In this document: positions 1 through 64,000 of the stretch, piece by piece
Position numbering within the stretch: position 1 is the stretch's first letter
Layout: each line of letters starts with the position of its first letter
DNA from: Pseudooceanicola nanhaiensis
GTDB taxonomy: Bacteria > Pseudomonadota > Alphaproteobacteria > Rhodobacterales > Rhodobacteraceae
DNA: 64,000 nt
Reading direction: 5' to 3'
Assembly: GCF_020171315.1 (NCBI RefSeq)
Contig: NZ_JAIUZP010000004.1
Location: forward strand, 62,001-126,000
Made by a program: the position numbers and the translations under genes
Notes under the pieces: model-generated
Told to the model about the DNA's origin: nothing
Databases searched by the model: none
What the model saw: the letters and a program-made list of their open reading frames with translations, nothing else

Positions 1-281
1 CCCGCCGTGCGCATGGCCCAGGCCTCGCCCACGCGAACGACATGCACGCCCCGGCCCTCGTAGCGGCGGCGCACCAGTTCCACGGCGGTGGCCCCGTCGC
101 AGCCATGCGGCAGGCGGGCGTTCAGGTCGGCCACGGTCACCGGCTCGGCCGAGGCGAAGAGGATCGCCTCCACCATGCGCTCCTGCTCCGCCATGGGCGG
201 GGCCTCGAAGAGCGTGTCCTGCGCGGCCTCGGGGGGCAGGACGGCGTCCTCCCCGGCGAGGTTCTCTGTCTCGTCACTCAT
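1..281 (-). CDS. scpB: Segregation and condensation protein B, ScpB (5' part only)
   Basis: The N-terminal 93 or so residues of ScpB are visible; the gene runs off the left edge. Reading from the ATG at 281 gives MSDETENLAG, an acidic linker, then a winged-helix start (RMVEAILFASAEPVTVADL) typical of ScpB, which binds the kleisin ScpA and completes the SMC-ScpAB condensin that organises and segregates the chromosome. Its start overlaps the scpA stop by 8 bp, so the two are translationally coupled. The scpA-scpB order is the normal one. Identity is secure from motif and neighbour; the C-terminal half cannot be assessed here. Confidence 0.9.
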   Translation of the reverse strand, partial: MSDETENLAGEDAVLPPEAAQDTLFEAPPMAEQERMVEAILFASAEPVTVADLNARLPHGCDGATAVELVRRRYEGRGVHVVRVGEAWAMRTA

Positions 282-1074
282 TGTCTTTGTCCCTGCGGCG
301 CAGCTGGATGGGCGCGAAGGTCTCGGACTGGCGAATGAAGGCCTTGCCCTCCTTCACCAGTTCCAGCGAGGCGGCGAACGTGGCGGCGGTGGCCGAACGG
401 CGGCGCATCGGGTCCTTGTCCCAACCCATGGGCATGTAGGAGGAAATATCGGTCCAGGCCCCGGCAAAGCCGATCATGCCGCGCATCCGGTCGAGCGCCT
501 GTTCCATGGTAAAGACGTTGTCGCGATCCATCACGAAGGGGCGGAAATCGTCCTTGGTGCGGATGCGCGCATAGGCCTGCATCAGGTCCAGCAGCGTGGC
601 GGTGTATTTCACGCGGCGCACGCGCTCGACCTGCTCGGTCTGGCCACGTGCAAAGAAGTCCCGGCCTAGCTGATCCCGCGCCATCAACTGTGCCGCCGCC
701 TCGCGCATGGCCGAGAGCCGTTCCAGCTGGAAGGCCAGGTGCGCGGCCAGTTCCTCGCCTGAGGGCCCCTCTTCCTCGGGATCGGGCGGCAGCAGCAGAC
801 GCGATTTCAGGAAGGCCAGCCAGGCCGCCATGACGAGGTAATCCGCCGCCAGTTCGATCCGCAGGCGCTTGGCCTCTTCCACGAAGGCGAGGTACTGGCG
901 CGCCAGTTGCAGGACCGAGATCTTCATCAGGTCCACCTTCTGCGTCCGGGCAAGCGTCAGCAGCAGGTCGAGCGGCCCCTCGAACCCGTCCACATCGACG
1001 ATCAGCGCCTCCGCTGCCAGACGTTCGGCAACAGAGCGGCTCTCGTCCTCCTCGAAGAGATCCCGTTCGGTCAT
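274..1074 (-). CDS. scpA: Segregation and condensation protein A, ScpA
   Basis: A 266-residue kleisin subunit of the bacterial SMC condensin, acting on the nucleoid. The diagnostic N-terminal segment VDGFEGPLDLLLTLARTQKV (about residues 28-47) is followed by the conserved helical region with YLVMAAWLAFLKSRLLLP near residues 79-96. Length and domain order fit the family. It follows nagZ after 20 bp and overlaps scpB by 8 bp, so nagZ-scpA-scpB are probably one transcript. The ATG at 1074 is preceded by normal spacing from the nagZ stop at 1095. Nothing unusual is seen. Confidence 0.95.
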   Translation of the reverse strand: MTERDLFEEDESRSVAERLAAEALIVDVDGFEGPLDLLLTLARTQKVDLMKISVLQLARQYLAFVEEAKRLRIELAADYLVMAAWLAFLKSRLLLPPDPEEEGPSGEELAAHLAFQLERLSAMREAAAQLMARDQLGRDFFARGQTEQVERVRRVKYTATLLDLMQAYARIRTKDDFRPFVMDRDNVFTMEQALDRMRGMIGFAGAWTDISSYMPMGWDKDPMRRRSATAATFAASLELVKEGKAFIRQSETFAPIQLRRRDKDNE

Positions 1075-1094
1075 TCAGGTGTCATCAGGCGAAG

Positions 1095-2099
1095 TCAGGC
1101 CCCGGACGTGGCAAAAAGCTCTTCCAGCTTCGCGTCCAGCGCCGCAATGTCAACCTCGGCCGGTGTCTTGCGCGCGGCAAGCGCCCGCTCGGCCCTGAGC
1201 TGCGCCATCGGCGTCATCTCTCCGGCGGCCCCAGCCACCCGGGCGCGGTCGGCCAGCGTGGCATTGCACAGCAGCACCACGTCGCAGCCCGCGTTGAGGC
1301 TGTCGCGGGTGATATCCGACAGCGTGCCCGAAAGCGCCTTCATCGAGATGTCGTCAGTCATCAGCAGGTTGTCGAAGCCGATCTGGCCCCGGATCACCCC
1401 GATCACGTCGGGTGACAGCGTCGCCGGGCGGTCGTCGATGGCGTCATAGACGATGTGGGCGGTCATCCCCATGGGCAGGTCGCGCAGCTCCCGGAAGGGG
1501 GCGAAATCGACGCTGTCGAGGGCGTCGAGCGGTGCGGTCACATGAGGCAGGTCGAAATGGCTGTCGGCCACCGCGCGGCCATGGCCGGGGATGTGTTTCA
1601 CCACCGGCAGCACCCCGCCCTGCAACAGCCCCTCGGCCGCGGCGCGGCCCAGATCGGCCACCCGGTCGGGCGTGTCGCCATAGCAGCGGTTGCGTAGGAA
1701 GGCATGGGTATCGGCCTGTGCCACGTCCACCATGGGGGCACAGTTGGCGTCGATGCCAAGGGCGCGCAGTTCGGCGGCGATGATCCGGTAGCGCAGCAGC
1801 ATGGCGCTGTCGGCGTTCTCGCCCGCGCGCTCCACGAAATCGAGCGGCGGCAGCCATTCGCGCCACTGGGGCGCACGCAGGCGCTGCACGCGCCCGCCCT
1901 CCTGGTCGATCATGATCGGCGCATCGTGGCCCACCGCCTGCCGGATCTCATCCGTCAGGGCGCGGACCTGATCCGGCGTGTCGATGTTGCGGGCAAAGAG
2001 GATGAAGCCGAAGGGCCGCACGTCGCGGAAGAACCGCTTCTCGGCCTCGGTCAGGCGGAGACCCTCCGCATCGAGGATCGTTGCGCCGAAATTGCTCAC
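1095..2099 (-). CDS. nagZ: Beta-N-acetylhexosaminidase NagZ (GH3)
   Basis: A 334-residue cytoplasmic glycoside hydrolase family 3 enzyme that removes N-acetylglucosamine from anhydromuropeptides in peptidoglycan recycling. Visible signatures are IDQEGGRVQRL (residues 64-74), KHIPGHG (168-174), the Asp-His dyad of the NagZ loop (D179, H181), and TDDISM containing the nucleophile Asp249. The start codon is GTG at 2099, whose bases overlap the TGA of the upstream SPOR gene (4-bp overlap), which fixes the start. No signal peptide is present, as expected for NagZ. Linked to SPOR and scpAB, it belongs to a cell-envelope/division block. Confidence 0.94.
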   Translation of the reverse strand: MSNFGATILDAEGLRLTEAEKRFFRDVRPFGFILFARNIDTPDQVRALTDEIRQAVGHDAPIMIDQEGGRVQRLRAPQWREWLPPLDFVERAGENADSAMLLRYRIIAAELRALGIDANCAPMVDVAQADTHAFLRNRCYGDTPDRVADLGRAAAEGLLQGGVLPVVKHIPGHGRAVADSHFDLPHVTAPLDALDSVDFAPFRELRDLPMGMTAHIVYDAIDDRPATLSPDVIGVIRGQIGFDNLLMTDDISMKALSGTLSDITRDSLNAGCDVVLLCNATLADRARVAGAAGEMTPMAQLRAERALAARKTPAEVDIAALDAKLEELFATSGA

Positions 2100-3274
2100 T
2101 TGGACACCACCGGGATACAGTCGGATTTCTCGGCCACGAAGGCCGCGCAGAAACGGCGCGCATCGGCGAGGTCCTCGAAGCCCATGGCGCGCAGGCGGTA
2201 GAAGGTCCGCCCGCCGGATTGGGCCCGCTGGATCACGCGCTGCTTACCGTCGAGGAATTCGCTGAACCGCCCGTTCAGGCGATCCCATTCGGAGCGGGCG
2301 ACCTCGGCGCTCTCAAACGCGCCCAGCTGGGCAAGGCGGGTGCCCGGGGGCACGTCGCCCGCAGCCACGTCAAGCCCGCCGCTTGCCACCACGGGGGCCT
2401 CGGCCGCTTCTGCCGCCTCTGGCTCGGCGGCCATGGTCGACGTGGCGCTCGCCATCACCGAGGCCAGCTGCACCGGGCGGGTCTTGGGCCGCAGCGAATG
2501 CGACACGGCGCCTTCCTGCGGGGTGTTCATTTCCTTTTCCTCTTCCTCCAGCGTCTGTTCCGCCGCGGCGGTGGCAAGCGCGAGGGCAAGGGCCTTCTCT
2601 TCCGGCGTGTCGGCGTCAGAGCTGGCCACGACTTCGGCGATCTGCTCCTGCGTCTCGGCCACGATGGTCTGGGCGTCGATCCCGGCATCGGCCGCGGTCA
2701 TCCCGCCCTCGGTCAGGTCGATCACCTCGGGCTCCTCCCCGGCCGCATCTGCCACGGTGGCATCCGCCGCGGGCCCGTTGGTCGCGGGATCGGTCCCGGC
2801 GCGCAGCCCCGACAGCGGGGCCGCGCCCTGTGCCAGCCGGTCGGCAAGCGCCTGGATCGAGGCCATGCGGTTGGCGTCAGGCTTGGGCTCGCTGGCGGCG
2901 GCCAGTGCCCGGGTCTCTTCGGAGGGGATCGCCCCGGTGGGCACGTCCTCGGCCCGCAGGGTCATCGCCTTGGGGGCAAGGCGCAGGGTGTCGGCGGGTT
3001 TCTCCGCCACACCGTCGGCCGCGATCGCATTGACCGCGAGGCCCTGATGCGCGGCGGGCTGCCCGCCCGGATCCTCGGGGGCGACACGCATCTCGCCCTC
3101 CATGGCCTTGACGACAGGCACGCCCGAGACGTCCCGCATGACCATCTTGTATCCCCAGTAGCCGATCCCGGCCACAAGGGCGACGGACGCAGCTGCGCCC
3201 ATCCAGTTCACCATCGTCTGTACAGAAACGCCACGCGGGGCCTCGTAAGCCCCGTCCGCCTGATACTCCGCCAT
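2096..3274 (-). CDS. SPOR-domain membrane protein
   Basis: A 392-residue single-pass membrane protein. The ATG at 3274 gives a short cytoplasmic N terminus, one transmembrane helix at about residues 24-44 (GAAASVALVAGIGYWGYKMV), a long Ala/Glu-rich periplasmic linker, and a C-terminal SPOR domain (about 310-390: TRLAQLGAFESAEVARSEW ... FYRLRAMGF ... ARRFCAAF). SPOR domains bind glycan strands lacking stem peptides at the division site. A longer in-frame start at 3499 would run into argS and add an uncharged-poor, non-membrane leader, so it is not preferred. It lies between argS and nagZ, the usual place in this family of genomes. Confidence 0.88.
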   Translation of the reverse strand: MAEYQADGAYEAPRGVSVQTMVNWMGAAASVALVAGIGYWGYKMVMRDVSGVPVVKAMEGEMRVAPEDPGGQPAAHQGLAVNAIAADGVAEKPADTLRLAPKAMTLRAEDVPTGAIPSEETRALAAASEPKPDANRMASIQALADRLAQGAAPLSGLRAGTDPATNGPAADATVADAAGEEPEVIDLTEGGMTAADAGIDAQTIVAETQEQIAEVVASSDADTPEEKALALALATAAAEQTLEEEEKEMNTPQEGAVSHSLRPKTRPVQLASVMASATSTMAAEPEAAEAAEAPVVASGGLDVAAGDVPPGTRLAQLGAFESAEVARSEWDRLNGRFSEFLDGKQRVIQRAQSGGRTFYRLRAMGFEDLADARRFCAAFVAEKSDCIPVVSK

Positions 3275-3342
3275 GTGCCTCACCTTCGTGCCCGGGTTGG
3301 TCCCGGCTGTCCGAACTGCTCGACCGACGGAGGCGCGGATTG

Positions 3343-5088
3343 TTAACGCATCTCTTCCGCCGGGGTCACGCCAAGAATACCAAGGCCTGCGGAAATAACA
3401 ACGGTCACGGCCCGCGCGAGGGCGATTTTCGCCTGCGATGCGGCCGGGTTGTCCTCCTGAAGGAAGCGCAGCGACATATCGTCGTTGCCGCGGTTCCACA
3501 GGCCGTGCAGATCGCCCGCCAGTTCATAGAGGTAGAAGGCCACCCGGTGCGGCTCGTTGGTGCGCGCGGCGATCTCTACAAGGCGCGGCCATTCGGCGAT
3601 CTTCTTGGCCACGGCGATCTCTGCCTCGTGGTCGAGCAGCGACAGGTCAGCGGCCGCCAGAGTGGCGTCATCCACCGCGATGCCCGCCTCGACGGCCTTG
3701 CGCAGCACCGAGCAGACCCGGGCATTGGCGTATTGCACGTAGAAGACCGGGTTGTCCTTGGACTGCTCCAGCACCTTGTCGAAGTCGAAGTCCAGCGGCG
3801 CGTCGTTCTTGCGGGTCAGCATGACAAAGCGGGTCACGTCCGGGCCCACCTGATCGACCACGTCGCGCAGGGTGATGAAGGTCCCTGCCCGCTTGGACAT
3901 CTTGAAGGGTTCCCCGTTCTTGAAGAGCTTCACCAGCTGGCACAGCTTGATGTCGACCGAGACCTTGCCATCGGAGAGCGCCGAAACGGCCGCCTTCATC
4001 CGCTTGACGTAGCCGCCGTGGTCGGCGCCAAAGACGTCGATCAGCGCGTCGAAGCCGCGGGTGATCTTGTCGTAGTGGTAGGCAATGTCGGGCGCGAAGT
4101 AGGTCCAGGCGCCGTCGGATTTCTTGACGGGCCGGTCGACGTCATCGCCGTGTTCGGTGGATTTGAAGAGCGTCTGTTCGCGCGGTTCCCAATCCTCGGG
4201 GACCTTGCCTTTCGGCGGCTCCAGCACGCCCTCGTAGATCAGGCCCTTCTGTTCGAGGGTCGCCAGCGCGGCCTCGATCCGGCCGGTGCCATAGAGGGAT
4301 TTCTCGGAATAGAAGACGTCCATCTCGACGCCGAGCACCTTCAGGTCCTCGCGGATCAGGTCCATCATCCGGTCGGTGGCGAACTCGCGCACCTCTTCGA
4401 GCCAGACCTCCTCGGGCTGGCCGATATAGGCCTCGCCGACCTTGGCCTTCAGCGCCTCGCCGACCTCGATCAGGTAGTCGCCGGGATAGGTGCCATCGGC
4501 AAAGGTGACCTCCTGCCCGTGGGCTTCGAGGTAGCGCAGGTAGACGGAGCGGGCCAGCACGTCGACCTGTGCGCCGCCGTCGTTGATGTAGTATTCGCGG
4601 GTCACGTCGTAGCCCGCGTAATCCAGCAGCGAGGCAAGCGCATCGCCGAAGACCGCGCCCCGGGTGTGGCCCACGTGGAGCGGCCCGGTCGGGTTGGCGG
4701 AGACGTATTCGACGTTGATCTTCTTGCCCTTGCCGAGGTCGGACTTGCCGAAGGCGGCGCCGTCCTTGAGCACGAGGCCCACGAGGCCCTGCCAGACGGC
4801 GGGCGCGAGGCGCAGGTTCAGGAAGCCGGGGCCGGCCACTTCGGCGGTGGCGATGCGGTCATCGGCCAGCAGCCGGGCGGCGAGGTCGTCGGCGATGTCG
4901 CGGGGCTTCATCTTGGCGGGCTTGGCCAGCACCATGGCCGCGTTGGTCGCCATGTCGCCATGGGCGGCATCGCGCGGCGGTTCCACCGCGACATTGGCGA
5001 GGTCGAGCCCCTCGGGCAGTCGGCCCTCGGCCATCATCGTCTCGAGGGCAGAGATCACGACGGTCCGGATATCGGAAAAGAGGTTCAT
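3343..5088 (-). CDS. argS: Arginyl-tRNA synthetase
   Basis: A 581-residue class Ia aminoacyl-tRNA synthetase that charges tRNA-Arg. It shows the [12 protein letters not shown] motif (HVGH at 138-141), the KMSK-type motif [10 protein letters not shown] in the second half, and a C-terminal DALR anticodon-binding domain ([15 protein letters not shown] onwards). An N-terminal Arg-tRNA synthetase domain is present (residues 1-90). The start at 5088 is followed by a normal protein start [10 protein letters not shown]. It heads a minus-strand run with the SPOR gene 68 bp downstream. The neighbouring dgt and erpA genes are displaced by about 7.8 kb of accessory genes. Confidence 0.97.
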
Positions 5089-5318
5089 GGTGGCTCCTGG
5101 AACTGGTGGCAGGGGTTTATCACGCCGCCCGCCCGCGTCAACAAAGGGAGCGGCGGAAAGCGGGAAGTTTCCGGGGGATTTGGGGGATCAGGCGTGGTCG
5201 GCCCTGCCCGGTCGGTTGATCTCCCCCTCAAGACACCCCGCCCCGCAGGGCGGCACGACCCGCTTAATCGGTGCGGGCACGCCCAACGTGACGCCTCGCC
5301 CCTCTCCATCTCTCGCGC

Positions 5319-5406
5319 AGGGCAGCGCCGGCCCGCGGGGGGGGCGCACTAGCGCCGCCCCATGGGGGCGGGTCGGCGCTGCCCGGCCTGTCGGCCGGGC
5401 GGGGCA
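5319..5406. repeat. Folded intergenic repeat, copy A
   Basis: An 88-bp element closely matching a second copy at 22084-22169. It contains outer arms of 16 nt (GGCAGCGCCGGCCCGC at 5321-5336 and its near-complement ending near 5384) differing at one G/A position, an inner GGCGC/GCGCC pair, and a trailing hairpin GCCCGGCC-TGTC-GGCCGGGC. The second copy keeps the same stems with changed loops. Both copies lie just past the 3' end of minus-strand operons. It looks like a dispersed repeat of the REP/BIME kind, or a structured 3' RNA. Confidence 0.75.
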
Positions 5407-5446
5407 TATCGAGGGGTGCCGCTCAGGCGTGAACCACACGGACACG

Positions 5447-5483
5447 AAAAAGGCGGAGGCGTCCCACGACACCCCCGCCTCTT
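5447..5483 (-). terminator. Rho-independent terminator of tauE
   Basis: On the minus strand a stem (AGGCGG with CCGCCT at 5475-5480 and 5451-5456, extended by further pairs) is followed directly by five T residues (the AAAAA at 5447-5451 on the plus strand). It lies just past the tauE stop at 5502. Confidence 0.75.
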
Positions 5484-5501
5484 TCACGTCACCTGAACCG
5501 C

Positions 5502-6332
5502 TCAGAGCGAGTGGTAGAGGTCCAGCGCCATGCGGATCGCCGTCAGGCCGAGGAACAGGCCGAAGGCCAGTTGCAGCACCCGCTGGGGGATGGAATGGGC
5601 GATCGCCACGCCGACGCGGGCAAAGACCACGGTCAGCGGAATGATCACCGCCGCCGCCACGAGGTTCACATAGCCCAGCGAGAACGGCGGCAGCCCTTCG
5701 ACCCCGAGACCGGTGATCACGTACATGATCGCGCCCGGCAGACCGATCACCAGCCCAATGGCCGCCGAGGTCCCCACCGCCTTGCGGATGTCATAGCCGA
5801 GGATGTTCAGCAGCGGCACGCAGACCGTCCCGCCCCCGATCCCCATCATCGAGGAAATCGCGCCCGCGAAGATGCCGAAACCGGCCCAGACCGGCTTGGA
5901 GAAGCCCTTGGGCTCCACCTCGGTCTTCTTCTTGCCGAAGACCATGTTCAGCGCCACCACGGCAGCGACCACGGCAAAGACACCCATCAGGATGCGCCCG
6001 TCGATCAGCCCGCCCGCGGCGGAGCCGAGGAAGACGCCCACGAGGATCGAAGGGGCCCAGAGCTTCAGCAGCGAGAAGTCCACCGCCCCCTTCTTGTAGT
6101 GGCCCGAAGCCGAGGAAAGCGAGGTGAAGATGATCGTGGTCAGCGAGGTGCCCACGGCCACCTGCATCACGAGGCCCGGCTCCATCCCCGTCAGCGAAAG
6201 CGCGAAGTAGAGCGCGGGCACGATGACGATGCCGCCGCCGACCCCCAGAAGGCCCGCCAGCACGCCGCCCACGATACCGGCCCCCACGGCCACGGCGATC
6301 AGGGTCAGCAGGGTGGATGGATCAATGTTCAT
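5502..6332 (-). CDS. TauE/SafE family sulfite/anion exporter
   Basis: A 276-residue integral membrane protein of the TauE/SafE (TSUP) family, which moves small anions such as sulfite, sulfoacetate or other organosulfur/carboxylate compounds. The glycine-rich repeats typical of the family are visible: GGVLAGLLGVGGGIVIVPAL near residues 23-42 and AGAISSMMGIGGGTVCVPLL in the second half, with about eight hydrophobic segments. The start at 6332 is chosen because GAGGAGACAACCGA precedes it; an in-frame ATG at 6392 lacks a ribosome-binding site and adds a polar leader. It lies 140 bp downstream of tctA with a hairpin between, so it may be expressed at a different level from the Tct genes. The substrate is unknown. 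Confidence 0.85.
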   Translation of the reverse strand: MNIDPSTLLTLIAVAVGAGIVGGVLAGLLGVGGGIVIVPALYFALSLTGMEPGLVMQVAVGTSLTTIIFTSLSSASGHYKKGAVDFSLLKLWAPSILVGVFLGSAAGGLIDGRILMGVFAVVAAVVALNMVFGKKKTEVEPKGFSKPVWAGFGIFAGAISSMMGIGGGTVCVPLLNILGYDIRKAVGTSAAIGLVIGLPGAIMYVITGLGVEGLPPFSLGYVNLVAAAVIIPLTVVFARVGVAIAHSIPQRVLQLAFGLFLGLTAIRMALDLYHSL

Positions 6333-6391
6333 TCGGTTGTCTCCTCGGAGTGTCGAGTGCGGGCCTTGAAAGGGCCTCTTCGGGAACTTCA

Positions 6392-6416
6392 TAGCCGGGG
6401 ACGACGCCCCCGGCTA
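6392..6416. terminator. Hairpin between tctA and tauE
   Basis: Perfect 9-bp stem TAGCCGGGG (6392-6400) with CCCCGGCTA (6408-6416) and a 7-nt loop. It separates the tctA stop from the tauE start. It has no U-tract on the minus strand, so it may be an mRNA-processing or attenuating hairpin and not a full terminator. Confidence 0.45.
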
Positions 6417-6472
6417 CTGCCCGTCTCGGCGCGCCCGGGATTGCAGGGCGCGCGATCTGGTCTGCGGTCGCC

Positions 6473-8056
6473 TCAGGCGCGCCGCGCCTGCCGGACCATG
6501 CGGACCAGCAGGAAGACCGACAGCGCCAGCATCACCAGCGAAATCGGCGATTTCACGAGGAAGAGCGCATCCCCGCCCGAGGCGGTATAGGCCCCGCGCA
6601 CCAGCCCCTCCAGCGTCGGCGCCAGCAGGAAGCCGATCACGAAGGGCAGGATCGAGATGTCGAGCCGCCGCAGCGCATAGCCGATCAGGGCAAAGCCACA
6701 GGCGCTCAGCAGCCCGAGGTAGCCGCCGTCCTGCACATAGGCCGCGGTCAGCGACACGGTCAGGATCACCGGAAGCATCACGTCCTTGGGGATGCGCACG
6801 AGATAGCCCAGAAGCCCCATGAGGAAGCCGCCCACGGTCCAGTTCACGGCATTGGCCATGACCATCATGGTGAAGAGCCCGAAGGCCATGACGAGGTCCT
6901 TGTTCAGGATCGTGTCGAAGCCCTCGATCTCGCGGATCGGGGTGAAGCGGAAGACCTGCGGGCCAAAGGCGAAATCGCCGATGGTCTCGACCGCGAGGAT
7001 GATGAAGACGGCGGCGAAGTTGCCGGGAATGCCGAGGCTCATCACCGGGATCAGGTTGGCCCCCGACACGGCGGAGTTGGCGGATTCCGTCGCCACCACG
7101 CCCTGCGGGTTGCCCTGACCGAAGCTCTCTGGCTCCTTCGAGCGGCGCTTGGCGGTGTCGTAGCTCAGTGTCGCGGCGGTGGTCGTGCCGATGCCGGGCA
7201 GCGCGCCGATCAGCGTGCCGATGGTCGCGCCACGCAGGATGCCGGGCAGCATGCGCCCGCGCTCGCCCCATGTCAGCTTGGGCCCCATCTCGGGCGCCTC
7301 GGGCGGCGTGGTCTGCCGGCGGCGTTCGTTGCGCATGTCCTCGATCGAGATCAGCACCTCGGAGAGCACCAGCACACCCAGCACGCAGGAGGTCAGAGGC
7401 AGGCCGCCCCCCAGCTCGGGGATGCCGAAGGTCAGCCGCGGGCCGTTGCCCGACAAGGTCGAGCCGACGAGCGAGACGAACATGCCCAGAAGCCCGCCGA
7501 TCAGCCCTTTCAGCGGCGCCCCGCCCACCACGGCGGCCATGAAGCACAGCGACAGGATGATCAGCGCGGATTTCTCCGGCAGGCCCAGCACCCGCTCCAC
7601 GCCCACGGCGATGATCGGGGCCGCCACGAAGAGCACGATGTCCGAGAAGTTGTCGCCCATCACCGAGGAGAAATGCGCGGTCTGGATCGCCTTGCGCCCC
7701 AGCCCCTTGCGGGCCATCGGGTTGCCGTCCAGCGTGGTCAGGAAGGCATCTGGCGTGCCGGGCGTGTTGAAGAGGATCGCGGGCACGGCGCCGCCCACGG
7801 TGGCGCCCTTCATGATCCCCACCAGACAGCCCAGCACGGGATAGAGCGCCTCGTTCGAATAGCCGAAGATCGAGACCAGCACCGGCAGGGCGATGGCCAT
7901 GGCGAAGGGCCCGGACAGGCCCGGCGTGGCGCCGACGAGGATGCCCACCAGCACGCCCACCACCACCATGGCCAGCGGCATGAGCCAGAGCCCGCCCTCT
8001 GCCCCGGTGAAGACAGAGGTCACGCCGAGGCCGATGTATTGCAGCACGAGGTCCAT
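6473..8056 (-). CDS. tctA: Tripartite tricarboxylate transporter large permease TctA
   Basis: A 527-residue membrane protein with about twelve hydrophobic segments, the large subunit of a TctABC secondary transporter that imports carboxylates with a periplasmic binding protein. Family signatures include GVLVGILVGATPGLSGPFAMAIALP (residues 34-58) and a second GIGTTTAATLSYDTAKRRSK-type loop (residues about 290-310), both in the TctA consensus. It follows tctB after 10 bp. Known family substrates are citrate, other di- and tricarboxylates and aromatic acids; here the neighbouring gamma-glutamyltransferase-like gene suggests an amide- or amino-acid-linked acid, which is inference only. Confidence 0.93.
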   Translation of the reverse strand: MDLVLQYIGLGVTSVFTGAEGGLWLMPLAMVVVGVLVGILVGATPGLSGPFAMAIALPVLVSIFGYSNEALYPVLGCLVGIMKGATVGGAVPAILFNTPGTPDAFLTTLDGNPMARKGLGRKAIQTAHFSSVMGDNFSDIVLFVAAPIIAVGVERVLGLPEKSALIILSLCFMAAVVGGAPLKGLIGGLLGMFVSLVGSTLSGNGPRLTFGIPELGGGLPLTSCVLGVLVLSEVLISIEDMRNERRRQTTPPEAPEMGPKLTWGERGRMLPGILRGATIGTLIGALPGIGTTTAATLSYDTAKRRSKEPESFGQGNPQGVVATESANSAVSGANLIPVMSLGIPGNFAAVFIILAVETIGDFAFGPQVFRFTPIREIEGFDTILNKDLVMAFGLFTMMVMANAVNWTVGGFLMGLLGYLVRIPKDVMLPVILTVSLTAAYVQDGGYLGLLSACGFALIGYALRRLDISILPFVIGFLLAPTLEGLVRGAYTASGGDALFLVKSPISLVMLALSVFLLVRMVRQARRA

Positions 8057-8066
8057 GGAAGTTCCT

Positions 8067-8690
8067 TCAGAGGTCGGCGTTGGGCGGCAGCTGCACGTTG
8101 TCGAGCAGGCCGTCGAAGATCAGGATCAGGACCGCGGTGGTCAGCGCGGCGACGAGGATGTCGCGCGGGCGCAGTTCGTGACGCGTGGTATGGATGAAGC
8201 CCGAGGTCAGCAGCGTGCCGCCGACGAAAAAGCCGCTGGCACGGAAGGGGAAGGTGCCCGAGACGGCGCGGTAGCCGCTGACCTCGGTCAGGCCCAGCGT
8301 GTTGGTCAGCCAGACCAGCGCCGGACCGGTCCAGTTCATCACCAGAAGGGAAACGGTGACGAAGAGGATCGCGCGCAGCAGGAACAGGAGGTTCGCGCCG
8401 CTGATGTCGCCCACCGCCTCGCCGCCGCGGGCGGTCCCGCCGCGCAGCTGGCTGAAGACGAGGAGCAGCGCCAGCGGGACCATAAGCCCCACCAGCAGGA
8501 TCGGGAAGAAGGCATCGCCCGGCACCAGACGCCCCGTGAGGTTGGTCTGGAGAAAGCCGCTGCCAATGTCCCGCGGAAACCAGATCAGCAGGCAGACGGC
8601 GGCGAAGACCAGCGTGCCAAGCCCGAGCCAGAGGTTCCAGCGGCCGCCCCCCTGGGGGGCGGCATCGGTTTCCACGGGACGTTCGCTCAT
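8067..8690 (-). CDS. tctB: Tripartite tricarboxylate transporter small permease TctB
   Basis: A 207-residue small membrane subunit of the Tct system with four to five hydrophobic segments (LGTLVFAAVCLLIWF near 24-38; FFPILLVGLMVPLALLLVF near 82-100; AILFVTVSLLVMNW; ILVAALTTAVLILIFDGLL at the C terminus). Sequence conservation in this family is weak; the call rests on size, topology and its place between tctC (4-bp ATGA overlap at 8687-8690) and tctA (10 bp downstream). It probably forms the membrane unit together with TctA. Confidence 0.88.
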   Translation of the reverse strand: MSERPVETDAAPQGGGRWNLWLGLGTLVFAAVCLLIWFPRDIGSGFLQTNLTGRLVPGDAFFPILLVGLMVPLALLLVFSQLRGGTARGGEAVGDISGANLLFLLRAILFVTVSLLVMNWTGPALVWLTNTLGLTEVSGYRAVSGTFPFRASGFFVGGTLLTSGFIHTTRHELRPRDILVAALTTAVLILIFDGLLDNVQLPPNADL

Positions 8691-9625
8691 TCTGCGAGGG
8701 CCTTCATCATGGCGACGTTGGCGTCATAGGTGGTCAGGATCTGCTCGCGCAGCTCTGCACCCTGGGTGACGATCGGCGCGGGCGGGTACTGCTTTTCGAT
8801 GAACTGGCGGGTTTCGCTGGCCGGATCGGCAAGGATCTCGGCCACGACACCGGCGATCTCGTCGCGGATCTCGTCGGGCATACCGGCGGGCGCGGTGATG
8901 ATGTACTGGTAGCCGAGGTTCAGATCGACGCCGAGGTCCTTCAGCGTGGGCTGTTCGGGCGCGAGCGCCACCGGGCCGTTCTCGGCGGAGGCGAGGATCA
9001 CCAGCTCACCGGCTTCGACCAGCGGCTTTTGCACGCCACCGCCCCAGCCGACATTCGCGTCCATGGAGACGAGCGCATTCAGCGCGCCGCGGCCACCTTT
9101 GGTGCGCAGGTGGTTGACCTGGATGCCAAGCGCGCGGGCGACGATCTCGGCGCCGGCTTCCACCTGGGTGCCCCAGTTGGCCCAGACGATCTGCTCACCG
9201 GCAGCGGCCGCCGCCGCCATGTCCTCGATCGAGGTCCAGCCGCTTTCGGCGCGCGCCAGCACGGCCATCTGCGAGCCTGCGGTGGTGGTGATGTAGGTGA
9301 AATCCTCGGGCGTGAGGTTGTCCGAGTTCATCGGCGCGAAGTCGTAGGTCGTGGTGATCGCGAAGCCGAGGGTCTGGCCATCGGGCTCTTCGCCCTTCAG
9401 CTGTGCCGACATCACGGTGCCGTCTTCACCGGCCTTGTTCTCGGGGATGACCTGCCAGCCGCGCTTGGCCTCGATCTCCTTGGCGAGCGTGCGGCCCTGC
9501 ACGTCGGTGCCGCCACCGGCCCCATAGCCGATCCACAGACGGATCGGGCCATCGGGGTTCCACTCCGCGAAGGCGGGGGCGGCCAGCATCATCAGCGATG
9601 CGGTCATCATGAGGGTGCGTTTCAT
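8687..9625 (-). CDS. tctC: Tripartite tricarboxylate transporter substrate-binding protein TctC (Bug family)
   Basis: A 312-residue periplasmic binding protein. The signal peptide (MKRTLMMTASLMMLAAPAFA, residues 1-20) is followed by the Bug-family start WNPDGPIRLWIGYGAGGGTD, where GAGGGTD matches the carboxylate-binding loop. The rest shows the two-domain Bug pattern (QVNHLRTKGGRGALNALVS near residues 175-195). It overlaps tctB by 4 bp, so binding protein and permeases are cotranslated. It follows the GntR regulator on the same strand after 54 bp that contain its ribosome-binding site (GGAGAACGAC). The ligand cannot be told from sequence. Confidence 0.92.
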   Translation of the reverse strand: MKRTLMMTASLMMLAAPAFAEWNPDGPIRLWIGYGAGGGTDVQGRTLAKEIEAKRGWQVIPENKAGEDGTVMSAQLKGEEPDGQTLGFAITTTYDFAPMNSDNLTPEDFTYITTTAGSQMAVLARAESGWTSIEDMAAAAAAGEQIVWANWGTQVEAGAEIVARALGIQVNHLRTKGGRGALNALVSMDANVGWGGGVQKPLVEAGELVILASAENGPVALAPEQPTLKDLGVDLNLGYQYIITAPAGMPDEIRDEIAGVVAEILADPASETRQFIEKQYPPAPIVTQGAELREQILTTYDANVAMMKALAE

Positions 9626-9679
9626 GTCGTTCTCCTGTTGGTCGTTCGATTGTTGGTGGTGTCGGGAGCAAGGGGCGGG

Positions 9680-10477
9680 TCAGAACCCGGCCTTGCTTTC
9701 GATGAGTTCCATGGGCCTGTGGCCACGGGGCAGTTCGAACCGCTGGACGAGTTGCAGCACGCCCTCGCGGTCCTCTTCGTAGGCATCCCAGACCATGCCC
9801 ACATGGGGCGCGGCCAGGTCGAGGCTGGCGCAGGCCTGCCGCGACAGCAGGTCGGCGCTGACCGAGTGGCGGACCGAGTGGGTGCGGACGCGGAAGTCCT
9901 CCCAGAGCAGCCGGTGGTAGGAAATGCCGTGCAGCGCCTCCAGCGACTGGCCCGGCAGGTGTCCGCCGTGCTCGGGGCGCAGGAAGAGCGAGGAAAAGGC
10001 CGGCGGCTCGCCGGTGACCCAGACGAGGCGGTCGATGCGGATCGCCTCTTCGCAGCCGAAGCCCGTCAGCAGCGGGCCGAACTCGGCCGTGGGCACGCGC
10101 TGCACACCCACCATGCGGGTATAGGGCATCATCATCTCGCCGGTGCGCGGATCGCGGAACCGGTAGACGTGGACCTCGGGCACCTGATGGCGCTGATCGG
10201 CGATGAAGCTGCCCGCCTTGCGGCGACGCACGATGAGCCCCTGCTCCACCAGCTGCGACAGCGCCTTCTGCACGGTGGAAAGCCCCAGCGGCAGCGCCGC
10301 GCAGATCTCCGTCTCGCCCGGCAGGTGGCCGCCGGGCGCATAGGCGCCGCTTTCGATGCAGTCGCCGAAGGCTTCGGCCAGGCGGGCATATTTCGTCGTG
10401 CCCTGGGCCGCGCTGTCCTGCGCTTCCCAGGCCTGCACCAGCGGCTCCAGCGAGAGTTTGGTCATCGGTTCGCTCAT
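9680..10477 (-). CDS. GntR family (HutC/UTRA) transcriptional regulator
   Basis: About 265 residues: an N-terminal GntR winged helix (YARLAEAFGDCIESGAYAPGGHLPGETEICAALPLGLSTVQKALSQLVEQGLIVRRRKAGSFI, about residues 28-90) and a C-terminal UTRA ligand-binding domain (residues about 105-255). It probably represses or activates the tct genes downstream and the divergent ggt-type gene in response to a small effector. The start is uncertain: ATGs at 10477 and 10465 are in frame and neither has a strong ribosome-binding site; a longer start at 10549 lies inside the AT-rich promoter and is rejected. A 12-bp palindrome at 10514-10525 is the likely operator. Confidence 0.85.
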   Translation of the reverse strand: MSEPMTKLSLEPLVQAWEAQDSAAQGTTKYARLAEAFGDCIESGAYAPGGHLPGETEICAALPLGLSTVQKALSQLVEQGLIVRRRKAGSFIADQRHQVPEVHVYRFRDPRTGEMMMPYTRMVGVQRVPTAEFGPLLTGFGCEEAIRIDRLVWVTGEPPAFSSLFLRPEHGGHLPGQSLEALHGISYHRLLWEDFRVRTHSVRHSVSADLLSRQACASLDLAAPHVGMVWDAYEEDREGVLQLVQRFELPRGHRPMELIESKAGF

Positions 10478-10508
10478 GAAAACTATGGTAGAGAGGATCG
10501 TTTTGATC

Positions 10509-10537
10509 TTGTCAACTACGTAGTTAATCAATATCCA
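10509..10537 (+). promoter_or_regulatory. Candidate promoter of the ggt-type gene
   Basis: TTGTCA at 10509-10514, a 17-nt spacer, then TATCCA at 10532-10537, in an AT-rich pocket. On the other strand TTGACA at 10515-10510 could serve the gntR-tct operon. Both would be covered by a protein bound to the palindrome at 10514-10525. Prediction by eye. Confidence 0.4.
10514..10525. promoter_or_regulatory. Palindromic operator candidate for the HutC-type regulator
   Basis: Perfect 12-bp palindrome AACTACGTAGTT in the roughly 95-bp region between gntR and the divergent ggt-type gene. It overlaps predicted -35 elements on both strands, the expected position for an autoregulating repressor. Confidence 0.6.
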
Positions 10538-10573
10538 CCATATATACACAGAAAGTTATACAGGGTCAGGTAC

Positions 10574-12262
10574 ATGAGCGAGACTTGGGCGGTTGCTTCC
10601 GGTCATCCCCGCGCCACACAGGCAGCGGAGCGAATCCTCAAGGCAGGCGGCAACGCGGTGGACGCGGGCGTCGCCGCCGGGCTGACGCTGGGGGTGGTGC
10701 AGCCCGATCTGGTATCGGTCGCGGGCGTGGCGCCCATCGTGATGTACCTCGCCGGTGAAGACCGGGTGACCAGCTATGACGGCGTGGGGCACTGGCCCGC
10801 CGCGGCGGATGTGGAGGTGATGCACGCCGCCCATGGCGATCACGTCCCCGAGGGCCTGCTGCGCACCGTGATCCCCGCCGCCCCGGCAAGCTGGATCAAG
10901 GCGCTGCGCAGCCACGGCACCCGCAGCTTCGCCGAGATCGCACAGGACGCGCTGGAGGCCGCCCGCGACGGGTTCGAGGTCTATCCGCTCTTTGCCGATT
11001 TCGTCGCCACGCGGGTCGAGAAATACCGCCGCTTCCCCTCCACCGCCGCGATCTTCCTGCCCGATGGCCAGCCGCCCAAGGTGGGTGAGATCTTCGTTCA
11101 GGCCGACCTCGGGCGCACGCTGCAATGCATGATCGACGCCGAGGCCGCGGCACTGGCCGCGGGCGGCGACCGCCTCGCCGGGCTCGATGCCGCGCGTGCC
11201 GCCTTCTACGAGGGCCCGATCGCCGAGAAGATCGTGGCCTTCCACGCCGGAAACGGCGGGCTGATGACGGCGCAGGACCTCGCCACCTACGAGGTCCGCG
11301 AGGAGCCGACCCACAAGGTCGCCTTCCGCGGGGCCGAGGTGCATTGCTGCGGCGCGTGGTGTCAGGGCATCTCCATGGCCGAGACGCTTTCGATGATCGA
11401 GGCGGCGGGGCCGGAGGCCACCGTGAAGGACGGCGCGCCGGACCTGCATTTCCTGCTGGAGGTGCTGAAACGGGTCTTCGCCGACCGCGAGGCCTATGTC
11501 ACCGATCCGCGCTTCATGAAAGTGGAGGAGAGCGCCCTGCTCGCCCCCGACTTCCTGCGCGACCGCCTCGCGACGATCACCGGCACCTCCGATCCCCTGC
11601 CCGCACCCGGTGACGCTGTGGCCCCTGCCCCCGTCACCGACAGTGGCGAGACGCCGGTCTTCCGCGCGGGCTGTGCCGACACCTCCCATGTCAGCGTGAT
11701 CGACGCGGCGGGCAACATCTTCTCCGCCACGCCCTCCGATCCCAGCTATGACACCGTGGTGATCCCCGGCACCGGGCTCTCTGTCTCCTCCCGCGGGTCG
11801 CAGAGCCGCGCGATCCCCGGCCACCTGAACGCGCTCGCCCCCGGCAAGCGGCCCCGGCTGACGCCGAACCCGATCCTCGCCCTGAAGGACGGCCAGCCCT
11901 GGATGGCCATGGGCACGCCCGGCGGCGACGTGCAGGTGCAGGCGATGACGCAGGTGCTGGTGCAGATGCTCGACCTCGGCCTGCCGCTGGAAGACGCGAT
12001 CCGCGCACCCCGCGTGGCGACCTATGCCTACCCCGGCAGCTTCGCGCCCCATGACGTGCACCCCAACAAGGTGCTCTACGAGGCCGACCTGCCCGAAGGC
12101 CAACTGGCCGACCTTGCCGCCCGGGGCCACGACCTCGAGGCATGGCCCGCACTGACGTGGAAGGCCGGTGGTCTTTGCGTCGCGCTGCGCGAGGCCGGCA
12201 GCACCATCGCCATCGCCGATCCCCGCCGCGCGGGTACGGCCGCCACAGGAGAGACCGCATGA
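10574..12262 (+). CDS. Gamma-glutamyltransferase-family Ntn hydrolase
   Basis: A 562-residue proenzyme of the gamma-glutamyltransferase family, normally cut autocatalytically so that a Thr becomes the N-terminal nucleophile. The processing site is visible as ADTSHVSVID with candidate catalytic Thr370, followed by PSDPSYDTVVIPGTG and the MGTPGGDVQVQA loop. The N-terminal ASGHPRATQAAERILKAGGNAVDA is the classic family start. No signal peptide is seen, so it should be cytoplasmic, as in oxamate-amidohydrolase (HpxW-like) and acylase members, and unlike periplasmic glutathione-degrading enzymes. It is divergent from gntR-tct and its stop overlaps the next gene (ATGA), suggesting it processes the acid imported by TctABC. 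Exact substrate unknown. Confidence 0.86.
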   Translation: MSETWAVASGHPRATQAAERILKAGGNAVDAGVAAGLTLGVVQPDLVSVAGVAPIVMYLAGEDRVTSYDGVGHWPAAADVEVMHAAHGDHVPEGLLRTVIPAAPASWIKALRSHGTRSFAEIAQDALEAARDGFEVYPLFADFVATRVEKYRRFPSTAAIFLPDGQPPKVGEIFVQADLGRTLQCMIDAEAAALAAGGDRLAGLDAARAAFYEGPIAEKIVAFHAGNGGLMTAQDLATYEVREEPTHKVAFRGAEVHCCGAWCQGISMAETLSMIEAAGPEATVKDGAPDLHFLLEVLKRVFADREAYVTDPRFMKVEESALLAPDFLRDRLATITGTSDPLPAPGDAVAPAPVTDSGETPVFRAGCADTSHVSVIDAAGNIFSATPSDPSYDTVVIPGTGLSVSSRGSQSRAIPGHLNALAPGKRPRLTPNPILALKDGQPWMAMGTPGGDVQVQAMTQVLVQMLDLGLPLEDAIRAPRVATYAYPGSFAPHDVHPNKVLYEADLPEGQLADLAARGHDLEAWPALTWKAGGLCVALREAGSTIAIADPRRAGTAATGETA

Positions 12263-12723
12263 CCGCCTTCGCCGAGACCCTCGCCCGCATCATGGACCCC
12301 GCCGTCGCGCAGGACGAGGCGCTTGCGCTCTGCAATGGGGCGATCCCCAACGGGCTCTTCACCGCGATGCGGTTCCACGCAGACGCGATGGAGGTGGAGC
12401 GGCTTTTCTCCTCCATGCCCGATGTCTACCCGGTCTCGGGCCGCAAGCCCAAGCGCGACACCGAGTGGGGCACCAAGGTGCTGGTGCAGCGCCGGCCCAA
12501 CCTCGGCTCCGGCCCCGATGACATCGCCTGGGCCTTCTCGGATCACGAGACGATCCTCGGGCTCGGCCTGACGGAGGTGCTGAACGTGCCGGTGATCCGC
12601 GCCGACCAGGTGATCGGGACGATCAACTTCCTGCGCGGCGGGGCGCCCTTCACGGAAGACGAGGCCGCCACGGGGCAGATCCTTGCGGCCGCCCTTGCGC
12701 TGCGCGGGACCTACGGCGCCTGA
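12259..12723 (+). CDS. Small GAF-domain-like protein
   Basis: A 154-residue cytoplasmic protein that looks like a single GAF domain (ALCNGAIPNGLFTAMRFH ... GTKVLVQRRPNLGSGPDD ... VLNVPVIRADQVIGTINFLRG). It starts inside the stop codon of the gamma-glutamyltransferase-type gene (4-bp overlap), so the two are coupled. There is no output domain and only one cysteine, which argues against a free methionine-(R)-sulfoxide reductase. It may bind the pathway's substrate or regulate the enzyme; the function is not known. Two GC-rich hairpins and a strong terminator follow it. Confidence 0.72.
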   Translation: MTAFAETLARIMDPAVAQDEALALCNGAIPNGLFTAMRFHADAMEVERLFSSMPDVYPVSGRKPKRDTEWGTKVLVQRRPNLGSGPDDIAWAFSDHETILGLGLTEVLNVPVIRADQVIGTINFLRGGAPFTEDEAATGQILAAALALRGTYGA

Positions 12724-12737
12724 AACTGGCCGCGAGA

Positions 12738-12795
12738 GGGGGGCTGTCTGCCCCCCGGCCCTGCGGGCCTCCCCCCGAGGATATTTGGGAACAGT
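12738..12795. repeat. Rhodobacteraceae-type intergenic hairpin element
   Basis: Two adjacent hairpins, GGGGGGC-TGTCT-GCCCCCC (12738-12756) and GGCCC-TGC-GGGCC (12757-12769), followed by CCCCCCGAGGATATTT. From memory, this kind of gene-end element is very common in Rhodobacteraceae; the match is by recollection and not by search. It lies 15 bp past the GAF-gene stop. Confidence 0.5.
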
Positions 12796-12805
12796 GGATG
12801 TGAAA

Positions 12806-12840
12806 GACCCCGGAGAGGCGATCTCCGGGGTCTTCATCTT
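12806..12840. terminator. Bidirectional terminator between the GAF gene and dgt
   Basis: Perfect 11-bp stem GACCCCGGAGA (12806-12816) with its complement at 12822-12832 and loop GGCGA, flanked by AAA on the left and TTCATCTTT on the right. It separates two convergent genes and can serve both. Confidence 0.85.
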
Positions 12841-12870
12841 TCTGCAAATACTCAGTCCGACCTTTGCGGA

Positions 12871-14064
12871 TCAGCCCTGGCGCACGCGGCCCGGGCCCGA
12901 GCCGCGCAGCACGTCCAGCCCCGGCCCGTCGAGCAGCCGTGCGTGTTCCTGGATCGCGAAGCGGTCGGTCATGCCGGCGATGTAGTCGCTGACGATCCGG
13001 GCGAGCGCGGTCTGGTCGCCCGCGATTTCCTCCACGTCCTTGCGCCACTGCTTGGGCAGAAGCTCCGGCTGGGCCATGAAGAGCGGGAAGAGGTCGCGCA
13101 CCATCTGGGTGACGATGCGCCGGGTCTCGACCACGTCGGGGGCGCGGTACATGCGGTGGAAGAGGAACTCCCGCACCACCTTCAGGTCCTTCCAGACGCC
13201 GGGCGAGAACTGCACCATCATCCGGCCCGCCTCGCGGATGTCCTCGACCCGCTGGGGCTTCAGCTCCTTCAGGTTGGCCTGCGAAACCGAGATCACGTCT
13301 TCCACCAGCACGCCGAAGAAGCGGCGCAGCGCCTCGTGGCGGCGGCGGTAGTAGTTGAGGCCGGGGTATTTCCGGTCGACCTCGGCAAAGCAGGTGTCGA
13401 GGATCGGCATCTCGGCCAGTTCGTCGGTCGAGAAGAGCTCGGCCCGCAGGCCGTCGTGCAGGTCGTGGTTGTTGTAGGCGACGTCGTCGGAGAGCGCGGC
13501 CACCTGCGCCTCGGCACTGGCGTGGGTGTGCAGCTCCAGATCGTGGCGGGCGTTGTATTCGGCCAGCGCCCAGGGGATCTCGCCCTCCACCGGGCCATTA
13601 TGCTTGGCGATGCCTTCGAGGGTTTCCCAGGTCAGGTTCAGCCCGTCCCACTCGGCATAGTGGCGCTCCAGCTTGGTCACGATGCGGATCGCCTGCGCGT
13701 TGTGGTCAAAGCCCCCGTAGGGCGCCATCAGTTCCTCCAGCGCGTCCTCGCCGGTGTGGCCGAAGGGCGGATGGCCGAGGTCATGGGCCAGCGCCACCGC
13801 CTCGGTCAGCTCCTGGTTCAGGCCCAACGTGCCGGCAATGGTCCGCGCCACCTGCCCCACCTCGATGGAATGGGTCAGCCGGGTGCGGTAGTAATCGCCC
13901 TCGTGCTCCACGAAGACCTGCGTCTTGTGCTTGAGCCGGCGGAAGGCCGAGGCATGAATGATCCGGTCCCGGTCGCGCTGGAAGGGCGAGCGGAAATGGC
14001 TCTCTTCCTCCGGGAAGAGCCGCCCTCGGGTCAGGGCCGGGTCGGAGGCATAGGAGGCACGCAT
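12871..14064 (-). CDS. dgt: Deoxyguanosinetriphosphate triphosphohydrolase-like protein
   Basis: A 397-residue HD-domain dNTP triphosphohydrolase of the Dgt type 2 group, which cuts dNTPs to nucleoside and triphosphate and helps control nucleotide pools. The metal-binding HD signature is clear: RLTHSIEVGQVARTIA followed by ALAHDLGHPPFGHTGEDAL (about residues 60-115), and a later DDVAYNNHDLHDGL. Length fits the family. The ATG at 14064 is taken because it gives the usual MRASYASDPA start and is divergent from erpA, 174 bp away. This dgt/erpA pair is part of the conserved block that continues with argS at 5088. Confidence 0.93.
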   Translation of the reverse strand: MRASYASDPALTRGRLFPEEESHFRSPFQRDRDRIIHASAFRRLKHKTQVFVEHEGDYYRTRLTHSIEVGQVARTIAGTLGLNQELTEAVALAHDLGHPPFGHTGEDALEELMAPYGGFDHNAQAIRIVTKLERHYAEWDGLNLTWETLEGIAKHNGPVEGEIPWALAEYNARHDLELHTHASAEAQVAALSDDVAYNNHDLHDGLRAELFSTDELAEMPILDTCFAEVDRKYPGLNYYRRRHEALRRFFGVLVEDVISVSQANLKELKPQRVEDIREAGRMMVQFSPGVWKDLKVVREFLFHRMYRAPDVVETRRIVTQMVRDLFPLFMAQPELLPKQWRKDVEEIAGDQTALARIVSDYIAGMTDRFAIQEHARLLDGPGLDVLRGSGPGRVRQG

Positions 14065-14097
14065 GTCAAAGTCCCACGTTCAGTCTGTCCGGCGTTC

Positions 14098-14125
14098 TTG
14101 TCGCCCTTGAGTGCACCCCTTATAT
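14098..14125 (+). promoter_or_regulatory. Candidate promoter of erpA
   Basis: TTGTCG (14098-14103) and TTATAT (14120-14125) with a 16-nt spacer, about 115 bp upstream of the erpA start, in the divergent dgt/erpA gap. TTATAT stands out in otherwise GC-rich sequence. Prediction by eye only. Confidence 0.4.
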
Positions 14126-14238
14126 TGCGGGGACGTAACATGCAAAAAGAGTTGGCGAAAAGAGCCGGCCAGGTGTCCTGCGCGCCCTGCCGTCCCCCCG
14201 CCGCCCTTCCCGCGCCCGCCCTGCCAGGAGACCAGACC

Positions 14239-14562
14239 ATGAACCTGCCGCCGCACGTGACCGACCGCGCCTTCGACCGCCTCGCCGAGATCGGCGCGGA
14301 CACCCAGGGCCAGGCCCTGCGCGTCGCCGTCGAAGGCGGCGGCTGCTCGGGCTTCCAGTACGAGATCACGCTGGACGCCCCCGCCGAGGATGACCTCGTG
14401 CTGGAGGGCAAGGGCCAGAAGGTCGTGGTGGACAGCGTCTCGCTGCCCTTCCTTGCTGGCGCCACGATCGACTTCTCCGATGAGCTGATCGGCGCGCGCT
14501 TCGTGATCGAGAACCCGAACGCCTCCTCCAGCTGCGGCTGCGGGACCTCCTTCGCGATGTAA
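14239..14562 (+). CDS. erpA: A-type iron-sulfur carrier (HesB/IscA/ErpA family)
   Basis: A 107-residue Fe-S cluster carrier that accepts clusters and delivers them to apoproteins. The three conserved cysteines are present: GGGCSGFQY (residue 35 region) and SSCGCGTSF at the C terminus. CCAGGAG lies just upstream of the ATG at 14239 and fixes the start; a long in-frame extension upstream is antisense to dgt and is rejected. It is followed by a UUCG-loop terminator, so it is a single-gene transcript. ErpA versus IscA cannot be separated on motif alone; the symbol reflects the usual name for this dgt-linked copy. Confidence 0.88.
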   Translation: MNLPPHVTDRAFDRLAEIGADTQGQALRVAVEGGGCSGFQYEITLDAPAEDDLVLEGKGQKVVVDSVSLPFLAGATIDFSDELIGARFVIENPNASSSCGCGTSFAM

Positions 14563-14587
14563 GCCACGCCACCAAAGGTGGATGACG

Positions 14588-14616
14588 CGGGCGCCTTCGG
14601 GCGCCCGTATTCGTTT
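14588..14616 (+). terminator. Terminator of erpA
   Basis: Perfect 8-bp stem CGGGCGCC / GGCGCCCG (14588-14607) closed by a UUCG tetraloop and followed by TATTCGTTT, 25 bp past the erpA stop. Confidence 0.8.
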
Positions 14617-14718
14617 GCCCATTACCCGGCTCCGTCACCACGGCGGGCGAACTTCATCAAACCGTCACAGGGTCGTCACCGACCTGTTGCCTGCGCCGGG
14701 CACATCTGCGGCACAGAT

Positions 14719-14732
14719 TGCACAGCTGTGCA
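14719..14732. promoter_or_regulatory. Palindromic operator candidate upstream of the ABC operon
   Basis: Perfect 14-bp palindrome TGCACAGCTGTGCA, 22 bp upstream of the GTG start of the ABC ATPase gene. LacI-family repressors bind palindromes of this size, and the last gene of this operon encodes a LacI-family protein, so autoregulation is the simple reading. Confidence 0.6.
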
Positions 14733-14754
14733 GTGACAGCAGACAGGACCCGAC

Positions 14755-15825
14755 GTGAGCGACATCCGCATCGACGCCATCTCGAAATCCTTCGGCCCGA
14801 CGCAGGTGCTGAAGGACGTTTCCCTTGCCATCGAGGCGGGCGAATTCGTCGCCGTTCTGGGGCCCTCGGGCTGTGGCAAGACCACGCTGCTGCGCTGCCT
14901 CGCGGGGTTCGAACAGCTTGACGGTGGCCATATCGCCATCGGCGGCGAGACCGTTTCGGCCCCCCGCGCCCATGTCCCGCCCGAGCGGCGCGGCATCGGC
15001 GTGGTGTTCCAGAATTATGCCCTCTGGCCGCATATGAGCGTCGCTCAGAACGTGGCCTACGGGCTCAAGATCGCCGGCATCCCCCGGGCCGAGCGCATGA
15101 AACGGGTGTCCCGTGTATTGGACCTCGTCGCGCTCGGCCCGCTGGCGAACCGACGCCCCGCCGACCTTTCCGGCGGGCAGCGGCAGAGGGTGGCGCTGGC
15201 GCGCTGCCTTGCCATGGAAAGCCGCGTCGTCCTGTTGGACGAGCCGCTGGCCAACCTCGACGTGCACCTGCGCGGCGCGCTGGAGGAGGAGTTTGCCGCC
15301 TTCCACGCCCGCTCGGGCGCGACCATGTTCTACATCACCCACGATCAGGCCGAGGCGCTTGCCCTCGCCGACCGGGTGGCGGTGATGAACGCAGGCCGCA
15401 TCCTGCAGTTCGACCGGCCCGAGGCGCTCTTCAGCCAGCCCGCCTCGGAGACCGTCGCGGGCTTCATCGGCGAGGGCCGCGTGCTGGAGGCGGAGGATAT
15501 CCGCCCACTTGGCAATGGCCGCGCCGCCGCCTCGCTCATGGGCCAGACGGTCGAGCTGCGCTGCGCGCCGGGCGAACGCGCCCGGGGGCGGGCCAAGATC
15601 TCCTTCCACCCCGGTGACCTGCAACTGACCGAGACGCAGGGCATCGCCGCCAATGTCACCCGCGCGACCTATCGCGGCGCCTACCTGCGCGCCGAGGTCA
15701 TGGCGGGCCCCGGGGGCCACGTGCCCCTCTCCGTGAACATCGCCGCCCCCGCCTCGCTCACGCGCGGCCAGCGGATCACCCTCGCCCTGCGCGACGGCTG
15801 GGTCATTCCCGACGCAGCCGCCTGA
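14755..15825 (+). CDS. ABC transporter ATP-binding protein (FbpC/PotA type)
   Basis: A 356-residue ABC ATPase powering import with the next two genes. Walker A GPSGCGKTT (36-44), signature LSGGQRQRVALARCLA (about 138-153), Walker B VVLLDEPLANLD and the H-loop THDQAEA are intact; a C-terminal TOBE-like region follows (residues about 240-355). The GTG start at 14755 has ACAGGA upstream. It is the first gene of a six-gene operon ending in a LacI-type regulator. Close relatives carry ferric iron, sugar phosphates, phosphonates or polyamines, so the ATPase alone does not give the substrate. Confidence 0.9.
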   Translation: MSDIRIDAISKSFGPTQVLKDVSLAIEAGEFVAVLGPSGCGKTTLLRCLAGFEQLDGGHIAIGGETVSAPRAHVPPERRGIGVVFQNYALWPHMSVAQNVAYGLKIAGIPRAERMKRVSRVLDLVALGPLANRRPADLSGGQRQRVALARCLAMESRVVLLDEPLANLDVHLRGALEEEFAAFHARSGATMFYITHDQAEALALADRVAVMNAGRILQFDRPEALFSQPASETVAGFIGEGRVLEAEDIRPLGNGRAAASLMGQTVELRCAPGERARGRAKISFHPGDLQLTETQGIAANVTRATYRGAYLRAEVMAGPGGHVPLSVNIAAPASLTRGQRITLALRDGWVIPDAAA

Positions 15826-15867
15826 CGACCCTTCTCCCCTCCTCCGACCCGAACCAAGGACAGAGAC

Positions 15868-16836
15868 ATGAAACTCGCCTCCCTCACCCTTGCGGCCACG
15901 CTGCTCTCCTCGGCGGCCTATGCCGAAACCACCCTGACGCTCTACACCAGCCAGGCGCCCGAACAGGCGCAGGAAACCGTGGACGCCTTCGAGGCCGCCC
16001 ACCCCGACATCAAGGTCGAATGGACCCGCAACGGCACCTCGGCCCTGATGAACGTCATGCGCGCCGAGATCGAAGCCGGCCAGGTGCAGGCCGACGTGCT
16101 GCTGGTCGCTGACGTGATCAACCTCGGCGAGCTGAAGGCCGGTGGCCACCTGATGGCCTATGAGGACGCGCCCGTCGCGGACTACGACGCCGCCACCTAT
16201 GACCCGGACATGACCTTCTTCGGCACCAAGGCGATCACCACCGGCATCGCCTACAACCCCCAGATCGCAGAGCCGGTCGAGAGCTGGATGGACCTGCTCA
16301 AGGAAGAGAACCGCGGCCAGATCGCCGTGCCCTCGCCGCTCTACTCGGGCGCCGCGCTGAACCACCTGCACGCGCTGATCAACGCAGAGGGCATCGGCTG
16401 GGACTTCTATGAAGGCCTCGCCGACCTGGACATCGTCCCCGAGGGCGGCAACGGCCCGGCCACCAAGGCCGTCGCCTCGGGCATGGCGAAATACGCGATC
16501 CTCGTGGATGCCAACGCCCTGCGCGCCAAGGCCGACGGCTCGCCCATCGACTACATCGCGCCCAAGGACGGTGTCTCCTTCATCACCGAACCGGCCGCGA
16601 TCATGTCCACCACCCAGCACCCCGAGGAAGCCAAGCTCTTCATCGACTTCCTGCTGAGCCGCGAAGGCCAGGAACTGGTGTCCAAGCAGGGCAACCTGCC
16701 GATCCTCCCCGGCGTCGCCGGCCCCGAGGGATTCCCGGCGCTGGAAGACATGAAACTGCTGGGCTACGACGCCGACGAAGCGGTGAAGACCAACGAAGAG
16801 GTCCGCGCCAAGTTCGCCGAGATCTTCGGGTTCTGA
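15868..16836 (+). CDS. ABC transporter periplasmic substrate-binding protein (FbpA/AfuA-like fold)
   Basis: A 322-residue exported binding protein with a signal peptide (MKLASLTLAATLLSSAAYA, 1-19) followed by the family-typical TTLTLYTSQAPEQAQETVDAF. It resembles the ferric-binding cluster in overall pattern but has no adjacent Tyr-Tyr pair anywhere, which the iron-binding FbpA proteins use to hold Fe(III); this points to another ligand such as a sugar phosphate (AfuA-like), phosphonate or other anion. That is inference. It lies 42 bp after the ATPase gene and 4 bp before the permease gene, with CAAGGACAGAGAC as its ribosome-binding region. Confidence 0.87.
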   Translation: MKLASLTLAATLLSSAAYAETTLTLYTSQAPEQAQETVDAFEAAHPDIKVEWTRNGTSALMNVMRAEIEAGQVQADVLLVADVINLGELKAGGHLMAYEDAPVADYDAATYDPDMTFFGTKAITTGIAYNPQIAEPVESWMDLLKEENRGQIAVPSPLYSGAALNHLHALINAEGIGWDFYEGLADLDIVPEGGNGPATKAVASGMAKYAILVDANALRAKADGSPIDYIAPKDGVSFITEPAAIMSTTQHPEEAKLFIDFLLSREGQELVSKQGNLPILPGVAGPEGFPALEDMKLLGYDADEAVKTNEEVRAKFAEIFGF

Positions 16837-16840
16837 GCCT

Positions 16841-18577
16841 GTGAGCCTGACCGAAACCCTGTCGAAGCGCCCCCTGCGGGCGCTTCGGCTGCCGCGATGG
16901 CTGACGGGCGAAGCCGCCCTGATGCTGGCGCTCGTGCTCTTCGTGGGCGTCCTCTCCATCGCGCCGCTGGCCCGCCTCGCCTGGGCCGCCCTTGTGCCGC
17001 AGGGCCAGTTCGATGCCAGCCGGATCGCCGACATCCTCGGCGGGCGCCGCGTCGTGGGGGCCACGCTCAACACGATCTGGATTTCCGTCGCCGCCACCTG
17101 CCTTGCCACCGTCGCGGGCACGCTGGCCGCGCTGCTGACCACGCTGACCGACATGCGCGCCCGCACCCTCTGGGTCTTCGGCTTCGTGCTGCCGCTGATG
17201 ATCCCGCCGCAGGTCACCGCACTGGCCTGGGTGCAGGCCTTCTCGCCCTCGAGCCCCGTTCTGGGTGCGCTCGGGCTGTCGCTGCCGCCGGGCACGCGCC
17301 ATCCGCTCTATTCCATGGGCGGCATCATCTTCCTGCTGGGGCTCTACAATGCGCCGCTCGTTTTCCTGTCCGTGCGTGCCAGCCTGCAACGGCTGCCCGC
17401 CTCGCTGGTCGAGGCCGCGCATTCCAACGGCGCGGGCCGGGGGGCTGTGATCCGCGACATCATCCTGCCGCTGATCCGGGGCGGTGTCTTTGCGGGCGCC
17501 GCACTCGCCTTCGTCTCCTCGATCGGGAACTTCGGCATTCAGGCCATGCTGGGCATCCCCGCGCGGGTCGAGACGCTGATCACCATGATCTACCGCCGGC
17601 TGAACTCCTACGGGCCTTCCGCGCTCAACGACATGGCGCTGCTGGCGCTGCTGCTGGCGGTGCTGACCGTCATCGGCATGACGCTGACCGCCTGGCTGGG
17701 CCGCAAGGGCGACCAGCGGGTCGACAGCGCGCACCGCGCCCCCCGCATGACGCTGGGTCCCTGGCAGTGGCCCGTGGGCCTCGCCGCCTGGGGCTACCTG
17801 CTGGTCTGCCTCGCCCTGCCACTGAGCGCGCTCTTCGCCGCCGCCCTCGTGCGCGGCTATGGCCAGCCGCTGAATGCCGAGACGATCACGTTTGAGAACT
17901 TCGCCAACGCGCTCTTCCACCACAAGGGCATCCGCGAGGCCTTCGTCACCTCCTTCTGGATCACCTGCACTACCGTCGCCGTGCTGATCCCCGTGGCGGT
18001 CGCCCTCGGCTACGTGCTGACATGGCGGCGCGGCTGGGTGGCGAAGCTGCTGCGGCTGGCCTCGGAACTGGCCTACGCGCTGCCGGGCATCATCATCGGC
18101 GTGGCGATGATCCTCTTCTTCCTGCGCCCGCTCCCCTTCATCGGCACCGGGCTCTATGGCACCGTCTGGGTGATCCTCGCGGCCTATTTCTCGAACTTCC
18201 TCGCCCTCGCCCTGCGCCCCATCCTCGGCGGCTATGCCCAGATCGACCGGGCCCTGGACGAGGCCGCGCAGCTGGCAGGCGCCGGCATCTTCACCCGGCT
18301 GCGCACGATCATCCTGCCCTCCGTCGCCCCTGCGGCCACGGCGGCGGGCATCCTCGTCTTCATGACCGCGATCAACGAGATCCAGACCTCGGTCCTGCTC
18401 GTCTCCTCGCGGGCCCAGACCATCGGGCCCATGATCATCTTCCTTGAAGAGGCGGGCTCCTCCACGCTGGCCGCCGCGGTGGGCTGCCTGATGGTGCTGC
18501 TGGTGCTGGCGCTGATGGGGCTGAGCCTCGTGTTCGGCCGCCGCCTGCCCGAGGGGGTTCTGCCATGGCGCGACTGA
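16841..18577 (+). CDS. ABC transporter permease, two-domain FbpB type
   Basis: A 578-residue membrane protein with about twelve hydrophobic segments made of two tandem permease domains, as in FbpB. Each half has an EAA-type loop for the ATPase: EAAHSNGAGRGAVIRDIILPLIRGG in the first and DEAAQLAGAGIFTRLRTIILPSVAP in the second. It starts with GTG 4 bp after the binding-protein stop and ends overlapping the MBL hydrolase gene by 13 bp. Two domains in one chain are normal for this transporter group. Confidence 0.9.
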   Translation: MSLTETLSKRPLRALRLPRWLTGEAALMLALVLFVGVLSIAPLARLAWAALVPQGQFDASRIADILGGRRVVGATLNTIWISVAATCLATVAGTLAALLTTLTDMRARTLWVFGFVLPLMIPPQVTALAWVQAFSPSSPVLGALGLSLPPGTRHPLYSMGGIIFLLGLYNAPLVFLSVRASLQRLPASLVEAAHSNGAGRGAVIRDIILPLIRGGVFAGAALAFVSSIGNFGIQAMLGIPARVETLITMIYRRLNSYGPSALNDMALLALLLAVLTVIGMTLTAWLGRKGDQRVDSAHRAPRMTLGPWQWPVGLAAWGYLLVCLALPLSALFAAALVRGYGQPLNAETITFENFANALFHHKGIREAFVTSFWITCTTVAVLIPVAVALGYVLTWRRGWVAKLLRLASELAYALPGIIIGVAMILFFLRPLPFIGTGLYGTVWVILAAYFSNFLALALRPILGGYAQIDRALDEAAQLAGAGIFTRLRTIILPSVAPAATAAGILVFMTAINEIQTSVLLVSSRAQTIGPMIIFLEEAGSSTLAAAVGCLMVLLVLALMGLSLVFGRRLPEGVLPWRD

Positions 18578-19587
18578 CCGCCCTCAGCGGGATCGGACGC
18601 AAGAGCGCCGCGATCTTCCTGCTGGAAATCGACGACCGCCGCCTGCTGCTGGACCTTGGCGCGGGGCTGGAGGTGGGCGAAGTGCCCGACCTTTCCGGCG
18701 CGGGCCGGGTGGATGCCGTGCTGCTGAGCCATGCCCACGTGGACCACGCCGGGGCGCTGAACCGGCTGGAGGAGATCGGAGCGCCCCCGGTGCTGGCAAG
18801 CGCGGAATGCCTGCGCCAGCTGAACGGCACCCGCCCCGCGACGGCGCAGGCCCTGCCCGAAACGGGCCGGGCCGAGGTGGCGGGGCTGACGGTGGAAACC
18901 GGTCGCGCGGGCCATGCGCCCGGCGGCATCTGGATGCGCTTCGAGACCGAGGCGGGCGGCTTCCTCTATACCGGCGATTTCAGCACCGAGGGCGCGCTGC
19001 TGGCCTGCGATCCCTTCCCGCGCGCCGCGAGCGTGCTGGCCGATGCCTCCTACGGCGACCGGGACGAGGCGCTGACCGACCAGATCGAGCGGCTGGCGCG
19101 CGCCGCCCGTGGCGGGGCCGTGCTGCCCTGCCCCGCCGACGGGCGCGGGCCGGACATGGTGGCGGGGCTCTCCGAGGCCGGGTTGACCGTCCACGCCTGC
19201 CCGGTGATCGCCGCCGAATGCGCCCGGCTGGGCTTTGCCCTGCCCGTGGCCGTGACCGAGGAGACCGCCCGCCCCGGCATGGTGATCGTCGCCGATGGCC
19301 CCAACGCGGAACACGGGCTGCCCGCCGCGCTGCGGTGGCGGACCGGATTCCGCTTCATCTTCTCCTCCCATGTGCCGCGCAGCAGCCCGGCCCATGGCAT
19401 GATCGCCGCCGGTGCGGCAGAATGGATGGGCTGGAACGTCCACCCCCGCCTCGATGACCTCGTCTCGCTGGCGCGGACCACCGGCGCGCGGCAGGTGCTG
19501 CCCGCCTTCCTCGACCTCGACGCGGCGCCACGCCTTGTGGCCGCCCTCGGGAACAGACTGAACCGCGCGACCTGCGCAGAGGTATGA
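18565..19587 (+). CDS. Metallo-beta-lactamase fold hydrolase
   Basis: A 340-residue soluble MBL-fold enzyme. The metal motif LLSHAHVDHAG (H56, H58, D60, H61) is intact, and later elements include LYTGDFSTEG and FIFSSHVPRSSPAHG, the latter resembling the C-terminal motifs of beta-CASP-like hydrolases. Family members cut phosphodiesters, thioesters or nucleic acids. It overlaps the permease gene and its stop overlaps the next phosphatase gene (ATGA), so it is made in step with the importer. Together with the phosphatase this suggests processing of an imported phosphorylated compound, for example a cyclic or diester form. The exact reaction is unknown. Confidence 0.82.
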   Translation: MARLTALSGIGRKSAAIFLLEIDDRRLLLDLGAGLEVGEVPDLSGAGRVDAVLLSHAHVDHAGALNRLEEIGAPPVLASAECLRQLNGTRPATAQALPETGRAEVAGLTVETGRAGHAPGGIWMRFETEAGGFLYTGDFSTEGALLACDPFPRAASVLADASYGDRDEALTDQIERLARAARGGAVLPCPADGRGPDMVAGLSEAGLTVHACPVIAAECARLGFALPVAVTEETARPGMVIVADGPNAEHGLPAALRWRTGFRFIFSSHVPRSSPAHGMIAAGAAEWMGWNVHPRLDDLVSLARTTGARQVLPAFLDLDAAPRLVAALGNRLNRATCAEV

Positions 19588-20177
19588 GAATGACCGAGAC
19601 GACCCGCCACTTCCTCCCCGATGCCACGCCCGAGGCCGAGGCGCTGGAGGATGCCCGCCCGCTGCTGTTCCCGGTCTGTGCGGCGGAACCGGGGCTGACG
19701 CAGCTCTGGCTTGGCAACCTGACGGCGGCGGAGGATGCGCAGGCGCTGGAGGCGGCGGGCATCACCGCGACGCTGAACCTCGCCATCAACATCTTTCCAG
19801 GGCCGGTGCAGCTGCCCTCGGGGGTCCATGTGCGGCGCTACCAGATCGGTATGCTCGACGGGCCCGGCAACGACCCCGCCATGCTGGCCGCCGCAGTGCA
19901 GCTGGTGGACGGGCTGGCGGGCGTCTACGTGCCCGGCAAGCCGCATTACCCGCCCCATGCCAAGGGCGGCCTGCTGGTCCATTGCCGGGGCGGGCGCTCG
20001 CGGTCTGTCACCGTGCTGGCGCTCTGGCTGCATCTGCGGCGGCGCGACGCGTTCCCGACGCTGGACGCGGCGCTGAGCCACCTGCGGCAGGTCCGCGGAC
20101 AGGACGAGAGCTATCCCCTGCCGCCGATGATCGCCCTTGCCCGCGCGGCGCTGGACCGCGGCCTGATCCCGGCATGA
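19584..20177 (+). CDS. Dual-specificity/tyrosine-type CX5R phosphatase
   Basis: A 197-residue protein with the cysteine phosphatase signature HCRGGRSRS (C134 to R140, the CX5R loop) and a plausible general acid in the LDGPGND loop (residues 91-97). This fold removes phosphate from proteins, sugars, inositols or lipids. It sits between the MBL hydrolase and the LacI regulator with 4-bp overlaps on both sides. In an ABC-import operon a small-molecule phosphatase role (taking phosphate off an imported sugar or polyol phosphate) fits better than protein signalling; this is inference. Confidence 0.82.
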   Translation: MRMTETTRHFLPDATPEAEALEDARPLLFPVCAAEPGLTQLWLGNLTAAEDAQALEAAGITATLNLAINIFPGPVQLPSGVHVRRYQIGMLDGPGNDPAMLAAAVQLVDGLAGVYVPGKPHYPPHAKGGLLVHCRGGRSRSVTVLALWLHLRRRDAFPTLDAALSHLRQVRGQDESYPLPPMIALARAALDRGLIPA

Positions 20178-21172
20178 CGAAGCCGCGCTTCGTCTCCGCC
20201 GCGGACGTGGCGCGTCTGGCGGGCGTGTCCCGCTCTGCCGTCAGCCGGGCCTATACCCCCGGCGCCGCCGTCTCGGAGGCCGCGCGCAAGCGCATCCATG
20301 CGGCGGCAGAGGAACTGGGCTACCGGGTCAACCGGCTGGCGCGGACCCTGCATCAGGATCGCTCGGACCTCGTCGGCCTCGTGGGCGGGAACTTTTCCAA
20401 CCCCTATATCGCGGCGCAGCTCGACGCGCTCTCTTGCGCCTTGCAGGGGCGCGGGCTGCAATGCCTGCTGATGAACACCGCCACCGCCGGGGCGGATGTC
20501 TCCGAACATCTGGCCCGGCTGCTGGATTACCGGGTGCGCAACGTGGTGCTGCTCTCCGGGGCGGCGCCCGATGACCTGATCCGGCTCTGCGCCCAGAACG
20601 GGGCGCGGATGGTGCTGATCAACCGCCCGCCCCCGCCCGAGGGCACGCAGGCCGACCTGATCCTCGCCGACAGCGCCCGGGGTGGCCGGCTGGCGGCGGA
20701 ACGGCTGATCGCGGCGGGCTGCCGCCGGGTGGCGGTGGTGGTCTCGGGCTCTCGCACCACGGCCAAGAAGGCCCGGGCCGAGGCCTTCTGCGCGGTCATG
20801 GCCGCACGGGGCGTCGCGGTGACCACATGGGCCGACGGGGCCAATGCCTATGTCACCGGGGTCGAGGCGGCGCGCAGCCTGCTGGCGCAGCCCGGACTCG
20901 ACGGGATTTTCGGCGTGACGGATGAAATCGCGCTCGGCGTGCTGAACACGGCGCGGCACGAGCTGGGGCTGTCGGTGCCGGGCGACCTCTCGGTCATCGG
21001 CTTCGACGATGCGCCGATCTCGGAGTGGTCGTCCCACGGGCTGACCACGATCCGGCAGTCGCTCGACGCGCTCACCGCCGCCACGTTGGAGGCCATCGAC
21101 CGCCCGGCCGAGGCCCCGCCCACCCGCTTTGCCGTGCCGGTGGAGCTGGTGGAGCGGACGACGGTGGCCTGA
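20174..21172 (+). CDS. LacI family transcriptional regulator
   Basis: A 332-residue repressor-type protein: N-terminal LacI helix-turn-helix (SAADVARLAGVSRSAVSRAYTPGAAVSEAARKRI, residues about 7-40) and a periplasmic-binding-like effector domain (LVGLVGGNFSNPYIAAQL onwards) ending with the LSVIGFDDAP signature. It begins inside the stop of the phosphatase gene (ATGA) and ends the six-gene plus-strand operon, facing the iclR gene. A 14-bp palindrome at 14719-14732 ahead of the operon is the likely operator. The effector would be the imported or processed sugar-like compound. Confidence 0.92.
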   Translation: MTKPRFVSAADVARLAGVSRSAVSRAYTPGAAVSEAARKRIHAAAEELGYRVNRLARTLHQDRSDLVGLVGGNFSNPYIAAQLDALSCALQGRGLQCLLMNTATAGADVSEHLARLLDYRVRNVVLLSGAAPDDLIRLCAQNGARMVLINRPPPPEGTQADLILADSARGGRLAAERLIAAGCRRVAVVVSGSRTTAKKARAEAFCAVMAARGVAVTTWADGANAYVTGVEAARSLLAQPGLDGIFGVTDEIALGVLNTARHELGLSVPGDLSVIGFDDAPISEWSSHGLTTIRQSLDALTAATLEAIDRPAEAPPTRFAVPVELVERTTVA

Positions 21173-21203
21173 GGGCGACGGTGGGCTGAGGGCGCCTGAG
21201 GCC

Positions 21204-21956
21204 CTACTCGCCCGTGTAGCCGAGCGCGCGCGAGATCGTCTGCGCCGCCGTCACCACATGGGGTGCGAAGGCATCGAGTTCCGCCTGCTGCACCCGCGTG
21301 TCGGGCCCCGAAACACCGATCGCCCCCGCAAGGTCCCCCAGCGGCCCGCGGATCGGACAGGCACAGGCGGCGATCCCGGTGCGCCACTGGCCATGGAGCA
21401 CCTGCGCATAGCCCGTGCGGCGCACCTCCTCGATGTCGCGGTAGAGCGCATCCATCGTGGTGACGGTGTATTCCGTGAAGGGCTGGAGCCGGTTGCGGTA
21501 GCGTTCGAGGTAGGCATCGGGCTGGGTCGAGAGCATCGCCTTGCCGGTGGCCATCGTATAGGCAGGCGCCCTCTGGCCGACGCTGGTATAGGCGCGGATG
21601 TGGTGCGAGCTTTCGATCTTGTCGAGGTAGACCACGTCCTCGTTTTCCAGCACGGACAGGTGCACCGTCTCGCCGGTGAGCGCCGCCAACCGTTCCATCG
21701 CGGGCCGCGCGACCTTGGTCAGGTCGAGCCGTCCGACGACCTTGCTGCCCAGTTCCCAGAGTTTCGTGGTCAGCTCGTAGCCGCTGCTGGCCGGGTCCTG
21801 CCGGATGTAGCCATGGGCGGAGAGCGTGGTGAGCAGGCGGTGGACGTTGCTCTTGGTCAGCTCCAGCTGCTTGGCGAGATCGGTCACGCCGCGGGCGCCG
21901 TCACTGGCCGCCATGGCCTCGATCAGCCGCAATCCCTTCACGAATGCCTTGTCCAT
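21204..21956 (-). CDS. IclR family transcriptional regulator
   Basis: A 250-residue IclR regulator with an N-terminal winged helix (FVKGLRLIEAMAASDGARGVTDLAKQLELTKSNVHRLLTTLSAHGYI, residues about 5-52) and a C-terminal effector domain (RLAALTGETVHLSVLENEDVVYLDKIES ... ACACPIRGPLGDLAGAIGVSGP). It lies convergent with the LacI gene and just upstream, on the same strand, of a polyamine-type ABC operon. Two 17-bp inverted repeats in the divergent promoter at 26500-26516 and 26657-26673 have the GTTCC-N7-RGAAC layout and are candidate binding sites. Confidence 0.92.
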   Translation of the reverse strand: MDKAFVKGLRLIEAMAASDGARGVTDLAKQLELTKSNVHRLLTTLSAHGYIRQDPASSGYELTTKLWELGSKVVGRLDLTKVARPAMERLAALTGETVHLSVLENEDVVYLDKIESSHHIRAYTSVGQRAPAYTMATGKAMLSTQPDAYLERYRNRLQPFTEYTVTTMDALYRDIEEVRRTGYAQVLHGQWRTGIAACACPIRGPLGDLAGAIGVSGPDTRVQQAELDAFAPHVVTAAQTISRALGYTGE

Positions 21957-21992
21957 TCCGTCCCCGAACCTGTTTCACTCAGCAATACGATG

Positions 21993-22018
21993 TTCCCGGG
22001 GCCGAGCAAACCCGGGAA
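21993..22018. promoter_or_regulatory. Inverted repeat upstream of iclR
   Basis: Perfect 8-bp arms TTCCCGGG (21993-22000) and CCCGGGAA (22011-22018) separated by 10 nt, 37 bp upstream of the iclR start. It could be an autoregulatory site or an RNA hairpin in the leader; no promoter boxes are obvious. Confidence 0.4.
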
Positions 22019-22083
22019 TGATGTTGAGAGGGTGGTTGGGTTCTCGGTCCCCGATCCCACTGCCCCCCCAATGGCCCCCACGA

Positions 22084-22169
22084 AGGGCAGCGCCGGCCCG
22101 CGGGGTGGCGCATAAGCGCCGCCCCAGGGGGGCGGGTCGGCGCTGCCCGGCCTGAGGCCGGGCGGGACA
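22084..22169. repeat. Folded intergenic repeat, copy B
   Basis: 86-bp copy of the element at 5319-5406, in the same orientation. The 16-nt outer arms, the GGCGC/GCGCC pair and the final hairpin (GCCCGGCC-TGA-GGCCGGGC) are kept while loops differ, so base pairing seems conserved. It lies downstream of the minus-strand ABC operon. Confidence 0.75.
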
Positions 22170-22378
22170 GTCCGAGGGAATGGTTGCTAGGTGCCCGAGT
22201 ATGGGATGACGCCCCAAGGGAAACGCCTATTGCACGGCGAGGGAAACCTTGCATCACGTGGGAAGCCCGGACGCGAAAACGCCCATTGGCACCCCAACCC
22301 TTCGCCCTGTCGCACCCCAAGCCAAATCTCATAGCAAGCCGACACCCCCAAACCGCCCGACACCCCCAGCCCAAAACA

Positions 22379-22409
22379 GTGGCCGCGGAAGGAAGCCTCC
22401 CGCGGCCAC
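22379..22409 (-). terminator. Terminator of the polyamine-type ABC operon
   Basis: Perfect 10-bp stem GTGGCCGCGG (22379-22388) with CCGCGGCCAC (22400-22409) and an 11-nt loop. On the minus strand it is followed by TGTTTTGG, 21 bp past the stop of the binding-protein gene. Confidence 0.75.
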
Positions 22410-22429
22410 GTCAGTCCGGCGATGGGAGC

Positions 22430-23515
22430 TTACTTCGCCAGAAGCTCGTTCAGCTTCTCCTGGCCCCATTCCTCGTTCGTCATCTTGCCGTCAGCGGTCA
22501 TGGCGCCCCAGAACTCGGGGCTCCACTCGATCGCCTTCGACACGTTGTCGGGGTTGTTGGCCCAGTAGATGCTGATTTCCGGGTCAGCCTTCTCGAAGAC
22601 CAGCGGCGAGGGCAGCGCGACCGGGTAGGTCGAGGTCAGCTCGGCCGCCAGGTCGGGGTCCAGCCGCCAGGACAGCAGCTTGAGCGCGTTGTCATAGTTC
22701 GGCGCGCCCTTGGGGATCGAGAAGAAGTCGTAGTAGACGAAGCCCTGGTTCCACTCCACCTCGATCGGGGCGCCTTCCAGCGCCAGAAGCGAGGTCGAGC
22801 CGGTGTAGGCCATGCACATGTCGGCCTCTCCATCCAGCAGCAGCTGGGGCGATTGCGCCGAGGTGGTCCACCACTTGGTCACATAGGGCTTCACCTCCTC
22901 CAGCTTCTTCAGCGCGCGCTCCATGTCGAGGGGGTAGAGATCCTCCTTCGCCACCCCGTCGGCCATCAGCGCGGCCTCCATGTTGAAGCGCGGCCAGGCC
23001 GGCAGGCAGCGCTTGCCCGGGAACTTCTCCTGATCCCAGAAATCGGCCCAGGTGGTGGGCTTCTCGTCGCTGTAGACGTCGGTGTTGTAGACAAGGCCCA
23101 CGCCGATCACCTGCAGCGCGACGCCCTTGGGCCGCTTCAGGTTGTCGGGCATGGTGGCAAGGGTTTCCTTGGCGGTGTCCGACAGCTTGTCATAGTCGAT
23201 GTCCGCCAGGCAGCAATCCCCCAGCAGCTTCGTCTCCTGATCGAAGATGAAGGTCAGGTCCCACTCGGCCTTGCCGGCCTCGACCTGCGCCTTGATCCGC
23301 GGGCCGGAGCGCGCCTCCTGCACGGTGATCACGTCGATCCCGGTCTCTTTCTCGAAGCTGTCGTACATTACAGAGCGCAGCGCGTCGCCATAGCTGCCGC
23401 CCGGGTCCTGCATGATCACTTCGCCTTCGGCGAGCGCGCCCTGCGCCCCGCCCATCAGCATCGCGGCCATGGCAAACGCCAGCAGGCGGCGGGTCCTCCT
23501 CGTGAGTTTCAGCAT
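22430..23515 (-). CDS. ABC transporter substrate-binding protein (PotD-like)
   Basis: A 361-residue exported protein of the spermidine/putrescine-type binding family. Signal sequence MLKLTRRTRRLLAFAMAAMLMGGAQGALA is followed by EGEVIMQDPGGSYGDALRSVMYDSFEKETGI, and later WWTTSAQSPQLLLDGEADMCMAYTG, both usual for this family. The start at 23515 is chosen because GGAGGAGAACACG sits directly before it; an upstream ATG at 23530 lies inside the ribosome-binding site. It is the last gene of an ATPase-permease-binding protein operon. The linked catabolic genes suggest an organic acid or amine ligand, not necessarily a polyamine. Confidence 0.9.
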   Translation of the reverse strand: MLKLTRRTRRLLAFAMAAMLMGGAQGALAEGEVIMQDPGGSYGDALRSVMYDSFEKETGIDVITVQEARSGPRIKAQVEAGKAEWDLTFIFDQETKLLGDCCLADIDYDKLSDTAKETLATMPDNLKRPKGVALQVIGVGLVYNTDVYSDEKPTTWADFWDQEKFPGKRCLPAWPRFNMEAALMADGVAKEDLYPLDMERALKKLEEVKPYVTKWWTTSAQSPQLLLDGEADMCMAYTGSTSLLALEGAPIEVEWNQGFVYYDFFSIPKGAPNYDNALKLLSWRLDPDLAAELTSTYPVALPSPLVFEKADPEISIYWANNPDNVSKAIEWSPEFWGAMTADGKMTNEEWGQEKLNELLAK

Positions 23516-23563
23516 CGTGTTCTCCTCCACTGTTTACGGTGCTTTTGGTTATGGGTGTGTTGC

Positions 23564-25342
23564 TTAGTGCCCCCCCGCCCGCCGGGTCAGGACCGGCCGG
23601 GCCAGGATGATGCCACCGACGACAAGCAGGACCTCCAGCGTCGAGACCACGGCCAGAACCGGGTTCAGCTGGTAGTTGATGTCCCCCCAGAGCATCAGCG
23701 GCAGGGTCTTCATGCGCGGGCTGGACAGGAACAGCGTCAGCACGAGCTCGTCAAAGGAATGCAGGAAGGCAAAGAAGACCGCCGCCCCCAGCCCCGGCGC
23801 GATGGCCGGAAGGGTCACGGTGCGGAACACCGTCAGCGGCGAGGCGCCATGCACGGCTGCCCCCTGCTCAAGCTGGCGGTCCACCCCCTGCAGCGCGGCG
23901 GCGACGATCACCACCACGATGGGAATGCCCCCGATGGAATGGGCGGCGGCAAGGCCAAGGTAGGTGCCCACCAGCTCGAACTTCAGGAACAGCGAGTAGA
24001 GCGACAGGCCCAGCACCACCGGCGGCACGATCATCGGGCTGACCAGCAGCAGCATCACGGTGGACTTGTACTTGATCTTGCTGCGCACGATCCCCATCGC
24101 CGCCGTCGCCCCCAGCGAGACCGAGATCCCGGCAGAGAGGCAGGCGATGCCGAGCGAGTTCCAGAAGGCATCCATCCAGTTGCTGTCCGAGAAGAACTTC
24201 TCGTACCAGCGCAGCGAATAGGCCGGCGGCGGGAAGGTCAGATAGCTGGCCTTGCTGAAGGAAATGATCATCACCACGACGATCGGGATCACCAGCATAG
24301 CCACGATGAACCCGCCCATCAGCCGCACGGTCCAGGCGCCCCAGCGGGCCTGCAAGCCGCTGACCATGCGCAGCAGCGGCCAGCCCACGGTATCGGCCAC
24401 GGTGGCCGACAGCCCGCGACGCGGGGTCCGATCCACCGCCTTCGCGGGTTTCGGCGCAGGTGCGGCGCGAGTGCCGCCCCAGATGAACTCGAACCCCAGC
24501 AGGCGGCCGGCGACGGCCACGGTCACCAGCGTGATCACCAGCAGCACCACCGCAAGCGCCTGCAGGAAGCCCTCGCCCGTCACGCTGTCGGCCTGCTGGG
24601 TGATGTGCATGGCGAACATCATGTCGCCCGGGCCCCCCAGCAGGGTCGGCGTGATGAAGAAGCCAAGCGCCTGCACGAAGACCAGCAGGAAGCCCGCGCC
24701 GACACCCGGCAGGGTCAGCGGCAGCAGCACCCGCCAGAAGGCGGCCAGCGGCCCCGCGCCATTGGCCATGGCCGCGCGTTTCAGGGCCGGATCGACCCGC
24801 GTCAGGCTGGAATAGATCGACAGCACCATGATCGGCAGCAACACCGCCGTCATCCCCAGCAGCACCGCGCCCCGGTTGAAGAGCAGCCCCAGCGGCTCGT
24901 CGAAGATGCCCAGCCAGACCGCCACCTTGTTGATCGGCCCGTTGCGGCCCAGAAGGACCATCCAGGCATAGGTGCGGATCAGGATCGCGATGAAATACGG
25001 CAGGATGATCGCCGTGGCGACCAGCATCTGCGTGACGCCCCGGGTCCGCTGGATCAACAGCGCCGCCGGGTAACCGAAGAGCGCACAGAGCAGCGCCACC
25101 GTCAGGGCGATCTGCATGGTGCGGATCAGGCTGTCGAAATAGAGCGGGGTCGAGAAGACCCGCGCGAGGTCGGCATACCACGGCTCGCCCTCGACCGAGG
25201 TCATCATCAGGTCGATCAGCGGCTGGACGTAGATGAAGGCGAGGAAGGCGAAGGCCGGCAGCAGCAGCAGGGCCGGATCGCTCAGCCTCTGGCGCAGGGA
25301 GCGGCGCGGGGCCATCAGCGCATCGGCGGGCACATCGGTCAT
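23564..25342 (-). CDS. Fused two-domain ABC permease (PotB-PotC type)
   Basis: A 592-residue membrane protein with about twelve hydrophobic segments. The first half (residues about 15-290) resembles PotB and the second (about 325-590) resembles PotC; they are joined by a Pro/Ala-rich linker around residues 296-316. Polyamine-type transporters usually keep these as two proteins of about 280 residues each, so this is a fusion. The second-half EAA loop (EQGAAVHGASPLTVFRTVTLPAIAPG) is clear. It overlaps the ATPase gene by 4 bp (25339-25342) and is followed by the binding protein after 48 bp. Confidence 0.87.
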   Translation of the reverse strand: MTDVPADALMAPRRSLRQRLSDPALLLLPAFAFLAFIYVQPLIDLMMTSVEGEPWYADLARVFSTPLYFDSLIRTMQIALTVALLCALFGYPAALLIQRTRGVTQMLVATAIILPYFIAILIRTYAWMVLLGRNGPINKVAVWLGIFDEPLGLLFNRGAVLLGMTAVLLPIMVLSIYSSLTRVDPALKRAAMANGAGPLAAFWRVLLPLTLPGVGAGFLLVFVQALGFFITPTLLGGPGDMMFAMHITQQADSVTGEGFLQALAVVLLVITLVTVAVAGRLLGFEFIWGGTRAAPAPKPAKAVDRTPRRGLSATVADTVGWPLLRMVSGLQARWGAWTVRLMGGFIVAMLVIPIVVVMIISFSKASYLTFPPPAYSLRWYEKFFSDSNWMDAFWNSLGIACLSAGISVSLGATAAMGIVRSKIKYKSTVMLLLVSPMIVPPVVLGLSLYSLFLKFELVGTYLGLAAAHSIGGIPIVVVIVAAALQGVDRQLEQGAAVHGASPLTVFRTVTLPAIAPGLGAAVFFAFLHSFDELVLTLFLSSPRMKTLPLMLWGDINYQLNPVLAVVSTLEVLLVVGGIILARPVLTRRAGGH

Positions 25343-26484
25343 GCCAGCACCCAGCCGTCCTCGGCCCCCCAGCTGACATGCACCTCGCTGCCGGGATCGG
25401 GCAGCACCTGCCCGGCCCGGTCAGGACAGCGCACCAGCATCACCTCGCCCGAGTCGAGTTCCACCTCGATCCGCAGCACCTCGCCCAGGAAGAGCGCCGA
25501 GCGCACCTTGGCGGGGATCGAGCCGGGCATCGCGGTCTCATGCAGGCGCAGCCGTTCGGGGCGCACCAGCACGGTCACGTTGCGGCCCGTCACCTCGTCG
25601 CGGCTTTCGGCGCGGAACTGGTGGCCGGTGCGGGTGCGCAGGGTCAGCGCGCCCCCCTCGCGGCGCAGGATCTCGGCCTCGACAAGGTTGCTCTCGCCGA
25701 TGAAGGAGGCCACGAAGCGGTTGCGCGGGCGGCGGTAGATCTCATCGGGCGTATCGACCTGGATGATCTTGCCCGCGTCCATCACCGCGATCCGGTCCGA
25801 CATGGTCAGCGCCTCGCTCTGGTCGTGGGTCACGAACAGGAAGGTGGAGCCGATGGTGCGGTGGATCTCGCGGATCTCGATCTGGATCGACTCGCGCAGC
25901 CGCCGGTCGAGGGCCGAGAGCGGTTCATCCATCAGCACCACCCGCGGGCGCATCACGATGGAACGCGCGATCGCCACCCGCTGCTGCTGGCCGCCCGACA
26001 TCTCCGAGGGCATCTTCTGCGCGTGGTCGGTCAGGCGCATCATCTCGAGCGTCTCGTGCACGCGGCGGTCGCTGGTAGCCCGGTCGAGCCCCGCCATCCG
26101 CATCGGGAAGGCCACGTTCTGCGCCACGGTCATGTTGGGGAAGAGCGCATAGCTCTGGAACACCATGCCAAAGCCGCGCTTGTGCACCGGCACGTTGTGG
26201 ATCGCCTTGCCATCCACGAGGATCTCGCCCGCGTTCAGCTGCTGGAAGCCCGCCAGCAGGTTCAGAAGCGTCGTCTTCCCACTGCCCGAGGGCCCCAGCA
26301 GCGTGACGAATTCACCCGGCTGGATGTCGAGGCTGATGTGGTCCGCGGCGGCGAAACTGCCGTAGCGCTTGACCGCGTCGCGAATGGAAATGCCCGAACC
26401 GATCCCGGTCTGCGGCTGCGGCCCCGCGCCGGGGACGGCAGCGGGATCAGAGGCGCCGGGGCGCTCTGCCAGGTTGACGATCAT
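25339..26484 (-). CDS. ABC transporter ATP-binding protein (PotA type)
   Basis: A 381-residue ABC ATPase with Walker A LLGPSGSGKTT (62-72), signature MSGGQQQRVAIARSIV, Walker B VVLMDEPLSALD and a C-terminal TOBE domain (residues about 290-380). It has a roughly 30-residue Pro/Gly-rich N-terminal extension before the usual start ISIRDAVKRYG. AGGGAGGAAAAC precedes the ATG at 26484. First gene of the minus-strand importer operon; a 17-bp inverted repeat lies 16 bp upstream of its start, between it and a predicted promoter. Confidence 0.92.
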   Translation of the reverse strand: MIVNLAERPGASDPAAVPGAGPQPQTGIGSGISIRDAVKRYGSFAAADHISLDIQPGEFVTLLGPSGSGKTTLLNLLAGFQQLNAGEILVDGKAIHNVPVHKRGFGMVFQSYALFPNMTVAQNVAFPMRMAGLDRATSDRRVHETLEMMRLTDHAQKMPSEMSGGQQQRVAIARSIVMRPRVVLMDEPLSALDRRLRESIQIEIREIHRTIGSTFLFVTHDQSEALTMSDRIAVMDAGKIIQVDTPDEIYRRPRNRFVASFIGESNLVEAEILRREGGALTLRTRTGHQFRAESRDEVTGRNVTVLVRPERLRLHETAMPGSIPAKVRSALFLGEVLRIEVELDSGEVMLVRCPDRAGQVLPDPGSEVHVSWGAEDGWVLA

Positions 26485-26499
26485 GTTTTCCTCCCTTGC

Positions 26500-26516
26500 G
26501 TTCCATATAATAGAAC
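26500..26516. promoter_or_regulatory. IclR-type operator candidate 1
   Basis: 17-bp inverted repeat GTTCC-ATATAAT-AGAAC (extended by GC on both ends, 26498-26518). It lies between the predicted minus-strand promoter and the ABC ATPase start, where a repressor would block transcription. A sister site with the same layout lies at 26657-26673. Confidence 0.6.
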
Positions 26517-26530
26517 GCTTTTCCGAGTTT

Positions 26531-26560
26531 TATCTTTGGGCACGATTCAAATTCTGTCAA
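26531..26560 (-). promoter_or_regulatory. Candidate promoter of the ABC importer operon
   Basis: On the minus strand TTGACA (26560-26555) is followed 17-20 nt later by AAAGATAAA, a fair -10 region, in AT-rich sequence. Transcription would begin near 26525, just before operator candidate 1. Prediction by eye. Confidence 0.45.
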
Positions 26561-26611
26561 TACCCGGGATTCCGCCGCGTCATTTGCGGCAGCGCAGCAT
26601 GAATTGGACGA

Positions 26612-26641
26612 TTGACAGCGACAAGGACGCGGGCCTATGGT
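26612..26641 (+). promoter_or_regulatory. Candidate promoter of the catabolic operon
   Basis: Consensus TTGACA at 26612-26617 and TATGGT at 26636-26641 with an 18-nt spacer, 65 bp upstream of the first CoA-transferase gene. Operator candidate 2 lies just downstream of the predicted start point. Confidence 0.5.
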
Positions 26642-26656
26642 CGATTTCGAAGCATC

Positions 26657-26673
26657 GTTCCGCAATTTGGAAC
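26657..26673. promoter_or_regulatory. IclR-type operator candidate 2
   Basis: 17-bp inverted repeat GTTCC-GCAATTT-GGAAC, same arm sequence and spacing as 26500-26516. It lies between the predicted promoter and the ribosome-binding site of the first catabolic gene. Confidence 0.6.
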
Positions 26674-26706
26674 ACGCGCCGGAGGGGCGCGAGGGAGGAG
26701 GACCCC

Positions 26707-27519
26707 ATGCAAAGCGACCTGAAAGGGATCGTCTCACGGATGCGCAGCGGCATGCGTATCGCGGTGCCGGTGGATTACGCCGGCGTCTCCATGGCGTTGA
26801 CCCGCCCGATGATCGAGGCCGGTCTGCGCGACCTCGATCTCGTCTGCGTGCCCACGGGCGGCCTGCAGGTCGACATGCTGGTGGGCGCAGGCTGCGTCCG
26901 CTCGGTCGAGACCAGCGCCGTCAGCCTCGGCGAGGCCGGGGGCGCGCCCCGGTTCAACGCCGCGGTGAAGGAGGGCAGCATCAAGGTGATCGACGCCACC
27001 TGCCCCGCCGTCCACGCGGGCCTGATCGCGGCGCAGAAGGGATCGCCCTTCCTGCCGCTGCGCGGGCTGATCGGCACCGATGTGCTGGCCAACCGCCCGG
27101 ATTGGACCGTGATCGACAACCCCTTGTCGGATCAGAAGGATCCCGTCGTGCTGATCCCCGCGATCCACCCCGACGTGGCGATCTTCCATGCGCCCATGGC
27201 GGATAGGCACGGCAACGTCTGGATCGGCCGCCGCCGCGAACTGGCCCCCATGGCCTATGCCGCGCGCGAGACCTACGTGACCGTCGACCGCATCGTCGAG
27301 GGCAACCTGCTGGCGGACGAGATGACCGGCGCCGGTGTCCTGCCCGCGCTCTATGTCTCTGCCGTGGCGGAGGCGCCGAAGGGCGCGTGGCCCTACGGGC
27401 TCTGGGGCGAATACAACGCCGATGTGGACGAGCTGAAGCGCTATGCCGCCGCCGCCCGCACGCAAGAGGGCTTTGACGCCTACATGTCCGAGACCGCGAA
27501 ACAGGGAGAGCCCGCATGA
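26707..27519 (+). CDS. CoA-transferase subunit A (glutaconate CoA-transferase-like)
   Basis: A 270-residue family I CoA-transferase alpha subunit. Visible features are a GMRIAVPVDYAGVSMALTRPMIEAG start, HAGLIAAQKGSPFLPLRGLIGTD and DRHGNVWIGRRRE, in the pattern of GctA-like subunits that move CoA between carboxylic acids. GGGAGGAGGACCCC precedes the ATG at 26707. It overlaps the beta subunit gene by 4 bp. First gene of an eleven-gene plus-strand run; its promoter and candidate operator are shared with the divergent importer operon. Donor and acceptor acids are unknown. Confidence 0.85.
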   Translation: MQSDLKGIVSRMRSGMRIAVPVDYAGVSMALTRPMIEAGLRDLDLVCVPTGGLQVDMLVGAGCVRSVETSAVSLGEAGGAPRFNAAVKEGSIKVIDATCPAVHAGLIAAQKGSPFLPLRGLIGTDVLANRPDWTVIDNPLSDQKDPVVLIPAIHPDVAIFHAPMADRHGNVWIGRRRELAPMAYAARETYVTVDRIVEGNLLADEMTGAGVLPALYVSAVAEAPKGAWPYGLWGEYNADVDELKRYAAAARTQEGFDAYMSETAKQGEPA

Positions 27520-28274
27520 GCAGCGTCCTGCCCCGCGAGATCCTGATCACCACCATTGCCCGGCTGCTGGAGGGCGTGCGCCACGTGGCCGTCGGCGCGT
27601 CGTCCCCGATGCCTGCCGCGGGGGCCATGCTGCGCCGCGCACTGGACGAGAAGGAGCGCACCGTGCGCCTCTCGATCCTCGGCTCGGTGGAGCACAACTT
27701 CTTCACCAACGGGTCGTGCGAGCTCTTCGACAGTGCCGGACAGGGGCGAATCGATGCCTTCTTCCTCGGCGGTGGCCAGATCGACGGACAGGCCAACGTG
27801 AACCTCGTAGGTGTAGGTGACTACCCGCAGGTCAAGGTCCGCTGGCCCGGGTCCTTCGGCTCGGCCTATCTCTACTTCGTGGTGCCCAAGGTGATCCTCT
27901 TCCGCGAGGAACACACCCCCCGCGTCATGGTGGAAAAGGTCGATTTCGTCTCCGCTCCCGGTTTCTCGGACCCCGAGGTCTACCGCCCCGGCGGCCCGGT
28001 GGCCCTGCTGACCGGCAAGGGGCTCTTCAGCTTCGACAAGACGCGCCCCGGCTTCACGTTGGAAAGCACCCACGAGGGTGAGAGCCTCGCCTCGATCCAG
28101 GAGGCAACGGGCTTTGCCTTCGAACATGCCGACAGCGTGCCCCAGACGCCCGCGCCCGATGCGGCCACGCTGAAGCTGCTGCGCAGCCGCGTGCTGGACG
28201 AGCTGGAAGAGACCTACCCCGCCTTTGCCGCAGACTGGCGCCGCGACCTTGCCGCGCTGTCGGTTCCGGCCTGA
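27516..28274 (+). CDS. CoA-transferase subunit B
   Basis: A 252-residue partner of the preceding subunit. It has the beta-subunit pattern ARLLEGVRHVAVGASSPMPAAGAMLRR, then SVEHNFFTNGSCELFD (around residue 66, the region that carries the catalytic Glu in this family), GGGQIDGQANVNLVGVG, and FREEHTPRVMVEKVDF. ATGA overlap with the alpha gene implies coupled translation and a heteromer. A 79-bp gap to the next gene holds no clear terminator. Confidence 0.85.
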   Translation: MSSVLPREILITTIARLLEGVRHVAVGASSPMPAAGAMLRRALDEKERTVRLSILGSVEHNFFTNGSCELFDSAGQGRIDAFFLGGGQIDGQANVNLVGVGDYPQVKVRWPGSFGSAYLYFVVPKVILFREEHTPRVMVEKVDFVSAPGFSDPEVYRPGGPVALLTGKGLFSFDKTRPGFTLESTHEGESLASIQEATGFAFEHADSVPQTPAPDAATLKLLRSRVLDELEETYPAFAADWRRDLAALSVPA

Positions 28275-28353
28275 GCGCGACCTGCCTGCGACCAAACGCT
28301 GAGCGGCCCGGCCCCGGGCCCCTCCCACGCCCCCTGACGAGACGGAGAGCTTC

Positions 28354-29553
28354 ATGATCCCCCGCACCGGTTCCCTTGCCAATCTCAAGGTCATCGACGC
28401 CAGCCGTGTCCTCGGCGGCCCTTACTGCGGGCAGATCCTCGCAGACCACGGCGCCGACGTGATCAAGCTGGAGCCGCCCGCGGGGGATGAGACCCGTGGC
28501 TGGGGCCCGCCCTTCCTCGACGGGGCGGCGAGCTATTTCCAGGGCCTGAACCGCAACAAGCGCGGCATCGCCGTGGACCTGTCGCAGGACGCGGGACGCG
28601 ACCTGCTGCTGGAGCTGCTGGCGGGCGCGGATGTCTTCATCGAGAACTTCAAGACCGGCACGCTGGAACGCTGGGGCCTTGGCTACGACGAACTGTCGGA
28701 GCGGTTTCCCAAGCTGATCCATTGCCGGGTCTCCGGCTTTGGCGCCGATGGCCCCATGGGCGGGCTGCCGGGCTATGACGCCGCGATCCAGGCGCTTTGC
28801 GGGATCATGAGCGTGAACGGCGAAAAGGGCGGCGAGGCGACCCGCGTCGGCCTGCCCGTGGTGGACATGGTGACGGGCCTCAACGCGGCGCTCGGCGTCT
28901 GCATGGCGCTGAACGAACGCGCGCAGAGCGGCAAGGGCCAGTTCGTCGAGGCGACGCTTTATGACTGCGGTGTCTCGCTGCTGCACCCGCATCTGCCGAA
29001 CTACTACCTCTCGGGCAAGGTCGCGGCGCCCACGGGCAACGCGCATCCCAACATCTGCCCCTATGACACCTACCAGACCAAGGATGCGCCGCTGTTCCTC
29101 GCTGTCGGCAACAACCGCCAGTTCGCCAAGCTCTGCGCCACCATCGGGCGGCCCGAGATCGCCGAGGACCCGCGCTTTGCCTCGAACGCCGACCGGCTGG
29201 CACATCAGGATGCGCTGAAGGTCGAACTGGAGGCCGCGATGGCCAGCCACGACTGCGCCACCCTGTCCGAGACCCTGATCCGCACCGGCGTCCCCTGCGG
29301 CGCGGTCCGCACCATCGACCAGGTGGTCGAGGACCCACACACAAAACACCGCGAGATGGTGGTGGACATCGGCGCCTATCGCGGCACCGGCAGCCCGATC
29401 AAGCTGTCGCGTACCCCGGTCAGCTACCGCACCGCCCCGCCCCGCTTTGCCCAGCATACCGCCGAGGTCATGGCGCAGTACGGGCTGGACACGGAGCGGT
29501 TCGCGGATGTGCTGCCGGGGCTGGACCCGGTGAAAACCGACGAGACCGCCTGA
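28354..29553 (+). CDS. CaiB/BaiF family (type III) CoA-transferase
   Basis: A 399-residue CaiB/BaiF protein. The family start NLKVIDASRVLGGPYCGQILADHGADVIKLE and the LNRNKRGIAVDLSQDAGRDLLLELLAGADVFIENFKTGTLERWGLGYDEL stretch are intact; the catalytic Asp is in LPVVDMVTG (residue about 170). These enzymes transfer CoA between acyl groups, often in carnitine, oxalate or aromatic acid routes. A second CoA transferase beside a two-subunit one and an acyl-CoA ligase shows the pathway depends on CoA activation. The single-domain length argues against DddD, which is about twice as long. Confidence 0.92.
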   Translation: MIPRTGSLANLKVIDASRVLGGPYCGQILADHGADVIKLEPPAGDETRGWGPPFLDGAASYFQGLNRNKRGIAVDLSQDAGRDLLLELLAGADVFIENFKTGTLERWGLGYDELSERFPKLIHCRVSGFGADGPMGGLPGYDAAIQALCGIMSVNGEKGGEATRVGLPVVDMVTGLNAALGVCMALNERAQSGKGQFVEATLYDCGVSLLHPHLPNYYLSGKVAAPTGNAHPNICPYDTYQTKDAPLFLAVGNNRQFAKLCATIGRPEIAEDPRFASNADRLAHQDALKVELEAAMASHDCATLSETLIRTGVPCGAVRTIDQVVEDPHTKHREMVVDIGAYRGTGSPIKLSRTPVSYRTAPPRFAQHTAEVMAQYGLDTERFADVLPGLDPVKTDETA

Positions 29554-29563
29554 GGAGGCCGCG

Positions 29564-30622
29564 ATGAGCACGCTTGAGACGAAACCCCTCACCATCGGCG
29601 TCATCGGCGACGGCTTCATGAAACCCGCCCGGTTTCAGGAGGCGCTGGAGGCGCGGCTGGGATCGCGTCCGGTGGACTATCGGCAGATGGAGGTCGACTG
29701 GCCCCTGAAGGCCAAGACCACCAAGTATGACCCCACCCTGCCGGTGGCGGAATTCCTCGGCCGGCCGGAGGAGTATTTCGGCTTCCTCGAGGGGCTCGAC
29801 ATCCTTGTGACCCACCTCGCGCCGATCACGGCGGAGAGCCTGAAACACGCCCCCGACCTCCGCCTCATCGCCGTGTCCCGCGGCGGGCCGGTGAACATCG
29901 AGATGGCGGCGGCGCGCGAGCGCGGCATCACCGTGATCAACACGCCCGGGCGCAATGCCTCGGCGGTGGCGGAATTCACCGTGGCCTCGCTACTGGCGGA
30001 GACGCGTAACCTGATCCGTGGCCACCTTGCCGTGCAGGCGGGCACCTTCAGCCGCGATTACTACCACTACGACAACGCAGGCCCCGAGCTGTGCGAGCTG
30101 ACGGTGGGCATCGTGGGCTATGGCGACATCGGCACGCGGGTGGCCAAGCTGCTCCAGCCCTTCGGCTGTTCGATCCTGATCTACGACCCGTTCAAGCCGC
30201 TGACGGAGCAGGAGATCGCGGACGGTTACGAAAAGGCCGAACTGGACGAGCTGATGGCGCGTGCCGACGTGATCACCCTGCACCCCCGGGTGACGGAAGA
30301 GACCAAGGGCATGATCAGCCGCGAGCGGATCGCGATGATGAAACCCGGCGGCTACATCGTGAACACCACGCGCGGGCAGGTGCTAGATTACGACGCGCTC
30401 TACGATGCGCTCGTCTCGGGCCACCTGAAGGGGGCCGCGCTCGACACCTTCACGCCCGAGCCGCCGCCCGCCGACATGCCGCTGCTGCAACTGCCCAACG
30501 TGACGCTCTCGCCGCATATCGCGGGGGCCTCGCGCTACTCGGCCAAGAAGGCCGCCACCCTGATCGCGGAGGACGTGGCCCGGTTCCTGGCCGGCGACAC
30601 CCCGCGCCATCTGTGCAAGTGA
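29564..30622 (+). CDS. D-isomer 2-hydroxyacid dehydrogenase
   Basis: A 352-residue NAD(P)-dependent dehydrogenase of the phosphoglycerate dehydrogenase-like group. The dinucleotide-binding motif VGIVGYGDIGTRVAKLL (about 180-196) and the catalytic stretches NTTRGQVLDYDALYDAL (Arg), TPEPPPADMPLL (Glu) and LSPHIAGAS (His) are present. The N-terminal half differs from SerA but keeps the NTPGRNASAVAEFTVASLL hinge. It has a 10-bp gap on each side (CaiB gene and class II aldolase gene). Together with the next two genes it looks like a sugar-acid route: oxidise, phosphorylate, cleave. Confidence 0.9.
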   Translation: MSTLETKPLTIGVIGDGFMKPARFQEALEARLGSRPVDYRQMEVDWPLKAKTTKYDPTLPVAEFLGRPEEYFGFLEGLDILVTHLAPITAESLKHAPDLRLIAVSRGGPVNIEMAAARERGITVINTPGRNASAVAEFTVASLLAETRNLIRGHLAVQAGTFSRDYYHYDNAGPELCELTVGIVGYGDIGTRVAKLLQPFGCSILIYDPFKPLTEQEIADGYEKAELDELMARADVITLHPRVTEETKGMISRERIAMMKPGGYIVNTTRGQVLDYDALYDALVSGHLKGAALDTFTPEPPPADMPLLQLPNVTLSPHIAGASRYSAKKAATLIAEDVARFLAGDTPRHLCK

Positions 30623-30632
30623 GGAGGGACAG

Positions 30633-31310
30633 ATGACCGACGAGGAATACGCACTCCGCGAGGAGCTGATCAAGGCCTGCCAGGCGATGAACGGCCTTGG
30701 CATCAACAAGGGCACGTCCGGCAATATCTCGGTCCGGCACGGCGACGGCTTCCTGATCTCGCCCACCGGCATCCCCTATGACCAGCTGACGCCCGAACAT
30801 GTGGTGGCGATGACCTGGGACGCGACCTTCGAGGGCGATGTGCTGCCGTCGAGCGAATGGCGCTTCCACCGCGACATCCTGCAGGCCCGCCCCGACCTGA
30901 ACGCCGTGGTGCACACCCATTCGACCAAGGCGACCTCGGTCTCGATCCTGGGCCGCGACATTCCCGCGATCCACTATTCCATCGCCGCCGCCGGGGGCGA
31001 CAGCATCCGCTGCGCACCCTACGAGATCTTCGGCTCGCAGGAGCTGGCGGATCAGGTGGTCAAGGCGCTGGAGGGCCGCCGCGCCTGCCTGATGGAACAT
31101 CACGGCGTCATCGCGGCCCATGTCTCGATCGCGCGCGCGCTCTCCCTCGCCGTGACGGTGGAGGAACTGGCGACGCAGCTGCTGCTCCTGCTGCCGATGG
31201 GCGAGCCGCCTGCCCTCTCCGAGGCGCAGATCGCCGAGGTGCTGGTGAAGTTCAAGACCTACGGCCAGCAGAGCCCCGGCACGCTGGAAGGGCTGCGCAA
31301 GGCGTCCTGA
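30633..31310 (+). CDS. Class II aldolase/adducin family protein
   Basis: A 225-residue zinc aldolase-type protein like fuculose-1-phosphate aldolase. Typical features are GTSGNISVRHGDGFLISPTGIPYDQL (residues about 27-52), the zinc histidines of VVHTHSTKATSVSI and the MEHHGVIA motif. It probably splits a phosphorylated sugar or sugar acid into a C2 or C3 aldehyde and a three-carbon phosphate. It precedes the FGGY kinase gene by 3 bp, matching a kinase-aldolase pair as in fucose, rhamnose or erythrulose-type routes. Confidence 0.9.
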   Translation: MTDEEYALREELIKACQAMNGLGINKGTSGNISVRHGDGFLISPTGIPYDQLTPEHVVAMTWDATFEGDVLPSSEWRFHRDILQARPDLNAVVHTHSTKATSVSILGRDIPAIHYSIAAAGGDSIRCAPYEIFGSQELADQVVKALEGRRACLMEHHGVIAAHVSIARALSLAVTVEELATQLLLLLPMGEPPALSEAQIAEVLVKFKTYGQQSPGTLEGLRKAS

Positions 31311-31313
31311 TCC

Positions 31314-32822
31314 ATGACCCGCTTCCTGATCTGTCTCGACAGCGGCACCACGGCGGTCAAGGCTGCGGCCTTCGACCTCGCGGGGCATCTGCTGGCCTCG
31401 GCCGAACGGCCGAACACCGCGCTGCGCCGTGAGGGCGCACGGGTCGAGCAGGACATGGAGGCAAGCCGCGACCTCGCCATGGCGGTGCTGCGCGACGTGG
31501 CTGCGCAGGCGCAGGGCCGGCCCGAGGGGCTGATCCTCACCGGTCAGGGCGACGGGCTCTGGCCCGTGGATGCCGAGGGCCGCCCGGTCGGTCCTGCCTT
31601 CACATGGCTTGACGGGCGGGCGCGCGCGCTCGCCGCCGCCATGGCGCCCGCGCTCGACGCGATCGAGGCTGTCACCGGCGCCCGCCCCACCGCCGCCGCG
31701 CAATCGCTGCAACTGCTCTGGCTGCAACAGAATGCGCCCGAACGCTTTGCCCGCATCACCCATGCCCTGCGGCTGAAGGACTGGCTCTTCTACACGCTCA
31801 CCGGCACATTGCTGGCAGAGCCCACCGCCGCCCTGCCCGTCTGGGGCAGCTGGCGCAGCGGTGAGACCTCCCGCCTTGTGCAGGAGGCCCTCGGCCTGAC
31901 CCGCGGGGTCGAGCTGCAACCCGCCTTCGCCCCCGTGGGCGAGGCCCGCGCCGCGCTCTCACCCACTGCGGCCGCGATGACCGGCCTGCCCGCCGGGCTG
32001 CCGGTGCTGCTGGGGCCGGGCGACGTGCAGTCCACGCTGATCGGCCTCGGCCTTGGCACACGGCCCGAAGTCACCCGCGCCTCGGTCTTCGGGACCAGCG
32101 CGATCCACGCCTGCCTGCTCGACGATCCCGACACGATGCCCGAGGCACCGCGCGGGGCGATGGTGCAGAAATACGTGCTCGGCGAGGGCTACCTCTGCTT
32201 CCACCCCTGTTTCAACGGGGCGACGGTGCTGGCCCATCTGGGCGGCGTCTTCCGCGATCCCGTCACGCCACATGAGCCCGCCTATTCCCCGCTGATCCTG
32301 CATCCCTTCCTCGAACCGGGGGGCGAACGCGCGCCCTGGACCGATCCGCAGGCCTCCGGCGCGCTCTTCGGCCTGACCGCCGCCACCACGCCCGCACAGG
32401 TCGCCTGGGCCGGGCGCGAGGCGCTCGCCTTCGTGGCCTGCACGTCGCACGCGATGATGGGCGCCCCCGGCGGGGCGCTCTCTCTCGGCGGCGGGCTGGC
32501 GCGGGATGCAGCGTTCGCCCGCTTCCTCGCCACCTGCACCGGGGTGCCGGTGCTGCGCTCGCCCACCGCCCATGCCGGGCCGCGCGGCCTTGCGGCCATC
32601 GCCGCGACCCACCTGCTGGGCGCCGGTCCGCAGGACATCGCCCTGCACTGGATCGGCCCGGCGGAAGAACGGCTGATGCCGGACAGCGGCCCCGTGGCGG
32701 ACTACGCACAGGGCAAATACGCCGCCTTCCGGCAGCTCATCGACACCACCCGGCCCCATTGGGCCGCGCTTTCAGATCTCGCGGCCAAGGCCGCCCCCCT
32801 GCACGACAAGGAATACGCATGA
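31314..32822 (+). CDS. FGGY family carbohydrate kinase
   Basis: A 502-residue sugar kinase. N-terminal ATPase motif FLICLDSGTTAVKAAAFDLAG, the LILTGQGDGLWPVD segment (similar in style to erythritol-kinase relatives), WLDGRARAL and the C-terminal LSLGGGLARDAAFARFLATCTG are all in place. It phosphorylates a sugar, polyol or sugar acid for the class II aldolase encoded 3 bp upstream. Its stop overlaps the start of the TPP enzyme gene (ATGA). The substrate cannot be named. Confidence 0.9.
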   Translation: MTRFLICLDSGTTAVKAAAFDLAGHLLASAERPNTALRREGARVEQDMEASRDLAMAVLRDVAAQAQGRPEGLILTGQGDGLWPVDAEGRPVGPAFTWLDGRARALAAAMAPALDAIEAVTGARPTAAAQSLQLLWLQQNAPERFARITHALRLKDWLFYTLTGTLLAEPTAALPVWGSWRSGETSRLVQEALGLTRGVELQPAFAPVGEARAALSPTAAAMTGLPAGLPVLLGPGDVQSTLIGLGLGTRPEVTRASVFGTSAIHACLLDDPDTMPEAPRGAMVQKYVLGEGYLCFHPCFNGATVLAHLGGVFRDPVTPHEPAYSPLILHPFLEPGGERAPWTDPQASGALFGLTAATTPAQVAWAGREALAFVACTSHAMMGAPGGALSLGGGLARDAAFARFLATCTGVPVLRSPTAHAGPRGLAAIAATHLLGAGPQDIALHWIGPAEERLMPDSGPVADYAQGKYAAFRQLIDTTRPHWAALSDLAAKAAPLHDKEYA

Positions 32823-34372
32823 CCATCGGCGCCGACCTGCTTTGCGAAACCCTGCTGGCCAACGGGATCGACACCTGTTTCGCCAACCCCGGTACCTCCG
32901 AGATGCACTTCGTGGCCGCCCTCGACCGGCAGCCCCGGATGCGCTGCGTGCTGGGCCTCTTCGAGGGCGTGGTGACCGGCGCCGCCGACGGCTATGCCCG
33001 CATGGCCGAGAAGCCCGCCGCCACGCTGCTGCACCTCGGGCCGGGCCTCGCCAACGGGCTGGCCAACGTCCACAACGCCAAGCGCGCGAACACGCCGATG
33101 GTGAACGTGGTGGGCGATCACGCGACCTATCACCTTGCCCTCGACGCGCCGCTGACCTCGGACATCGACAGCCTCGCCGCGCCGATGTCGCACTGGGTCG
33201 GACGGGCGGACAGCCCCGACACGGTCGTGGACCGCACCGAGGAGGCCATCGCCGAGGCGATGACCGCGCCGGGCCGGATCGCCACGCTGATCCTGCATGC
33301 CGATGCCTCCTGGGGTGCCGCGCAGCAGGCGGTGCCCGCCGCCCTGATCCCGCCCGCGCCGCTGCCCCCCGAGGCCGCGCAGATCCGCGCGGCCGCACAG
33401 GCCCTGCGCAACGGCAAGAGCACGACGATCATCATCTCCGGCAAGGCCCTGCGCGCGGAGCAGCAGGCGGTGCTGGACCGGATCGCCCGCAAGACCGGCG
33501 CGCGGCTGATCGCGCAGCAGTCGAACGGGCGGATGGAACGGGGTGCGGGCCGCCCGCTGCTCGACCGGGTGCCCTACAAGATCGAACTGGCGCTCAAGAC
33601 CTTTGCCGAGACGGAACAGGTGATCCTGATCTCGGCCAAGTCGCCCGTCGGCTTCTTTGCCTATCCCGGCCAGCCCGGCGACATGCTGCCCGAGGGCTGC
33701 ACCGTCATCGACATGGCCACCGGCGCCCATGACGTGCCCGCCGCCATCGCGGCACTGGCCGACGAGGTGGGCCTTGCGGATGCGCCCGCGGCACAGTTGG
33801 CCGCGCGTGGGGCGCCCGACATGCCCACCGGCGCGCTGACCCCCGATGTCATCGCCATCGCCCTGGCCCGCCACATGCCCGACCACGCGATCATCTGCGA
33901 TGAAAGCGTCTCTTCCGGGCGGGACTTCTTCCGCACCACCTATGGCGCGGCACCGCATGACTTTCTGCAACTGACCGGCGGAGCCATCGGCCTTGGCCTG
34001 CCGATGGCCACCGGCGCCGCCGTCGCCTGCCCCGACCGCAAGGTGATCTCGCTGCAGGCGGATGGCTCGGGCATGTACACGGTGCAGGCGCTCTGGACGC
34101 AGGCACGCGAGCGGCTGGACGTGGTGACCATCGTCTTTGCCAACCGGCGCTACAACATCCTGCATGGTGAATTGAAAGGCGTCGGTGCCGGGGACCCCGG
34201 TGAAAATGCACGCAAGATGTTGGATTTGGATGACCCCGCGCTCAACTGGGTGCAAATGGCAAACGGAATGGGGGTCGAAGCGGCCCGCGCCGACACTGCA
34301 GAGGGCTTTGCCGACCTGCTGTCCGCCGCCCTGTCCCGCCCCGGCCCCTTCCTGATCGAAGCCATGATCTGA
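32819..34372 (+). CDS. Thiamine-diphosphate-dependent enzyme (acetolactate synthase large subunit/benzoylformate decarboxylase-like)
   Basis: A 517-residue TPP enzyme. The conserved catalytic Glu lies in FEGVVTGAADGYAR, and the cofactor motif reads ADGSGMYTVQALW ... VFANRRYN where GDGS...NN is usual. The start at 32819 overlaps the kinase stop (ATGA); an extended start at 32759 would overlap it by 64 bp and is not preferred. No small regulatory subunit gene is nearby, so a catabolic 2-oxoacid decarboxylase or lyase is more likely than branched-chain amino acid synthesis. It fits decarboxylation of a 2-oxoacid made by the 2-hydroxyacid dehydrogenase. Confidence 0.87.
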   Translation: MTIGADLLCETLLANGIDTCFANPGTSEMHFVAALDRQPRMRCVLGLFEGVVTGAADGYARMAEKPAATLLHLGPGLANGLANVHNAKRANTPMVNVVGDHATYHLALDAPLTSDIDSLAAPMSHWVGRADSPDTVVDRTEEAIAEAMTAPGRIATLILHADASWGAAQQAVPAALIPPAPLPPEAAQIRAAAQALRNGKSTTIIISGKALRAEQQAVLDRIARKTGARLIAQQSNGRMERGAGRPLLDRVPYKIELALKTFAETEQVILISAKSPVGFFAYPGQPGDMLPEGCTVIDMATGAHDVPAAIAALADEVGLADAPAAQLAARGAPDMPTGALTPDVIAIALARHMPDHAIICDESVSSGRDFFRTTYGAAPHDFLQLTGGAIGLGLPMATGAAVACPDRKVISLQADGSGMYTVQALWTQARERLDVVTIVFANRRYNILHGELKGVGAGDPGENARKMLDLDDPALNWVQMANGMGVEAARADTAEGFADLLSAALSRPGPFLIEAMI

Positions 34373-34383
34373 GGGATCGACAT

Positions 34384-36693
34384 ATGACCACCACCCGACG
34401 CATTCCGCATTGCAGCCACTGGGGCGCCTATACCCTGCTGGTGGAGGGCGACCAGATCACCGGGGTCGAGCCCTTCGCCGCCGATCCCGCGCCCTCGCCG
34501 ATCATCCATTCCGTGCCGGAATGGGCGAAGGAAGAGCGTCGGGTGCTGCGTCCCATGGTGCGCGAGGGCTGGCTGGAGAAGCGTCTGGACAGCAACCGCC
34601 GCGGGCGCGGGTCGGAAAAGATGATCCCGGTCAGCTGGGACATCGCCCTGTCGCTGGTGGCGGATGAAATCACCCGCGTGTCTCGGGATCATGGCAATGC
34701 CTCGATCTTCGCGGGCTCCTACGGCTGGACCAGCTGCGGGCGCTTCCACCATGCCTCGACCCTGCTCAAGCGGGTGCTGAACCTCGTGGGCGGCTACACC
34801 GGCCACCGCGACACCTATTCCATCGCCGCAGGGCCGGTGATCCTGCGCCACACGCTGGGCGACGATCAGGCCTGCGGCGGCGGGGCCAACACGCTGGATT
34901 CCATCGCCGAAAACACCGAGACCCTGCTGGTCTTCGGCGCGCTTTCGCCCCGCACCGCGCAGAGTGAGGCGGGCGGCATCGGCACCCACCAGCTGGAGAC
35001 ATTCCTCGCCCGGATGCAGGAGCGCGGCGTCAAGGTGACCCTCGTCTCGCCGCTGAAGGACGACCTGCCCGAGTGGATGGAGGCCGAGTGGTGGCCGATC
35101 CGCCCGAACACCGATGCGGCGCTTATGCTGGGCATGGCCGGCGAGATCGTGAAGACCGGCCGCGCCGATACCGATTTCCTCGACCGCTACACCAGCGGGT
35201 CGGAGGAGCTGCTGGCCTATCTCGACGGCCGCGCCGACGGCGTGGTGAAGGATGCCGACTGGGCCGCACGCATCACCGGGCTGAAGGCCCCGGCGATCCG
35301 CGCGCAAGTTGAGGCGATGCTGACCTCCCGTTCGATGATCACCGTCAGCTGGGCGCTGCAACGGGCGCACCACGGCGAACAGCCGTTCTGGGCCGCCCTC
35401 GCGCTTGCCTGCGTCATCGGCCAGCTGGGCCTGCCCGGCGGCGGCGTGGGCTATGGCTACGGCTCTCTCGGCGGTGTCGGCTCTCCCATCGCGCGTGGCA
35501 AGTCGCCCGCGATGAGCAAGGGCCGCGACGTGATCGACAGCTTCATCCCCGTGGCGCGGATCACCGACCTGCTGCTGAACCCGGGGGCGGAATTCACCTA
35601 CGAAGGCGAGACCCGCACCTACCCCGACACCCGCCTCGTCTACTGGGCGGGCGGCAACCCGTTCCACCATCACCAGGACCTCAACCGCCTGGCCGAGGCC
35701 TGGACCCGGCCCGAGACGATCATCGTGCAGGAGCCGATGATGACCCCCACCGCGCGGCGCGCCGACATCCTGCTGCCGGCCTCCACCTCGCTGGAGCGCA
35801 ACGACATCGCGGGGGCGCGGCGGTCGGACTACGTGCTGGCCATGGGTCAGGCGATCCCGCCCGTGGGCGAGGCCCTGTCGGACTACGAGATCTTCTCGCG
35901 CCTTGCCGCCCTGCTGGGGGTCGAGGAGGCCTTTACCGAGGGCCGGGACGAGATGGGCTGGATCCGCCACCTCTATGACCAGACCCGGGCCGACGCGGCA
36001 GAGCGGCTGGGGTTCGAGATGCCCGATTTCGACAGCTTCTGGGCTGAGGGCCACACCCCCGCCCCGGTCGAGCGGCATCACACCTACCTCAAGGCATTCC
36101 GCGCCGATCCCGAAGCCGCACCGCTGGCGACCGAAAGCGGCAAGATCGTCCTCGGCAGCCGCAAGCTCGCCGCGCTCGATTACGACGACTGCTGGTCCCA
36201 TGCCGCATGGATCGAGCCGGTCGAATGGCTGGGCAATGACACCAGCGGCGAGGCGCTGCACCTGATCTCGCACCAGCCCAAGGGGCGGCTGCATTCGCAG
36301 CTGGAGACCGGGGCGGCGAGCCTTGCCGAGAAACGCCATGGCCGCGAACAGCTGCGCCTGCACCCCGAGGATGCGGCGGCGCGCGGCATCAGCGACGGCC
36401 AGACCGTGCGGGTCTGGAACGACCGGGGCGAGTGCCTCGCCACCGCCACGCTGACGACCGATCAGCGCGCGGGCGTGGCCGTCCTGCCCACCGGCGCGTG
36501 GTTCACCCCGCAGGCGCAGGGGCCGGAGCTGGCGGGCAATGCCAACGTGCTGACCGTCGATGTCGGCTCTTCCAAGTTCGGACAGGGCTGTTCGGCCCAT
36601 ACCTGCCTGATCCGCGTGGCGCCCTACCAGGGCCCCGCCGGTGACGCGATCGAGACCTACCAGGCGGAGCTTCTGGCTGCTGCCGAAACCTGA
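34384..36693 (+). CDS. Molybdopterin-dependent oxidoreductase (DMSO/TMAO/biotin sulfoxide reductase-like)
   Basis: A 769-residue enzyme of the DMSO reductase family. There is no N-terminal CXXC cluster motif and no Tat signal, as in cytoplasmic BisC-type enzymes. The Mo-ligand region reads SYGWTSCGRFH: Ser117, the expected ligand position in this subgroup, is followed by Cys118, which is unusual. Downstream motifs (QEPMMTPTARRADILLPASTSLERNDIAG; NDRGECLATATLTTDQRAGVAVLPTGAWF) are the usual cofactor-binding regions. It may reduce an S- or N-oxide or act on a pathway hydroxyl. It lies 11 bp after the TPP enzyme gene. Confidence 0.9.
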   Translation: MTTTRRIPHCSHWGAYTLLVEGDQITGVEPFAADPAPSPIIHSVPEWAKEERRVLRPMVREGWLEKRLDSNRRGRGSEKMIPVSWDIALSLVADEITRVSRDHGNASIFAGSYGWTSCGRFHHASTLLKRVLNLVGGYTGHRDTYSIAAGPVILRHTLGDDQACGGGANTLDSIAENTETLLVFGALSPRTAQSEAGGIGTHQLETFLARMQERGVKVTLVSPLKDDLPEWMEAEWWPIRPNTDAALMLGMAGEIVKTGRADTDFLDRYTSGSEELLAYLDGRADGVVKDADWAARITGLKAPAIRAQVEAMLTSRSMITVSWALQRAHHGEQPFWAALALACVIGQLGLPGGGVGYGYGSLGGVGSPIARGKSPAMSKGRDVIDSFIPVARITDLLLNPGAEFTYEGETRTYPDTRLVYWAGGNPFHHHQDLNRLAEAWTRPETIIVQEPMMTPTARRADILLPASTSLERNDIAGARRSDYVLAMGQAIPPVGEALSDYEIFSRLAALLGVEEAFTEGRDEMGWIRHLYDQTRADAAERLGFEMPDFDSFWAEGHTPAPVERHHTYLKAFRADPEAAPLATESGKIVLGSRKLAALDYDDCWSHAAWIEPVEWLGNDTSGEALHLISHQPKGRLHSQLETGAASLAEKRHGREQLRLHPEDAAARGISDGQTVRVWNDRGECLATATLTTDQRAGVAVLPTGAWFTPQAQGPELAGNANVLTVDVGSSKFGQGCSAHTCLIRVAPYQGPAGDAIETYQAELLAAAET

Positions 36694-36705
36694 GAAAGGA
36701 CCAAG

Positions 36706-37275
36706 ATGACCGAGACCCCGATCAGCCGCTTCCCGGTGCCGGAGATCGCCGACCTGCCGGAGGACATCCGCGAGAAAGTCCTCGCCGTGCAGGAGAAATC
36801 CGGCTTCGTGCCCAATGTCTTCCTGACGCTGGCACACCGCCCCGACGAATGCCGGGCCTTCTTTGCCTATCACGATGCGCTGATGGACAAGAAGGAGGGT
36901 CTCACCAAGGCCGAGCGCGAGATGATCGTGGTCGCCACCTCGAACCTGAACCAGTGCCAGTATTGCGTCGTAGCCCACGGCGCGATCCTGCGCATCCGCG
37001 CCAAGGATCCGCTGATCGCCGACCAGGTGGCGATCAACTACCGCAAGGCGGCGATCACCGACCGCCAGAAGGCCATGATCGACTTTGCCATGAAGGTCTG
37101 TGAACGGGCCTACGAGGTGGGGGACGAGGATATCGCCACGCTGCACGGCCACGGGTTCACGGATGAGGATATCTGGGACATCGGGGCGATCACCGCCTTC
37201 TTCGGCATGTCGAACCGGCTGGCGAACCTGACCAGCATGAAACCGAACCCCGAATTCTACAGCATGGGACGTTGA
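36706..37275 (+). CDS. Peroxidase-related / carboxymuconolactone decarboxylase-like (AhpD fold) protein
   Basis: A 189-residue helical protein of the CMD/AhpD superfamily, uncharacterised peroxidase-related branch. The redox motif CQYCVVAHG (C84, C87, H91) is intact, so a thiol-dependent peroxidase or disulfide role is possible. Start MTETPISRFPVPE with AGAAAGGACCAAG upstream. It lies between the molybdoenzyme and a rhodanese gene, with 12-bp and 3-bp gaps, a set that hints at sulfur or peroxide handling tied to the molybdoenzyme. Confidence 0.88.
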   Translation: MTETPISRFPVPEIADLPEDIREKVLAVQEKSGFVPNVFLTLAHRPDECRAFFAYHDALMDKKEGLTKAEREMIVVATSNLNQCQYCVVAHGAILRIRAKDPLIADQVAINYRKAAITDRQKAMIDFAMKVCERAYEVGDEDIATLHGHGFTDEDIWDIGAITAFFGMSNRLANLTSMKPNPEFYSMGR

Positions 37276-37278
37276 ACG

Positions 37279-37674
37279 ATGGCAAAAGGCTATAAGCAGA
37301 TGCTCGACGAGGCCGACGCGATGGTGACCTCGGTCACCGCGGAGGAGATGGCAGGCAAGCTGGAGGACGCGGGCATCGTGCTGGTCGACATCCGCGATCC
37401 GCGCGAGCTGGAGCGGGACGGCATGATCCCGGGCGCAAAACACGCGCCCCGTGGTATGCTGGAGTTCTGGATCGACCCGGAAAGCCCCTACCACAAGGAG
37501 TGGTTCGCGGAGGGCAAGACCTATGTCTTCTACTGCGCCTCCGGCTGGCGGTCGCTGCTGGCGGCCCGGGTCGGGCAGGAGATGGGGCTGGACGCGCAGA
37601 GCCTGCGCGGCGGCTTCGGTGGCTGGAAGAAGGACGGCCACCCCACCGCCGAGAAGGAAAAGCGCAGCGCCTGA
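37279..37674 (+). CDS. Rhodanese-like sulfurtransferase
   Basis: A 131-residue single rhodanese domain. Conserved parts are VLVDIRDPRELERDGMIPGAKHAPRGML and the active-site loop CASGWRS (Cys86) followed by LRGGFGGWK. It probably carries sulfur on Cys86; in operons with molybdoenzymes rhodaneses may supply or repair sulfur ligands, but a direct catabolic role is equally possible. It starts 3 bp after the AhpD-like gene. Confidence 0.9.
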   Translation: MAKGYKQMLDEADAMVTSVTAEEMAGKLEDAGIVLVDIRDPRELERDGMIPGAKHAPRGMLEFWIDPESPYHKEWFAEGKTYVFYCASGWRSLLAARVGQEMGLDAQSLRGGFGGWKKDGHPTAEKEKRSA

Positions 37675-37816
37675 GGGGCCTGCGGCCGGTGGCGCGGCTG
37701 GCAGAGCCGCCCCGCGCCCCGGCGCTGAACGACGATTACGCCCCCGCCGCCCGTGCGGGGGTCGGCATGTGGCCCCCGGGCCATGAGGAGGCCGGGCCCG
37801 CCCGGTGGAGGAACCG

Positions 37817-39478
37817 ATGACCAAATACGACGAGGGGCTCGCCCCCTGCCCGGCCAACCATCAGCCGATGACGCCGATCTCCTATCTTGAGCGGGCGGCT
37901 CTGACCTATCCCGACCACCTCGCCGTGGTCCATGGCGGCCAGCGGACCTCCTACGCGCAGCTCTGGGAGAACTGCCGCCGCCTCGCCTCGGCGCTGGTGC
38001 AGCAGGGGATCGGGCGCGGCGATACGGTCTCGGTCCTGCTCTCCAACACGCCGCCCATGGTGGAGGCGCATTACGGCGTCGCCATGGCCGAGGGCGCGGT
38101 GCTGCATTCGCTGAACTACCGGCTCGACGCGCCCGCCATCGCCTTCCAGCTGGAACACGCCGAGGCCAAGGTGCTAATCGTGGACCGGGAGTTTTCGGCC
38201 CTTGCCGCCGAGGCGGTCGCGGGCCTCGCCAATCCGCCGCTGATCATCGACTACGACGATCCCGAATATCCCGAGGATGCCCCCTATCCCAAGGGCCCGG
38301 CCATCGGGACGTGGGACTATGCCGAGTTCCTCGCCTCGGGCGATCCCGCCTATGTCGCCCCGCCGCCCGAGGATGAATGGGAGGCGATCTCGCTCAACTA
38401 CACCTCGGGCACCACGGGCAACCCCAAGGGCGTCGTTCTGCACCACCGGGGTGCGGCGCTGATGGCGCTGAACAAGGTGATCCACGGCGAGATGGGCAAG
38501 CATCCGGTCTACCTCTGGACGCTGCCGCTCTTCCACTGCAACGGCTGGAGCTTCTCCTGGACCGTGGCGGTGCAGGCGGGCACCCATGTCTGCCTCCGCT
38601 GGGTGCGGGCCAAGCCGATCTACGACCTGATCGCCGAACATGGCGTGACCCACCTCTGCGGCGCGCCCATCGTCATGTCGACGCTGCTCAACGCTGATGA
38701 CGCCGACAAGCGCAGCTTCCCGCAGGAGGCGATCTTCATCACCGCCGCCGCCCCCCCGCCCGAGGCGGTGCTGGCCGCCATGAAGGACGCGGGCTTCCGG
38801 GTGCTGCACCTCTACGGCCTGACCGAGACCTACGGCCCCGCCGTGGTGAACGAATGGAACCGCGACTGGGATGCCCTGCCCCTGCCCGACCAGGCCGCCC
38901 ACAAGGCCCGTCAGGGCGTACGCTACCTGTCGCTCTCCGAAGCCGCCGTGCTGGACCCCGAGACGATGCAGCCCGTCCCCGCCGACGGCGAGACGCTGGG
39001 CGAGGTCATGCTGCGCGGCAACGTGATCATGAAGGGCTACCTCAAGAACGCCAAGGCGACCGAGGAGGCCTTTGCCAGGGGCTGGTTCCACACCGGCGAC
39101 CTCGGCGTGATGCATGCGGACGGCTACATCCAGCTGAAGGACCGGTCCAAGGACATCATCATCTCGGGCGGTGAGAACATCTCCTCCATCGAGGTGGAGG
39201 AGGCGCTTTTCCGGCATCCCGACGTGTCACTCTGTGCCGTGGTGGCGATGCCGGACGAGAAGTGGGGCGAACGGCCCGCGGCCTTCGTGGAGCTGCGCCC
39301 GGGGCGCGTGCTGAGCGAGGCCGAGCTGATCGCCCATTGCCGCGGGTCGCTGGCGCATTTCAAATGCCCCGCGCGGGTGGTCTTCGACGAGCTACCCAAG
39401 ACCTCGACCGGCAAGATCCAGAAGTTCGTGCTGCGCGAACGGGCCAAGGCCATGGCCGCGGGCGTGGCGGCGGAGTGA
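37817..39478 (+). CDS. AMP-dependent acyl-CoA synthetase
   Basis: A 553-residue adenylate-forming ligase. P-loop-like motif NYTSGTTGNPKGVVLHHRGA, LYGLTETYGP, WFHTGDLG, DRSKDIIISGGENISSIEVE and the C-terminal catalytic Lys in KTSTGKIQKF are all present. The start at 37817 follows GGTGGAGGAACCG; an in-frame ATG at 37805 lies within that signal. It resembles medium-chain/aryl acid ligases. A 142-bp gap separates it from the rhodanese gene, so it may have its own promoter. It would make the acyl-CoA fed to the CoA-transferases upstream. Confidence 0.92.
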   Translation: MTKYDEGLAPCPANHQPMTPISYLERAALTYPDHLAVVHGGQRTSYAQLWENCRRLASALVQQGIGRGDTVSVLLSNTPPMVEAHYGVAMAEGAVLHSLNYRLDAPAIAFQLEHAEAKVLIVDREFSALAAEAVAGLANPPLIIDYDDPEYPEDAPYPKGPAIGTWDYAEFLASGDPAYVAPPPEDEWEAISLNYTSGTTGNPKGVVLHHRGAALMALNKVIHGEMGKHPVYLWTLPLFHCNGWSFSWTVAVQAGTHVCLRWVRAKPIYDLIAEHGVTHLCGAPIVMSTLLNADDADKRSFPQEAIFITAAAPPPEAVLAAMKDAGFRVLHLYGLTETYGPAVVNEWNRDWDALPLPDQAAHKARQGVRYLSLSEAAVLDPETMQPVPADGETLGEVMLRGNVIMKGYLKNAKATEEAFARGWFHTGDLGVMHADGYIQLKDRSKDIIISGGENISSIEVEEALFRHPDVSLCAVVAMPDEKWGERPAAFVELRPGRVLSEAELIAHCRGSLAHFKCPARVVFDELPKTSTGKIQKFVLRERAKAMAAGVAAE

Positions 39479-39485
39479 CGGGTGC

Positions 39486-39506
39486 GGCGGCCGGCCTCCG
39501 GCCGCC
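39486..39506 (+). terminator. Hairpin after the acyl-CoA synthetase gene
   Basis: Perfect 9-bp stem GGCGGCCGG (39486-39494) / CCGGCCGCC (39498-39506) with a CCT loop, 8 bp past the stop. No T-tract follows. Confidence 0.4.
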
Positions 39507-39554
39507 TCTGCCCCGCGCGGGCGCTCACCGTCTGGTGCGCGCGTGAGGCCCTGC

Positions 39555-39599
39555 CCGTTTTCTTCGAAGAAAACGGACCGGAAAATTCGAATTTTCCGG
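39555..39599. repeat. Two adjacent perfect 22-bp palindromes
   Basis: Palindrome 1 at 39555-39576 (CCGTTTTCTTC and its complement) and palindrome 2 at 39578-39599 (CCGGAAAATTC and its complement), one base apart, both centred on TTCGAA and ending in CCG/CGG. They lie between the convergent acyl-CoA synthetase and DksA-like genes. They may act as a two-way terminator or protein-binding site; the AT-rich cores stand out in the GC-rich surroundings. Confidence 0.8.
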
Positions 39600-39694
39600 G
39601 TCATGCCGGAGAGGCTGCATGCCGTCCTTGCGGATGAAGTGCCCTGAGCGGGCACCGAGCCCCCGCGCCGGGCCCAAGCCCGGCCCCGCCCGCG

Positions 39695-39964
39695 TCACTT
39701 CAACTGGCTGTCCTTCGATCCGCGCCGGTTGATCCCGCCGCGCTGGACCATGCGGCCGTCGCGCTCGTTCTGGCAGTCGATGCAGAGCTTCACCCCCGGG
39801 ATCGCCACACGGCGTTTCTCGGGGATCTCCTCCTCGCATTCGGCGCAATGGGTCAGGCTCTCGCCCATGGGGCCGCGGCGGGATTGCATCCGCTTCAGCT
39901 CGTCGCTGATCGAGGCTTCGATCTGTTCGCTCACCGCGCCGTCGCGCGCCCATCCACCGGCCAT
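39695..39964 (-). CDS. TraR/DksA-type zinc finger protein
   Basis: An 89-residue small DksA/TraR C4-type protein. The zinc finger CAEC-x17-CIDC (C40, C43, C61, C64) is intact; the N-terminal coiled coil of full DksA is missing, as in YbiI/TraR-like short members. These bind RNA polymerase secondary channel or act as small zinc proteins. CAGGAGGATGCC precedes the ATG at 39964. It stands alone, convergent with the acyl-CoA synthetase gene, and 85 bp upstream of the amidase stop. Confidence 0.88.
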   Translation of the reverse strand: MAGGWARDGAVSEQIEASISDELKRMQSRRGPMGESLTHCAECEEEIPEKRRVAIPGVKLCIDCQNERDGRMVQRGGINRRGSKDSQLK

Positions 39965-40049
39965 GGCATCCTCCTGTCCAGGGCCTCAAGATAGGCACGC
40001 GCCGGGCCGAGGTCAAAGCGGCGCAGCGACACCTGCGCGCCCGAAGGCG

Positions 40050-41363
40050 TCAGAAGGCCGCCAGAACCCCGCCCGCCACGGCAAAGAGCGCGGCATCACC
40101 ATCGCGGCGGCCCACCAGTTGCAGCCCCAGCGGCAGGCCCGCGTCCGCCAGCAGCGGCAGGCTCAGCGCCGGGGCGCCAAGCAGCGAGGCAGGCACGTTC
40201 ATGGAGGGATCGCCGGTCCAGCCCAGACCGACGGGCGCCGCCCCCGTGGCCCCCAGCGTGATCAGCGCGTCATAGCCCTGCATCAGCACGTCATGCTCGG
40301 CCCGGATCGCGGCGCGTTGCGCGATGTCGGCGGCATAGGTCTGCTGGCAGGCGGGCGCGGTGAACTGGACCCGCTCCAGCACGGTGGGGCTCATCTCTGC
40401 CTCGTGGCGGCTGGCGTGATCCGCGGCGGGCCATGCGCCTTCGCGCGAGTTGATGCGCTTGCTCAGCGGCAGGGCCACCGCGACGCTGTCGCGGAAGGCG
40501 CTCAGGGCCGCGTCCTCCTGCACCACCTCCCAGCCGGCGGCGGTCAGGCGCTCCAGTGCCGCCTCGAACGCGGCGCGGGCCTCGGGGCCGACCTTGTCCC
40601 AGCCCTCGGGCTTCAGCACGCCGAGCCGCCCCTTGGGCGCGGCCTCGGGCAGCGCCTCGGGGCCGGTCACGCCGACATAGCCCGGATCGCCGCCCGCGCG
40701 GGAGGAGATCGCCCGCGCCGTCAGCCAGCACTGATCCAGCGTGGTGCCGAAGACGCCCATGCAGCTCTGGCTGAAGTGGTCATAGGTGCCCTGCCGGTTC
40801 AGCCCGCCGACCGAGGGCTTGTAGCCGATGATCCCGCAGTAGCTGGCCGGCCGCAGGGTCGAGCCCACCACCTGCGAGCCAAGCGCCACCTCGGCAAAGC
40901 CCGCGGCCACCGCCGCGGCCGACCCGGAGGAGGAACCGCCGGGCGTGCGCGTCACGTCATGGGGGTTCACCGTCTGGTGGAAGGGTTCGGTGGCGGCGAA
41001 TTCGGTGGTCGTGACCTTGCCGAGGATCACCGCCCCCGCCATCCGCAGCGCCATGACCGCCGCCGCGTCGCGCCCGGTCTCGCGGCCGTGGTAGAAGCGC
41101 GTGCCCTCATCCGTGGGCATGTCGGCGGTCTCGATGATGTCCTTGAGCACGACGATCAGCCCGTCCACCGGCGACAGCGGCGTGCCCGCCTGCCAGCGGC
41201 GCGTGGCGGCCTCGGCGGCGGCGCGGGCGCTGTCGCGGGCGATGGCGGTGAAGGCCTGCACCCGGCCCTCGTCGGCATCGATGGCGGCGAAACAGGCCTC
41301 CAGCCGGTCCAGCGGGGACACCGCGGTGAGGGGAAGCGCGGAAGGCAGGGCGGCGGAAGTCAT
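40050..41363 (-). CDS. Amidase (amidase signature family)
   Basis: A 437-residue amidase signature enzyme with the Ser-cisSer-Lys triad: Lys74 in VVLKDI, the cis-Ser within TPGGSSSGSAAA (residues 141-150) and nucleophile Ser168 in VVGSTLRPAS. It hydrolyses an amide to acid and ammonia. The start at 41363 follows AAAGGACCCTCCG; a longer frame to 41528 lacks a ribosome-binding site. It is the last of three minus-strand genes (FCD regulator, AcuI-type reductase, amidase) but separated from the reductase by 199 bp and a hairpin. Substrate unknown. Confidence 0.9.
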   Translation of the reverse strand: MTSAALPSALPLTAVSPLDRLEACFAAIDADEGRVQAFTAIARDSARAAAEAATRRWQAGTPLSPVDGLIVVLKDIIETADMPTDEGTRFYHGRETGRDAAAVMALRMAGAVILGKVTTTEFAATEPFHQTVNPHDVTRTPGGSSSGSAAAVAAGFAEVALGSQVVGSTLRPASYCGIIGYKPSVGGLNRQGTYDHFSQSCMGVFGTTLDQCWLTARAISSRAGGDPGYVGVTGPEALPEAAPKGRLGVLKPEGWDKVGPEARAAFEAALERLTAAGWEVVQEDAALSAFRDSVAVALPLSKRINSREGAWPAADHASRHEAEMSPTVLERVQFTAPACQQTYAADIAQRAAIRAEHDVLMQGYDALITLGATGAAPVGLGWTGDPSMNVPASLLGAPALSLPLLADAGLPLGLQLVGRRDGDAALFAVAGGVLAAF

Positions 41364-41484
41364 CGGAGGGTCCTTTCGGTCGTGGTGCGCGGGGGGTGTA
41401 GGTCGCCATATGTCAGCCCGGGCCCCCGCCCGATTTCTTCGCCATCCCCCCGCGCCCCGCAAGAGGGGCCGCGCGAAAGCGGCA

Positions 41485-41508
41485 GGCCCGCCCCCTGCGG
41501 GACGGGCC
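41485..41508 (-). terminator. Hairpin between the acuI-like and amidase genes
   Basis: Stem GGCCCG...CGGGCC with further pairing inside (41485-41508), 55 bp past the stop of the acuI-like gene. No strong T-tract, so only a possible terminator. Confidence 0.4.
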
Positions 41509-41562
41509 TTGTCTTGTACTGCGTACAATTATGAGGCAGTTCGCCCGCCCGTATGGCAGCGC

Positions 41563-42558
41563 TTACGTGGTGACGTCCACCACCACCCGGCCGCGGATCT
41601 TGCCCGCGACGATGTCGGCGGCCAGCTGCGGCAGGTTCGACATCGGCTCCACATGGGCGATCTCGGCCAGCTTGGCAGTGTCGAGGTACTCTGCCAGCAG
41701 CGCCCAGGCCCGGTCCCGCTTGGCCTGCGGGGCCATCACGCTGTCGATCCCCAAAAGCGCCACGCCGCGCAGGATGTGCGGCGCGACCGACCCCGGCAGG
41801 TCCATGCCGCCTGCGAGGCCACAGGCCGCCACGGCCCCGCCATAGCAGGTCTGCGCCAGCACGTTCGCCAGCGTGGTGGAGCCGACGGAATCCACCGCCC
41901 CCGCCCAGCGTTCCTTCTGCAGCACCCCGCCCGGTTCGGCCAACTCGGCGCGGGCGACAAAGCCGCTGGCACCAAGGCCTGCGAGGTAATCATGGGTCTC
42001 GGGCCGCCCGGTGGCCGCCGTGACGGTATAGCCCTTGGCCGAGAGCAGGCTGATCGCGGTGGAGCCGACGCCGCCGGCCGCCCCGGTCACCAGCACCTCG
42101 CCGCCGCCGGGCTGGATCGCGCCCCAGTGCTCCAGCGCATCGACGCAGAGCGCGGCGGTATAGCCCGCGGTGCCGATCGCCATAGCCTGTTCCATGCTGA
42201 AGGCCTCGGGCAGACGGGTCAGCCATTCGGGCTTGAGCCGCTGGTAACGGCTGTAGCCGCCCCATTCCGTCTCGGACAGGCCCCAGCCGTTCACCACGAC
42301 CTTGTCGCCCGCCTTCCACGCCGGAGAGGCGCTTTCCACCACGGTCCCGGCAAGGTCGATCCCCGCCACCATGGGGCGGCGGCGCGCGATGCGGCCCTTG
42401 CCGCTGACCGCGAGCCCGTCCTTGTAGTTGACGGTGGAATAGGCGATCTCGACCAGCACCTCGTGCTCGGGCAGATCGGCCAGCGTGATGTCGGAAAAGC
42501 CCGCCTTGGGCTTGCCCTCGACATCGGTGATCATCATGGCGCGAAAGGTTTCGCTCAT
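41563..42558 (-). CDS. acuI: Acryloyl-CoA reductase-like MDR oxidoreductase (AcuI/YhdH family)
   Basis: A 331-residue NADPH-dependent medium-chain reductase. It has the YhdH/AcuI pattern: FRAMMITDVEGKPKAGFSDITLADLPEHEVLVEIAYSTVNYKDGLA, the GIDLAGTV loop, and LVTGAAGGVGSTAISLLSAKGYTV for cofactor binding. In Rhodobacter and relatives AcuI reduces toxic acryloyl-CoA to propionyl-CoA, including from DMSP breakdown. No DMSP lyase or demethylase gene is seen nearby, so here it may serve another acryloyl-CoA source or general detoxification. CGGGAGGAGAACGGAA precedes the ATG at 42558; the FCD-type regulator lies 38 bp upstream. Confidence 0.88.
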   Translation of the reverse strand: MSETFRAMMITDVEGKPKAGFSDITLADLPEHEVLVEIAYSTVNYKDGLAVSGKGRIARRRPMVAGIDLAGTVVESASPAWKAGDKVVVNGWGLSETEWGGYSRYQRLKPEWLTRLPEAFSMEQAMAIGTAGYTAALCVDALEHWGAIQPGGGEVLVTGAAGGVGSTAISLLSAKGYTVTAATGRPETHDYLAGLGASGFVARAELAEPGGVLQKERWAGAVDSVGSTTLANVLAQTCYGGAVAACGLAGGMDLPGSVAPHILRGVALLGIDSVMAPQAKRDRAWALLAEYLDTAKLAEIAHVEPMSNLPQLAADIVAGKIRGRVVVDVTT

Positions 42559-42596
42559 TTCCGTTCTCCTCCCGGAATAGATCTCTTGGTGGTGTG

Positions 42597-43376
42597 TCAG
42601 CCGGTACGCCCGGCGGCGCGCCGGTCGAGCGTGGCATTCAGCAGGCCGCGCATCCCCTCGAGGTGACGGCCCATCAGTTCTGCGGCGCGGGCGCCCTCGC
42701 CCGCCGCGATCGCCTCGGTGATCTGCTCGTGCAGGTCGACGGACCGCCGACGCTCGTGCTCGCGGTAGATCAGCATGTTGGTCACGGGGATGAAGCTTTC
42801 GATCACCGCGTACATCATCAGCTTGAGCGGCTGGTTGTGCGTCGCCTGCACCAGCGCCCGGTGGAACCGCACGTCGGAGGCGCAGAAGTCCTCGTCGCGC
42901 AGGCTCTCGTCCCGTTGCAGGGCAACCTCGGCCCGCAGCGCGGCGAGGTCCGCCTCGGTCCGGGCGGTGGCGGCAAGGCGGCAGCAGACGGCCTCGGTCT
43001 CGGCCCGGGCGGTCAGCATCTCCTCCACGTCGATATCGCCGGTGCCCACCAGCAGCGTGGCCGCATCGGCAATCGCCTCCCCCAGCCCCTGCGGATCGGG
43101 GCGCGAGACGAAGGTGCCCCCGGCGGGGCCCCGGCGCGAGCGGATCAGGTTCTGGGCGGCGAGGATCTTGAGCGCCTCGCGGATCGTGGGCCGGGACACG
43201 CCGAAATGCTTGGCAAGATCCTCCTCGTTCGGCAGCCGGTCATCGACCTTGAGCTGACCGTCGAGGATCGCCGCGCGCAACTGGTCTGCCACCTGCCGCG
43301 ACAGCCCGTCCCGGACGATCTCTCCGGTCTGCAAGCCCGTCTGCAATCCTGTCTGTAGCCCACTGCCGAGCGCCAT
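42597..43376 (-). CDS. GntR family (FCD domain) transcriptional regulator
   Basis: A 259-residue FadR-type regulator: winged helix LSRQVADQLRAAILDGQLKVDDRLPNEEDLAKHFGVSRPTIREALKILAAQNLI (residues about 25-78) and a helical FCD effector domain with metal-type residues (FHRALVQATHNQP). The N terminus carries three GLQT repeats (residues 6-17) written with different synonymous codons. A much longer open frame continues upstream but is antisense to the FAD oxidase gene and is rejected. It is divergent from that gene, and an AT-rich stretch between them probably holds its operator. Confidence 0.9.
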   Translation of the reverse strand: MALGSGLQTGLQTGLQTGEIVRDGLSRQVADQLRAAILDGQLKVDDRLPNEEDLAKHFGVSRPTIREALKILAAQNLIRSRRGPAGGTFVSRPDPQGLGEAIADAATLLVGTGDIDVEEMLTARAETEAVCCRLAATARTEADLAALRAEVALQRDESLRDEDFCASDVRFHRALVQATHNQPLKLMMYAVIESFIPVTNMLIYREHERRRSVDLHEQITEAIAAGEGARAAELMGRHLEGMRGLLNATLDRRAAGRTG

Positions 43377-43420
43377 GGCGGTCCCCCTCTCAAGCGACTC
43401 GGAGGCTAGCACCGCGCGCA

Positions 43421-43456
43421 AAAGATTAAAAGGTTTGACAAATAGGTTAATTCTGC
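43421..43456. promoter_or_regulatory. Candidate operator/promoter between the FCD regulator and FAD dehydrogenase genes
   Basis: AT-rich pocket holding direct repeats AGGTT at 43431 and 43444 (13-bp period) and a TTGACA box at 43435-43440 on the plus strand. No good -10 is seen. FCD-type regulators commonly bind next to their divergent targets. Confidence 0.4.
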
Positions 43457-43499
43457 GACCGTCGTCCCGTTGCCCATCACAGGTCCTGGGGAGGAGCGG

Positions 43500-44894
43500 A
43501 TGACAGAGGTACTGAGCGGGGTCGAGGAGGCCCTGATCGAAAGGCTGGGCGCGGTGCTGCCGCCGCAGGCCCTGCTGACCGGAGACAGGATCGACCCGCG
43601 CTATCAGGAGGACCGGCGCGATCGCTTCTCGGCCCGGCCCCGCTTCGTGCTGCGGCCTGCCACGACGCAGGAGGTGTCGGACGCGCTGCGGCTCTGCGAT
43701 GCGGCCGGACAGCGCGTGGTGGTCCATGGCGGGCGCACCGGCCTGTCGGGGGCGCATCGGATCGTCGAGGGCGAAGCCGTCCTCTCGCTGGAGCGCATGA
43801 CCGCCGTCGGCCCCGTCTCGACCGAAGGCGCCACCCTGCTGGCCGAGGCCGGTGCCCCCCTTCAAGCCGTGCAGGAGGCCGCAAGCGCGGCCGGGTTCAC
43901 CTTCGGCGTGGACATCGGCGCGCGCGGCACCGCCACCATCGGCGGCAATATCGCCACCAACGCGGGCGGCATCCGGGTGCTGCGCTACGGCATGTTCCGG
44001 GCACAGGTGGCCGGGCTGGAGGCGGTGCTGGCCGATGGCACGATCCTGTCGGGCCTGCGCGGGCTGGAGAAGGACAACAGCGGCTGCGACCTGAACCAGC
44101 TCTTCATCGGCAGCGAGGGCACCATGGGCGTGGTGACCAAGGCCCTGCTGCGCCTGCACCCGGCCCCGGCGGATGCGATGAACGCCCTCCTCGCCGTGCC
44201 CTCGCTGGAGGCGGCGCTGAGCCTTCTGCAACGGCTGCGCGCCGCCCTCGGCCCCCGGCTGACCGCCTGCGAGGTGATGTGGCCCGGCGCCTATTTCGGC
44301 ATCTGCCGCCATCAGGGCCGCACCCCGCCACTGGCGACCGAGGCACCCTTCTACCTGCTGGCCGAGAGCCAGTCCCCAACGCCCGGCGGCGCGGCGGAGG
44401 GTTTCCTCGACACGCTGATGGAGGGGATCGAGGACGGGCTGGCGCTGGATGCCGTCGTCTCGCAATCGCTCAAGGAATACGAGACGCTGTGGGAGATCCG
44501 CGACGGCGGGGCGGAGTTCGTGCGCCACCTCGACAAGACCGCGAGCGGCGACATCTCGGTCCCGCTGACGCGGATGGCCGACTTTGCCGTGGCCAGCCAA
44601 AAGGCGGTGCGGGAGGTCGATCCGGGGGCGGACTTCTACATGTTCGGCCACATCGGCGACGGCAACCTGCACTACGTTTTCACCACCACGCGGAAGGAGG
44701 CGGCGCTGGACCGGCTCTATCACGTGGTGGCGGATCATGGCGGCGCGATCTCGGCCGAACACGGGATCGGCGTGGACAAGAAGCCGTGGCTCCCCCTCGC
44801 CCGCAGCCCGGGCGAGATCGCGGTGATGCGGCGGCTGAAGCGCGCGCTGGACCCGAACGGCATCCTGAACCGGGGGCGGATCTTCGATCTCTGA
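43500..44894 (+). CDS. FAD-linked D-2-hydroxyacid dehydrogenase (GlcD/Dld-like)
   Basis: A 464-residue FAD-binding oxidoreductase. The PCMH FAD-binding part shows RPATTQEVSDALRLCDAAGQRVVVHGGRTGLSGAH and GNIATNAGGIRVLRYG; the C-terminal oxidase part shows HIGDGNLHY and the AEHGIGVDKK motif. It probably oxidises D-lactate, glycolate or D-2-hydroxyglutarate-like acids to 2-oxoacids with electron transfer to the quinone pool or an electron carrier. GGGGAGGAGCGG lies just upstream of the ATG at 43500. No GlcE/GlcF partner is present. FCD regulators often control such hydroxyacid dehydrogenases. Confidence 0.92.
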   Translation: MTEVLSGVEEALIERLGAVLPPQALLTGDRIDPRYQEDRRDRFSARPRFVLRPATTQEVSDALRLCDAAGQRVVVHGGRTGLSGAHRIVEGEAVLSLERMTAVGPVSTEGATLLAEAGAPLQAVQEAASAAGFTFGVDIGARGTATIGGNIATNAGGIRVLRYGMFRAQVAGLEAVLADGTILSGLRGLEKDNSGCDLNQLFIGSEGTMGVVTKALLRLHPAPADAMNALLAVPSLEAALSLLQRLRAALGPRLTACEVMWPGAYFGICRHQGRTPPLATEAPFYLLAESQSPTPGGAAEGFLDTLMEGIEDGLALDAVVSQSLKEYETLWEIRDGGAEFVRHLDKTASGDISVPLTRMADFAVASQKAVREVDPGADFYMFGHIGDGNLHYVFTTTRKEAALDRLYHVVADHGGAISAEHGIGVDKKPWLPLARSPGEIAVMRRLKRALDPNGILNRGRIFDL

Positions 44895-45000
44895 GGGGGG
44901 GGGCGCGGAGCGCTGCGCCGCGCCTGTCCACCGCCGCCCTGTCCCGATGCGGGGCCTGCGCAGCACCGCATCCGTCCCCTAAAACGCCCGCCCCTGTCTC

Positions 45001-45031
45001 GGGGTCGGCCGGGCCATGTCCCGGCCCCGAC
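45001..45031. terminator. Hairpin between convergent genes
   Basis: GTCGG-CCGGG (45004-45013) pairs with CCCGG (45020-45024) and CCGAC (45027-45031) around a 2-nt bulge, between the FAD dehydrogenase and GT4 stops. It could end either transcript; no T-run. Confidence 0.35.
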
Positions 45032-45071
45032 GGACGTCGCGCCCGAACATGACGCTAGGACCTGCCCGCCC

Positions 45072-46067
45072 TCAGGCGGTCTGCGCCAGCCGCTCGCCCG
45101 CGCTCATCAGCTCCTCCACCAGCCGCGCCCAGCCGTCACGGGTGGGCTGCGCCGTGGCAAGGTTGCGGTCGATCTCGGGGCGCTCTGCCTCCGTCAGCCG
45201 GGCGATTGCTTCGGTCCAGGCCTCCTCGCTCAGCTCCGTCACGGGGATATTGCCGCGTGCCGCCTGCTCCTTCAGCCCGTCCACGCGGGACATCAGCACG
45301 GGACGCCCGGCGGCATTGGCCTCCAGCGCGACGAGGCCATAGGGCTCCCACCGCGAGGGCATGGCGATGGCGTCGCAGGCGGCATAGGCCTCCTCGGGGC
45401 GCGCGGTGAAACCGGGGAAGAGGATGCGCGGATCACCCGCGGCAAGCGCCTCCAGCTCCGCCCGCGCCGCGCCCTCGCCGAAGAGCGCCAGCCGCAGGAA
45501 GGGATCGGGCAGCGACCGGAAGGCGCGGATCAGCACGTCGAAGCCCTTCTGGGTCTCGAACCGTCCCACGGCGCCCAGCACCCGCACCGGGCCCAGCGGG
45601 GCCTCCAGCGCGGCACAGGGGGCAAGCTCGACACAGGGCGGGATCACGTCGAGCGCCTGCGCCCGCACCAGCCCGCGCCACTCCAGCCACCCGGCCTGCG
45701 CCGCGCTCACCGCCACGACCCGGTCGAAGAGCGCATAGGCGCAGCGCAGCAGGTGGTGGAAGCGGGTGCGATAGGTGACATTGGCGGCGGTGAAGCCCTC
45801 GGAATAGCTGTGCTCCACATGGACCAGCGGCAGGCCGGAGTGACGCGCCCGCAGCGCCATCAGCCCCGGCAGCCCGCGCCACGTGATCGCCAGATGCGAG
45901 ACGATCATGTCGGCGTCGATCCCGGCGCGCGCAGGCGCATGGCGCGGCACGACACAGACCTGATGGTCGGCGATGCGGGCCATCTGCGGGTCCTGCCGGA
46001 GGAAATCGAGGTAGCGGGTCACGCCGCCTGCGGTGGTGTCATCGACGAGATGGGCAATACGGATCAT
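45072..46067 (-). CDS. Glycosyltransferase family 4-type protein
   Basis: A 331-residue GT-B fold glycosyltransferase. N-terminal RIAHLVDDTTAGGVTRYLDFL is the glycosyltransferase 4-like acceptor domain; the C-terminal GT1 domain shows LGAVGRFETQKGFDVLIRAF and the donor-binding EAYAACDAIAMPSRWEPYGLVALEANAAGRPVL. The start at 46067 follows CTTGGAGGACATGCC; an upstream frame to 46154 overlaps the next gene. It is last in the operon wzx-GT2-GT2-GT4, adding a sugar to the repeat unit of an exopolysaccharide on the inner face of the membrane. Confidence 0.9.
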   Translation of the reverse strand: MIRIAHLVDDTTAGGVTRYLDFLRQDPQMARIADHQVCVVPRHAPARAGIDADMIVSHLAITWRGLPGLMALRARHSGLPLVHVEHSYSEGFTAANVTYRTRFHHLLRCAYALFDRVVAVSAAQAGWLEWRGLVRAQALDVIPPCVELAPCAALEAPLGPVRVLGAVGRFETQKGFDVLIRAFRSLPDPFLRLALFGEGAARAELEALAAGDPRILFPGFTARPEEAYAACDAIAMPSRWEPYGLVALEANAAGRPVLMSRVDGLKEQAARGNIPVTELSEEAWTEAIARLTEAERPEIDRNLATAQPTRDGWARLVEELMSAGERLAQTA

Positions 46068-46089
46068 GGCATGTCCTCCAAGGGGCAGA

Positions 46090-47082
46090 TCAGGTGGCGC
46101 GGCGGCCCGTGGCGCGGGCCAGACGGGCGATGGCGGCGGGGCCGAGGGCAGCAAGCACCCCGGCGGCCAGCGTGGTGGTGGCGGTCTTCACCGGCTCGCG
46201 CAGCAGGGCGCGCGGGTCGGCGGCCCATGCGGCCCGGGTGCGGCGCAGCGCCTCGGCCCCGTCGCCGGAGCTGATCGCCCGCCGGGCGAGGTAGCGGTGC
46301 TGGAAGGCCCGCGCGGCGGGGGCATGGGCAGCCACGAAACCCGGCGCGAGGCGCGACAGCTTGGCCACCACGGCTTCCCACGTCTGGTACTGCCGCGCGA
46401 TCCCGGCGGAGAGCCCGCCCGACACCACCCGGTAGCGGGTCAGCAGGCCCGGCACGCCCTCCACCTCCCAGTCGGTGGTCAGCATCAGGCGCATCCAGCA
46501 CTCGATATCCTCGGACTGGCGGAAGCGTTCGTCGAACCACCAGTCACGGCTCTCCTCGTAGGACGGGCGGAAGGCGATGGCATCGAGCGCCGCGCGCCGC
46601 ATTACGGCAGCAGAGCCGTTGCCGACCGGGTTGCGCTGGAACACATGGGCCGCCGTCACGCCGCGCAGGCGCGGGCGCTGCGCAAGGCCCATGGGGCGGC
46701 TGGCGGCGTCGATCAGTTCGGAGCCGGAGTAGCTGAGGCCGACCTGCGGATTGGCCTCCAGATGCGCCACATGGGCCGCCAGCTTGGTCGAGCGCCAGAG
46801 GTCATCGCTGTCGCAGAAGCCGATATAGGACCCGCGCGCGGCATTGATCCCGGTGTTGCGCGCCCCGGCAAGGCCCCGGTTGGGCTGCTGGATCACCCGG
46901 ATACGGGGATCGCCCATGGCGCGGACCACGGCCAGCGTCCGGTCGTGGGAACCGTCGTCGACCACCACGATCTCGAACTCCGTGAAGGTCTGCGCCAGCA
47001 GGCTCTGGAGCGTCTCACCGATGGTTTCGGCGACGTTGTAGGCGGGGACCACGATGGTCGCCTTTGGGGTGCGTTTGGACAT
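46090..47082 (-). CDS. Glycosyltransferase family 2
   Basis: A 330-residue GT-A fold transferase. KATIVVPAYNVAETIGETLQSLLAQTFTEFEIVVVDDGSHDRT is the nucleotide-sugar binding start and CDSDDLW (around residue 94) holds the metal-binding Asp residues. GAGAGGAGGCTTTCCG precedes the ATG at 47082. It is related to the next upstream gene (47111-48025) with the same motifs and tail style, suggesting an old duplication in the operon. Donor and acceptor unknown. Confidence 0.92.
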   Translation of the reverse strand: MSKRTPKATIVVPAYNVAETIGETLQSLLAQTFTEFEIVVVDDGSHDRTLAVVRAMGDPRIRVIQQPNRGLAGARNTGINAARGSYIGFCDSDDLWRSTKLAAHVAHLEANPQVGLSYSGSELIDAASRPMGLAQRPRLRGVTAAHVFQRNPVGNGSAAVMRRAALDAIAFRPSYEESRDWWFDERFRQSEDIECWMRLMLTTDWEVEGVPGLLTRYRVVSGGLSAGIARQYQTWEAVVAKLSRLAPGFVAAHAPAARAFQHRYLARRAISSGDGAEALRRTRAAWAADPRALLREPVKTATTTLAAGVLAALGPAAIARLARATGRRAT

Positions 47083-47110
47083 CGGAAAGCCTCCTCTCGG
47101 TGGGCCGGGG

Positions 47111-48025
47111 TCAGTGGGAAAAGAGCGCCCGGCGCAGGGTCCGGGGCATCAGGGGGGCGGCGGCGGCACAGGCGAAGGTCAGCCCGCCGCGCTTGAGGTC
47201 GGAAAAGAACCCCGGCGGGCTGAGGCAGGCACCGCGCAGCGCCAGCCGCAGCGCCTCACGCGCGGGGGCGTCGGTACGCAGCGCCCGGCGGGCGAGGTAG
47301 CGCAGGTGGATCGCCTCGGCCCGCGCATCGGGGCGGAAGCCAAGCTGCGCCGCCGTGGCCAGGGCTGCCTCGCGCCCCAGCCGCATCTTCTCCAGATCGG
47401 CGGAGAGGCCGGTGGGCGAGGTCCGGTAATGCACCAGCAGCCGGTCGAGCCCGATCACCCGGTGACCGAGGCCCGCAAGGCGGATCAGCCACTCGAGGTC
47501 CTCGTTGTGGACCATGGCCGGGTCGAAGCCGCCCGTGGCGGTCAGCACGCGGGTGCGGACGCAGAGGTTGGACATGGTGCAAACCGGGTTTTCCCCCATG
47601 AGCTGCGGCACGGTCAGCGCACCCTTGGGCACCGTCGACAGCGTGCGCGAGCCGCGCGCGTCGAAGAAGGCGATCTGCGCGTAGGCGGCATCCACGTGAC
47701 GGTCGGCAAAGACCGCGCGCATGCAGGCCAGCTTGGCCCGGTCCCAGAGGTCATCGGCATCGCAGAAGGCCACCACCTCGCCCTCGGCCAGCGACATGGC
47801 GAGGTTGCGGGCGGTGCTGGGCCCCTGCCCCGGATTGCGCATCACCCGGATACGCCGGTCGCGGCGGGCATAGGCGATTGCCAGCGACCAGCTGCCATCG
47901 GAGGAGCCGTCATCGACGATCAGCGCCTCCCAGTCGGCATCGGTCTGGGCCAGCAGGCTGTCGAGCGTCTCACCCAGCGTGGCGGCGGCATTCAGGCAGG
48001 GGATCAGGATCGAGAAATACGGCAT
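47111..48025 (-). CDS. Glycosyltransferase family 2
   Basis: A 304-residue GT2 enzyme: FSILIPCLNAAATLGETLDSLLAQTDADWEALIVDDGSSDGS at the start and FCDADDLWDRAKL for the metal site. It starts 1 bp after the wzx stop and is followed after 28 bp by the second GT2, whose C-terminal part (RRALRT-type repeat with LRYLARRAL) it resembles. Likely adds one sugar to the lipid-linked repeat unit of the exopolysaccharide. Confidence 0.92.
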   Translation of the reverse strand: MPYFSILIPCLNAAATLGETLDSLLAQTDADWEALIVDDGSSDGSWSLAIAYARRDRRIRVMRNPGQGPSTARNLAMSLAEGEVVAFCDADDLWDRAKLACMRAVFADRHVDAAYAQIAFFDARGSRTLSTVPKGALTVPQLMGENPVCTMSNLCVRTRVLTATGGFDPAMVHNEDLEWLIRLAGLGHRVIGLDRLLVHYRTSPTGLSADLEKMRLGREAALATAAQLGFRPDARAEAIHLRYLARRALRTDAPAREALRLALRGACLSPPGFFSDLKRGGLTFACAAAAPLMPRTLRRALFSH

Positions 48026-48026
48026 G

Positions 48027-49265
48027 TCAGGCTCTCCGGATCAGCGGGGACTGCAGCGTCGCCAGCAGCACGGGCAGCGCACTTGCGGCCTGTGTGACGA
48101 CGGCGACGGCGAGGTAGCCCCAGGCGAGCGCGGTCAACCCGTGCGGCGCCATGAGGACGGTGTTGGCGATCAGCGCGGCGGTCATCGCCAGCGTGACGGT
48201 GAATTCGCGCTGCGGGCGGCCCTCGGCGCGCAGGTATTGCGCCACGGCGGACCAGATCACGCCCGGGATCGCCGCAAGGCAGAGAATCGAGACGACCTTG
48301 GCCAGCCCGGCCCATTGCGCCCCGAAGAGCACCGGCACGTAGAGCGGCGCGGCGAAGGCCTGCAGCACGACCACCGGGGCGATGATCCCGACCGAGAGCA
48401 TCAGGGCGCGGCGCAGCTCCAGCCCGCGGTCTTCCGCGGCGCAGAGCGACGGGAAAAGCGCGACGGAGAGCGCCTGCGAGAAGGAATTGGCAAGGCCGAG
48501 CCCCGCGTTGAAGGCCATGAAGTAGAGCCCCAGCATCTCGGGCCCCAGCAGAAGGCCGACGACCAGCTTGTCCGCCTGCAGCCGCAGCGCCTTGACCAGT
48601 TCGACCCCCAGCACGGCCCAGCCGTAGCGGGCGAAGGGCGCGAGCGGCGCGGGAGAAACGGTCCGGTCCGGGCGCCAGGGGTGCAGGCGGCGCATGGCGA
48701 TCAGCCAGATCGGCGCGGCCAGCAGGCGCGGCAGCACCAGCGCCAGCGGCCCGGGCAGCACCAGCACCAGCACGGCAGTGGCGATATTCGCCCCCACCAC
48801 CTGACCGGCGGCAATCGCGGCGGTCTGGCGCATCTTGCCCGCCCGCATGGCAAGGGCGCATTGCACCAGCCCGCGCGGCATGAAGAGGTATTCCCCCGCG
48901 AGGATCGCGATCAGGGCAAAGAGCAGCGCCTCGCCCCCGGCCAGCCAGAGCGCGGCGCCGAGGATCATCTGAAGCCCGAAGAGCCCGAGGCACCAGCCGT
49001 CGAAGATCCGCTGCGCGGTGCGGCAGGTGGCCTCCAGCTCTCCCTGCGGGGCGGCGATGATACGCTGGTTCACCCCGGTCTCGGTCAGGGCCTTGAGGAT
49101 ATCGGCGGCGGCCATGGCGGCGGCGGCGATCCCGATGGCGCCGGCGTCCAGCGTTCGGGCGACTGCCACGACCACCAGCAGCCGCGACGCCTTGGCTGCC
49201 ACTTCGGACAGGCAGTAGGCGAGAAGGTGACGGGCGAAATGTCCCGTGCGGCTCTCTGTGGTCAT
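48027..49265 (-). CDS. Polysaccharide flippase (Wzx-type, oligosaccharide export)
   Basis: A 412-residue membrane protein with about twelve hydrophobic segments and the MOP-superfamily pattern (LLAYCLSEVAAKASRLLVVVAVARTLDAGAIGIAAAAMAAADI; ALRLQADKLVVGLLLGPEMLGLYFMAFNAGLGLANSFSQALSVALFPSL). It should flip the undecaprenyl-linked repeat unit to the periplasm. The start at 49265 is chosen for AAAGGAGCTGACTGCC upstream; a frame to 49292 adds a leader without a signal. First gene of the minus-strand transferase operon, divergent from the wza-type gene; the palindrome at 49394-49411 lies in the shared promoter region. Confidence 0.87.
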   Translation of the reverse strand: MTTESRTGHFARHLLAYCLSEVAAKASRLLVVVAVARTLDAGAIGIAAAAMAAADILKALTETGVNQRIIAAPQGELEATCRTAQRIFDGWCLGLFGLQMILGAALWLAGGEALLFALIAILAGEYLFMPRGLVQCALAMRAGKMRQTAAIAAGQVVGANIATAVLVLVLPGPLALVLPRLLAAPIWLIAMRRLHPWRPDRTVSPAPLAPFARYGWAVLGVELVKALRLQADKLVVGLLLGPEMLGLYFMAFNAGLGLANSFSQALSVALFPSLCAAEDRGLELRRALMLSVGIIAPVVVLQAFAAPLYVPVLFGAQWAGLAKVVSILCLAAIPGVIWSAVAQYLRAEGRPQREFTVTLAMTAALIANTVLMAPHGLTALAWGYLAVAVVTQAASALPVLLATLQSPLIRRA

Positions 49266-49393
49266 GGCAGTCAGCTCCTTTGCGGCGCCCACCGTGTGGG
49301 GGTTGGGGAATGGGCGCTGAGACAGGTCTAGCAGCGCGGCCGCCGTGCCGCCTCCGCGCGGGCGGCGAGGTGAGGCGCCCCAAAGGTCAGCGC

Positions 49394-49411
49394 CCTATCC
49401 CCTTGGATAGG
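49394..49411. promoter_or_regulatory. CTATCC-N4-GGATAG palindrome, site 1
   Basis: Perfect inverted repeat CCTATCC-CCTT-GGATAGG in the wzx/wza divergent promoter, ending 88 bp before the wza start. A half-site CTATCC recurs at 49456-49461. Same motif as 55557-55570 and 58310-58325; candidate site for the LuxR-type regulator at 57441-58052. Confidence 0.65.
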
Positions 49412-49499
49412 CCCGGCAATCCCCCCGCGCGTTGGACCTGTGGAGGTGCGGCGCGCTATCCCTGAGGTCAGGAATTCACACCCATCAGAGGAGGCAGCC

Positions 49500-50735
49500 A
49501 TGCCCCGCAAGACCATCGGAAAGGCCCCCGCAAAGGGTCTCGCCCTGATCGCGCTCGGCGCCCTGGCCGCCTGCGCCGCACCACCCCAGGCGCGCAACAT
49601 CGAACCCGTCGCACAGGGCGACGGCTACCAGGCCCAGTACCGGGAGTTCGAGGTCAGCCGGAACGCCATGAGCTTCCTGCGCGCGCCAGACATGAACGCC
49701 GCCAAGTGCCGCCCGCCCATCGGCGGGGCCGACTACACCGGCGGCGGCAAGCTGGACGGCGACGCCTATGCGCTGCGCGGCGAGCTGCTCTCGCGCGGGG
49801 ATCTCGTCGACTTCCGCCTGCCGCAGGACGAGACCTTCTCGGGCGATTACGTCGTCTCGCGCGATGGCACGCTGAAGCTGCCGTTCCTGCCCCCCATCGC
49901 CGCCGCCGGCCGCCGCCCCGAGGCGGTCGCCAGCGACATCCGCCGCGCCCTCGTCGCGGGCGGCCATTACGGGGCGGAGCCTGTGACCTCGCTCCTGATC
50001 CTCGACTTTGCGCCCGCCCGCGTCGCGGTCTCGGGCGCGGTGTTCGAGCCCCATCCGATCGACATCGGCGGCGTCTCGGGCGATCAGGTGGACAGCCGTC
50101 GGCAGGCCGCTTTCGGGGCCTCGACGGAACAGCGCAACCTCTCGGTCGCGCTGCGCAACGCGGGTGGCATCCGGCCCGATGCGGATCTCTCGGCGGTGAA
50201 GCTGAGCCGCGCGGGGCGGAACTACACGCTCGACCTGCGCGGCGCGATCCGGGGCGAGATGTTCGAGGACATCATGCTGATCACCGGGGACGAGATCCAC
50301 GTCCCCTCCCGCGGCTGCTTCCAGGATGACCTCGTGGTGCCAGGCCCGATCAGCCCGCCGGGCGTCTCGCTCTTCCTGTCGAACCTGACCCAGCCCGCCA
50401 CCGGCAACGCGATCTCTGCCATCGGCCAGACCGTGCGCGAGGTGCCCTACGGCACGCGCTACATGCAGGCGGTGGTGGATGCGAACTGCGTCGGCGGGGC
50501 GCGGGTTTCCAGTGCCGCCCGCTCCGCCGCGCTCTTCTCGCGCAACCCGGTGACGGATGTCTCGGTGGTGATCGAACGGCCCATCGAGCAGATGCGCGCC
50601 CGCGCCGACCGGGACGACTACGACCCCTACCTGCTGCCGGGCGACAGCATCGCCTGCTACGACAGCGGCATCACCAACGTGACCGAGATCGGCCGCGTGC
50701 TGGGGGTGATCGGTGCCGTGGCAATGCTGCCCTGA
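49500..50735 (+). CDS. Polysaccharide export lipoprotein (Wza-type)
   Basis: A 411-residue outer-membrane exporter. The signal peptide ends in the lipobox LGALAACAA (lipid-modified Cys near residue 25). The polysaccharide export domain follows (YALRGELLSRGDLVDFRLPQDETFSGDYVVSRDGTLKLPFLPPIAAAGRRPEAVASDIRRAL, residues about 90-155) and then SLBB-like repeats. CAGAGGAGGCAGCC precedes the ATG at 49500. It stands alone on the plus strand and ends in a strong terminator. It would form the secretion pore for the polysaccharide made by this locus. Confidence 0.88.
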   Translation: MPRKTIGKAPAKGLALIALGALAACAAPPQARNIEPVAQGDGYQAQYREFEVSRNAMSFLRAPDMNAAKCRPPIGGADYTGGGKLDGDAYALRGELLSRGDLVDFRLPQDETFSGDYVVSRDGTLKLPFLPPIAAAGRRPEAVASDIRRALVAGGHYGAEPVTSLLILDFAPARVAVSGAVFEPHPIDIGGVSGDQVDSRRQAAFGASTEQRNLSVALRNAGGIRPDADLSAVKLSRAGRNYTLDLRGAIRGEMFEDIMLITGDEIHVPSRGCFQDDLVVPGPISPPGVSLFLSNLTQPATGNAISAIGQTVREVPYGTRYMQAVVDANCVGGARVSSAARSAALFSRNPVTDVSVVIERPIEQMRARADRDDYDPYLLPGDSIACYDSGITNVTEIGRVLGVIGAVAMLP

Positions 50736-50764
50736 GCGGAAGAGAAAACAGAGGCGAGCAGAGG

Positions 50765-50798
50765 CTGGCGGCGGGTTTCCCGTCGCCAGTTTCGTTTT
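50765..50798 (+). terminator. Terminator of the wza-type gene
   Basis: CTGGCGGCGGG (50765-50775) pairs with CCCGTCGCCAG (50779-50789) around a TTT loop, with one G-U pair, followed by TTTCGTTTT. Confidence 0.85.
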
Positions 50799-50986
50799 GC
50801 GTCAGGGGGATACGGCATCAGCCGCTTCGGAAGCGGGCCTCGGGACGGGCGCGTTCAGGACGGGCGCCCTATGGCTGGCCGTATCGGAACGGGCCACACA
50901 GGACCGAGCTGCTCGGGGCAGTCTATTCCGTTGGAGGCCGCCCTATCGGACGCGCCATGACCGCCATGGGCGGCTCCCCCCGCCCC

Positions 50987-52222
50987 TCAGCCCCGCCCGA
51001 CCGCGAGGGCCAGACCGTCCACGACCGCCGTGAAGGCCTCGGCGCTGCGCACCTCGGCCCCCGGCATCAGGGCGCGGGCCTCGCGCGCAACGAAGCCCAT
51101 GAGGCTGGAGCCGCCGACGAGGATGATGTCCTGCACCTCCTCCGCCGCCACGCCCGCCCGGGCCAGTGTCTCGACCATCGCCTCGCTCAGGGCGGCGCCA
51201 TGGGGCGCCATGGCCGCGTCGAGCCCCGCCACCGTCACCGGCGCGGCAAGGCCCTTCTCGATCTCGCCCATGCGGATCTCGCCCGTGCCCCCGGGCCCGT
51301 TGGCCGCGATCTTGCCCTTCTCCACCGCGAAGGCGAGGCCGTGGCCCAGTTCCTCCTCCACCACGTCGCGGAAGCGTTCGATCTTCTCGGGTTCTACCGC
51401 GAGGCGCAGCATGTCCTTGGCCAGACGCCGGGTCTCGGGCGTGTAGACGAAGGGGATCTTGGCCCATGTGGCAAGGTCGACATAGGGCGCACGGGGCACC
51501 GGCAGCAGCCCGCTGCCCATCTCGCGCCGCAGCTCCGAGCCGAGGCCGAGCAGCGGCATGGCATGAGCGAGCGAGACCGACTGGTCGAAATCCGTGCCGC
51601 CGAGGCGGATACCGTGGCTGGCGATGATCTCGGGCTGGTCGGCGGAGGTGCGGAAGAAGGTGAAGTCCGAGGTCCCGCCGCCGATGTCGACGATCAGGCC
51701 GAGGCGCGCACCGCCCGCGAGGCCGTGGCTGGCCAGCACGGCAGCCTCGGGCTCGGGCAGGAAATCGACCTCCTCGAACCCGGCGGCGAGGTAGCAGGCC
51801 CTCAGGTCGGCCTCTGCCTGCGCGTCCTTCTGGGGATCGTTGGAGTGGAAATGCACCGGACGGCCGGAAAGCGCGCGGCGGAAGGTCAGCCCCGTGGCCG
51901 CCTCGGACCGGGTGCGCAGTTCGGCGAGGAAGGCGGTGATCACCTCGGCCAGCGTGCGGCGCTGCCCGCCGATCAGGCGCTTTTCATGCAAGAGCGGCAG
52001 GCCGAGCACGCTTTTCAGCGCGCGCATGTAGCGCCCCTCCTCGCCCGCGATCAGCGCCTCCGCGGCGGCGGTGCCGATGCGCATCCCGCCGCTTGCGGGG
52101 AAGAAGACGGCGGTGGGCAGCGTGTCGCCACCACGCTCGATCGGGATGCGGTAGATGCCGCCGTCATAGGGTAGCGCCACGGCCGAGTTGGAGGTGCCAA
52201 AATCGATTGCCAGACGGTCCAT
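50987..52222 (-). CDS. Hsp70 family protein (YegD-like)
   Basis: A 411-residue DnaK-fold ATPase without the substrate-binding lid, like E. coli YegD. The N-terminal phosphate loop LAIDFGTSNSAVALP, the middle GLIVDIGGGTSDFTFF and the LVGGSSLMGFVAREA adenosine motif are intact. The ATG at 52222 follows AAAAGGGGGCGCAGC; a frame to 52279 is not preferred. It lies inside the exopolysaccharide locus between wza and the hybrid kinase, convergent with wza. The client is unknown and the location may be incidental. Confidence 0.9.
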   Translation of the reverse strand: MDRLAIDFGTSNSAVALPYDGGIYRIPIERGGDTLPTAVFFPASGGMRIGTAAAEALIAGEEGRYMRALKSVLGLPLLHEKRLIGGQRRTLAEVITAFLAELRTRSEAATGLTFRRALSGRPVHFHSNDPQKDAQAEADLRACYLAAGFEEVDFLPEPEAAVLASHGLAGGARLGLIVDIGGGTSDFTFFRTSADQPEIIASHGIRLGGTDFDQSVSLAHAMPLLGLGSELRREMGSGLLPVPRAPYVDLATWAKIPFVYTPETRRLAKDMLRLAVEPEKIERFRDVVEEELGHGLAFAVEKGKIAANGPGGTGEIRMGEIEKGLAAPVTVAGLDAAMAPHGAALSEAMVETLARAGVAAEEVQDIILVGGSSLMGFVAREARALMPGAEVRSAEAFTAVVDGLALAVGRG

Positions 52223-52356
52223 GCTGCGCCCCCTTTTGTGGAAAGGTCCGGGCTTACGGGGAAGCCGCGCAAGGTGCAAGCGGGAAGCGGCGGAGGCCCG
52301 CGATCCGGGCGCGGACGGCGTGGCTCTGGGCGGGCCCTATGCGCATGACCGGGCCC

Positions 52357-54939
52357 TCAGGCGGCGGCGCGCCAATGCTCCAGCTCGGCGCGGGTGTCCG
52401 CCCAGAGGGGGCCAAGCGCCTTCAGCGCTTCCACCTGCACCGGCTGGCCCTGCTTGGCCCGGCTTTCGATCGCGGCGAGCGCGACACGCAGCGCGCCAAG
52501 CCCGAAGGCCGCGCAGTTGCCCGCGCATTGGTGCACCGTGGCGGCCAGTGCCGGATCGTCGGGCGCCGTGACGACGAGGGCGTCGATGGTCGCGTCAATC
52601 TCGGCCACCACGCGGGCCAGCATCTCGTCGCGCCGCGCCTCGGGCAGCCCCTGCCAGAGCGTGTCGATCTGCGCCCGGTCCAGAAGCGCCCGCACCCGCG
52701 GCACCCCGTCCTGCGCCGCGACCTGCCCCTTGTCCGCGTTCACCGCCGCCGCAAGCGTCCGAAACAGCTCGGTCCGGTCGATGGGCTTGGCGATGCAATG
52801 GTCGATGCCCGCCGCCCGGAAGGAGGCGATCTCCTCCGACAGCGCATGGGCCGTCACCGCGATGATCGGCCGACCGGCCGAGGCCCCGCCCCCGGCACGG
52901 ATGCGCCGTGCGGCCTCGGGCCCGTCCATCACCGGCATGGAAATATCCATGAGGATCGCGTCGAAGGCCCGGCTGTCGGCCCATTCGACGCCCGCGCGCC
53001 CGTTTACCGCCTCGGTCACCGCGTGCCCCTCGGCCTCCAGCATCTGGCGTGCGACGAAGCGGTTGATCTCGTTGTCTTCCACCAGCAGCAGGTCCAGCGG
53101 GCGCAGCGCGGGTGCCGCGGCCCGGGGCGCTTCCGCCTCCGGCAGGGCCGCCTCTGCCCCCACGGGAATGCGCAGCCAGAAGAGCGAGCCTTCACCCGGT
53201 TCGCTTTCCACCCCGATCTCACCCCCCATGAGCTTGGCCAGCCGCCGCGCGATGCCAAGGCCGAGGCCCGTGCCCCCGGCCTGCCGCGCATAGGAGCTGT
53301 CCAGCGTCTCGAAGTCGTGGAAGATGCGTTCGATGTTCTCGGGTGCGATGCCGATGCCGCTGTCGATGACGCGGAATTCCAGCAGCGTGCCGCCCTTCAG
53401 CGCCTCGACCTCCACATCGACAGAGCCCGCCCGGGTGAATTTCACCGCGTTGCCCACGAGGTTCAGGAGCACCTGCCGCAGCCGCCGGGCATCGCCCGTG
53501 GCCACCGCGCGGGCGGGCCCCGCCCAGGACCATGCAAGGCTGTTGCCCGCGGCAGAGGCCAGCGGGGCCGCCGTCTCGATCACCCCGTCGAGCAGCCGGG
53601 CCACGTCGAAGGGCTTGCGCTCGGCGGTCATCTTGCCGGCCTCGAACTTCGAAAGCTCCAGCACGTCGTTCACCAGCCCCAGCAGCAGGTGGCCGGAGCT
53701 GTCCATCCGGTCGAGCAGATCGATCTGCCGTTCGTCCAGGCTGTGATCGCGCAGCAGCTGCATCGTGCCCAGCATCCCGTTGAGCGGCGTGCGCATCTCG
53801 TGGCTCATCACGGCGAGGAATTCCGCCTTGGCGCGTTCCCCCGCAAGGGCGCGGTCGCGGGCATCGGTCAGCCCCTCCTCCGCCTGTTTCCGGCGCGAGA
53901 TGTCGCGGACGTAGATGATGTAGAGCGGCCCGGCCTCGGCCCGCGCGATGGAGAGCTCCGCCGTGAACTGGCGGCCCGCCGCGTCGGTGGCGGTCGCCTC
54001 GAAGTCTCTGGCCGCCTCGCCGGGCACACCGCCGGTTTCGAGGAAGGCCAGCAGCCCGGTGCGCAGGCGCGCGGCCTCCTCGCCGGGGAAAATCAGGTTG
54101 ATCGCGTTGCGGTGCCGGGCCTCGGCCCGGGAATAGCCGAACATCGCCTGCGCGCGCGGGTTGAACTCGCGGATATTGCCCGCAACATCACTCACCACGA
54201 TGGCCTCGGGCGAGGTTTCGACGATGGTGCGGGTGCGTTCGCCCGCACGGCTCACCTCCAGTGCACGGTACTCGGCAATCCGGGACAGGCGCCAGAGCAC
54301 CCATGCGATCAGCACGAGGCCCGCGAAGAGACAGCCCAGCACGGCCGCGAGGGCGACCAGCGTGCGCATGACCCCTTCGCGGCGCATATCCGACAGCTCT
54401 GCAAAGGCCGCGAGCCCCGCCAGCGACAGGGCGCGCACCTCGCCGGCGAGCGCCGTGGTGCGTTCCGCAAGCGCAGGCAAAGCCTCCCGCAGCGCGGCGT
54501 CGGGCCCGTCGATCAGCGGCACGGTGTCCTGGAGGAAGGTCGCGATCTGCTGCCGGGGCGAGACATAGGCCGGGTCCGCGCGCAGGGTGCGGTAGACATC
54601 GCCCTGCTCCAGCGAGGCGACGCGGCTGTAGAAGATATCGAAGCTGCGGCGGACCCGGTCCAGCGCCGTGGGGTCCATCTGGGCATGTTCCACCGCGATG
54701 TTGAAGCGCAGGAATTCCACGTCGGTCTGGGACAGGCTCCATTGGAGGTTGTCGGAATTGGCCCGGCTGAAGGCCTCGACCTCGCGCAGGACGAAGAGCG
54801 CCATCCCCATGACGAGCGCCACGCAGATCACCAGAGCGCCCACGGCCAGCCCGGCGCGCGCCCGCGACCGGCGGCGGCGGGCGGCAAGGCTGTCCCGGGG
54901 CGTGGGCTGGGACGTGGACTGGTCTTCGGGCGCGGTCAT
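52357..54939 (-). CDS. Hybrid sensor histidine kinase with PAS, REC and Hpt domains
   Basis: An 860-residue membrane sensor: TM1 at 30-51, periplasmic helical sensor domain 52-193, TM2 194-215, PAS domain about 236-345, dimerisation domain with phospho-acceptor His380 (MSHEMRTPLNG), HATPase with N-box near Asn497 and G-boxes (DSGIGI; GGTGLGLGI), receiver domain with Asp665 (ILMDISMPVMDG), and a C-terminal Hpt domain with His803 (TVHQCAGNCAAFG). HK, REC and Hpt in one chain form three of the four steps of a phosphorelay; the LuxR-type regulator at 57441 is the natural last step. The SUOX-fold protein gene 7 bp upstream probably supplies its sensory input. Confidence 0.92.
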   Translation of the reverse strand: MTAPEDQSTSQPTPRDSLAARRRRSRARAGLAVGALVICVALVMGMALFVLREVEAFSRANSDNLQWSLSQTDVEFLRFNIAVEHAQMDPTALDRVRRSFDIFYSRVASLEQGDVYRTLRADPAYVSPRQQIATFLQDTVPLIDGPDAALREALPALAERTTALAGEVRALSLAGLAAFAELSDMRREGVMRTLVALAAVLGCLFAGLVLIAWVLWRLSRIAEYRALEVSRAGERTRTIVETSPEAIVVSDVAGNIREFNPRAQAMFGYSRAEARHRNAINLIFPGEEAARLRTGLLAFLETGGVPGEAARDFEATATDAAGRQFTAELSIARAEAGPLYIIYVRDISRRKQAEEGLTDARDRALAGERAKAEFLAVMSHEMRTPLNGMLGTMQLLRDHSLDERQIDLLDRMDSSGHLLLGLVNDVLELSKFEAGKMTAERKPFDVARLLDGVIETAAPLASAAGNSLAWSWAGPARAVATGDARRLRQVLLNLVGNAVKFTRAGSVDVEVEALKGGTLLEFRVIDSGIGIAPENIERIFHDFETLDSSYARQAGGTGLGLGIARRLAKLMGGEIGVESEPGEGSLFWLRIPVGAEAALPEAEAPRAAAPALRPLDLLLVEDNEINRFVARQMLEAEGHAVTEAVNGRAGVEWADSRAFDAILMDISMPVMDGPEAARRIRAGGGASAGRPIIAVTAHALSEEIASFRAAGIDHCIAKPIDRTELFRTLAAAVNADKGQVAAQDGVPRVRALLDRAQIDTLWQGLPEARRDEMLARVVAEIDATIDALVVTAPDDPALAATVHQCAGNCAAFGLGALRVALAAIESRAKQGQPVQVEALKALGPLWADTRAELEHWRAAA

Positions 54940-54946
54940 GCTGGGA

Positions 54947-55459
54947 TCAGTCCGCGACCTCGATCCGGTCCAGTTGCCAGATGGCGCGGGAATAGGTCAC
55001 TTCGTTCTGGTACTTGGCGTTGTCGTCGAAGGGATAGACGACCCAGAGCGGCCCCTTCTCGCGCAGCGACATGGACGCGCCGTTCTGCAGGAAGGCCACG
55101 ATCGGCCCCCCGTCGACCCAGTCGCTGTCGGGGATTTTCACCGCGTAGTCATTGACTGCCGTGGCCGAGAGGCTTGCGGCCTCTGCCCCCACGGTCTCCA
55201 TCAGGGTCTTGAGGGAGACGCCGGTAAATTCCTGCGGCCCCTCGGTCCAGATGGTGGTGGTGGTGAAGGTGACCGGGTCCAGCGCTTCCAGCATGGCGCG
55301 GTCGAAAAGGGTGGCATCCCCATCGTTGGTGTTCGTGATCGACCCGCTGACCGTCAGCAGAACCTCTCCTGTCGGGGTCGGCAGGGGGTCCGCCGCGAGG
55401 CCCTGCGGCAGGGCAAGGAAAGCCAGCGTGGCCATGCGCGTGAAGGTCTGGGCGATCAT
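54947..55459 (-). CDS. Periplasmic SUOX-fold (molybdopterin-binding-like) protein, PruR-like
   Basis: A 170-residue exported protein with signal peptide (residues 1-23, MIAQTFTRMATLAFLALPQ then GLAADP). The rest resembles the oxidoreductase molybdopterin-binding (SUOX-like) domain: LLTVSGSITNTND, FTGVSLKTLMETVGA, NDYAVKIP, SLREKGPLWVVYPFDD. It lacks the cysteine ligand of true sulfite oxidases. Small proteins of this kind encoded next to membrane sensors include PruR of Agrobacterium tumefaciens, a pterin-binding periplasmic regulator of biofilm formation. It lies 7 bp upstream of the hybrid kinase gene, so it is probably its binding partner. Identity as a pterin sensor is inference. Confidence 0.78.
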   Translation of the reverse strand: MIAQTFTRMATLAFLALPQGLAADPLPTPTGEVLLTVSGSITNTNDGDATLFDRAMLEALDPVTFTTTTIWTEGPQEFTGVSLKTLMETVGAEAASLSATAVNDYAVKIPDSDWVDGGPIVAFLQNGASMSLREKGPLWVVYPFDDNAKYQNEVTYSRAIWQLDRIEVAD

Positions 55460-55556
55460 CGTCTGTCCTCCGTGGGGATGCCGTGAGTGGTGGTCTTGTG
55501 AAACTCTTATCCCATCCCGCGGGCCGCGCGTCTCGGGAGCATCCGTGCAGTGGGTA

Positions 55557-55570
55557 TATCCGAACGGATA
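55557..55570. promoter_or_regulatory. TATCC-N4-GGATA palindrome, site 2
   Basis: Perfect inverted repeat TATCC-GAAC-GGATA centred about 104 bp upstream of the start of the minus-strand PruR-like/hybrid-kinase operon. A GGGATAAG -10-like box on the minus strand lies about 55 bp from its centre. Confidence 0.65.
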
Positions 55571-55615
55571 GGCGGGATGGGATCAAGGGGGTATGGCAGG
55601 TGTCGGGATCCTGTC

Positions 55616-55646
55616 GGCGCGCCGTCGCTGGGGACGACGGCGCGCC
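55616..55646 (-). terminator. Hairpin terminator of the GT26-sugar transferase gene
   Basis: Perfect 12-bp stem GGCGCGCCGTCG (55616-55627) and complement (55635-55646) with a 7-nt loop, 14 bp past the stop at 55661. No T-run follows on the minus strand. Confidence 0.6.
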
Positions 55647-55660
55647 ACGGGGCCGCGGCC

Positions 55661-57067
55661 TCAATAGGCCCCCCGGCCCCCGAGGATCGCCCGGAAGGTC
55701 ATCGCGATCAGGATCAGGTCCAGCAGCAGCCCGCGCGACCGGACATAGGCCAGGTCCATGTCGATCATCTTGTCAAAGCCGATCTCGGCCCGGCCCGACA
55801 CCTGCCAGACCCCGGTCAGCCCCGGCTTCGCCGCCAGCCGCCCAAGCGCCCGCGCCGGATAGGCCGCCACCTCGGAGGGCAGCGCGGGGCGCGGGCCGAC
55901 CACCGACATCTCGCCGCGCAGGACGTTGAGGATCTGGGGCATCTCGTCGATCGAGAACCGGCGCAGCAGGCGGCCGACCCGCGTCACCCGGGGATCGTTG
56001 CGGGACTTGAAGCAGATGCCGTCCCGGTCCGACTGCGCCAGAAGCGCCGCGCGGCGGGCCTCGGCGTCGATATGCATGGAGCGGAACTTGAACATGGTGA
56101 AGGTCCGCCCGTCCCGGCCCACGCGGGTCTGGCGGAAGAAGACCGGCCCGCGGCTTTCGGCCCGGATCGCGGCGGCCACCATCAGCCCTGCAGGCGCCAG
56201 CAGCAGCAGCGCGCCCCCCGCCAGCGTCACGTCCAGCGCCCGGGTCGCCACGGCGCGGGGCGAGACCTGCCGCAGGGCCTGAGCCGCGGCACGCGCCAGG
56301 AAGGTCGCATTGCCGACGAGGTAGCGCCCGGCCATGCGGCGCGGCTCCATCGCCAGCCGCCAGGCCCATTCCATCCGCGCCCGGCGCACCGGGGCCGGCG
56401 CCCGCTGCACCCGCCCGGCCAGGAAGTCGAAGAGCGCCCCGACCCCCAGCGTCAGCCGGGGCTCCAGCCGGGCGGCCATGCGGGCCAGCCACTGGTCCTG
56501 CAGCGGCACACCGGCGGCCACCAGAAGGATATCGGGCCGCGCCGCGTTGATCGCGGCCACGGTGGCGGCCTCGTCCGCCATGCCGTCATAGCCGTCGCGC
56601 ACCCCCACCACCCGCAGCCCGGGAATGGCCAGGCAGAGCCGGTCGGCGGCAGCCTGCGCCACGCCCGGACGCGCGCCCAGCAGGTAGACGCTCAGCCCCC
56701 GGGCGGCGGCGGCCTTCAGCAGCGCGGGCGTGAAATCGGTGCCGTTCAGGTTCTCGGCGATTGTCTGGCCGGTCATCCGCGCCGCCAGCTCCACCCCGAT
56801 GCCATCCGGCAGGATCATATCCGCGCCCGCCATCGCATCGGCATAGGCCGCATCCCGCGACAGGATATTGACGCAATGGGCATTCAGGAAGGCGACCCGG
56901 CTGCGCCGCCCCGGGGCCATCAGGTGGTCAATCACCGCCTCGGTCGTGGCGGACACCACGTCGAGCCCGAAGAGGCGGACACGGTCGAGCCCGGCTGCGG
57001 GGGCCGCGGGCACATTGGCCGGACGGGCGGCGTGGAAATCGGCGGGGCGGTGTGCGGCGTAGGTCAT
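55661..57067 (-). CDS. Fusion: WecG/TagA (GT26) glycosyltransferase + bacterial sugar-phosphate transferase
   Basis: A 468-residue fusion. Residues about 30-245 are a WecG/TagA/CpsF (GT26) domain (FLNAHCVNILSRD; ILPDGIGVELAARM with Asp88; LLVAAGVPLQDQWLA). Residues about 275-468 are a bacterial sugar transferase (WcaJ/PssY-like) with one hydrophobic stretch (281-301), FRQTRVGRDGRTFTMFKFRSMH and the catalytic DE of FSIDEMPQILNVLRGEMSVVGPRP (D374, E375). The second domain loads the first sugar phosphate on undecaprenyl phosphate and the first probably adds the second sugar. Start at 57067 follows CGGAGACCGCC. It is the initiating enzyme of the locus. Confidence 0.92.
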   Translation of the reverse strand: MTYAAHRPADFHAARPANVPAAPAAGLDRVRLFGLDVVSATTEAVIDHLMAPGRRSRVAFLNAHCVNILSRDAAYADAMAGADMILPDGIGVELAARMTGQTIAENLNGTDFTPALLKAAAARGLSVYLLGARPGVAQAAADRLCLAIPGLRVVGVRDGYDGMADEAATVAAINAARPDILLVAAGVPLQDQWLARMAARLEPRLTLGVGALFDFLAGRVQRAPAPVRRARMEWAWRLAMEPRRMAGRYLVGNATFLARAAAQALRQVSPRAVATRALDVTLAGGALLLLAPAGLMVAAAIRAESRGPVFFRQTRVGRDGRTFTMFKFRSMHIDAEARRAALLAQSDRDGICFKSRNDPRVTRVGRLLRRFSIDEMPQILNVLRGEMSVVGPRPALPSEVAAYPARALGRLAAKPGLTGVWQVSGRAEIGFDKMIDMDLAYVRSRGLLLDLILIAMTFRAILGGRGAY

Positions 57068-57440
57068 GGCGGTCTCCGGGATGTGACGGTGGCGTTTGCC
57101 TCTGCCCCGACCGTGCCCGCCGCCCTGCCCGCCGCTCAACATCCCCGGCGGCGAGGTCCCGTGCCCCCTCGGATCGGCCCCCCGCCCTGTGGCGTCCCGC
57201 CGTCGCCCAGCGCATCGCGGCGCGGATCATCGGGGCGTGCCCCCTATCCGAAGGTGTATACAGCCTCCCCGTCCTCGCCCTTTTTCTGACACCTTAATGG
57301 TGTCTTAATGGGCCTGTTTGAGCCCCGCCTGCGGTGCGCCGCCAAGGAGGAAAAAGATGACTTTTCAAAATCGAGCAATGATAGGAACCTCCCGTGAAGC
57401 GGAGGCGGGACAGACCCTGCGGCCCGCAAGAGGAGACGAG
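57068..57440. other. Divergent promoter region between the fusion transferase and luxR-type gene
   Basis: About 370 bp. A half TATCC motif (57245-57249) is followed by GTGTATAC. An inverted repeat GACACC-TTAAT-GGTGTC lies at 57288-57304, and the 8-mer CTTAATGG occurs twice with 11-bp spacing at 57293 and 57304. An alternative start of the luxR-type gene lies at 57357. The rest is GC-rich without a gene. Confidence 0.55.
57288..57311. promoter_or_regulatory. Overlapping inverted and direct repeats upstream of the luxR-type gene
   Basis: GACACC-TTAAT-GGTGTC (57288-57304) overlaps two copies of CTTAATGG (57293-57300, 57304-57311) that are one helical turn (11 bp) apart, in an AT-rich pocket with a TTTTT run just before. 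It may be a binding site or, read leftward, a weak terminator. Confidence 0.45.
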
Positions 57441-58052
57441 ATGCGCATTCTGATCGCCGACGACCACGACCTGCTGCGCGATACGCTGGTGCTCTACGTC
57501 GGCAACGAGGCAGGGCTCGACGCCGCCACCGCCGCCGACCTCGCCGGGGCCGAGGCGCTGCTGGCCGCCGAGGCCTTTGATCTGGTGCTACTCGATTTCA
57601 CCATGCCCGGGATGAATGGCCTCGACGGTCTCAAGCGCGTCATGGCGCTGCCGGGGGAGCACCGCGTGGCGATCATCTCCGGCACCGCCAGCCGCGAGGT
57701 CGCCGAACAGGCGCTCGCCGCGGGCGCGGCCGGGTTCCTGCCCAAGACGCTTTCGGCCAAGTCGCTGGTCAACGCGATCCGCTTCATGGCCATGGGCGAG
57801 CAATACGCCCCCCTCGAATTCATGCGCGCGGCGGAGGAGGCCGAGAGCCATCCGCTTGCCGAGATGCTCTCGCACCGCGAGATGCAGGTGCTGGAGGGGC
57901 TGACGCAGGGCAAGTCCAACAAGGAGATCGCCCGCGACCTCGATATCCGCGAGCCGACGGTCAAGCTTCACATGAAGACGCTCTACCGCAAGATCGGCGC
58001 CGCGAACCGGACCCAGGCCGCGCTGATCGCGAAGGAACAGGGCCTGTTCTGA
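57441..58052 (+). CDS. LuxR/NarL-type response regulator
   Basis: A 203-residue two-domain regulator: receiver domain with Asp7-Asp8, phospho-acceptor Asp52 (LVLLDFTMPGMNG) and Lys102 (FLPKT), then a LuxR helix-turn-helix (LSHREMQVLEGLTQGKSNKEIARDLDIREPTVKLHMKTLYRKIG, residues about 140-183). AGAGGAGACGAG precedes the ATG at 57441; an in-frame ATG at 57357 with an equally good AAGGAGGAAAAAG would add 28 residues. It lies in the middle of the exopolysaccharide locus between two biosynthesis genes and is the likely output of the hybrid kinase, acting at the TATCC-N4-GGATA sites. Confidence 0.92.
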   Translation: MRILIADDHDLLRDTLVLYVGNEAGLDAATAADLAGAEALLAAEAFDLVLLDFTMPGMNGLDGLKRVMALPGEHRVAIISGTASREVAEQALAAGAAGFLPKTLSAKSLVNAIRFMAMGEQYAPLEFMRAAEEAESHPLAEMLSHREMQVLEGLTQGKSNKEIARDLDIREPTVKLHMKTLYRKIGAANRTQAALIAKEQGLF

Positions 58053-58055
58053 GCC

Positions 58056-58070
58056 CGCCCCGGTGGGGCG
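58056..58070 (+). terminator. Short hairpin after the luxR-type gene
   Basis: CGCCCC-GGT-GGGGCG directly after the stop. Weak terminator candidate without T-tract. Confidence 0.3.
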
Positions 58071-58133
58071 CAGACGCGCCGCACCGATGCCCCGGCGGAC
58101 AGGGGCTGTGCCCAGCGCGCCCGGCGGGAGGGC

Positions 58134-58251
58134 CTTCCCGCTTCCCGCTTCCCGCTTCCCGCTTCCCGCTTCCCGCTTCCCGCTTCCCGCTTCCCGCTTC
58201 CCGCTTCCCGCTTCCCGCTTCCCGCTTCCCGCTTCCCGCTTCCCGCTTCCC
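58134..58251. repeat. 7-bp tandem repeat array (CTTCCCG x 16.9)
   Basis: Sixteen perfect head-to-tail copies of CTTCCCG (58134-58245) plus six bases of a seventeenth, with no sequence variation. It lies 81 bp past the luxR-type stop and 58 bp before the palindrome at 58310, in the 365-bp gap ahead of the wzz-type gene. A perfect array of this kind is prone to slippage and should differ in copy number between strains. Confidence 0.97.
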
Positions 58252-58309
58252 TAAGAAGGGTCCGCGCCGCGCGGCCGGGTGCAACGGGTTTCCCCCGCCA
58301 CGGAAGCGC

Positions 58310-58325
58310 CTATCCCGACGGATAG
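58310..58325. promoter_or_regulatory. CTATCC-N4-GGATAG palindrome, site 3
   Basis: Perfect inverted repeat CTATCC-CGAC-GGATAG ending 92 bp before the wzz-type start, comparable to 88 bp at wza. Downstream, GCGCTATGGCTGAGGTC (58387-58403) resembles GCGCTATCCCTGAGGTC (49453-49469) before wza and could be a shared promoter element. Confidence 0.65.
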
Positions 58326-58417
58326 CCAGCCTCTCCCCCCGCTCCATTTTCCCATCCTCCGGCGACACCCGGCGCAGGCGCGGTTTGCGCTATGGCTGAG
58401 GTCCAAGGAGACCTCCC

Positions 58418-59980
58418 ATGCCCCGCCTGTTGATCCGACTGTTGACCCGCTGGCTCAGCCTGTTCGTCCGCGTCCTGCGCGGGGCGCTGCGGCGCTTCCT
58501 GCGTCTGCCGCTGCCGGTGCTGTTCCGCAGCCCTTTGCGCTCCATCACCTTTGCCCGGCTGCTGCGCGGCGGGCGTCCGGCCGACGCGGGGCGGTTGCCG
58601 CGCTATCTCGGGCTCTTCGCCGTGGGGGTGGTCTGCATCTGGACGCCGATCTCCACCTATCTCTCCACGGCGCCGCTGCGCTACACCTCGGGGCTGTCGC
58701 TGATCCTGCCGGGCTCCGGGGCCTCGGCCTCGGTGAACCTCGACCGGATCGGACAGGCGTCGTCCTTCGCCTCCTCGCCCTATGCGCATTCCTCCGTCAG
58801 CCCGACCGAGACCTACAAGCGTCTGCTGGCCGCCGAGCGGATCGTCAGCGCTGCCGCCCGTGCGCTGGAGATGGAGCCGCGCGACTTCGGCAGCCCCCGG
58901 ATCGAACTGGTGGACCAGACCGGGCTGATCCATGTCTCGATCACCGGCAATTCCCCCGAGGATGCCAAGATCCGTGGCGAGGCCCTGCTGGCCGCCTTCT
59001 TCCACGAGATCGAGGCCCTGCGCACCGATGAGCTGCAAATGCGCGAGGTCGGCGCGGGCGAGGCGATCGACGATTATCGCCGCTCCGTCCTCGCCACGCG
59101 CGACGAGATCTCGCGGCTCCAACGGGAGACAGGTCTGATCTCGGCCACCCAGTTCGAGGCGCTAGTGGCCGAGACCGACGAACTGGCGCGACGGGCGGGC
59201 GACATGGCCACCACGCTGGCCGACAAGAGCGAAGCCGTCACCGCACTGCGGCAGGCGCTCGACACGACGCCCCGGCTGGCGGCGGCGGCGCTGAAGCTGC
59301 ACGCAGATACGGCCTATGGCGCGCTGGCCCGCGAGATGTCGGACCAGGCGGCGCTGCTTTCGCGCAAGCGGGCGGCCTTCGGCGCCAATCACCCCGAGGT
59401 GCAGGCCGCAAGGGCCGCCCATGCCGGGGCCGAGGCCGATGCGCTGGCCCGGGCCGAGGCGATCACCGGCCTGCCCCGGGCGGCGCTTGCGCGGCTCGAC
59501 ATGTCCCACGTGGGCAACCGGGCGCCACTGTTGAGCGATCTTGTCACGCTGGAGGCCGAACGCGCTGGGCTGGAGGCGGAACTGGCCAAGACCACGGCCC
59601 GGCTGGACCGGGCCCGGGCGCGCCAGATGGCGCTGATCGACCCGGCCGCGCGGCTCGAAGACCTGCAACGGGACTTTGCCGTGGCCGAGGCGGTCTTTGC
59701 CTCTGCCATCGCCCGGACCCAGACCAACAAGGCCGATCTCTTTGCCTCCTACCCGCTGGTGCAGGTGCTGGAGAACCCCTCGCTGCCGACGGACCCCAGC
59801 AGCCCCCGGCGCAAGCTGGCGCTGGCCGCAGGGATCGCCGCGACCTTCTTCATGTTCCTCGGCTTCTTCCTCGGCTGGATGCGCCGCCCGCTGATCGACA
59901 AGCTGCTGACGCCCCGCGACGGGGACGGCAAGCGCAGACCCTCGGAGGAGCACGGGCCGGCCGGGGTCCCTGCGGAATGA
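58418..59980 (+). CDS. Polysaccharide chain-length/co-polymerase protein (Wzz/GumC-like)
   Basis: A 520-residue inner-membrane protein: a basic N-terminal stretch (residues 1-55), TM1 at about 63-82, a long periplasmic helical region with predicted coiled coil (about 200-425), and TM2 at about 467-488 with a short cytoplasmic tail. The order fits Wzz/PCP proteins. There is no C-terminal tyrosine kinase domain, so it is a PCP without an attached kinase, and no separate kinase gene is seen. CCAAGGAGACCTCCC precedes the ATG at 58418. It controls length and export of the polymer together with Wza and the polymerase. Confidence 0.85.
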   Translation: MPRLLIRLLTRWLSLFVRVLRGALRRFLRLPLPVLFRSPLRSITFARLLRGGRPADAGRLPRYLGLFAVGVVCIWTPISTYLSTAPLRYTSGLSLILPGSGASASVNLDRIGQASSFASSPYAHSSVSPTETYKRLLAAERIVSAAARALEMEPRDFGSPRIELVDQTGLIHVSITGNSPEDAKIRGEALLAAFFHEIEALRTDELQMREVGAGEAIDDYRRSVLATRDEISRLQRETGLISATQFEALVAETDELARRAGDMATTLADKSEAVTALRQALDTTPRLAAAALKLHADTAYGALAREMSDQAALLSRKRAAFGANHPEVQAARAAHAGAEADALARAEAITGLPRAALARLDMSHVGNRAPLLSDLVTLEAERAGLEAELAKTTARLDRARARQMALIDPAARLEDLQRDFAVAEAVFASAIARTQTNKADLFASYPLVQVLENPSLPTDPSSPRRKLALAAGIAATFFMFLGFFLGWMRRPLIDKLLTPRDGDGKRRPSEEHGPAGVPAE

Positions 59981-60188
59981 GGCGGGTGGTTTGCAAACCC
60001 GGCGTGCCCTCTTTGCAAAGCGGGTACGCGCCGCTCAGGCACCGGTCCGCGCCGTGGCAGCAGACGGGTCTTCCGCGCAGGGCCAGCCGACCGTTTCCCG
60101 AGCCCTGATATGCCGGGGCCAGTGGACCCCCCAAAAACGCCGCGGCCCGCTCTGCCCGACCGCCCCGCCCCACTCCCTCCTCCAGCTT

Positions 60189-61637
60189 ATGCCCTTCACG
60201 CCCCGGACCCCTGCCATGCCCCGCCGCCCCAAGCTTCGTATCCCGATCACGCCCGAGAACCTCGCGGAGCGGATGGTCTACAAGACCCTTCGCTGGACAT
60301 GGCCGTTCTACTTCGTCGGCGCGCTTTACGTCGTGGGGCCGGTGCTGGCGTGGCTTCTGGCGGGGCTCGCGGCGCTCGTGCTCTACCTCGGCCCCGCGAT
60401 CCGGCCCGAGCTGCGGGCCCGGGGGACGATCCCCCCGGTGGTCTGGGGCTGGATCGCGGGCATGCTGGTCATGCTGGTGGCGCTCTGGATCGGGCACCTC
60501 GACTGGGGACTGGGCGTCAAGAAGACGATCAAATCCTCGATCGGCTGGGCCAAGGGATGGGCGTTGCTGGCGCTCTTCCCCCTTGCGGGCGCGGTGCTGC
60601 CGATCCGCCGCGAGGTGCTGATCCGGGGCCAGTGCATCGTCGGGCTCTGGACGCTGGCGCTTCTGCCCATCCTCTTCATCGCCCCGCAGATCGGCCTGCC
60701 CGAGCGCATCTTCACCTCGCCGCTGAAGGCCATCGGCGGACCGGGGCCGGAGTATTTCAGCGTCTATTTCTTCACATGGGACCCCGCCAGCTGGACCCCC
60801 CGGTGGCAGTTCTATGCCCCCTGGTCGCCCTTCGCGGCGCTGCTCGGGGTGGTGCAGGTCTGCTTTGCCCTGGAGGAGAAGGACCATAAGTGGCGCAGCA
60901 TCGGGATCGCGGCGGGCGTCGCGATGATCCTGCTGTCGAAGAGCCGCATGGGGCTGATCGGGCTGGTGGCCTGCACCATCGGGCCGCGGATGCTGCCGCT
61001 GGTGTGCAAGGGCTGGGCCTGGCAGATGGTGGCGGCGGCCACGGCCTCGCTCGCCGTGGTGGGCACGGCGCTGCTGCAGGGGCTGAAGGATGCGATCAGC
61101 GCCTTCAAGGGTGCCCGGGCCGACAGCACCCGCGTGCGCGAGACCCTGCAGCGGATTGCCCGCGAACGCTGGGAGAACGAGGCCTTCTGGTTCGGCCATG
61201 GCACCGTCCAGCCCGGGCCGCACATCGTGGAATACATGCCCATCGGCAGCCACCACACATGGTGGGCGCTGCTCTTCGTCAAGGGGCTGGTGGGGCTGAT
61301 CGCCTGGGCGGTGCCTATCCTGTGGCAGACCGGGCTGGCGATCTGGGATGCGGCCCGTGGCCCGCGCGGACGGCTGCCGCTGGCAATCGTGATGACCCTG
61401 CTGCTGCTGTCCTTCGGAGAGAACATCGAGATCGAGGCCTACCTGCTCTGGCCCGGGCTGATGATCCTCGGCATCCATGCCGCCGAGCTTCAGGAGGAGG
61501 CAGCCCGGCGCCGCGCGGCCCGGTGGCGCGACGCGGCCCCGCAGAGCCCCTTGCCATCGCCCGGTGGGCGGGCCATCACATCTCCATGTCGGACAGATTC
61601 TGCACCCTCGACCGCGCCGGCGGCACCTTCACCCTGA
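60189..61637 (+). CDS. O-antigen ligase/Wzy-type polymerase candidate
   Basis: A roughly 482-residue membrane protein with about ten hydrophobic segments and a large periplasmic loop (RADSTRVRETLQRIARERWENEAFWFGHGTVQPGPHIVEYMPIGSHHTWWALLFVKGLVG), the pattern of Wzy/WaaL proteins. SKSRMGLIGL resembles the short conserved segment of O-antigen ligase domains. The start is uncertain: ATGs at 60189 and 60216 lack clear ribosome-binding sites, and the frame is open from 59991. The last 50 bp overlap the next small gene and encode a Pro/Ser-rich tail of doubtful value. It would polymerise the repeat units flipped by Wzx. Confidence 0.75.
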   Translation: MPFTPRTPAMPRRPKLRIPITPENLAERMVYKTLRWTWPFYFVGALYVVGPVLAWLLAGLAALVLYLGPAIRPELRARGTIPPVVWGWIAGMLVMLVALWIGHLDWGLGVKKTIKSSIGWAKGWALLALFPLAGAVLPIRREVLIRGQCIVGLWTLALLPILFIAPQIGLPERIFTSPLKAIGGPGPEYFSVYFFTWDPASWTPRWQFYAPWSPFAALLGVVQVCFALEEKDHKWRSIGIAAGVAMILLSKSRMGLIGLVACTIGPRMLPLVCKGWAWQMVAAATASLAVVGTALLQGLKDAISAFKGARADSTRVRETLQRIARERWENEAFWFGHGTVQPGPHIVEYMPIGSHHTWWALLFVKGLVGLIAWAVPILWQTGLAIWDAARGPRGRLPLAIVMTLLLLSFGENIEIEAYLLWPGLMILGIHAAELQEEAARRRAARWRDAAPQSPLPSPGGRAITSPCRTDSAPSTAPAAPSP

Positions 61638-61804
61638 CCCTGGGCAGTTGGAGCAACACCTATCCGCTGGACCAGATGGAAACGTGGCTCGCCTTCTACC
61701 GCTACCAGCGGGATCACTTCCCGAAGTCGCTGAAAAGCTACGACGAGACGATCCGCCTGCTGGAAGAGGCCCGCAAGGAGTTGGGAGACGGCAAGGCCGC
61801 ATAA
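61586..61804 (+). CDS. Small conserved-looking protein of unknown function
   Basis: A 72-residue soluble protein (MSDRFCTLDRAGG ... ETWLAFYRYQRDH ... RLLEEARKEL) with mixed beta start and amphipathic helical end. It overlaps the polymerase gene by 52 bp in another frame. Residue composition is balanced, unlike shadow frames in this GC-rich DNA, so it looks like a true gene, but no strong ribosome-binding site precedes the ATG at 61586. Function unknown; not recognised. Confidence 0.55.
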   Translation: MSDRFCTLDRAGGTFTLTLGSWSNTYPLDQMETWLAFYRYQRDHFPKSLKSYDETIRLLEEARKELGDGKAA

Positions 61805-61830
61805 GGGTGGCAGTGCGGTGGGCTGGGCCT

Positions 61831-61870
61831 TGAGCTGTGAGCTGTGAGCTGTGAGCTGTGAGCTGTGAGC
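61831..61870. repeat. 7-bp tandem repeat array (TGAGCTG x 5.7)
   Basis: Five perfect copies of TGAGCTG (61831-61865) plus five more bases, 26 bp past the stop of the small 61586 gene. It has the same period as the larger array at 58134 but a different unit. Confidence 0.93.
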
Positions 61871-62216
61871 CTCCCTATGACTTGGCGGGTGACTTGCAAC
61901 AAGTCCGGGCCAGAAAAACACCGCTTCGGCCTTCCCCCTCTCCGCCTGCCACGAAGCCGCGCATCGACGGCGCGCGCGGGGGCGATCTGAACCTCTCTGG
62001 CTCCCACTTTATAGCAGCCAAGCTCGTCCCTCCCTCGAAAGCGACCGCCTAGCCTCACCAAATCGCCGCCGCGTGGGGGCGCGCCGGCGATGCGCGGCTG
62101 CCTGCGGCCTTGTCCCGCGCGGGGGGCAGACGGTGACGGGGTAAAAGATCGTGAGACGGGCATTGAGGGAGACGCGTAAAACGCCACCCTCAGGTGTGCC
62201 TCGGCAGACGCGAGCC

Positions 62217-62244
62217 GGGGCCTGTCCCGGAGACAGGAAGCCCC
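62217..62244 (-). terminator. Hairpin after opgG
   Basis: CCTGTC (62221-62226) pairs with GACAGG (62232-62237), flanked by GGGG/CCCC, ending 1 bp before the opgG stop codon. Terminator candidate without T-tract. Confidence 0.45.
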
Positions 62245-62245
62245 C

Positions 62246-63874
62246 TCAGGTGCTCGACGCCAGCAGGTCTCGCAGCTGGCTGGGGAAGAGCTGCAGGATC
62301 AGCGTCTCGGTCATCGCCTCGCCCGCATGATCCACGTAGACCCGCAGGTCGATCGGCGTGTCATCCTCCGCCGCCAGCATCGAGAAATCCACGTCGAAGA
62401 TCGCGCGCCAGGCGTCCTCTCCCACCACCGGATAGGCCGCCTCGCCGCCGATCTCCCCGCGCGAGGCGGTCACGTTCACCGTGGTTTCGGGGCCGCGTCC
62501 CAGCCCCTCCATCCCGTGCGTATCGAAGTCGCAGACCACCTTCACCGTATCCGCAGGCCGCGGCTGGCCGGGAATACCCCCCTTGCCGAGGCGCACTGCG
62601 CGGAACCGCGCGTTCACCGGCGGCACGGGGCAGTCTTCCTTCCAGCTCAGCCGGTAGTTCAGGCGGTATTCCCCGCCCGCGGCGGCCGGGCCCGAGGGCT
62701 GCCAGAAGGCCACGATATTGTCGAAGGTCTCGTCATCGGTGGGCAGTTCGATCAGCGTGACCGCGCCCTCGCCCCAATCCTCCATCGGCTCGACCCAGGC
62801 CGAGGCGCGGCGGTCGTAGAAGACGCCGTCATCCTGATACTGGTCGAAGTCCCTCTCGCGCTGCATCAGGCCGAAGCCGCGCGGCCGCGGGGTCGAGAAG
62901 CTGTTGGCCATGACCCGGGGGGGATTGTTCAGGGGCCGCCAGATCCGCTCGCCGTTGGCGGCGTGGATCTCCAGCCCGTCGCTGTCATGCACCTCGGGGC
63001 GCCAGTCGGCGGCGACGTGGCGGTCATGCTTGCCGAACCAGTACATCGAGGTCAGCGGTGCCAGCCCCAGCCGCTCCACATCCCCGCGCAGGAAGATATC
63101 GGCCGAGATCTCCTGCTCCACCCCGGCGTCCTGCCACGAGCGGATGCGATAGGCGCCGGTCGCGCGCGGGCTTTCCAGCAGCGCCGATGTGGTGATCGCG
63201 CCATCCTCGTGCTGTTCGATCCAGAACCGGGTGAAGCGGGGGAATTCCTCGGGCCCGTCGGGGATCGCCGTGTCGAGGGCCAGCCCCCGGACAGAGAGGC
63301 CGAACTGCCCCGAATAGCCCGCCGTGCGCCAATAGGAGGCGCCCAGGAAGGCCATCCAATCCGCCAGCCCCTTGGGATCCTGCACCGAGAAGCCGGCGAA
63401 GCCCTCGGTCTTGGTCAGCTCCCGCGCCGGGCTGTCGTCCGGCATGGAGAAGAGATCGTTGGAGAAGGGCACCTCGCGGGCCATGCCCGCCTCCACCGCG
63501 TAGATATGCACCGGGTCCTGGAAGTAGCGGCCGGGGTAGAAGAACTGCACCGGGTTGTCGCGCTCGCGCCCGCCCCAGAGCGCCCGGTCCTTGCGGAAGC
63601 GGATCTGGCCATGGGCGTCATAGTCGATCCGGTCGAGGATCGCGGCGTCGGGCTTGGCCATGGGGGTATAGGGTTCCTGCGCGAGGCGGCGCGCAAGGGC
63701 CCGCAGCTCATCGAAGGAGAAGGGCTGCGCCTCCCCCAGACCGATCCCCTGGCCCACCAGATCCCCGCTGGCCCGCGCGGCGGCAGGCAGGAGGCAGAAG
63801 GCCCCGGCCCCGAGCGCAGAGGCCAGCAGTGCACGGCGGGTGGGGGTCAGAGTTTCCTTCGAAGAGGTCGGCAT
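62246..63874 (-). CDS. opgG: Periplasmic glucan biosynthesis protein OpgG (MdoG)
   Basis: A 542-residue periplasmic protein. The signal sequence contains a twin-arginine-like TRRALLASALGAGAFCLLPAAARA, then SFDELRALARRLAQEPY and the OpgG/OpgD core: YPGRYFQDPVHIYAVEAG, FAGFSVQDP, FLGASYWRTAGYSGQFGLSVRGLALDTA, GLMQRERDFDQYQD, NIVAFWQPSGPA, with conserved acidic residues. It helps build or branch osmoregulated beta-glucans. The start at 63874 follows GCTGGAGCCCTCC; an ATG at 63889 would add five residues. No opgH follows downstream, where it normally sits, so either the partner lies elsewhere or this copy stands alone. The 125 bp to the right edge hold its upstream region. Confidence 0.9.
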   Translation of the reverse strand: MPTSSKETLTPTRRALLASALGAGAFCLLPAAARASGDLVGQGIGLGEAQPFSFDELRALARRLAQEPYTPMAKPDAAILDRIDYDAHGQIRFRKDRALWGGRERDNPVQFFYPGRYFQDPVHIYAVEAGMAREVPFSNDLFSMPDDSPARELTKTEGFAGFSVQDPKGLADWMAFLGASYWRTAGYSGQFGLSVRGLALDTAIPDGPEEFPRFTRFWIEQHEDGAITTSALLESPRATGAYRIRSWQDAGVEQEISADIFLRGDVERLGLAPLTSMYWFGKHDRHVAADWRPEVHDSDGLEIHAANGERIWRPLNNPPRVMANSFSTPRPRGFGLMQRERDFDQYQDDGVFYDRRASAWVEPMEDWGEGAVTLIELPTDDETFDNIVAFWQPSGPAAAGGEYRLNYRLSWKEDCPVPPVNARFRAVRLGKGGIPGQPRPADTVKVVCDFDTHGMEGLGRGPETTVNVTASRGEIGGEAAYPVVGEDAWRAIFDVDFSMLAAEDDTPIDLRVYVDHAGEAMTETLILQLFPSQLRDLLASST

Positions 63875-64000
63875 GGAGGGCTCCAGCATTGGGACAGACG
63901 GCGGCGGCGCAGAAATCGGAAGTTTTGCAGCAAGTTGGCATTGTCGGGCGCGGAAACAAGGCCCCCCGATGGGCTGTGGGCAGGCCCTTGCCGATCTGCG

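Follow-up and report, generated by a model that had tools for sequence, protein, structure and literature searches.

What reads the palindrome TATCC-N4-GGATA, which recurs ahead of exopolysaccharide genes in Pseudooceanicola nanhaiensis, and to what effect on those genes? The window considered here, on which all coordinates are based, is the 64,000-nt stretch at positions 62,001–126,000 of contig NZ_JAIUZP010000004.1 (assembly GCF_020171315.1). An earlier note had placed perfect copies upstream of wza, wzz and a sensor operon, and proposed that they are activator sites for the LuxR-type regulator encoded among them. The comparisons below, of promoter conservation, of co-occurrence of motif and regulator, of paralogs and of the offset to -10-like elements, favor that proposal. 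From the sequence evidence the palindrome is very probably an operator read by the regulator of a putative PruR-linked phosphorelay; this regulator would activate genes for exopolysaccharide as well as the operon of its own sensor.

A motif scan locates the three perfect copies at 49396–49409, 55557–55570 and 58311–58324; they are as first described, save that the ends then assigned to the first and third took in 2 and 1 extra paired bases per side. The full form of the motif is (A)CCTATCC-N4-GGATAGG(T), i.e. ACCTATCC-N4-GGATAGGT. Operator A (CCTATCCCCTTGGATAGG, 49394–49411) lies between the divergent genes for a wzx-type flippase (48027–49265, minus strand; PF13440, E 2.6e-28) and a wza-type polysaccharide export protein (49500–50735, plus strand; PF02563, E 1.1e-8), and so may serve both. 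Operator B (TATCCGAACGGATA, 55557–55570) is upstream of the sensor operon, which comprises pruR and a kinase gene, and operator D (CCTATCCCGACGGATAGC, 58309–58326) is upstream of the gene for a wzz-type chain-length protein (58418–59980, plus strand; TIGR03007, E 1.3e-13, under the cut-off of that model, and without a match in a Pfam search). The degenerate copy recorded earlier at 57245 does exist, carries 2 mismatches and constitutes a fourth site, operator C (57245–57258), in the gap between the regulator gene and that for a fused WecG-type glycosyltransferase and priming sugar transferase (55661–57067, minus strand; PF03808, PF02397); in relatives, too, it is often degenerate.

With up to one mismatch allowed there are 4 matches in the window, where 100 shuffles averaged 0.30 and never exceeded 3. 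The 4.8 Mb of the organism's own genome contain 6 perfect copies and none of a reversed control pattern. Of the six copies, three belong to the locus; coding frames contain another two (L005, L006), and the last lies 137 bp ahead of a gene for an OmpR-type regulator (L001), which we take to be CtrA-like. Orthologous promoters also keep the site. With the window counted, the best site is perfect in 25 of 37 wzx|wza regions for operator A (one mismatch in 10 further), in 29 of 39 for B and in 17 of 35 for D (one mismatch in 13 further); for C, among 43 syntenic loci, it is perfect in 10 and has one mismatch in 15. In a mononucleotide-shuffled control only 1 of 3620 regions had a perfect best site. 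In diverged relatives it is the same promoters, those of wza, the sensor operon, wzz and the glycosyltransferase/regulator gap, that carry it. Where the neighboring exopolysaccharide genes are missing, in what are termed stand-alone modules, the site stays with the pruR operon (perfect in 18 of 27), which supports the feedback on the sensor operon that the earlier note had suggested.

The 80 loci around relatives of the regulator (1.50 Mb) have 106 perfect sites against 0.65 expected, with 59 of the loci positive and 21 having no perfect site inside the fetched flanks. All 106 have the spacer of 4, and each of twelve other spacers is represented by 0–3 copies. When the 1036 half-site/spacer families that reach 8 copies are compared, TATCC-4 is first by z-score, with expected counts derived from half-site frequencies in the 80 loci themselves, and it is also first by count; ranking by ratio instead puts the overlapping frames ACCTA-10 and CTATC-6 above it.

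The distances from site to start codon, 88, 97 and 92 bp (starts at 49500, plus; 55459, minus; and 58418, plus), are as reported earlier, and their similarity, correct as far as the values go, conceals two promoter registers that differ by about 20 bp. These emerge from hand-entered offset sets, which count the window as well as its near-copy, L037, and cover 35 of 37 sequences for A (without L042 and L083), 35 of 35 for D and 61 of 66 for B plus the stand-alone modules (without L077, L064, L069, L090 and L111). A set for C (27 of 43) was also drawn up; the counts of -10-like words below come from the other three. Words resembling a -10 element peak at set distances from the palindrome in the direction of the gene: 9 at offsets 46–48 in 35 sequences on the wza side (mean 1.4 per 3 bp), 34 at 45–47 in 61 sequences for the sensor operon (mean 3.2 per 3 bp) and 17 at 65–67 in 35 sequences for wzz (mean 1.5 per 3 bp). 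The same analysis found no such peak beyond site B, in the direction away from the gene. The corresponding putative elements of the window are TATCCC (49457–49462, plus strand) for wza, GATAAG (55506–55511, minus strand), with TGG before it, for the sensor operon, and TATGGC (58391–58396, plus strand) for wzz. A -35-like TTGGAC (49432–49437, plus strand) may also serve wza, and many of the 35 sequences have, as judged by eye, TGGAC or TCGAC near that offset. The letters TATCCC had previously been counted as a half-site at 49456; they are there, and more probably represent the wza -10 element, as relatives have at this position -10-like words that are not half-sites.

The center of the palindrome comes to lie about 64–66 or 84–85 bp upstream of the inferred transcription starts of wza, wzx, pruR and wzz, and a site near -64 or -84, as judged from the -10-like elements, fits the geometry of an activator. 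Operators A and C are between divergent genes, a setting in which mixed effects are common, and this lends something to the alternative that the regulator binds the site yet represses, or represses at some promoters and activates at others. With the palindrome clear of the -10-like element at all four genes, that alternative is considered unlikely. In the preferred reading, activation, TATCC-N4-GGATA would be bound by a dimer of the regulator, which would act on the promoters of the divergent genes wzx and wza, of wzz and of the operon for its own sensor. Where relatives possess a good operator C, it would act on the glycosyltransferase/regulator region as well. Since the wzx/wza, wzz and sensor promoters share the operator, exopolysaccharide would be switched on as a unit, with positive feedback through the sensor.

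The proposed binder (57441–58052, plus strand; PF00072, E 1.7e-22; PF00196, E 1.3e-20) has a receiver domain, with D52 as the receiver aspartate, and a GerE/LuxR helix-turn-helix whose recognition helix is EPTVKLHMKTLYRK. It is a NarL/FixJ response regulator, and the nearest solved chains are those of VraR and NarL; proteins of this type bind DNA in the phosphorylated state, commonly at an inverted repeat. An autoinducer-binding LuxR quorum regulator was considered and rejected: the N-terminal domain is the receiver, and the Pfam matches include no autoinducer domain.

Motif and regulator tend to occur together. In a survey of 292 genomes of the order, for which the ten best candidates per genome were scored and the tables transcribed by hand, the strict motif is present in 50 of the 59 genomes with a regulator match at E≤1e-70 versus 35 of the 233 others, and totals 138 sites versus 13 for the reversed control. 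Where the match is between 1e-60 and 1e-70, only 16 of 48 genomes have it. Within the genus, 13 genomes have a regulator of at least 70% identity, and 12 of these contain the strict motif, which is absent from the 9 others, though three of the twelve (G003, G009 and G010) have no strict copy beside that regulator. Ten paralogous regulators of 43–48% identity, with a recognition helix unlike that of the local one, have no perfect copy in the 6.6–6.7 kb around each. These contrasts, and the retention of the site beside the regulator in stand-alone modules, argue against another transcription factor, for instance a paralog, being the owner of the motif and the local regulator a mere neighbor. Such an owner is improbable, even allowing for several observations on its side: 19 of 185 genomes without a regulator match at E≤1e-60 still carry the strict motif, perfect copies are beside 2 of 10 intermediate paralogs of 52–65% identity (L198 and L204, both with the other helix type), and in G006 a one-mismatch site is 33 bp before a regulator paralog. 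To these is added the CtrA-like gene. The 17 genus orthologs compared include two with a perfect site (G000 and its close relative G005) and six with a one-mismatch site, at 144–147 bp in G006 and G014 and at 223–242 bp in G016, G009, G021 and G017, and G006 and G014 have the site while being without a close copy of the regulator. A further site away from the locus precedes a VTT/DedA-type gene (perfect in 4 of the 21 genus genomes having the gene, with one mismatch in a fifth, and absent in the window's genome). In G016 and G009 another is 88–98 bp ahead of the gene for a small protein that matches DUF2946 weakly (E 0.009, under the cut-off). Perfect palindromes are also present in other intergenic spots, e.g. 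after glnA-like genes (L144–L146).

It would be very surprising if the palindrome acted instead as an RNA hairpin or intrinsic terminator. It could form stems of seven pairs closed by a loop of 4 nt, which is often GAAA or TTTC, and in many relatives site D starts a few nucleotides from the regulator stop codon; against this, TTTT follows within 14 nt on 3 of 212 strand-sides, which is not the U-run of a terminator, and a terminator would be useless between divergent starts, where A and C lie. Pair compensation is seen in 1 of 10 two-mismatch sites with CC..GG flanks, and folding z-scores of four window segments range from 0.07 to -1.93. That such a short motif arose by chance has next to no likelihood, being refuted by its conservation and by the window, genome, 80-locus, promoter and 292-genome counts.

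The first gene of the sensor operon (54947–55459, minus strand) encodes PruR, by sequence and predicted fold a predicted pterin-binding protein, presumably periplasmic. Its closeness to 7rkb (phmmer E 1.2e-37) is matched by an AF2 model (pLDDT 91.4) that Foldseek aligns to 7kos (E 5.4e-19, TMt 0.94, 46% identity). Unlike sulfite oxidases, PruR is without a cysteine able to ligate molybdenum, and all 36 of the members aligned lack Cys beyond residue 25. By eye the N-terminus resembles a signal peptide. The adjacent gene (52357–54939, minus strand) specifies a hybrid histidine kinase. This has two hydrophobic segments, PAS, HisKA (H380), HATPase and REC domains, HisKA and REC being clear, and a C-terminal Hpt (H803) that is a weak match (E 0.0016, 19.1 bits against a curated cut-off of 24.6). 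Its best NCBIfam match is TorS, under the cut-off for that family, and GGDEF or EAL was not found with Pfam. The two genes are neighbors in 64 of the 80 loci. PruR would be paired with the kinase, and a His-Asp-Hpt relay would pass phosphate to the regulator.

In Agrobacterium, PruR serves pterin signaling and the control of cyclic-di-GMP, its operon partner being a GGDEF-EAL protein, DcpA. The present locus is alike in its PruR, which shares 46% identity with the solved protein from Agrobacterium, in the adjoining membrane sensor gene and in the link to surface polysaccharide. It differs in having a hybrid histidine kinase as partner and, for its proposed output, a DNA-binding response regulator rather than a cyclic-di-GMP enzyme. 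PruR as the first gene of a sensor operon, beside a hybrid kinase, is new here. The kinase resembles those of RcsCDB and TorS/EvgS-type phosphorelays in having HisKA, REC and a putative Hpt beside a response regulator; the PruR partner and the operator set it apart. NarL, VraR and FixJ likewise combine REC and GerE domains in the regulator with a palindrome upstream of the core promoter. NarL sites have a 7-2-7 arrangement, whereas here the half-site is different, the spacing is 4 nt and the targets are for exopolysaccharide. Another two-component system of the Rhodobacterales with an envelope-related regulon, CenKR of Rhodobacter sphaeroides, has an OmpR-type regulator and a direct repeat, TGA-N8-TGA (PMC9275681), in contrast to the NarL/FixJ type at this locus. 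Among the literature matches listed, none, judged by title and start of abstract, concerns this motif or regulator.

It is somewhat more likely than not that Rhodobacterales possess a family of PruR/hybrid-kinase/LuxR-type modules that bring a periplasmic pterin signal to bear directly on transcription, with the branch having an EPT...Y helix reading TATCC-N4-GGATA for exopolysaccharide; the organism's own genome would have at least two such modules in full and, immediately ahead of another kinase, a third stretch resembling PruR. For many Rhodobacterales this provides concrete candidates for the operator, the regulator and the sensor that control exopolysaccharide, and it would link the pterin-binding PruR family to a phosphorelay of the two-component kind whose output can be read on DNA, so that pterin signaling in marine bacteria becomes testable by a simple reporter. 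The paralogous modules offer a chance to study shifts of specificity through their recognition helices.

Between the stop codon of the regulator gene and operator D is a 7-bp tandem repeat, (CTTCCCG)16.9, at 58134–58251, and in the near-copy of the window, L037, the repeat has 18.6 copies at the identical position.

The palindrome TATCC-N4-GGATA occurs in perfect form three times in the window, at 49396, 55557 and 58311, as an earlier note had claimed, and the distances given there to the start codons (88 bp for wza, 97 bp for the sensor operon and 92 bp for wzz) are correct. Matches with at most one mismatch number four, against a mean of 0.30 and a maximum of 3 in 100 shuffles. A scan of the organism's whole 4.8 Mb genome found the pattern perfect six times and its reversed control not at all. 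Beyond the window's three, two copies are within coding frames and one is 137 bp upstream of an OmpR-type regulator gene (L001 575-1363, that is G000:C1:372434-373219) that adjoins a uvrB-like gene, both named by eye, and whose product we take to be CtrA-like. Among 17 orthologs of this gene in the genus the palindrome is perfect at two and has one mismatch at six.

The NarL/FixJ (LuxR-type) response regulator encoded at 57441-58052 was the query for a set of loci with flanks of up to 10 kb, the best 80 of at least 555 confirmed relatives; the closest is from Maritimibacter alkaliphilus (94% identity), and over the best segment the remaining regulators show 65-79% identity. Half-site frequencies predict 0.65 perfect palindromes in the 80 loci and 106 were seen, spread over 59 loci and absent from 21, with kin genomes entering this and all other counts as separate units. 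When every 5-mer half-site was combined with each spacer length from 0 to 12, TATCC-4 had the top count, and of the 1036 families that reach eight copies it had the top z-score; the runners-up, CTATC-6, CCTAT-8 and ACCTA-10, are shifted frames of the one motif, and TATCC with any other spacer gives 0 to 3 sites each. The information profile adds flanking bases, giving (A)CCTATCC-N4-GGATAGG(T), and shows a spacer that prefers G at its edge and A or T inside.

The motif is also kept at orthologous promoters, where the best site was scored per intergenic region, the window counted as one locus at each of four sites and gene starts in relatives were extrapolated from tblastn. Between wzx and wza (site A) it is perfect in 25/37 regions and has one mismatch in 10/37; upstream of the sensor operon (site B) the figures are 29/39 and 8/39, and between the regulator gene and wzz (site D) 17/35 and 13/35. 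The degenerate copy reported at 57245 is site C, between a glycosyltransferase gene and the regulator gene; across the loci that site is perfect in 10/43 regions, with one mismatch in a further 15/43. Stand-alone modules (class E), in which the sensor operon faces the regulator gene without an intervening glycosyltransferase, have 18/27 and 5/27. When the mononucleotides of each region were shuffled twenty times (3620 shuffled regions), a single perfect site came up, along with 18 that had one mismatch. Ten more sites, within stand-alone loci or close to them, were inspected: three are 170-250 bp before family-2 glycosyltransferase-like genes named by eye (L079, L086, L106), one lies 110 bp upstream of a galU-like gene (L114) and another 177 bp upstream of the ortholog of the fused glycosyltransferase (L096); three are inside predicted frames (L050, L061, L070), one is spanned by a predicted frame with a glycosyltransferase 1.1 kb off (L053) and one comes after the regulator (L097). 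Some perfect palindromes occupy other intergenic places, for instance behind glnA-like genes, so named by eye, where the loci of three relatives (L144, L145 and L146) have CTATCC-N4-GGATAG. A perfect copy upstream of a VTT/DedA-family membrane protein gene in 4/21 genus genomes (L207, L208, L209, L211) is a possible lineage-specific addition to the regulon.

The strict motif, CTATCC-N4-GGATAG, has 138 sites in 292 genomes of the order against 13 for its reversed control, and it is present in 50/59 genomes with a regulator match at E<=1e-70 against 35/233 others. With the limit at 1e-60 the counts are 66/107 and 19/185, and 16 of the 48 genomes with a match between the two limits hold it. Within the genus it is found in 12/13 genomes with a regulator at least 70% identical and in 0/9 others; nine of the 12 have one or more strict copies no further than 10 kb from that regulator, and G003, G009 and G010 have none in that range. 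A further 20 loci, of less similar regulators, were fetched as well: none of the ten at 43-48% identity has a perfect site in its 6.6-6.7 kb, though one, L188, has a one-mismatch site 33 bp before the regulator start, and of the ten at 52-65% identity two have a perfect site (L198 and L204). A recognition helix, EPT.KLH.KTLYRK, is common to the 80 orthologs (95% level), and 19 of the 20 less similar regulators, the exception being L200, have EVT for EPT and S or C for Y. That the palindrome serves as the operator of this regulator is well supported by these sequence comparisons.

When regions were aligned on the palindrome and -10-like words counted per 3 bp, they clustered at offsets of 45-48 on the wza and sensor operon sides and of 64-68 on the side of wzz and, more weakly, wzx. 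On the sensor operon side the 61 sequences have 34 matches at 45-47, where the mean is 3.2, and on the far side of these sites the highest count is 7 against 2.2; in 35 sequences each, the counts are 17 against 1.5 for wzz, 9 against 1.4 for wza and 5 against 0.7 for wzx. Transcription starts some 7 nt after a -10 element, which would put the palindrome centre at about -64 to -66 or -84 to -85, two promoter registers separated by some two helical turns. Such positions are typical of class I activators at sigma-70 promoters, and it is on this geometry that activation as the probable direction of control rests. The supposed half-site at 49456 does have the letters TATCCC (49457-49462), 19 bp beyond TTGGAC (49432-49437), but is better read as the wza -10 element because relatives carry words such as TATCA, TAATA or TATAT there. 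About 49350-49385, 11-46 bp from site A towards wzx, is unusually conserved, with several columns above 85%, and may be the -35 region of wzx or another binding site. The 7-bp tandem repeat CTTCCCG, which separates the regulator's stop codon from site D, has 16.9 copies (58134-58251) and, in the equivalent place in a close relative (L037 10800-10929), 18.6, so the array varies in length; it may tune or vary wzz expression.

The first gene of the sensor operon (54947-55459, reverse strand) encodes 170 residues with a weak Pfam match below cut-off (PF00174, E 6e-4). Its model, from an alignment of 36 orthologs (mean pLDDT 91.4), has as best solved matches the Agrobacterium pterin-binding PruR (7kos, E 5.4e-19, 46% identity) and Klebsiella PruR with neopterin (7rkb), and sequence search agrees (phmmer E 1.2e-37). 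Judged by eye from its N-terminus the protein is probably exported; a cysteine after residue 25 is found in none of the 36 members. The kinase (52357-54939, reverse strand) has hydrophobic segments at 25-57 and 188-222, a PAS domain, H380, a receiver domain and a weak Hpt match with H803. The two genes are adjacent in 64/80 loci, and a PruR-like stretch and kinase are beside 16/20 of the less similar regulators. Besides the window's pruR the genome has two PruR-like matches, one in a second PruR, hybrid kinase and LuxR-type regulator module (G000:C8:172200-178800, L187) that lacks a perfect motif over the 6.6 kb retrieved, and one (G000:C10:1538-1903, L230) directly before a 470-residue histidine kinase.

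A periplasmic signal, plausibly PruR-bound pterin, would alter the kinase, phosphate would pass from its receiver through Hpt to the regulator, and a regulator dimer on the palindrome would aid RNA polymerase in transcribing wza, wzx and wzz as well as the regulator's own sensor operon. The pterin, PruR and kinase steps are suggested by homology. In Agrobacterium PruR reportedly controls DcpA, whereas here its gene accompanies a kinase. Two-component regulons are a known type, and one whose phosphorelay is linked to PruR and acts through a defined operator would be a variation on it. Neither motif nor regulator is among the literature matches listed, in coverage that takes in few subscription papers.

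Between wza and the kinase gene is an Hsp70-like gene (50987-52222), similarly placed in L037 and without a tblastn match at E<=1e-5 in the other 79 loci. A record titled Nocardioides marinus (L093) has a locus typical of Rhodobacterales, which suggests that the assembly is mislabelled or contaminated.
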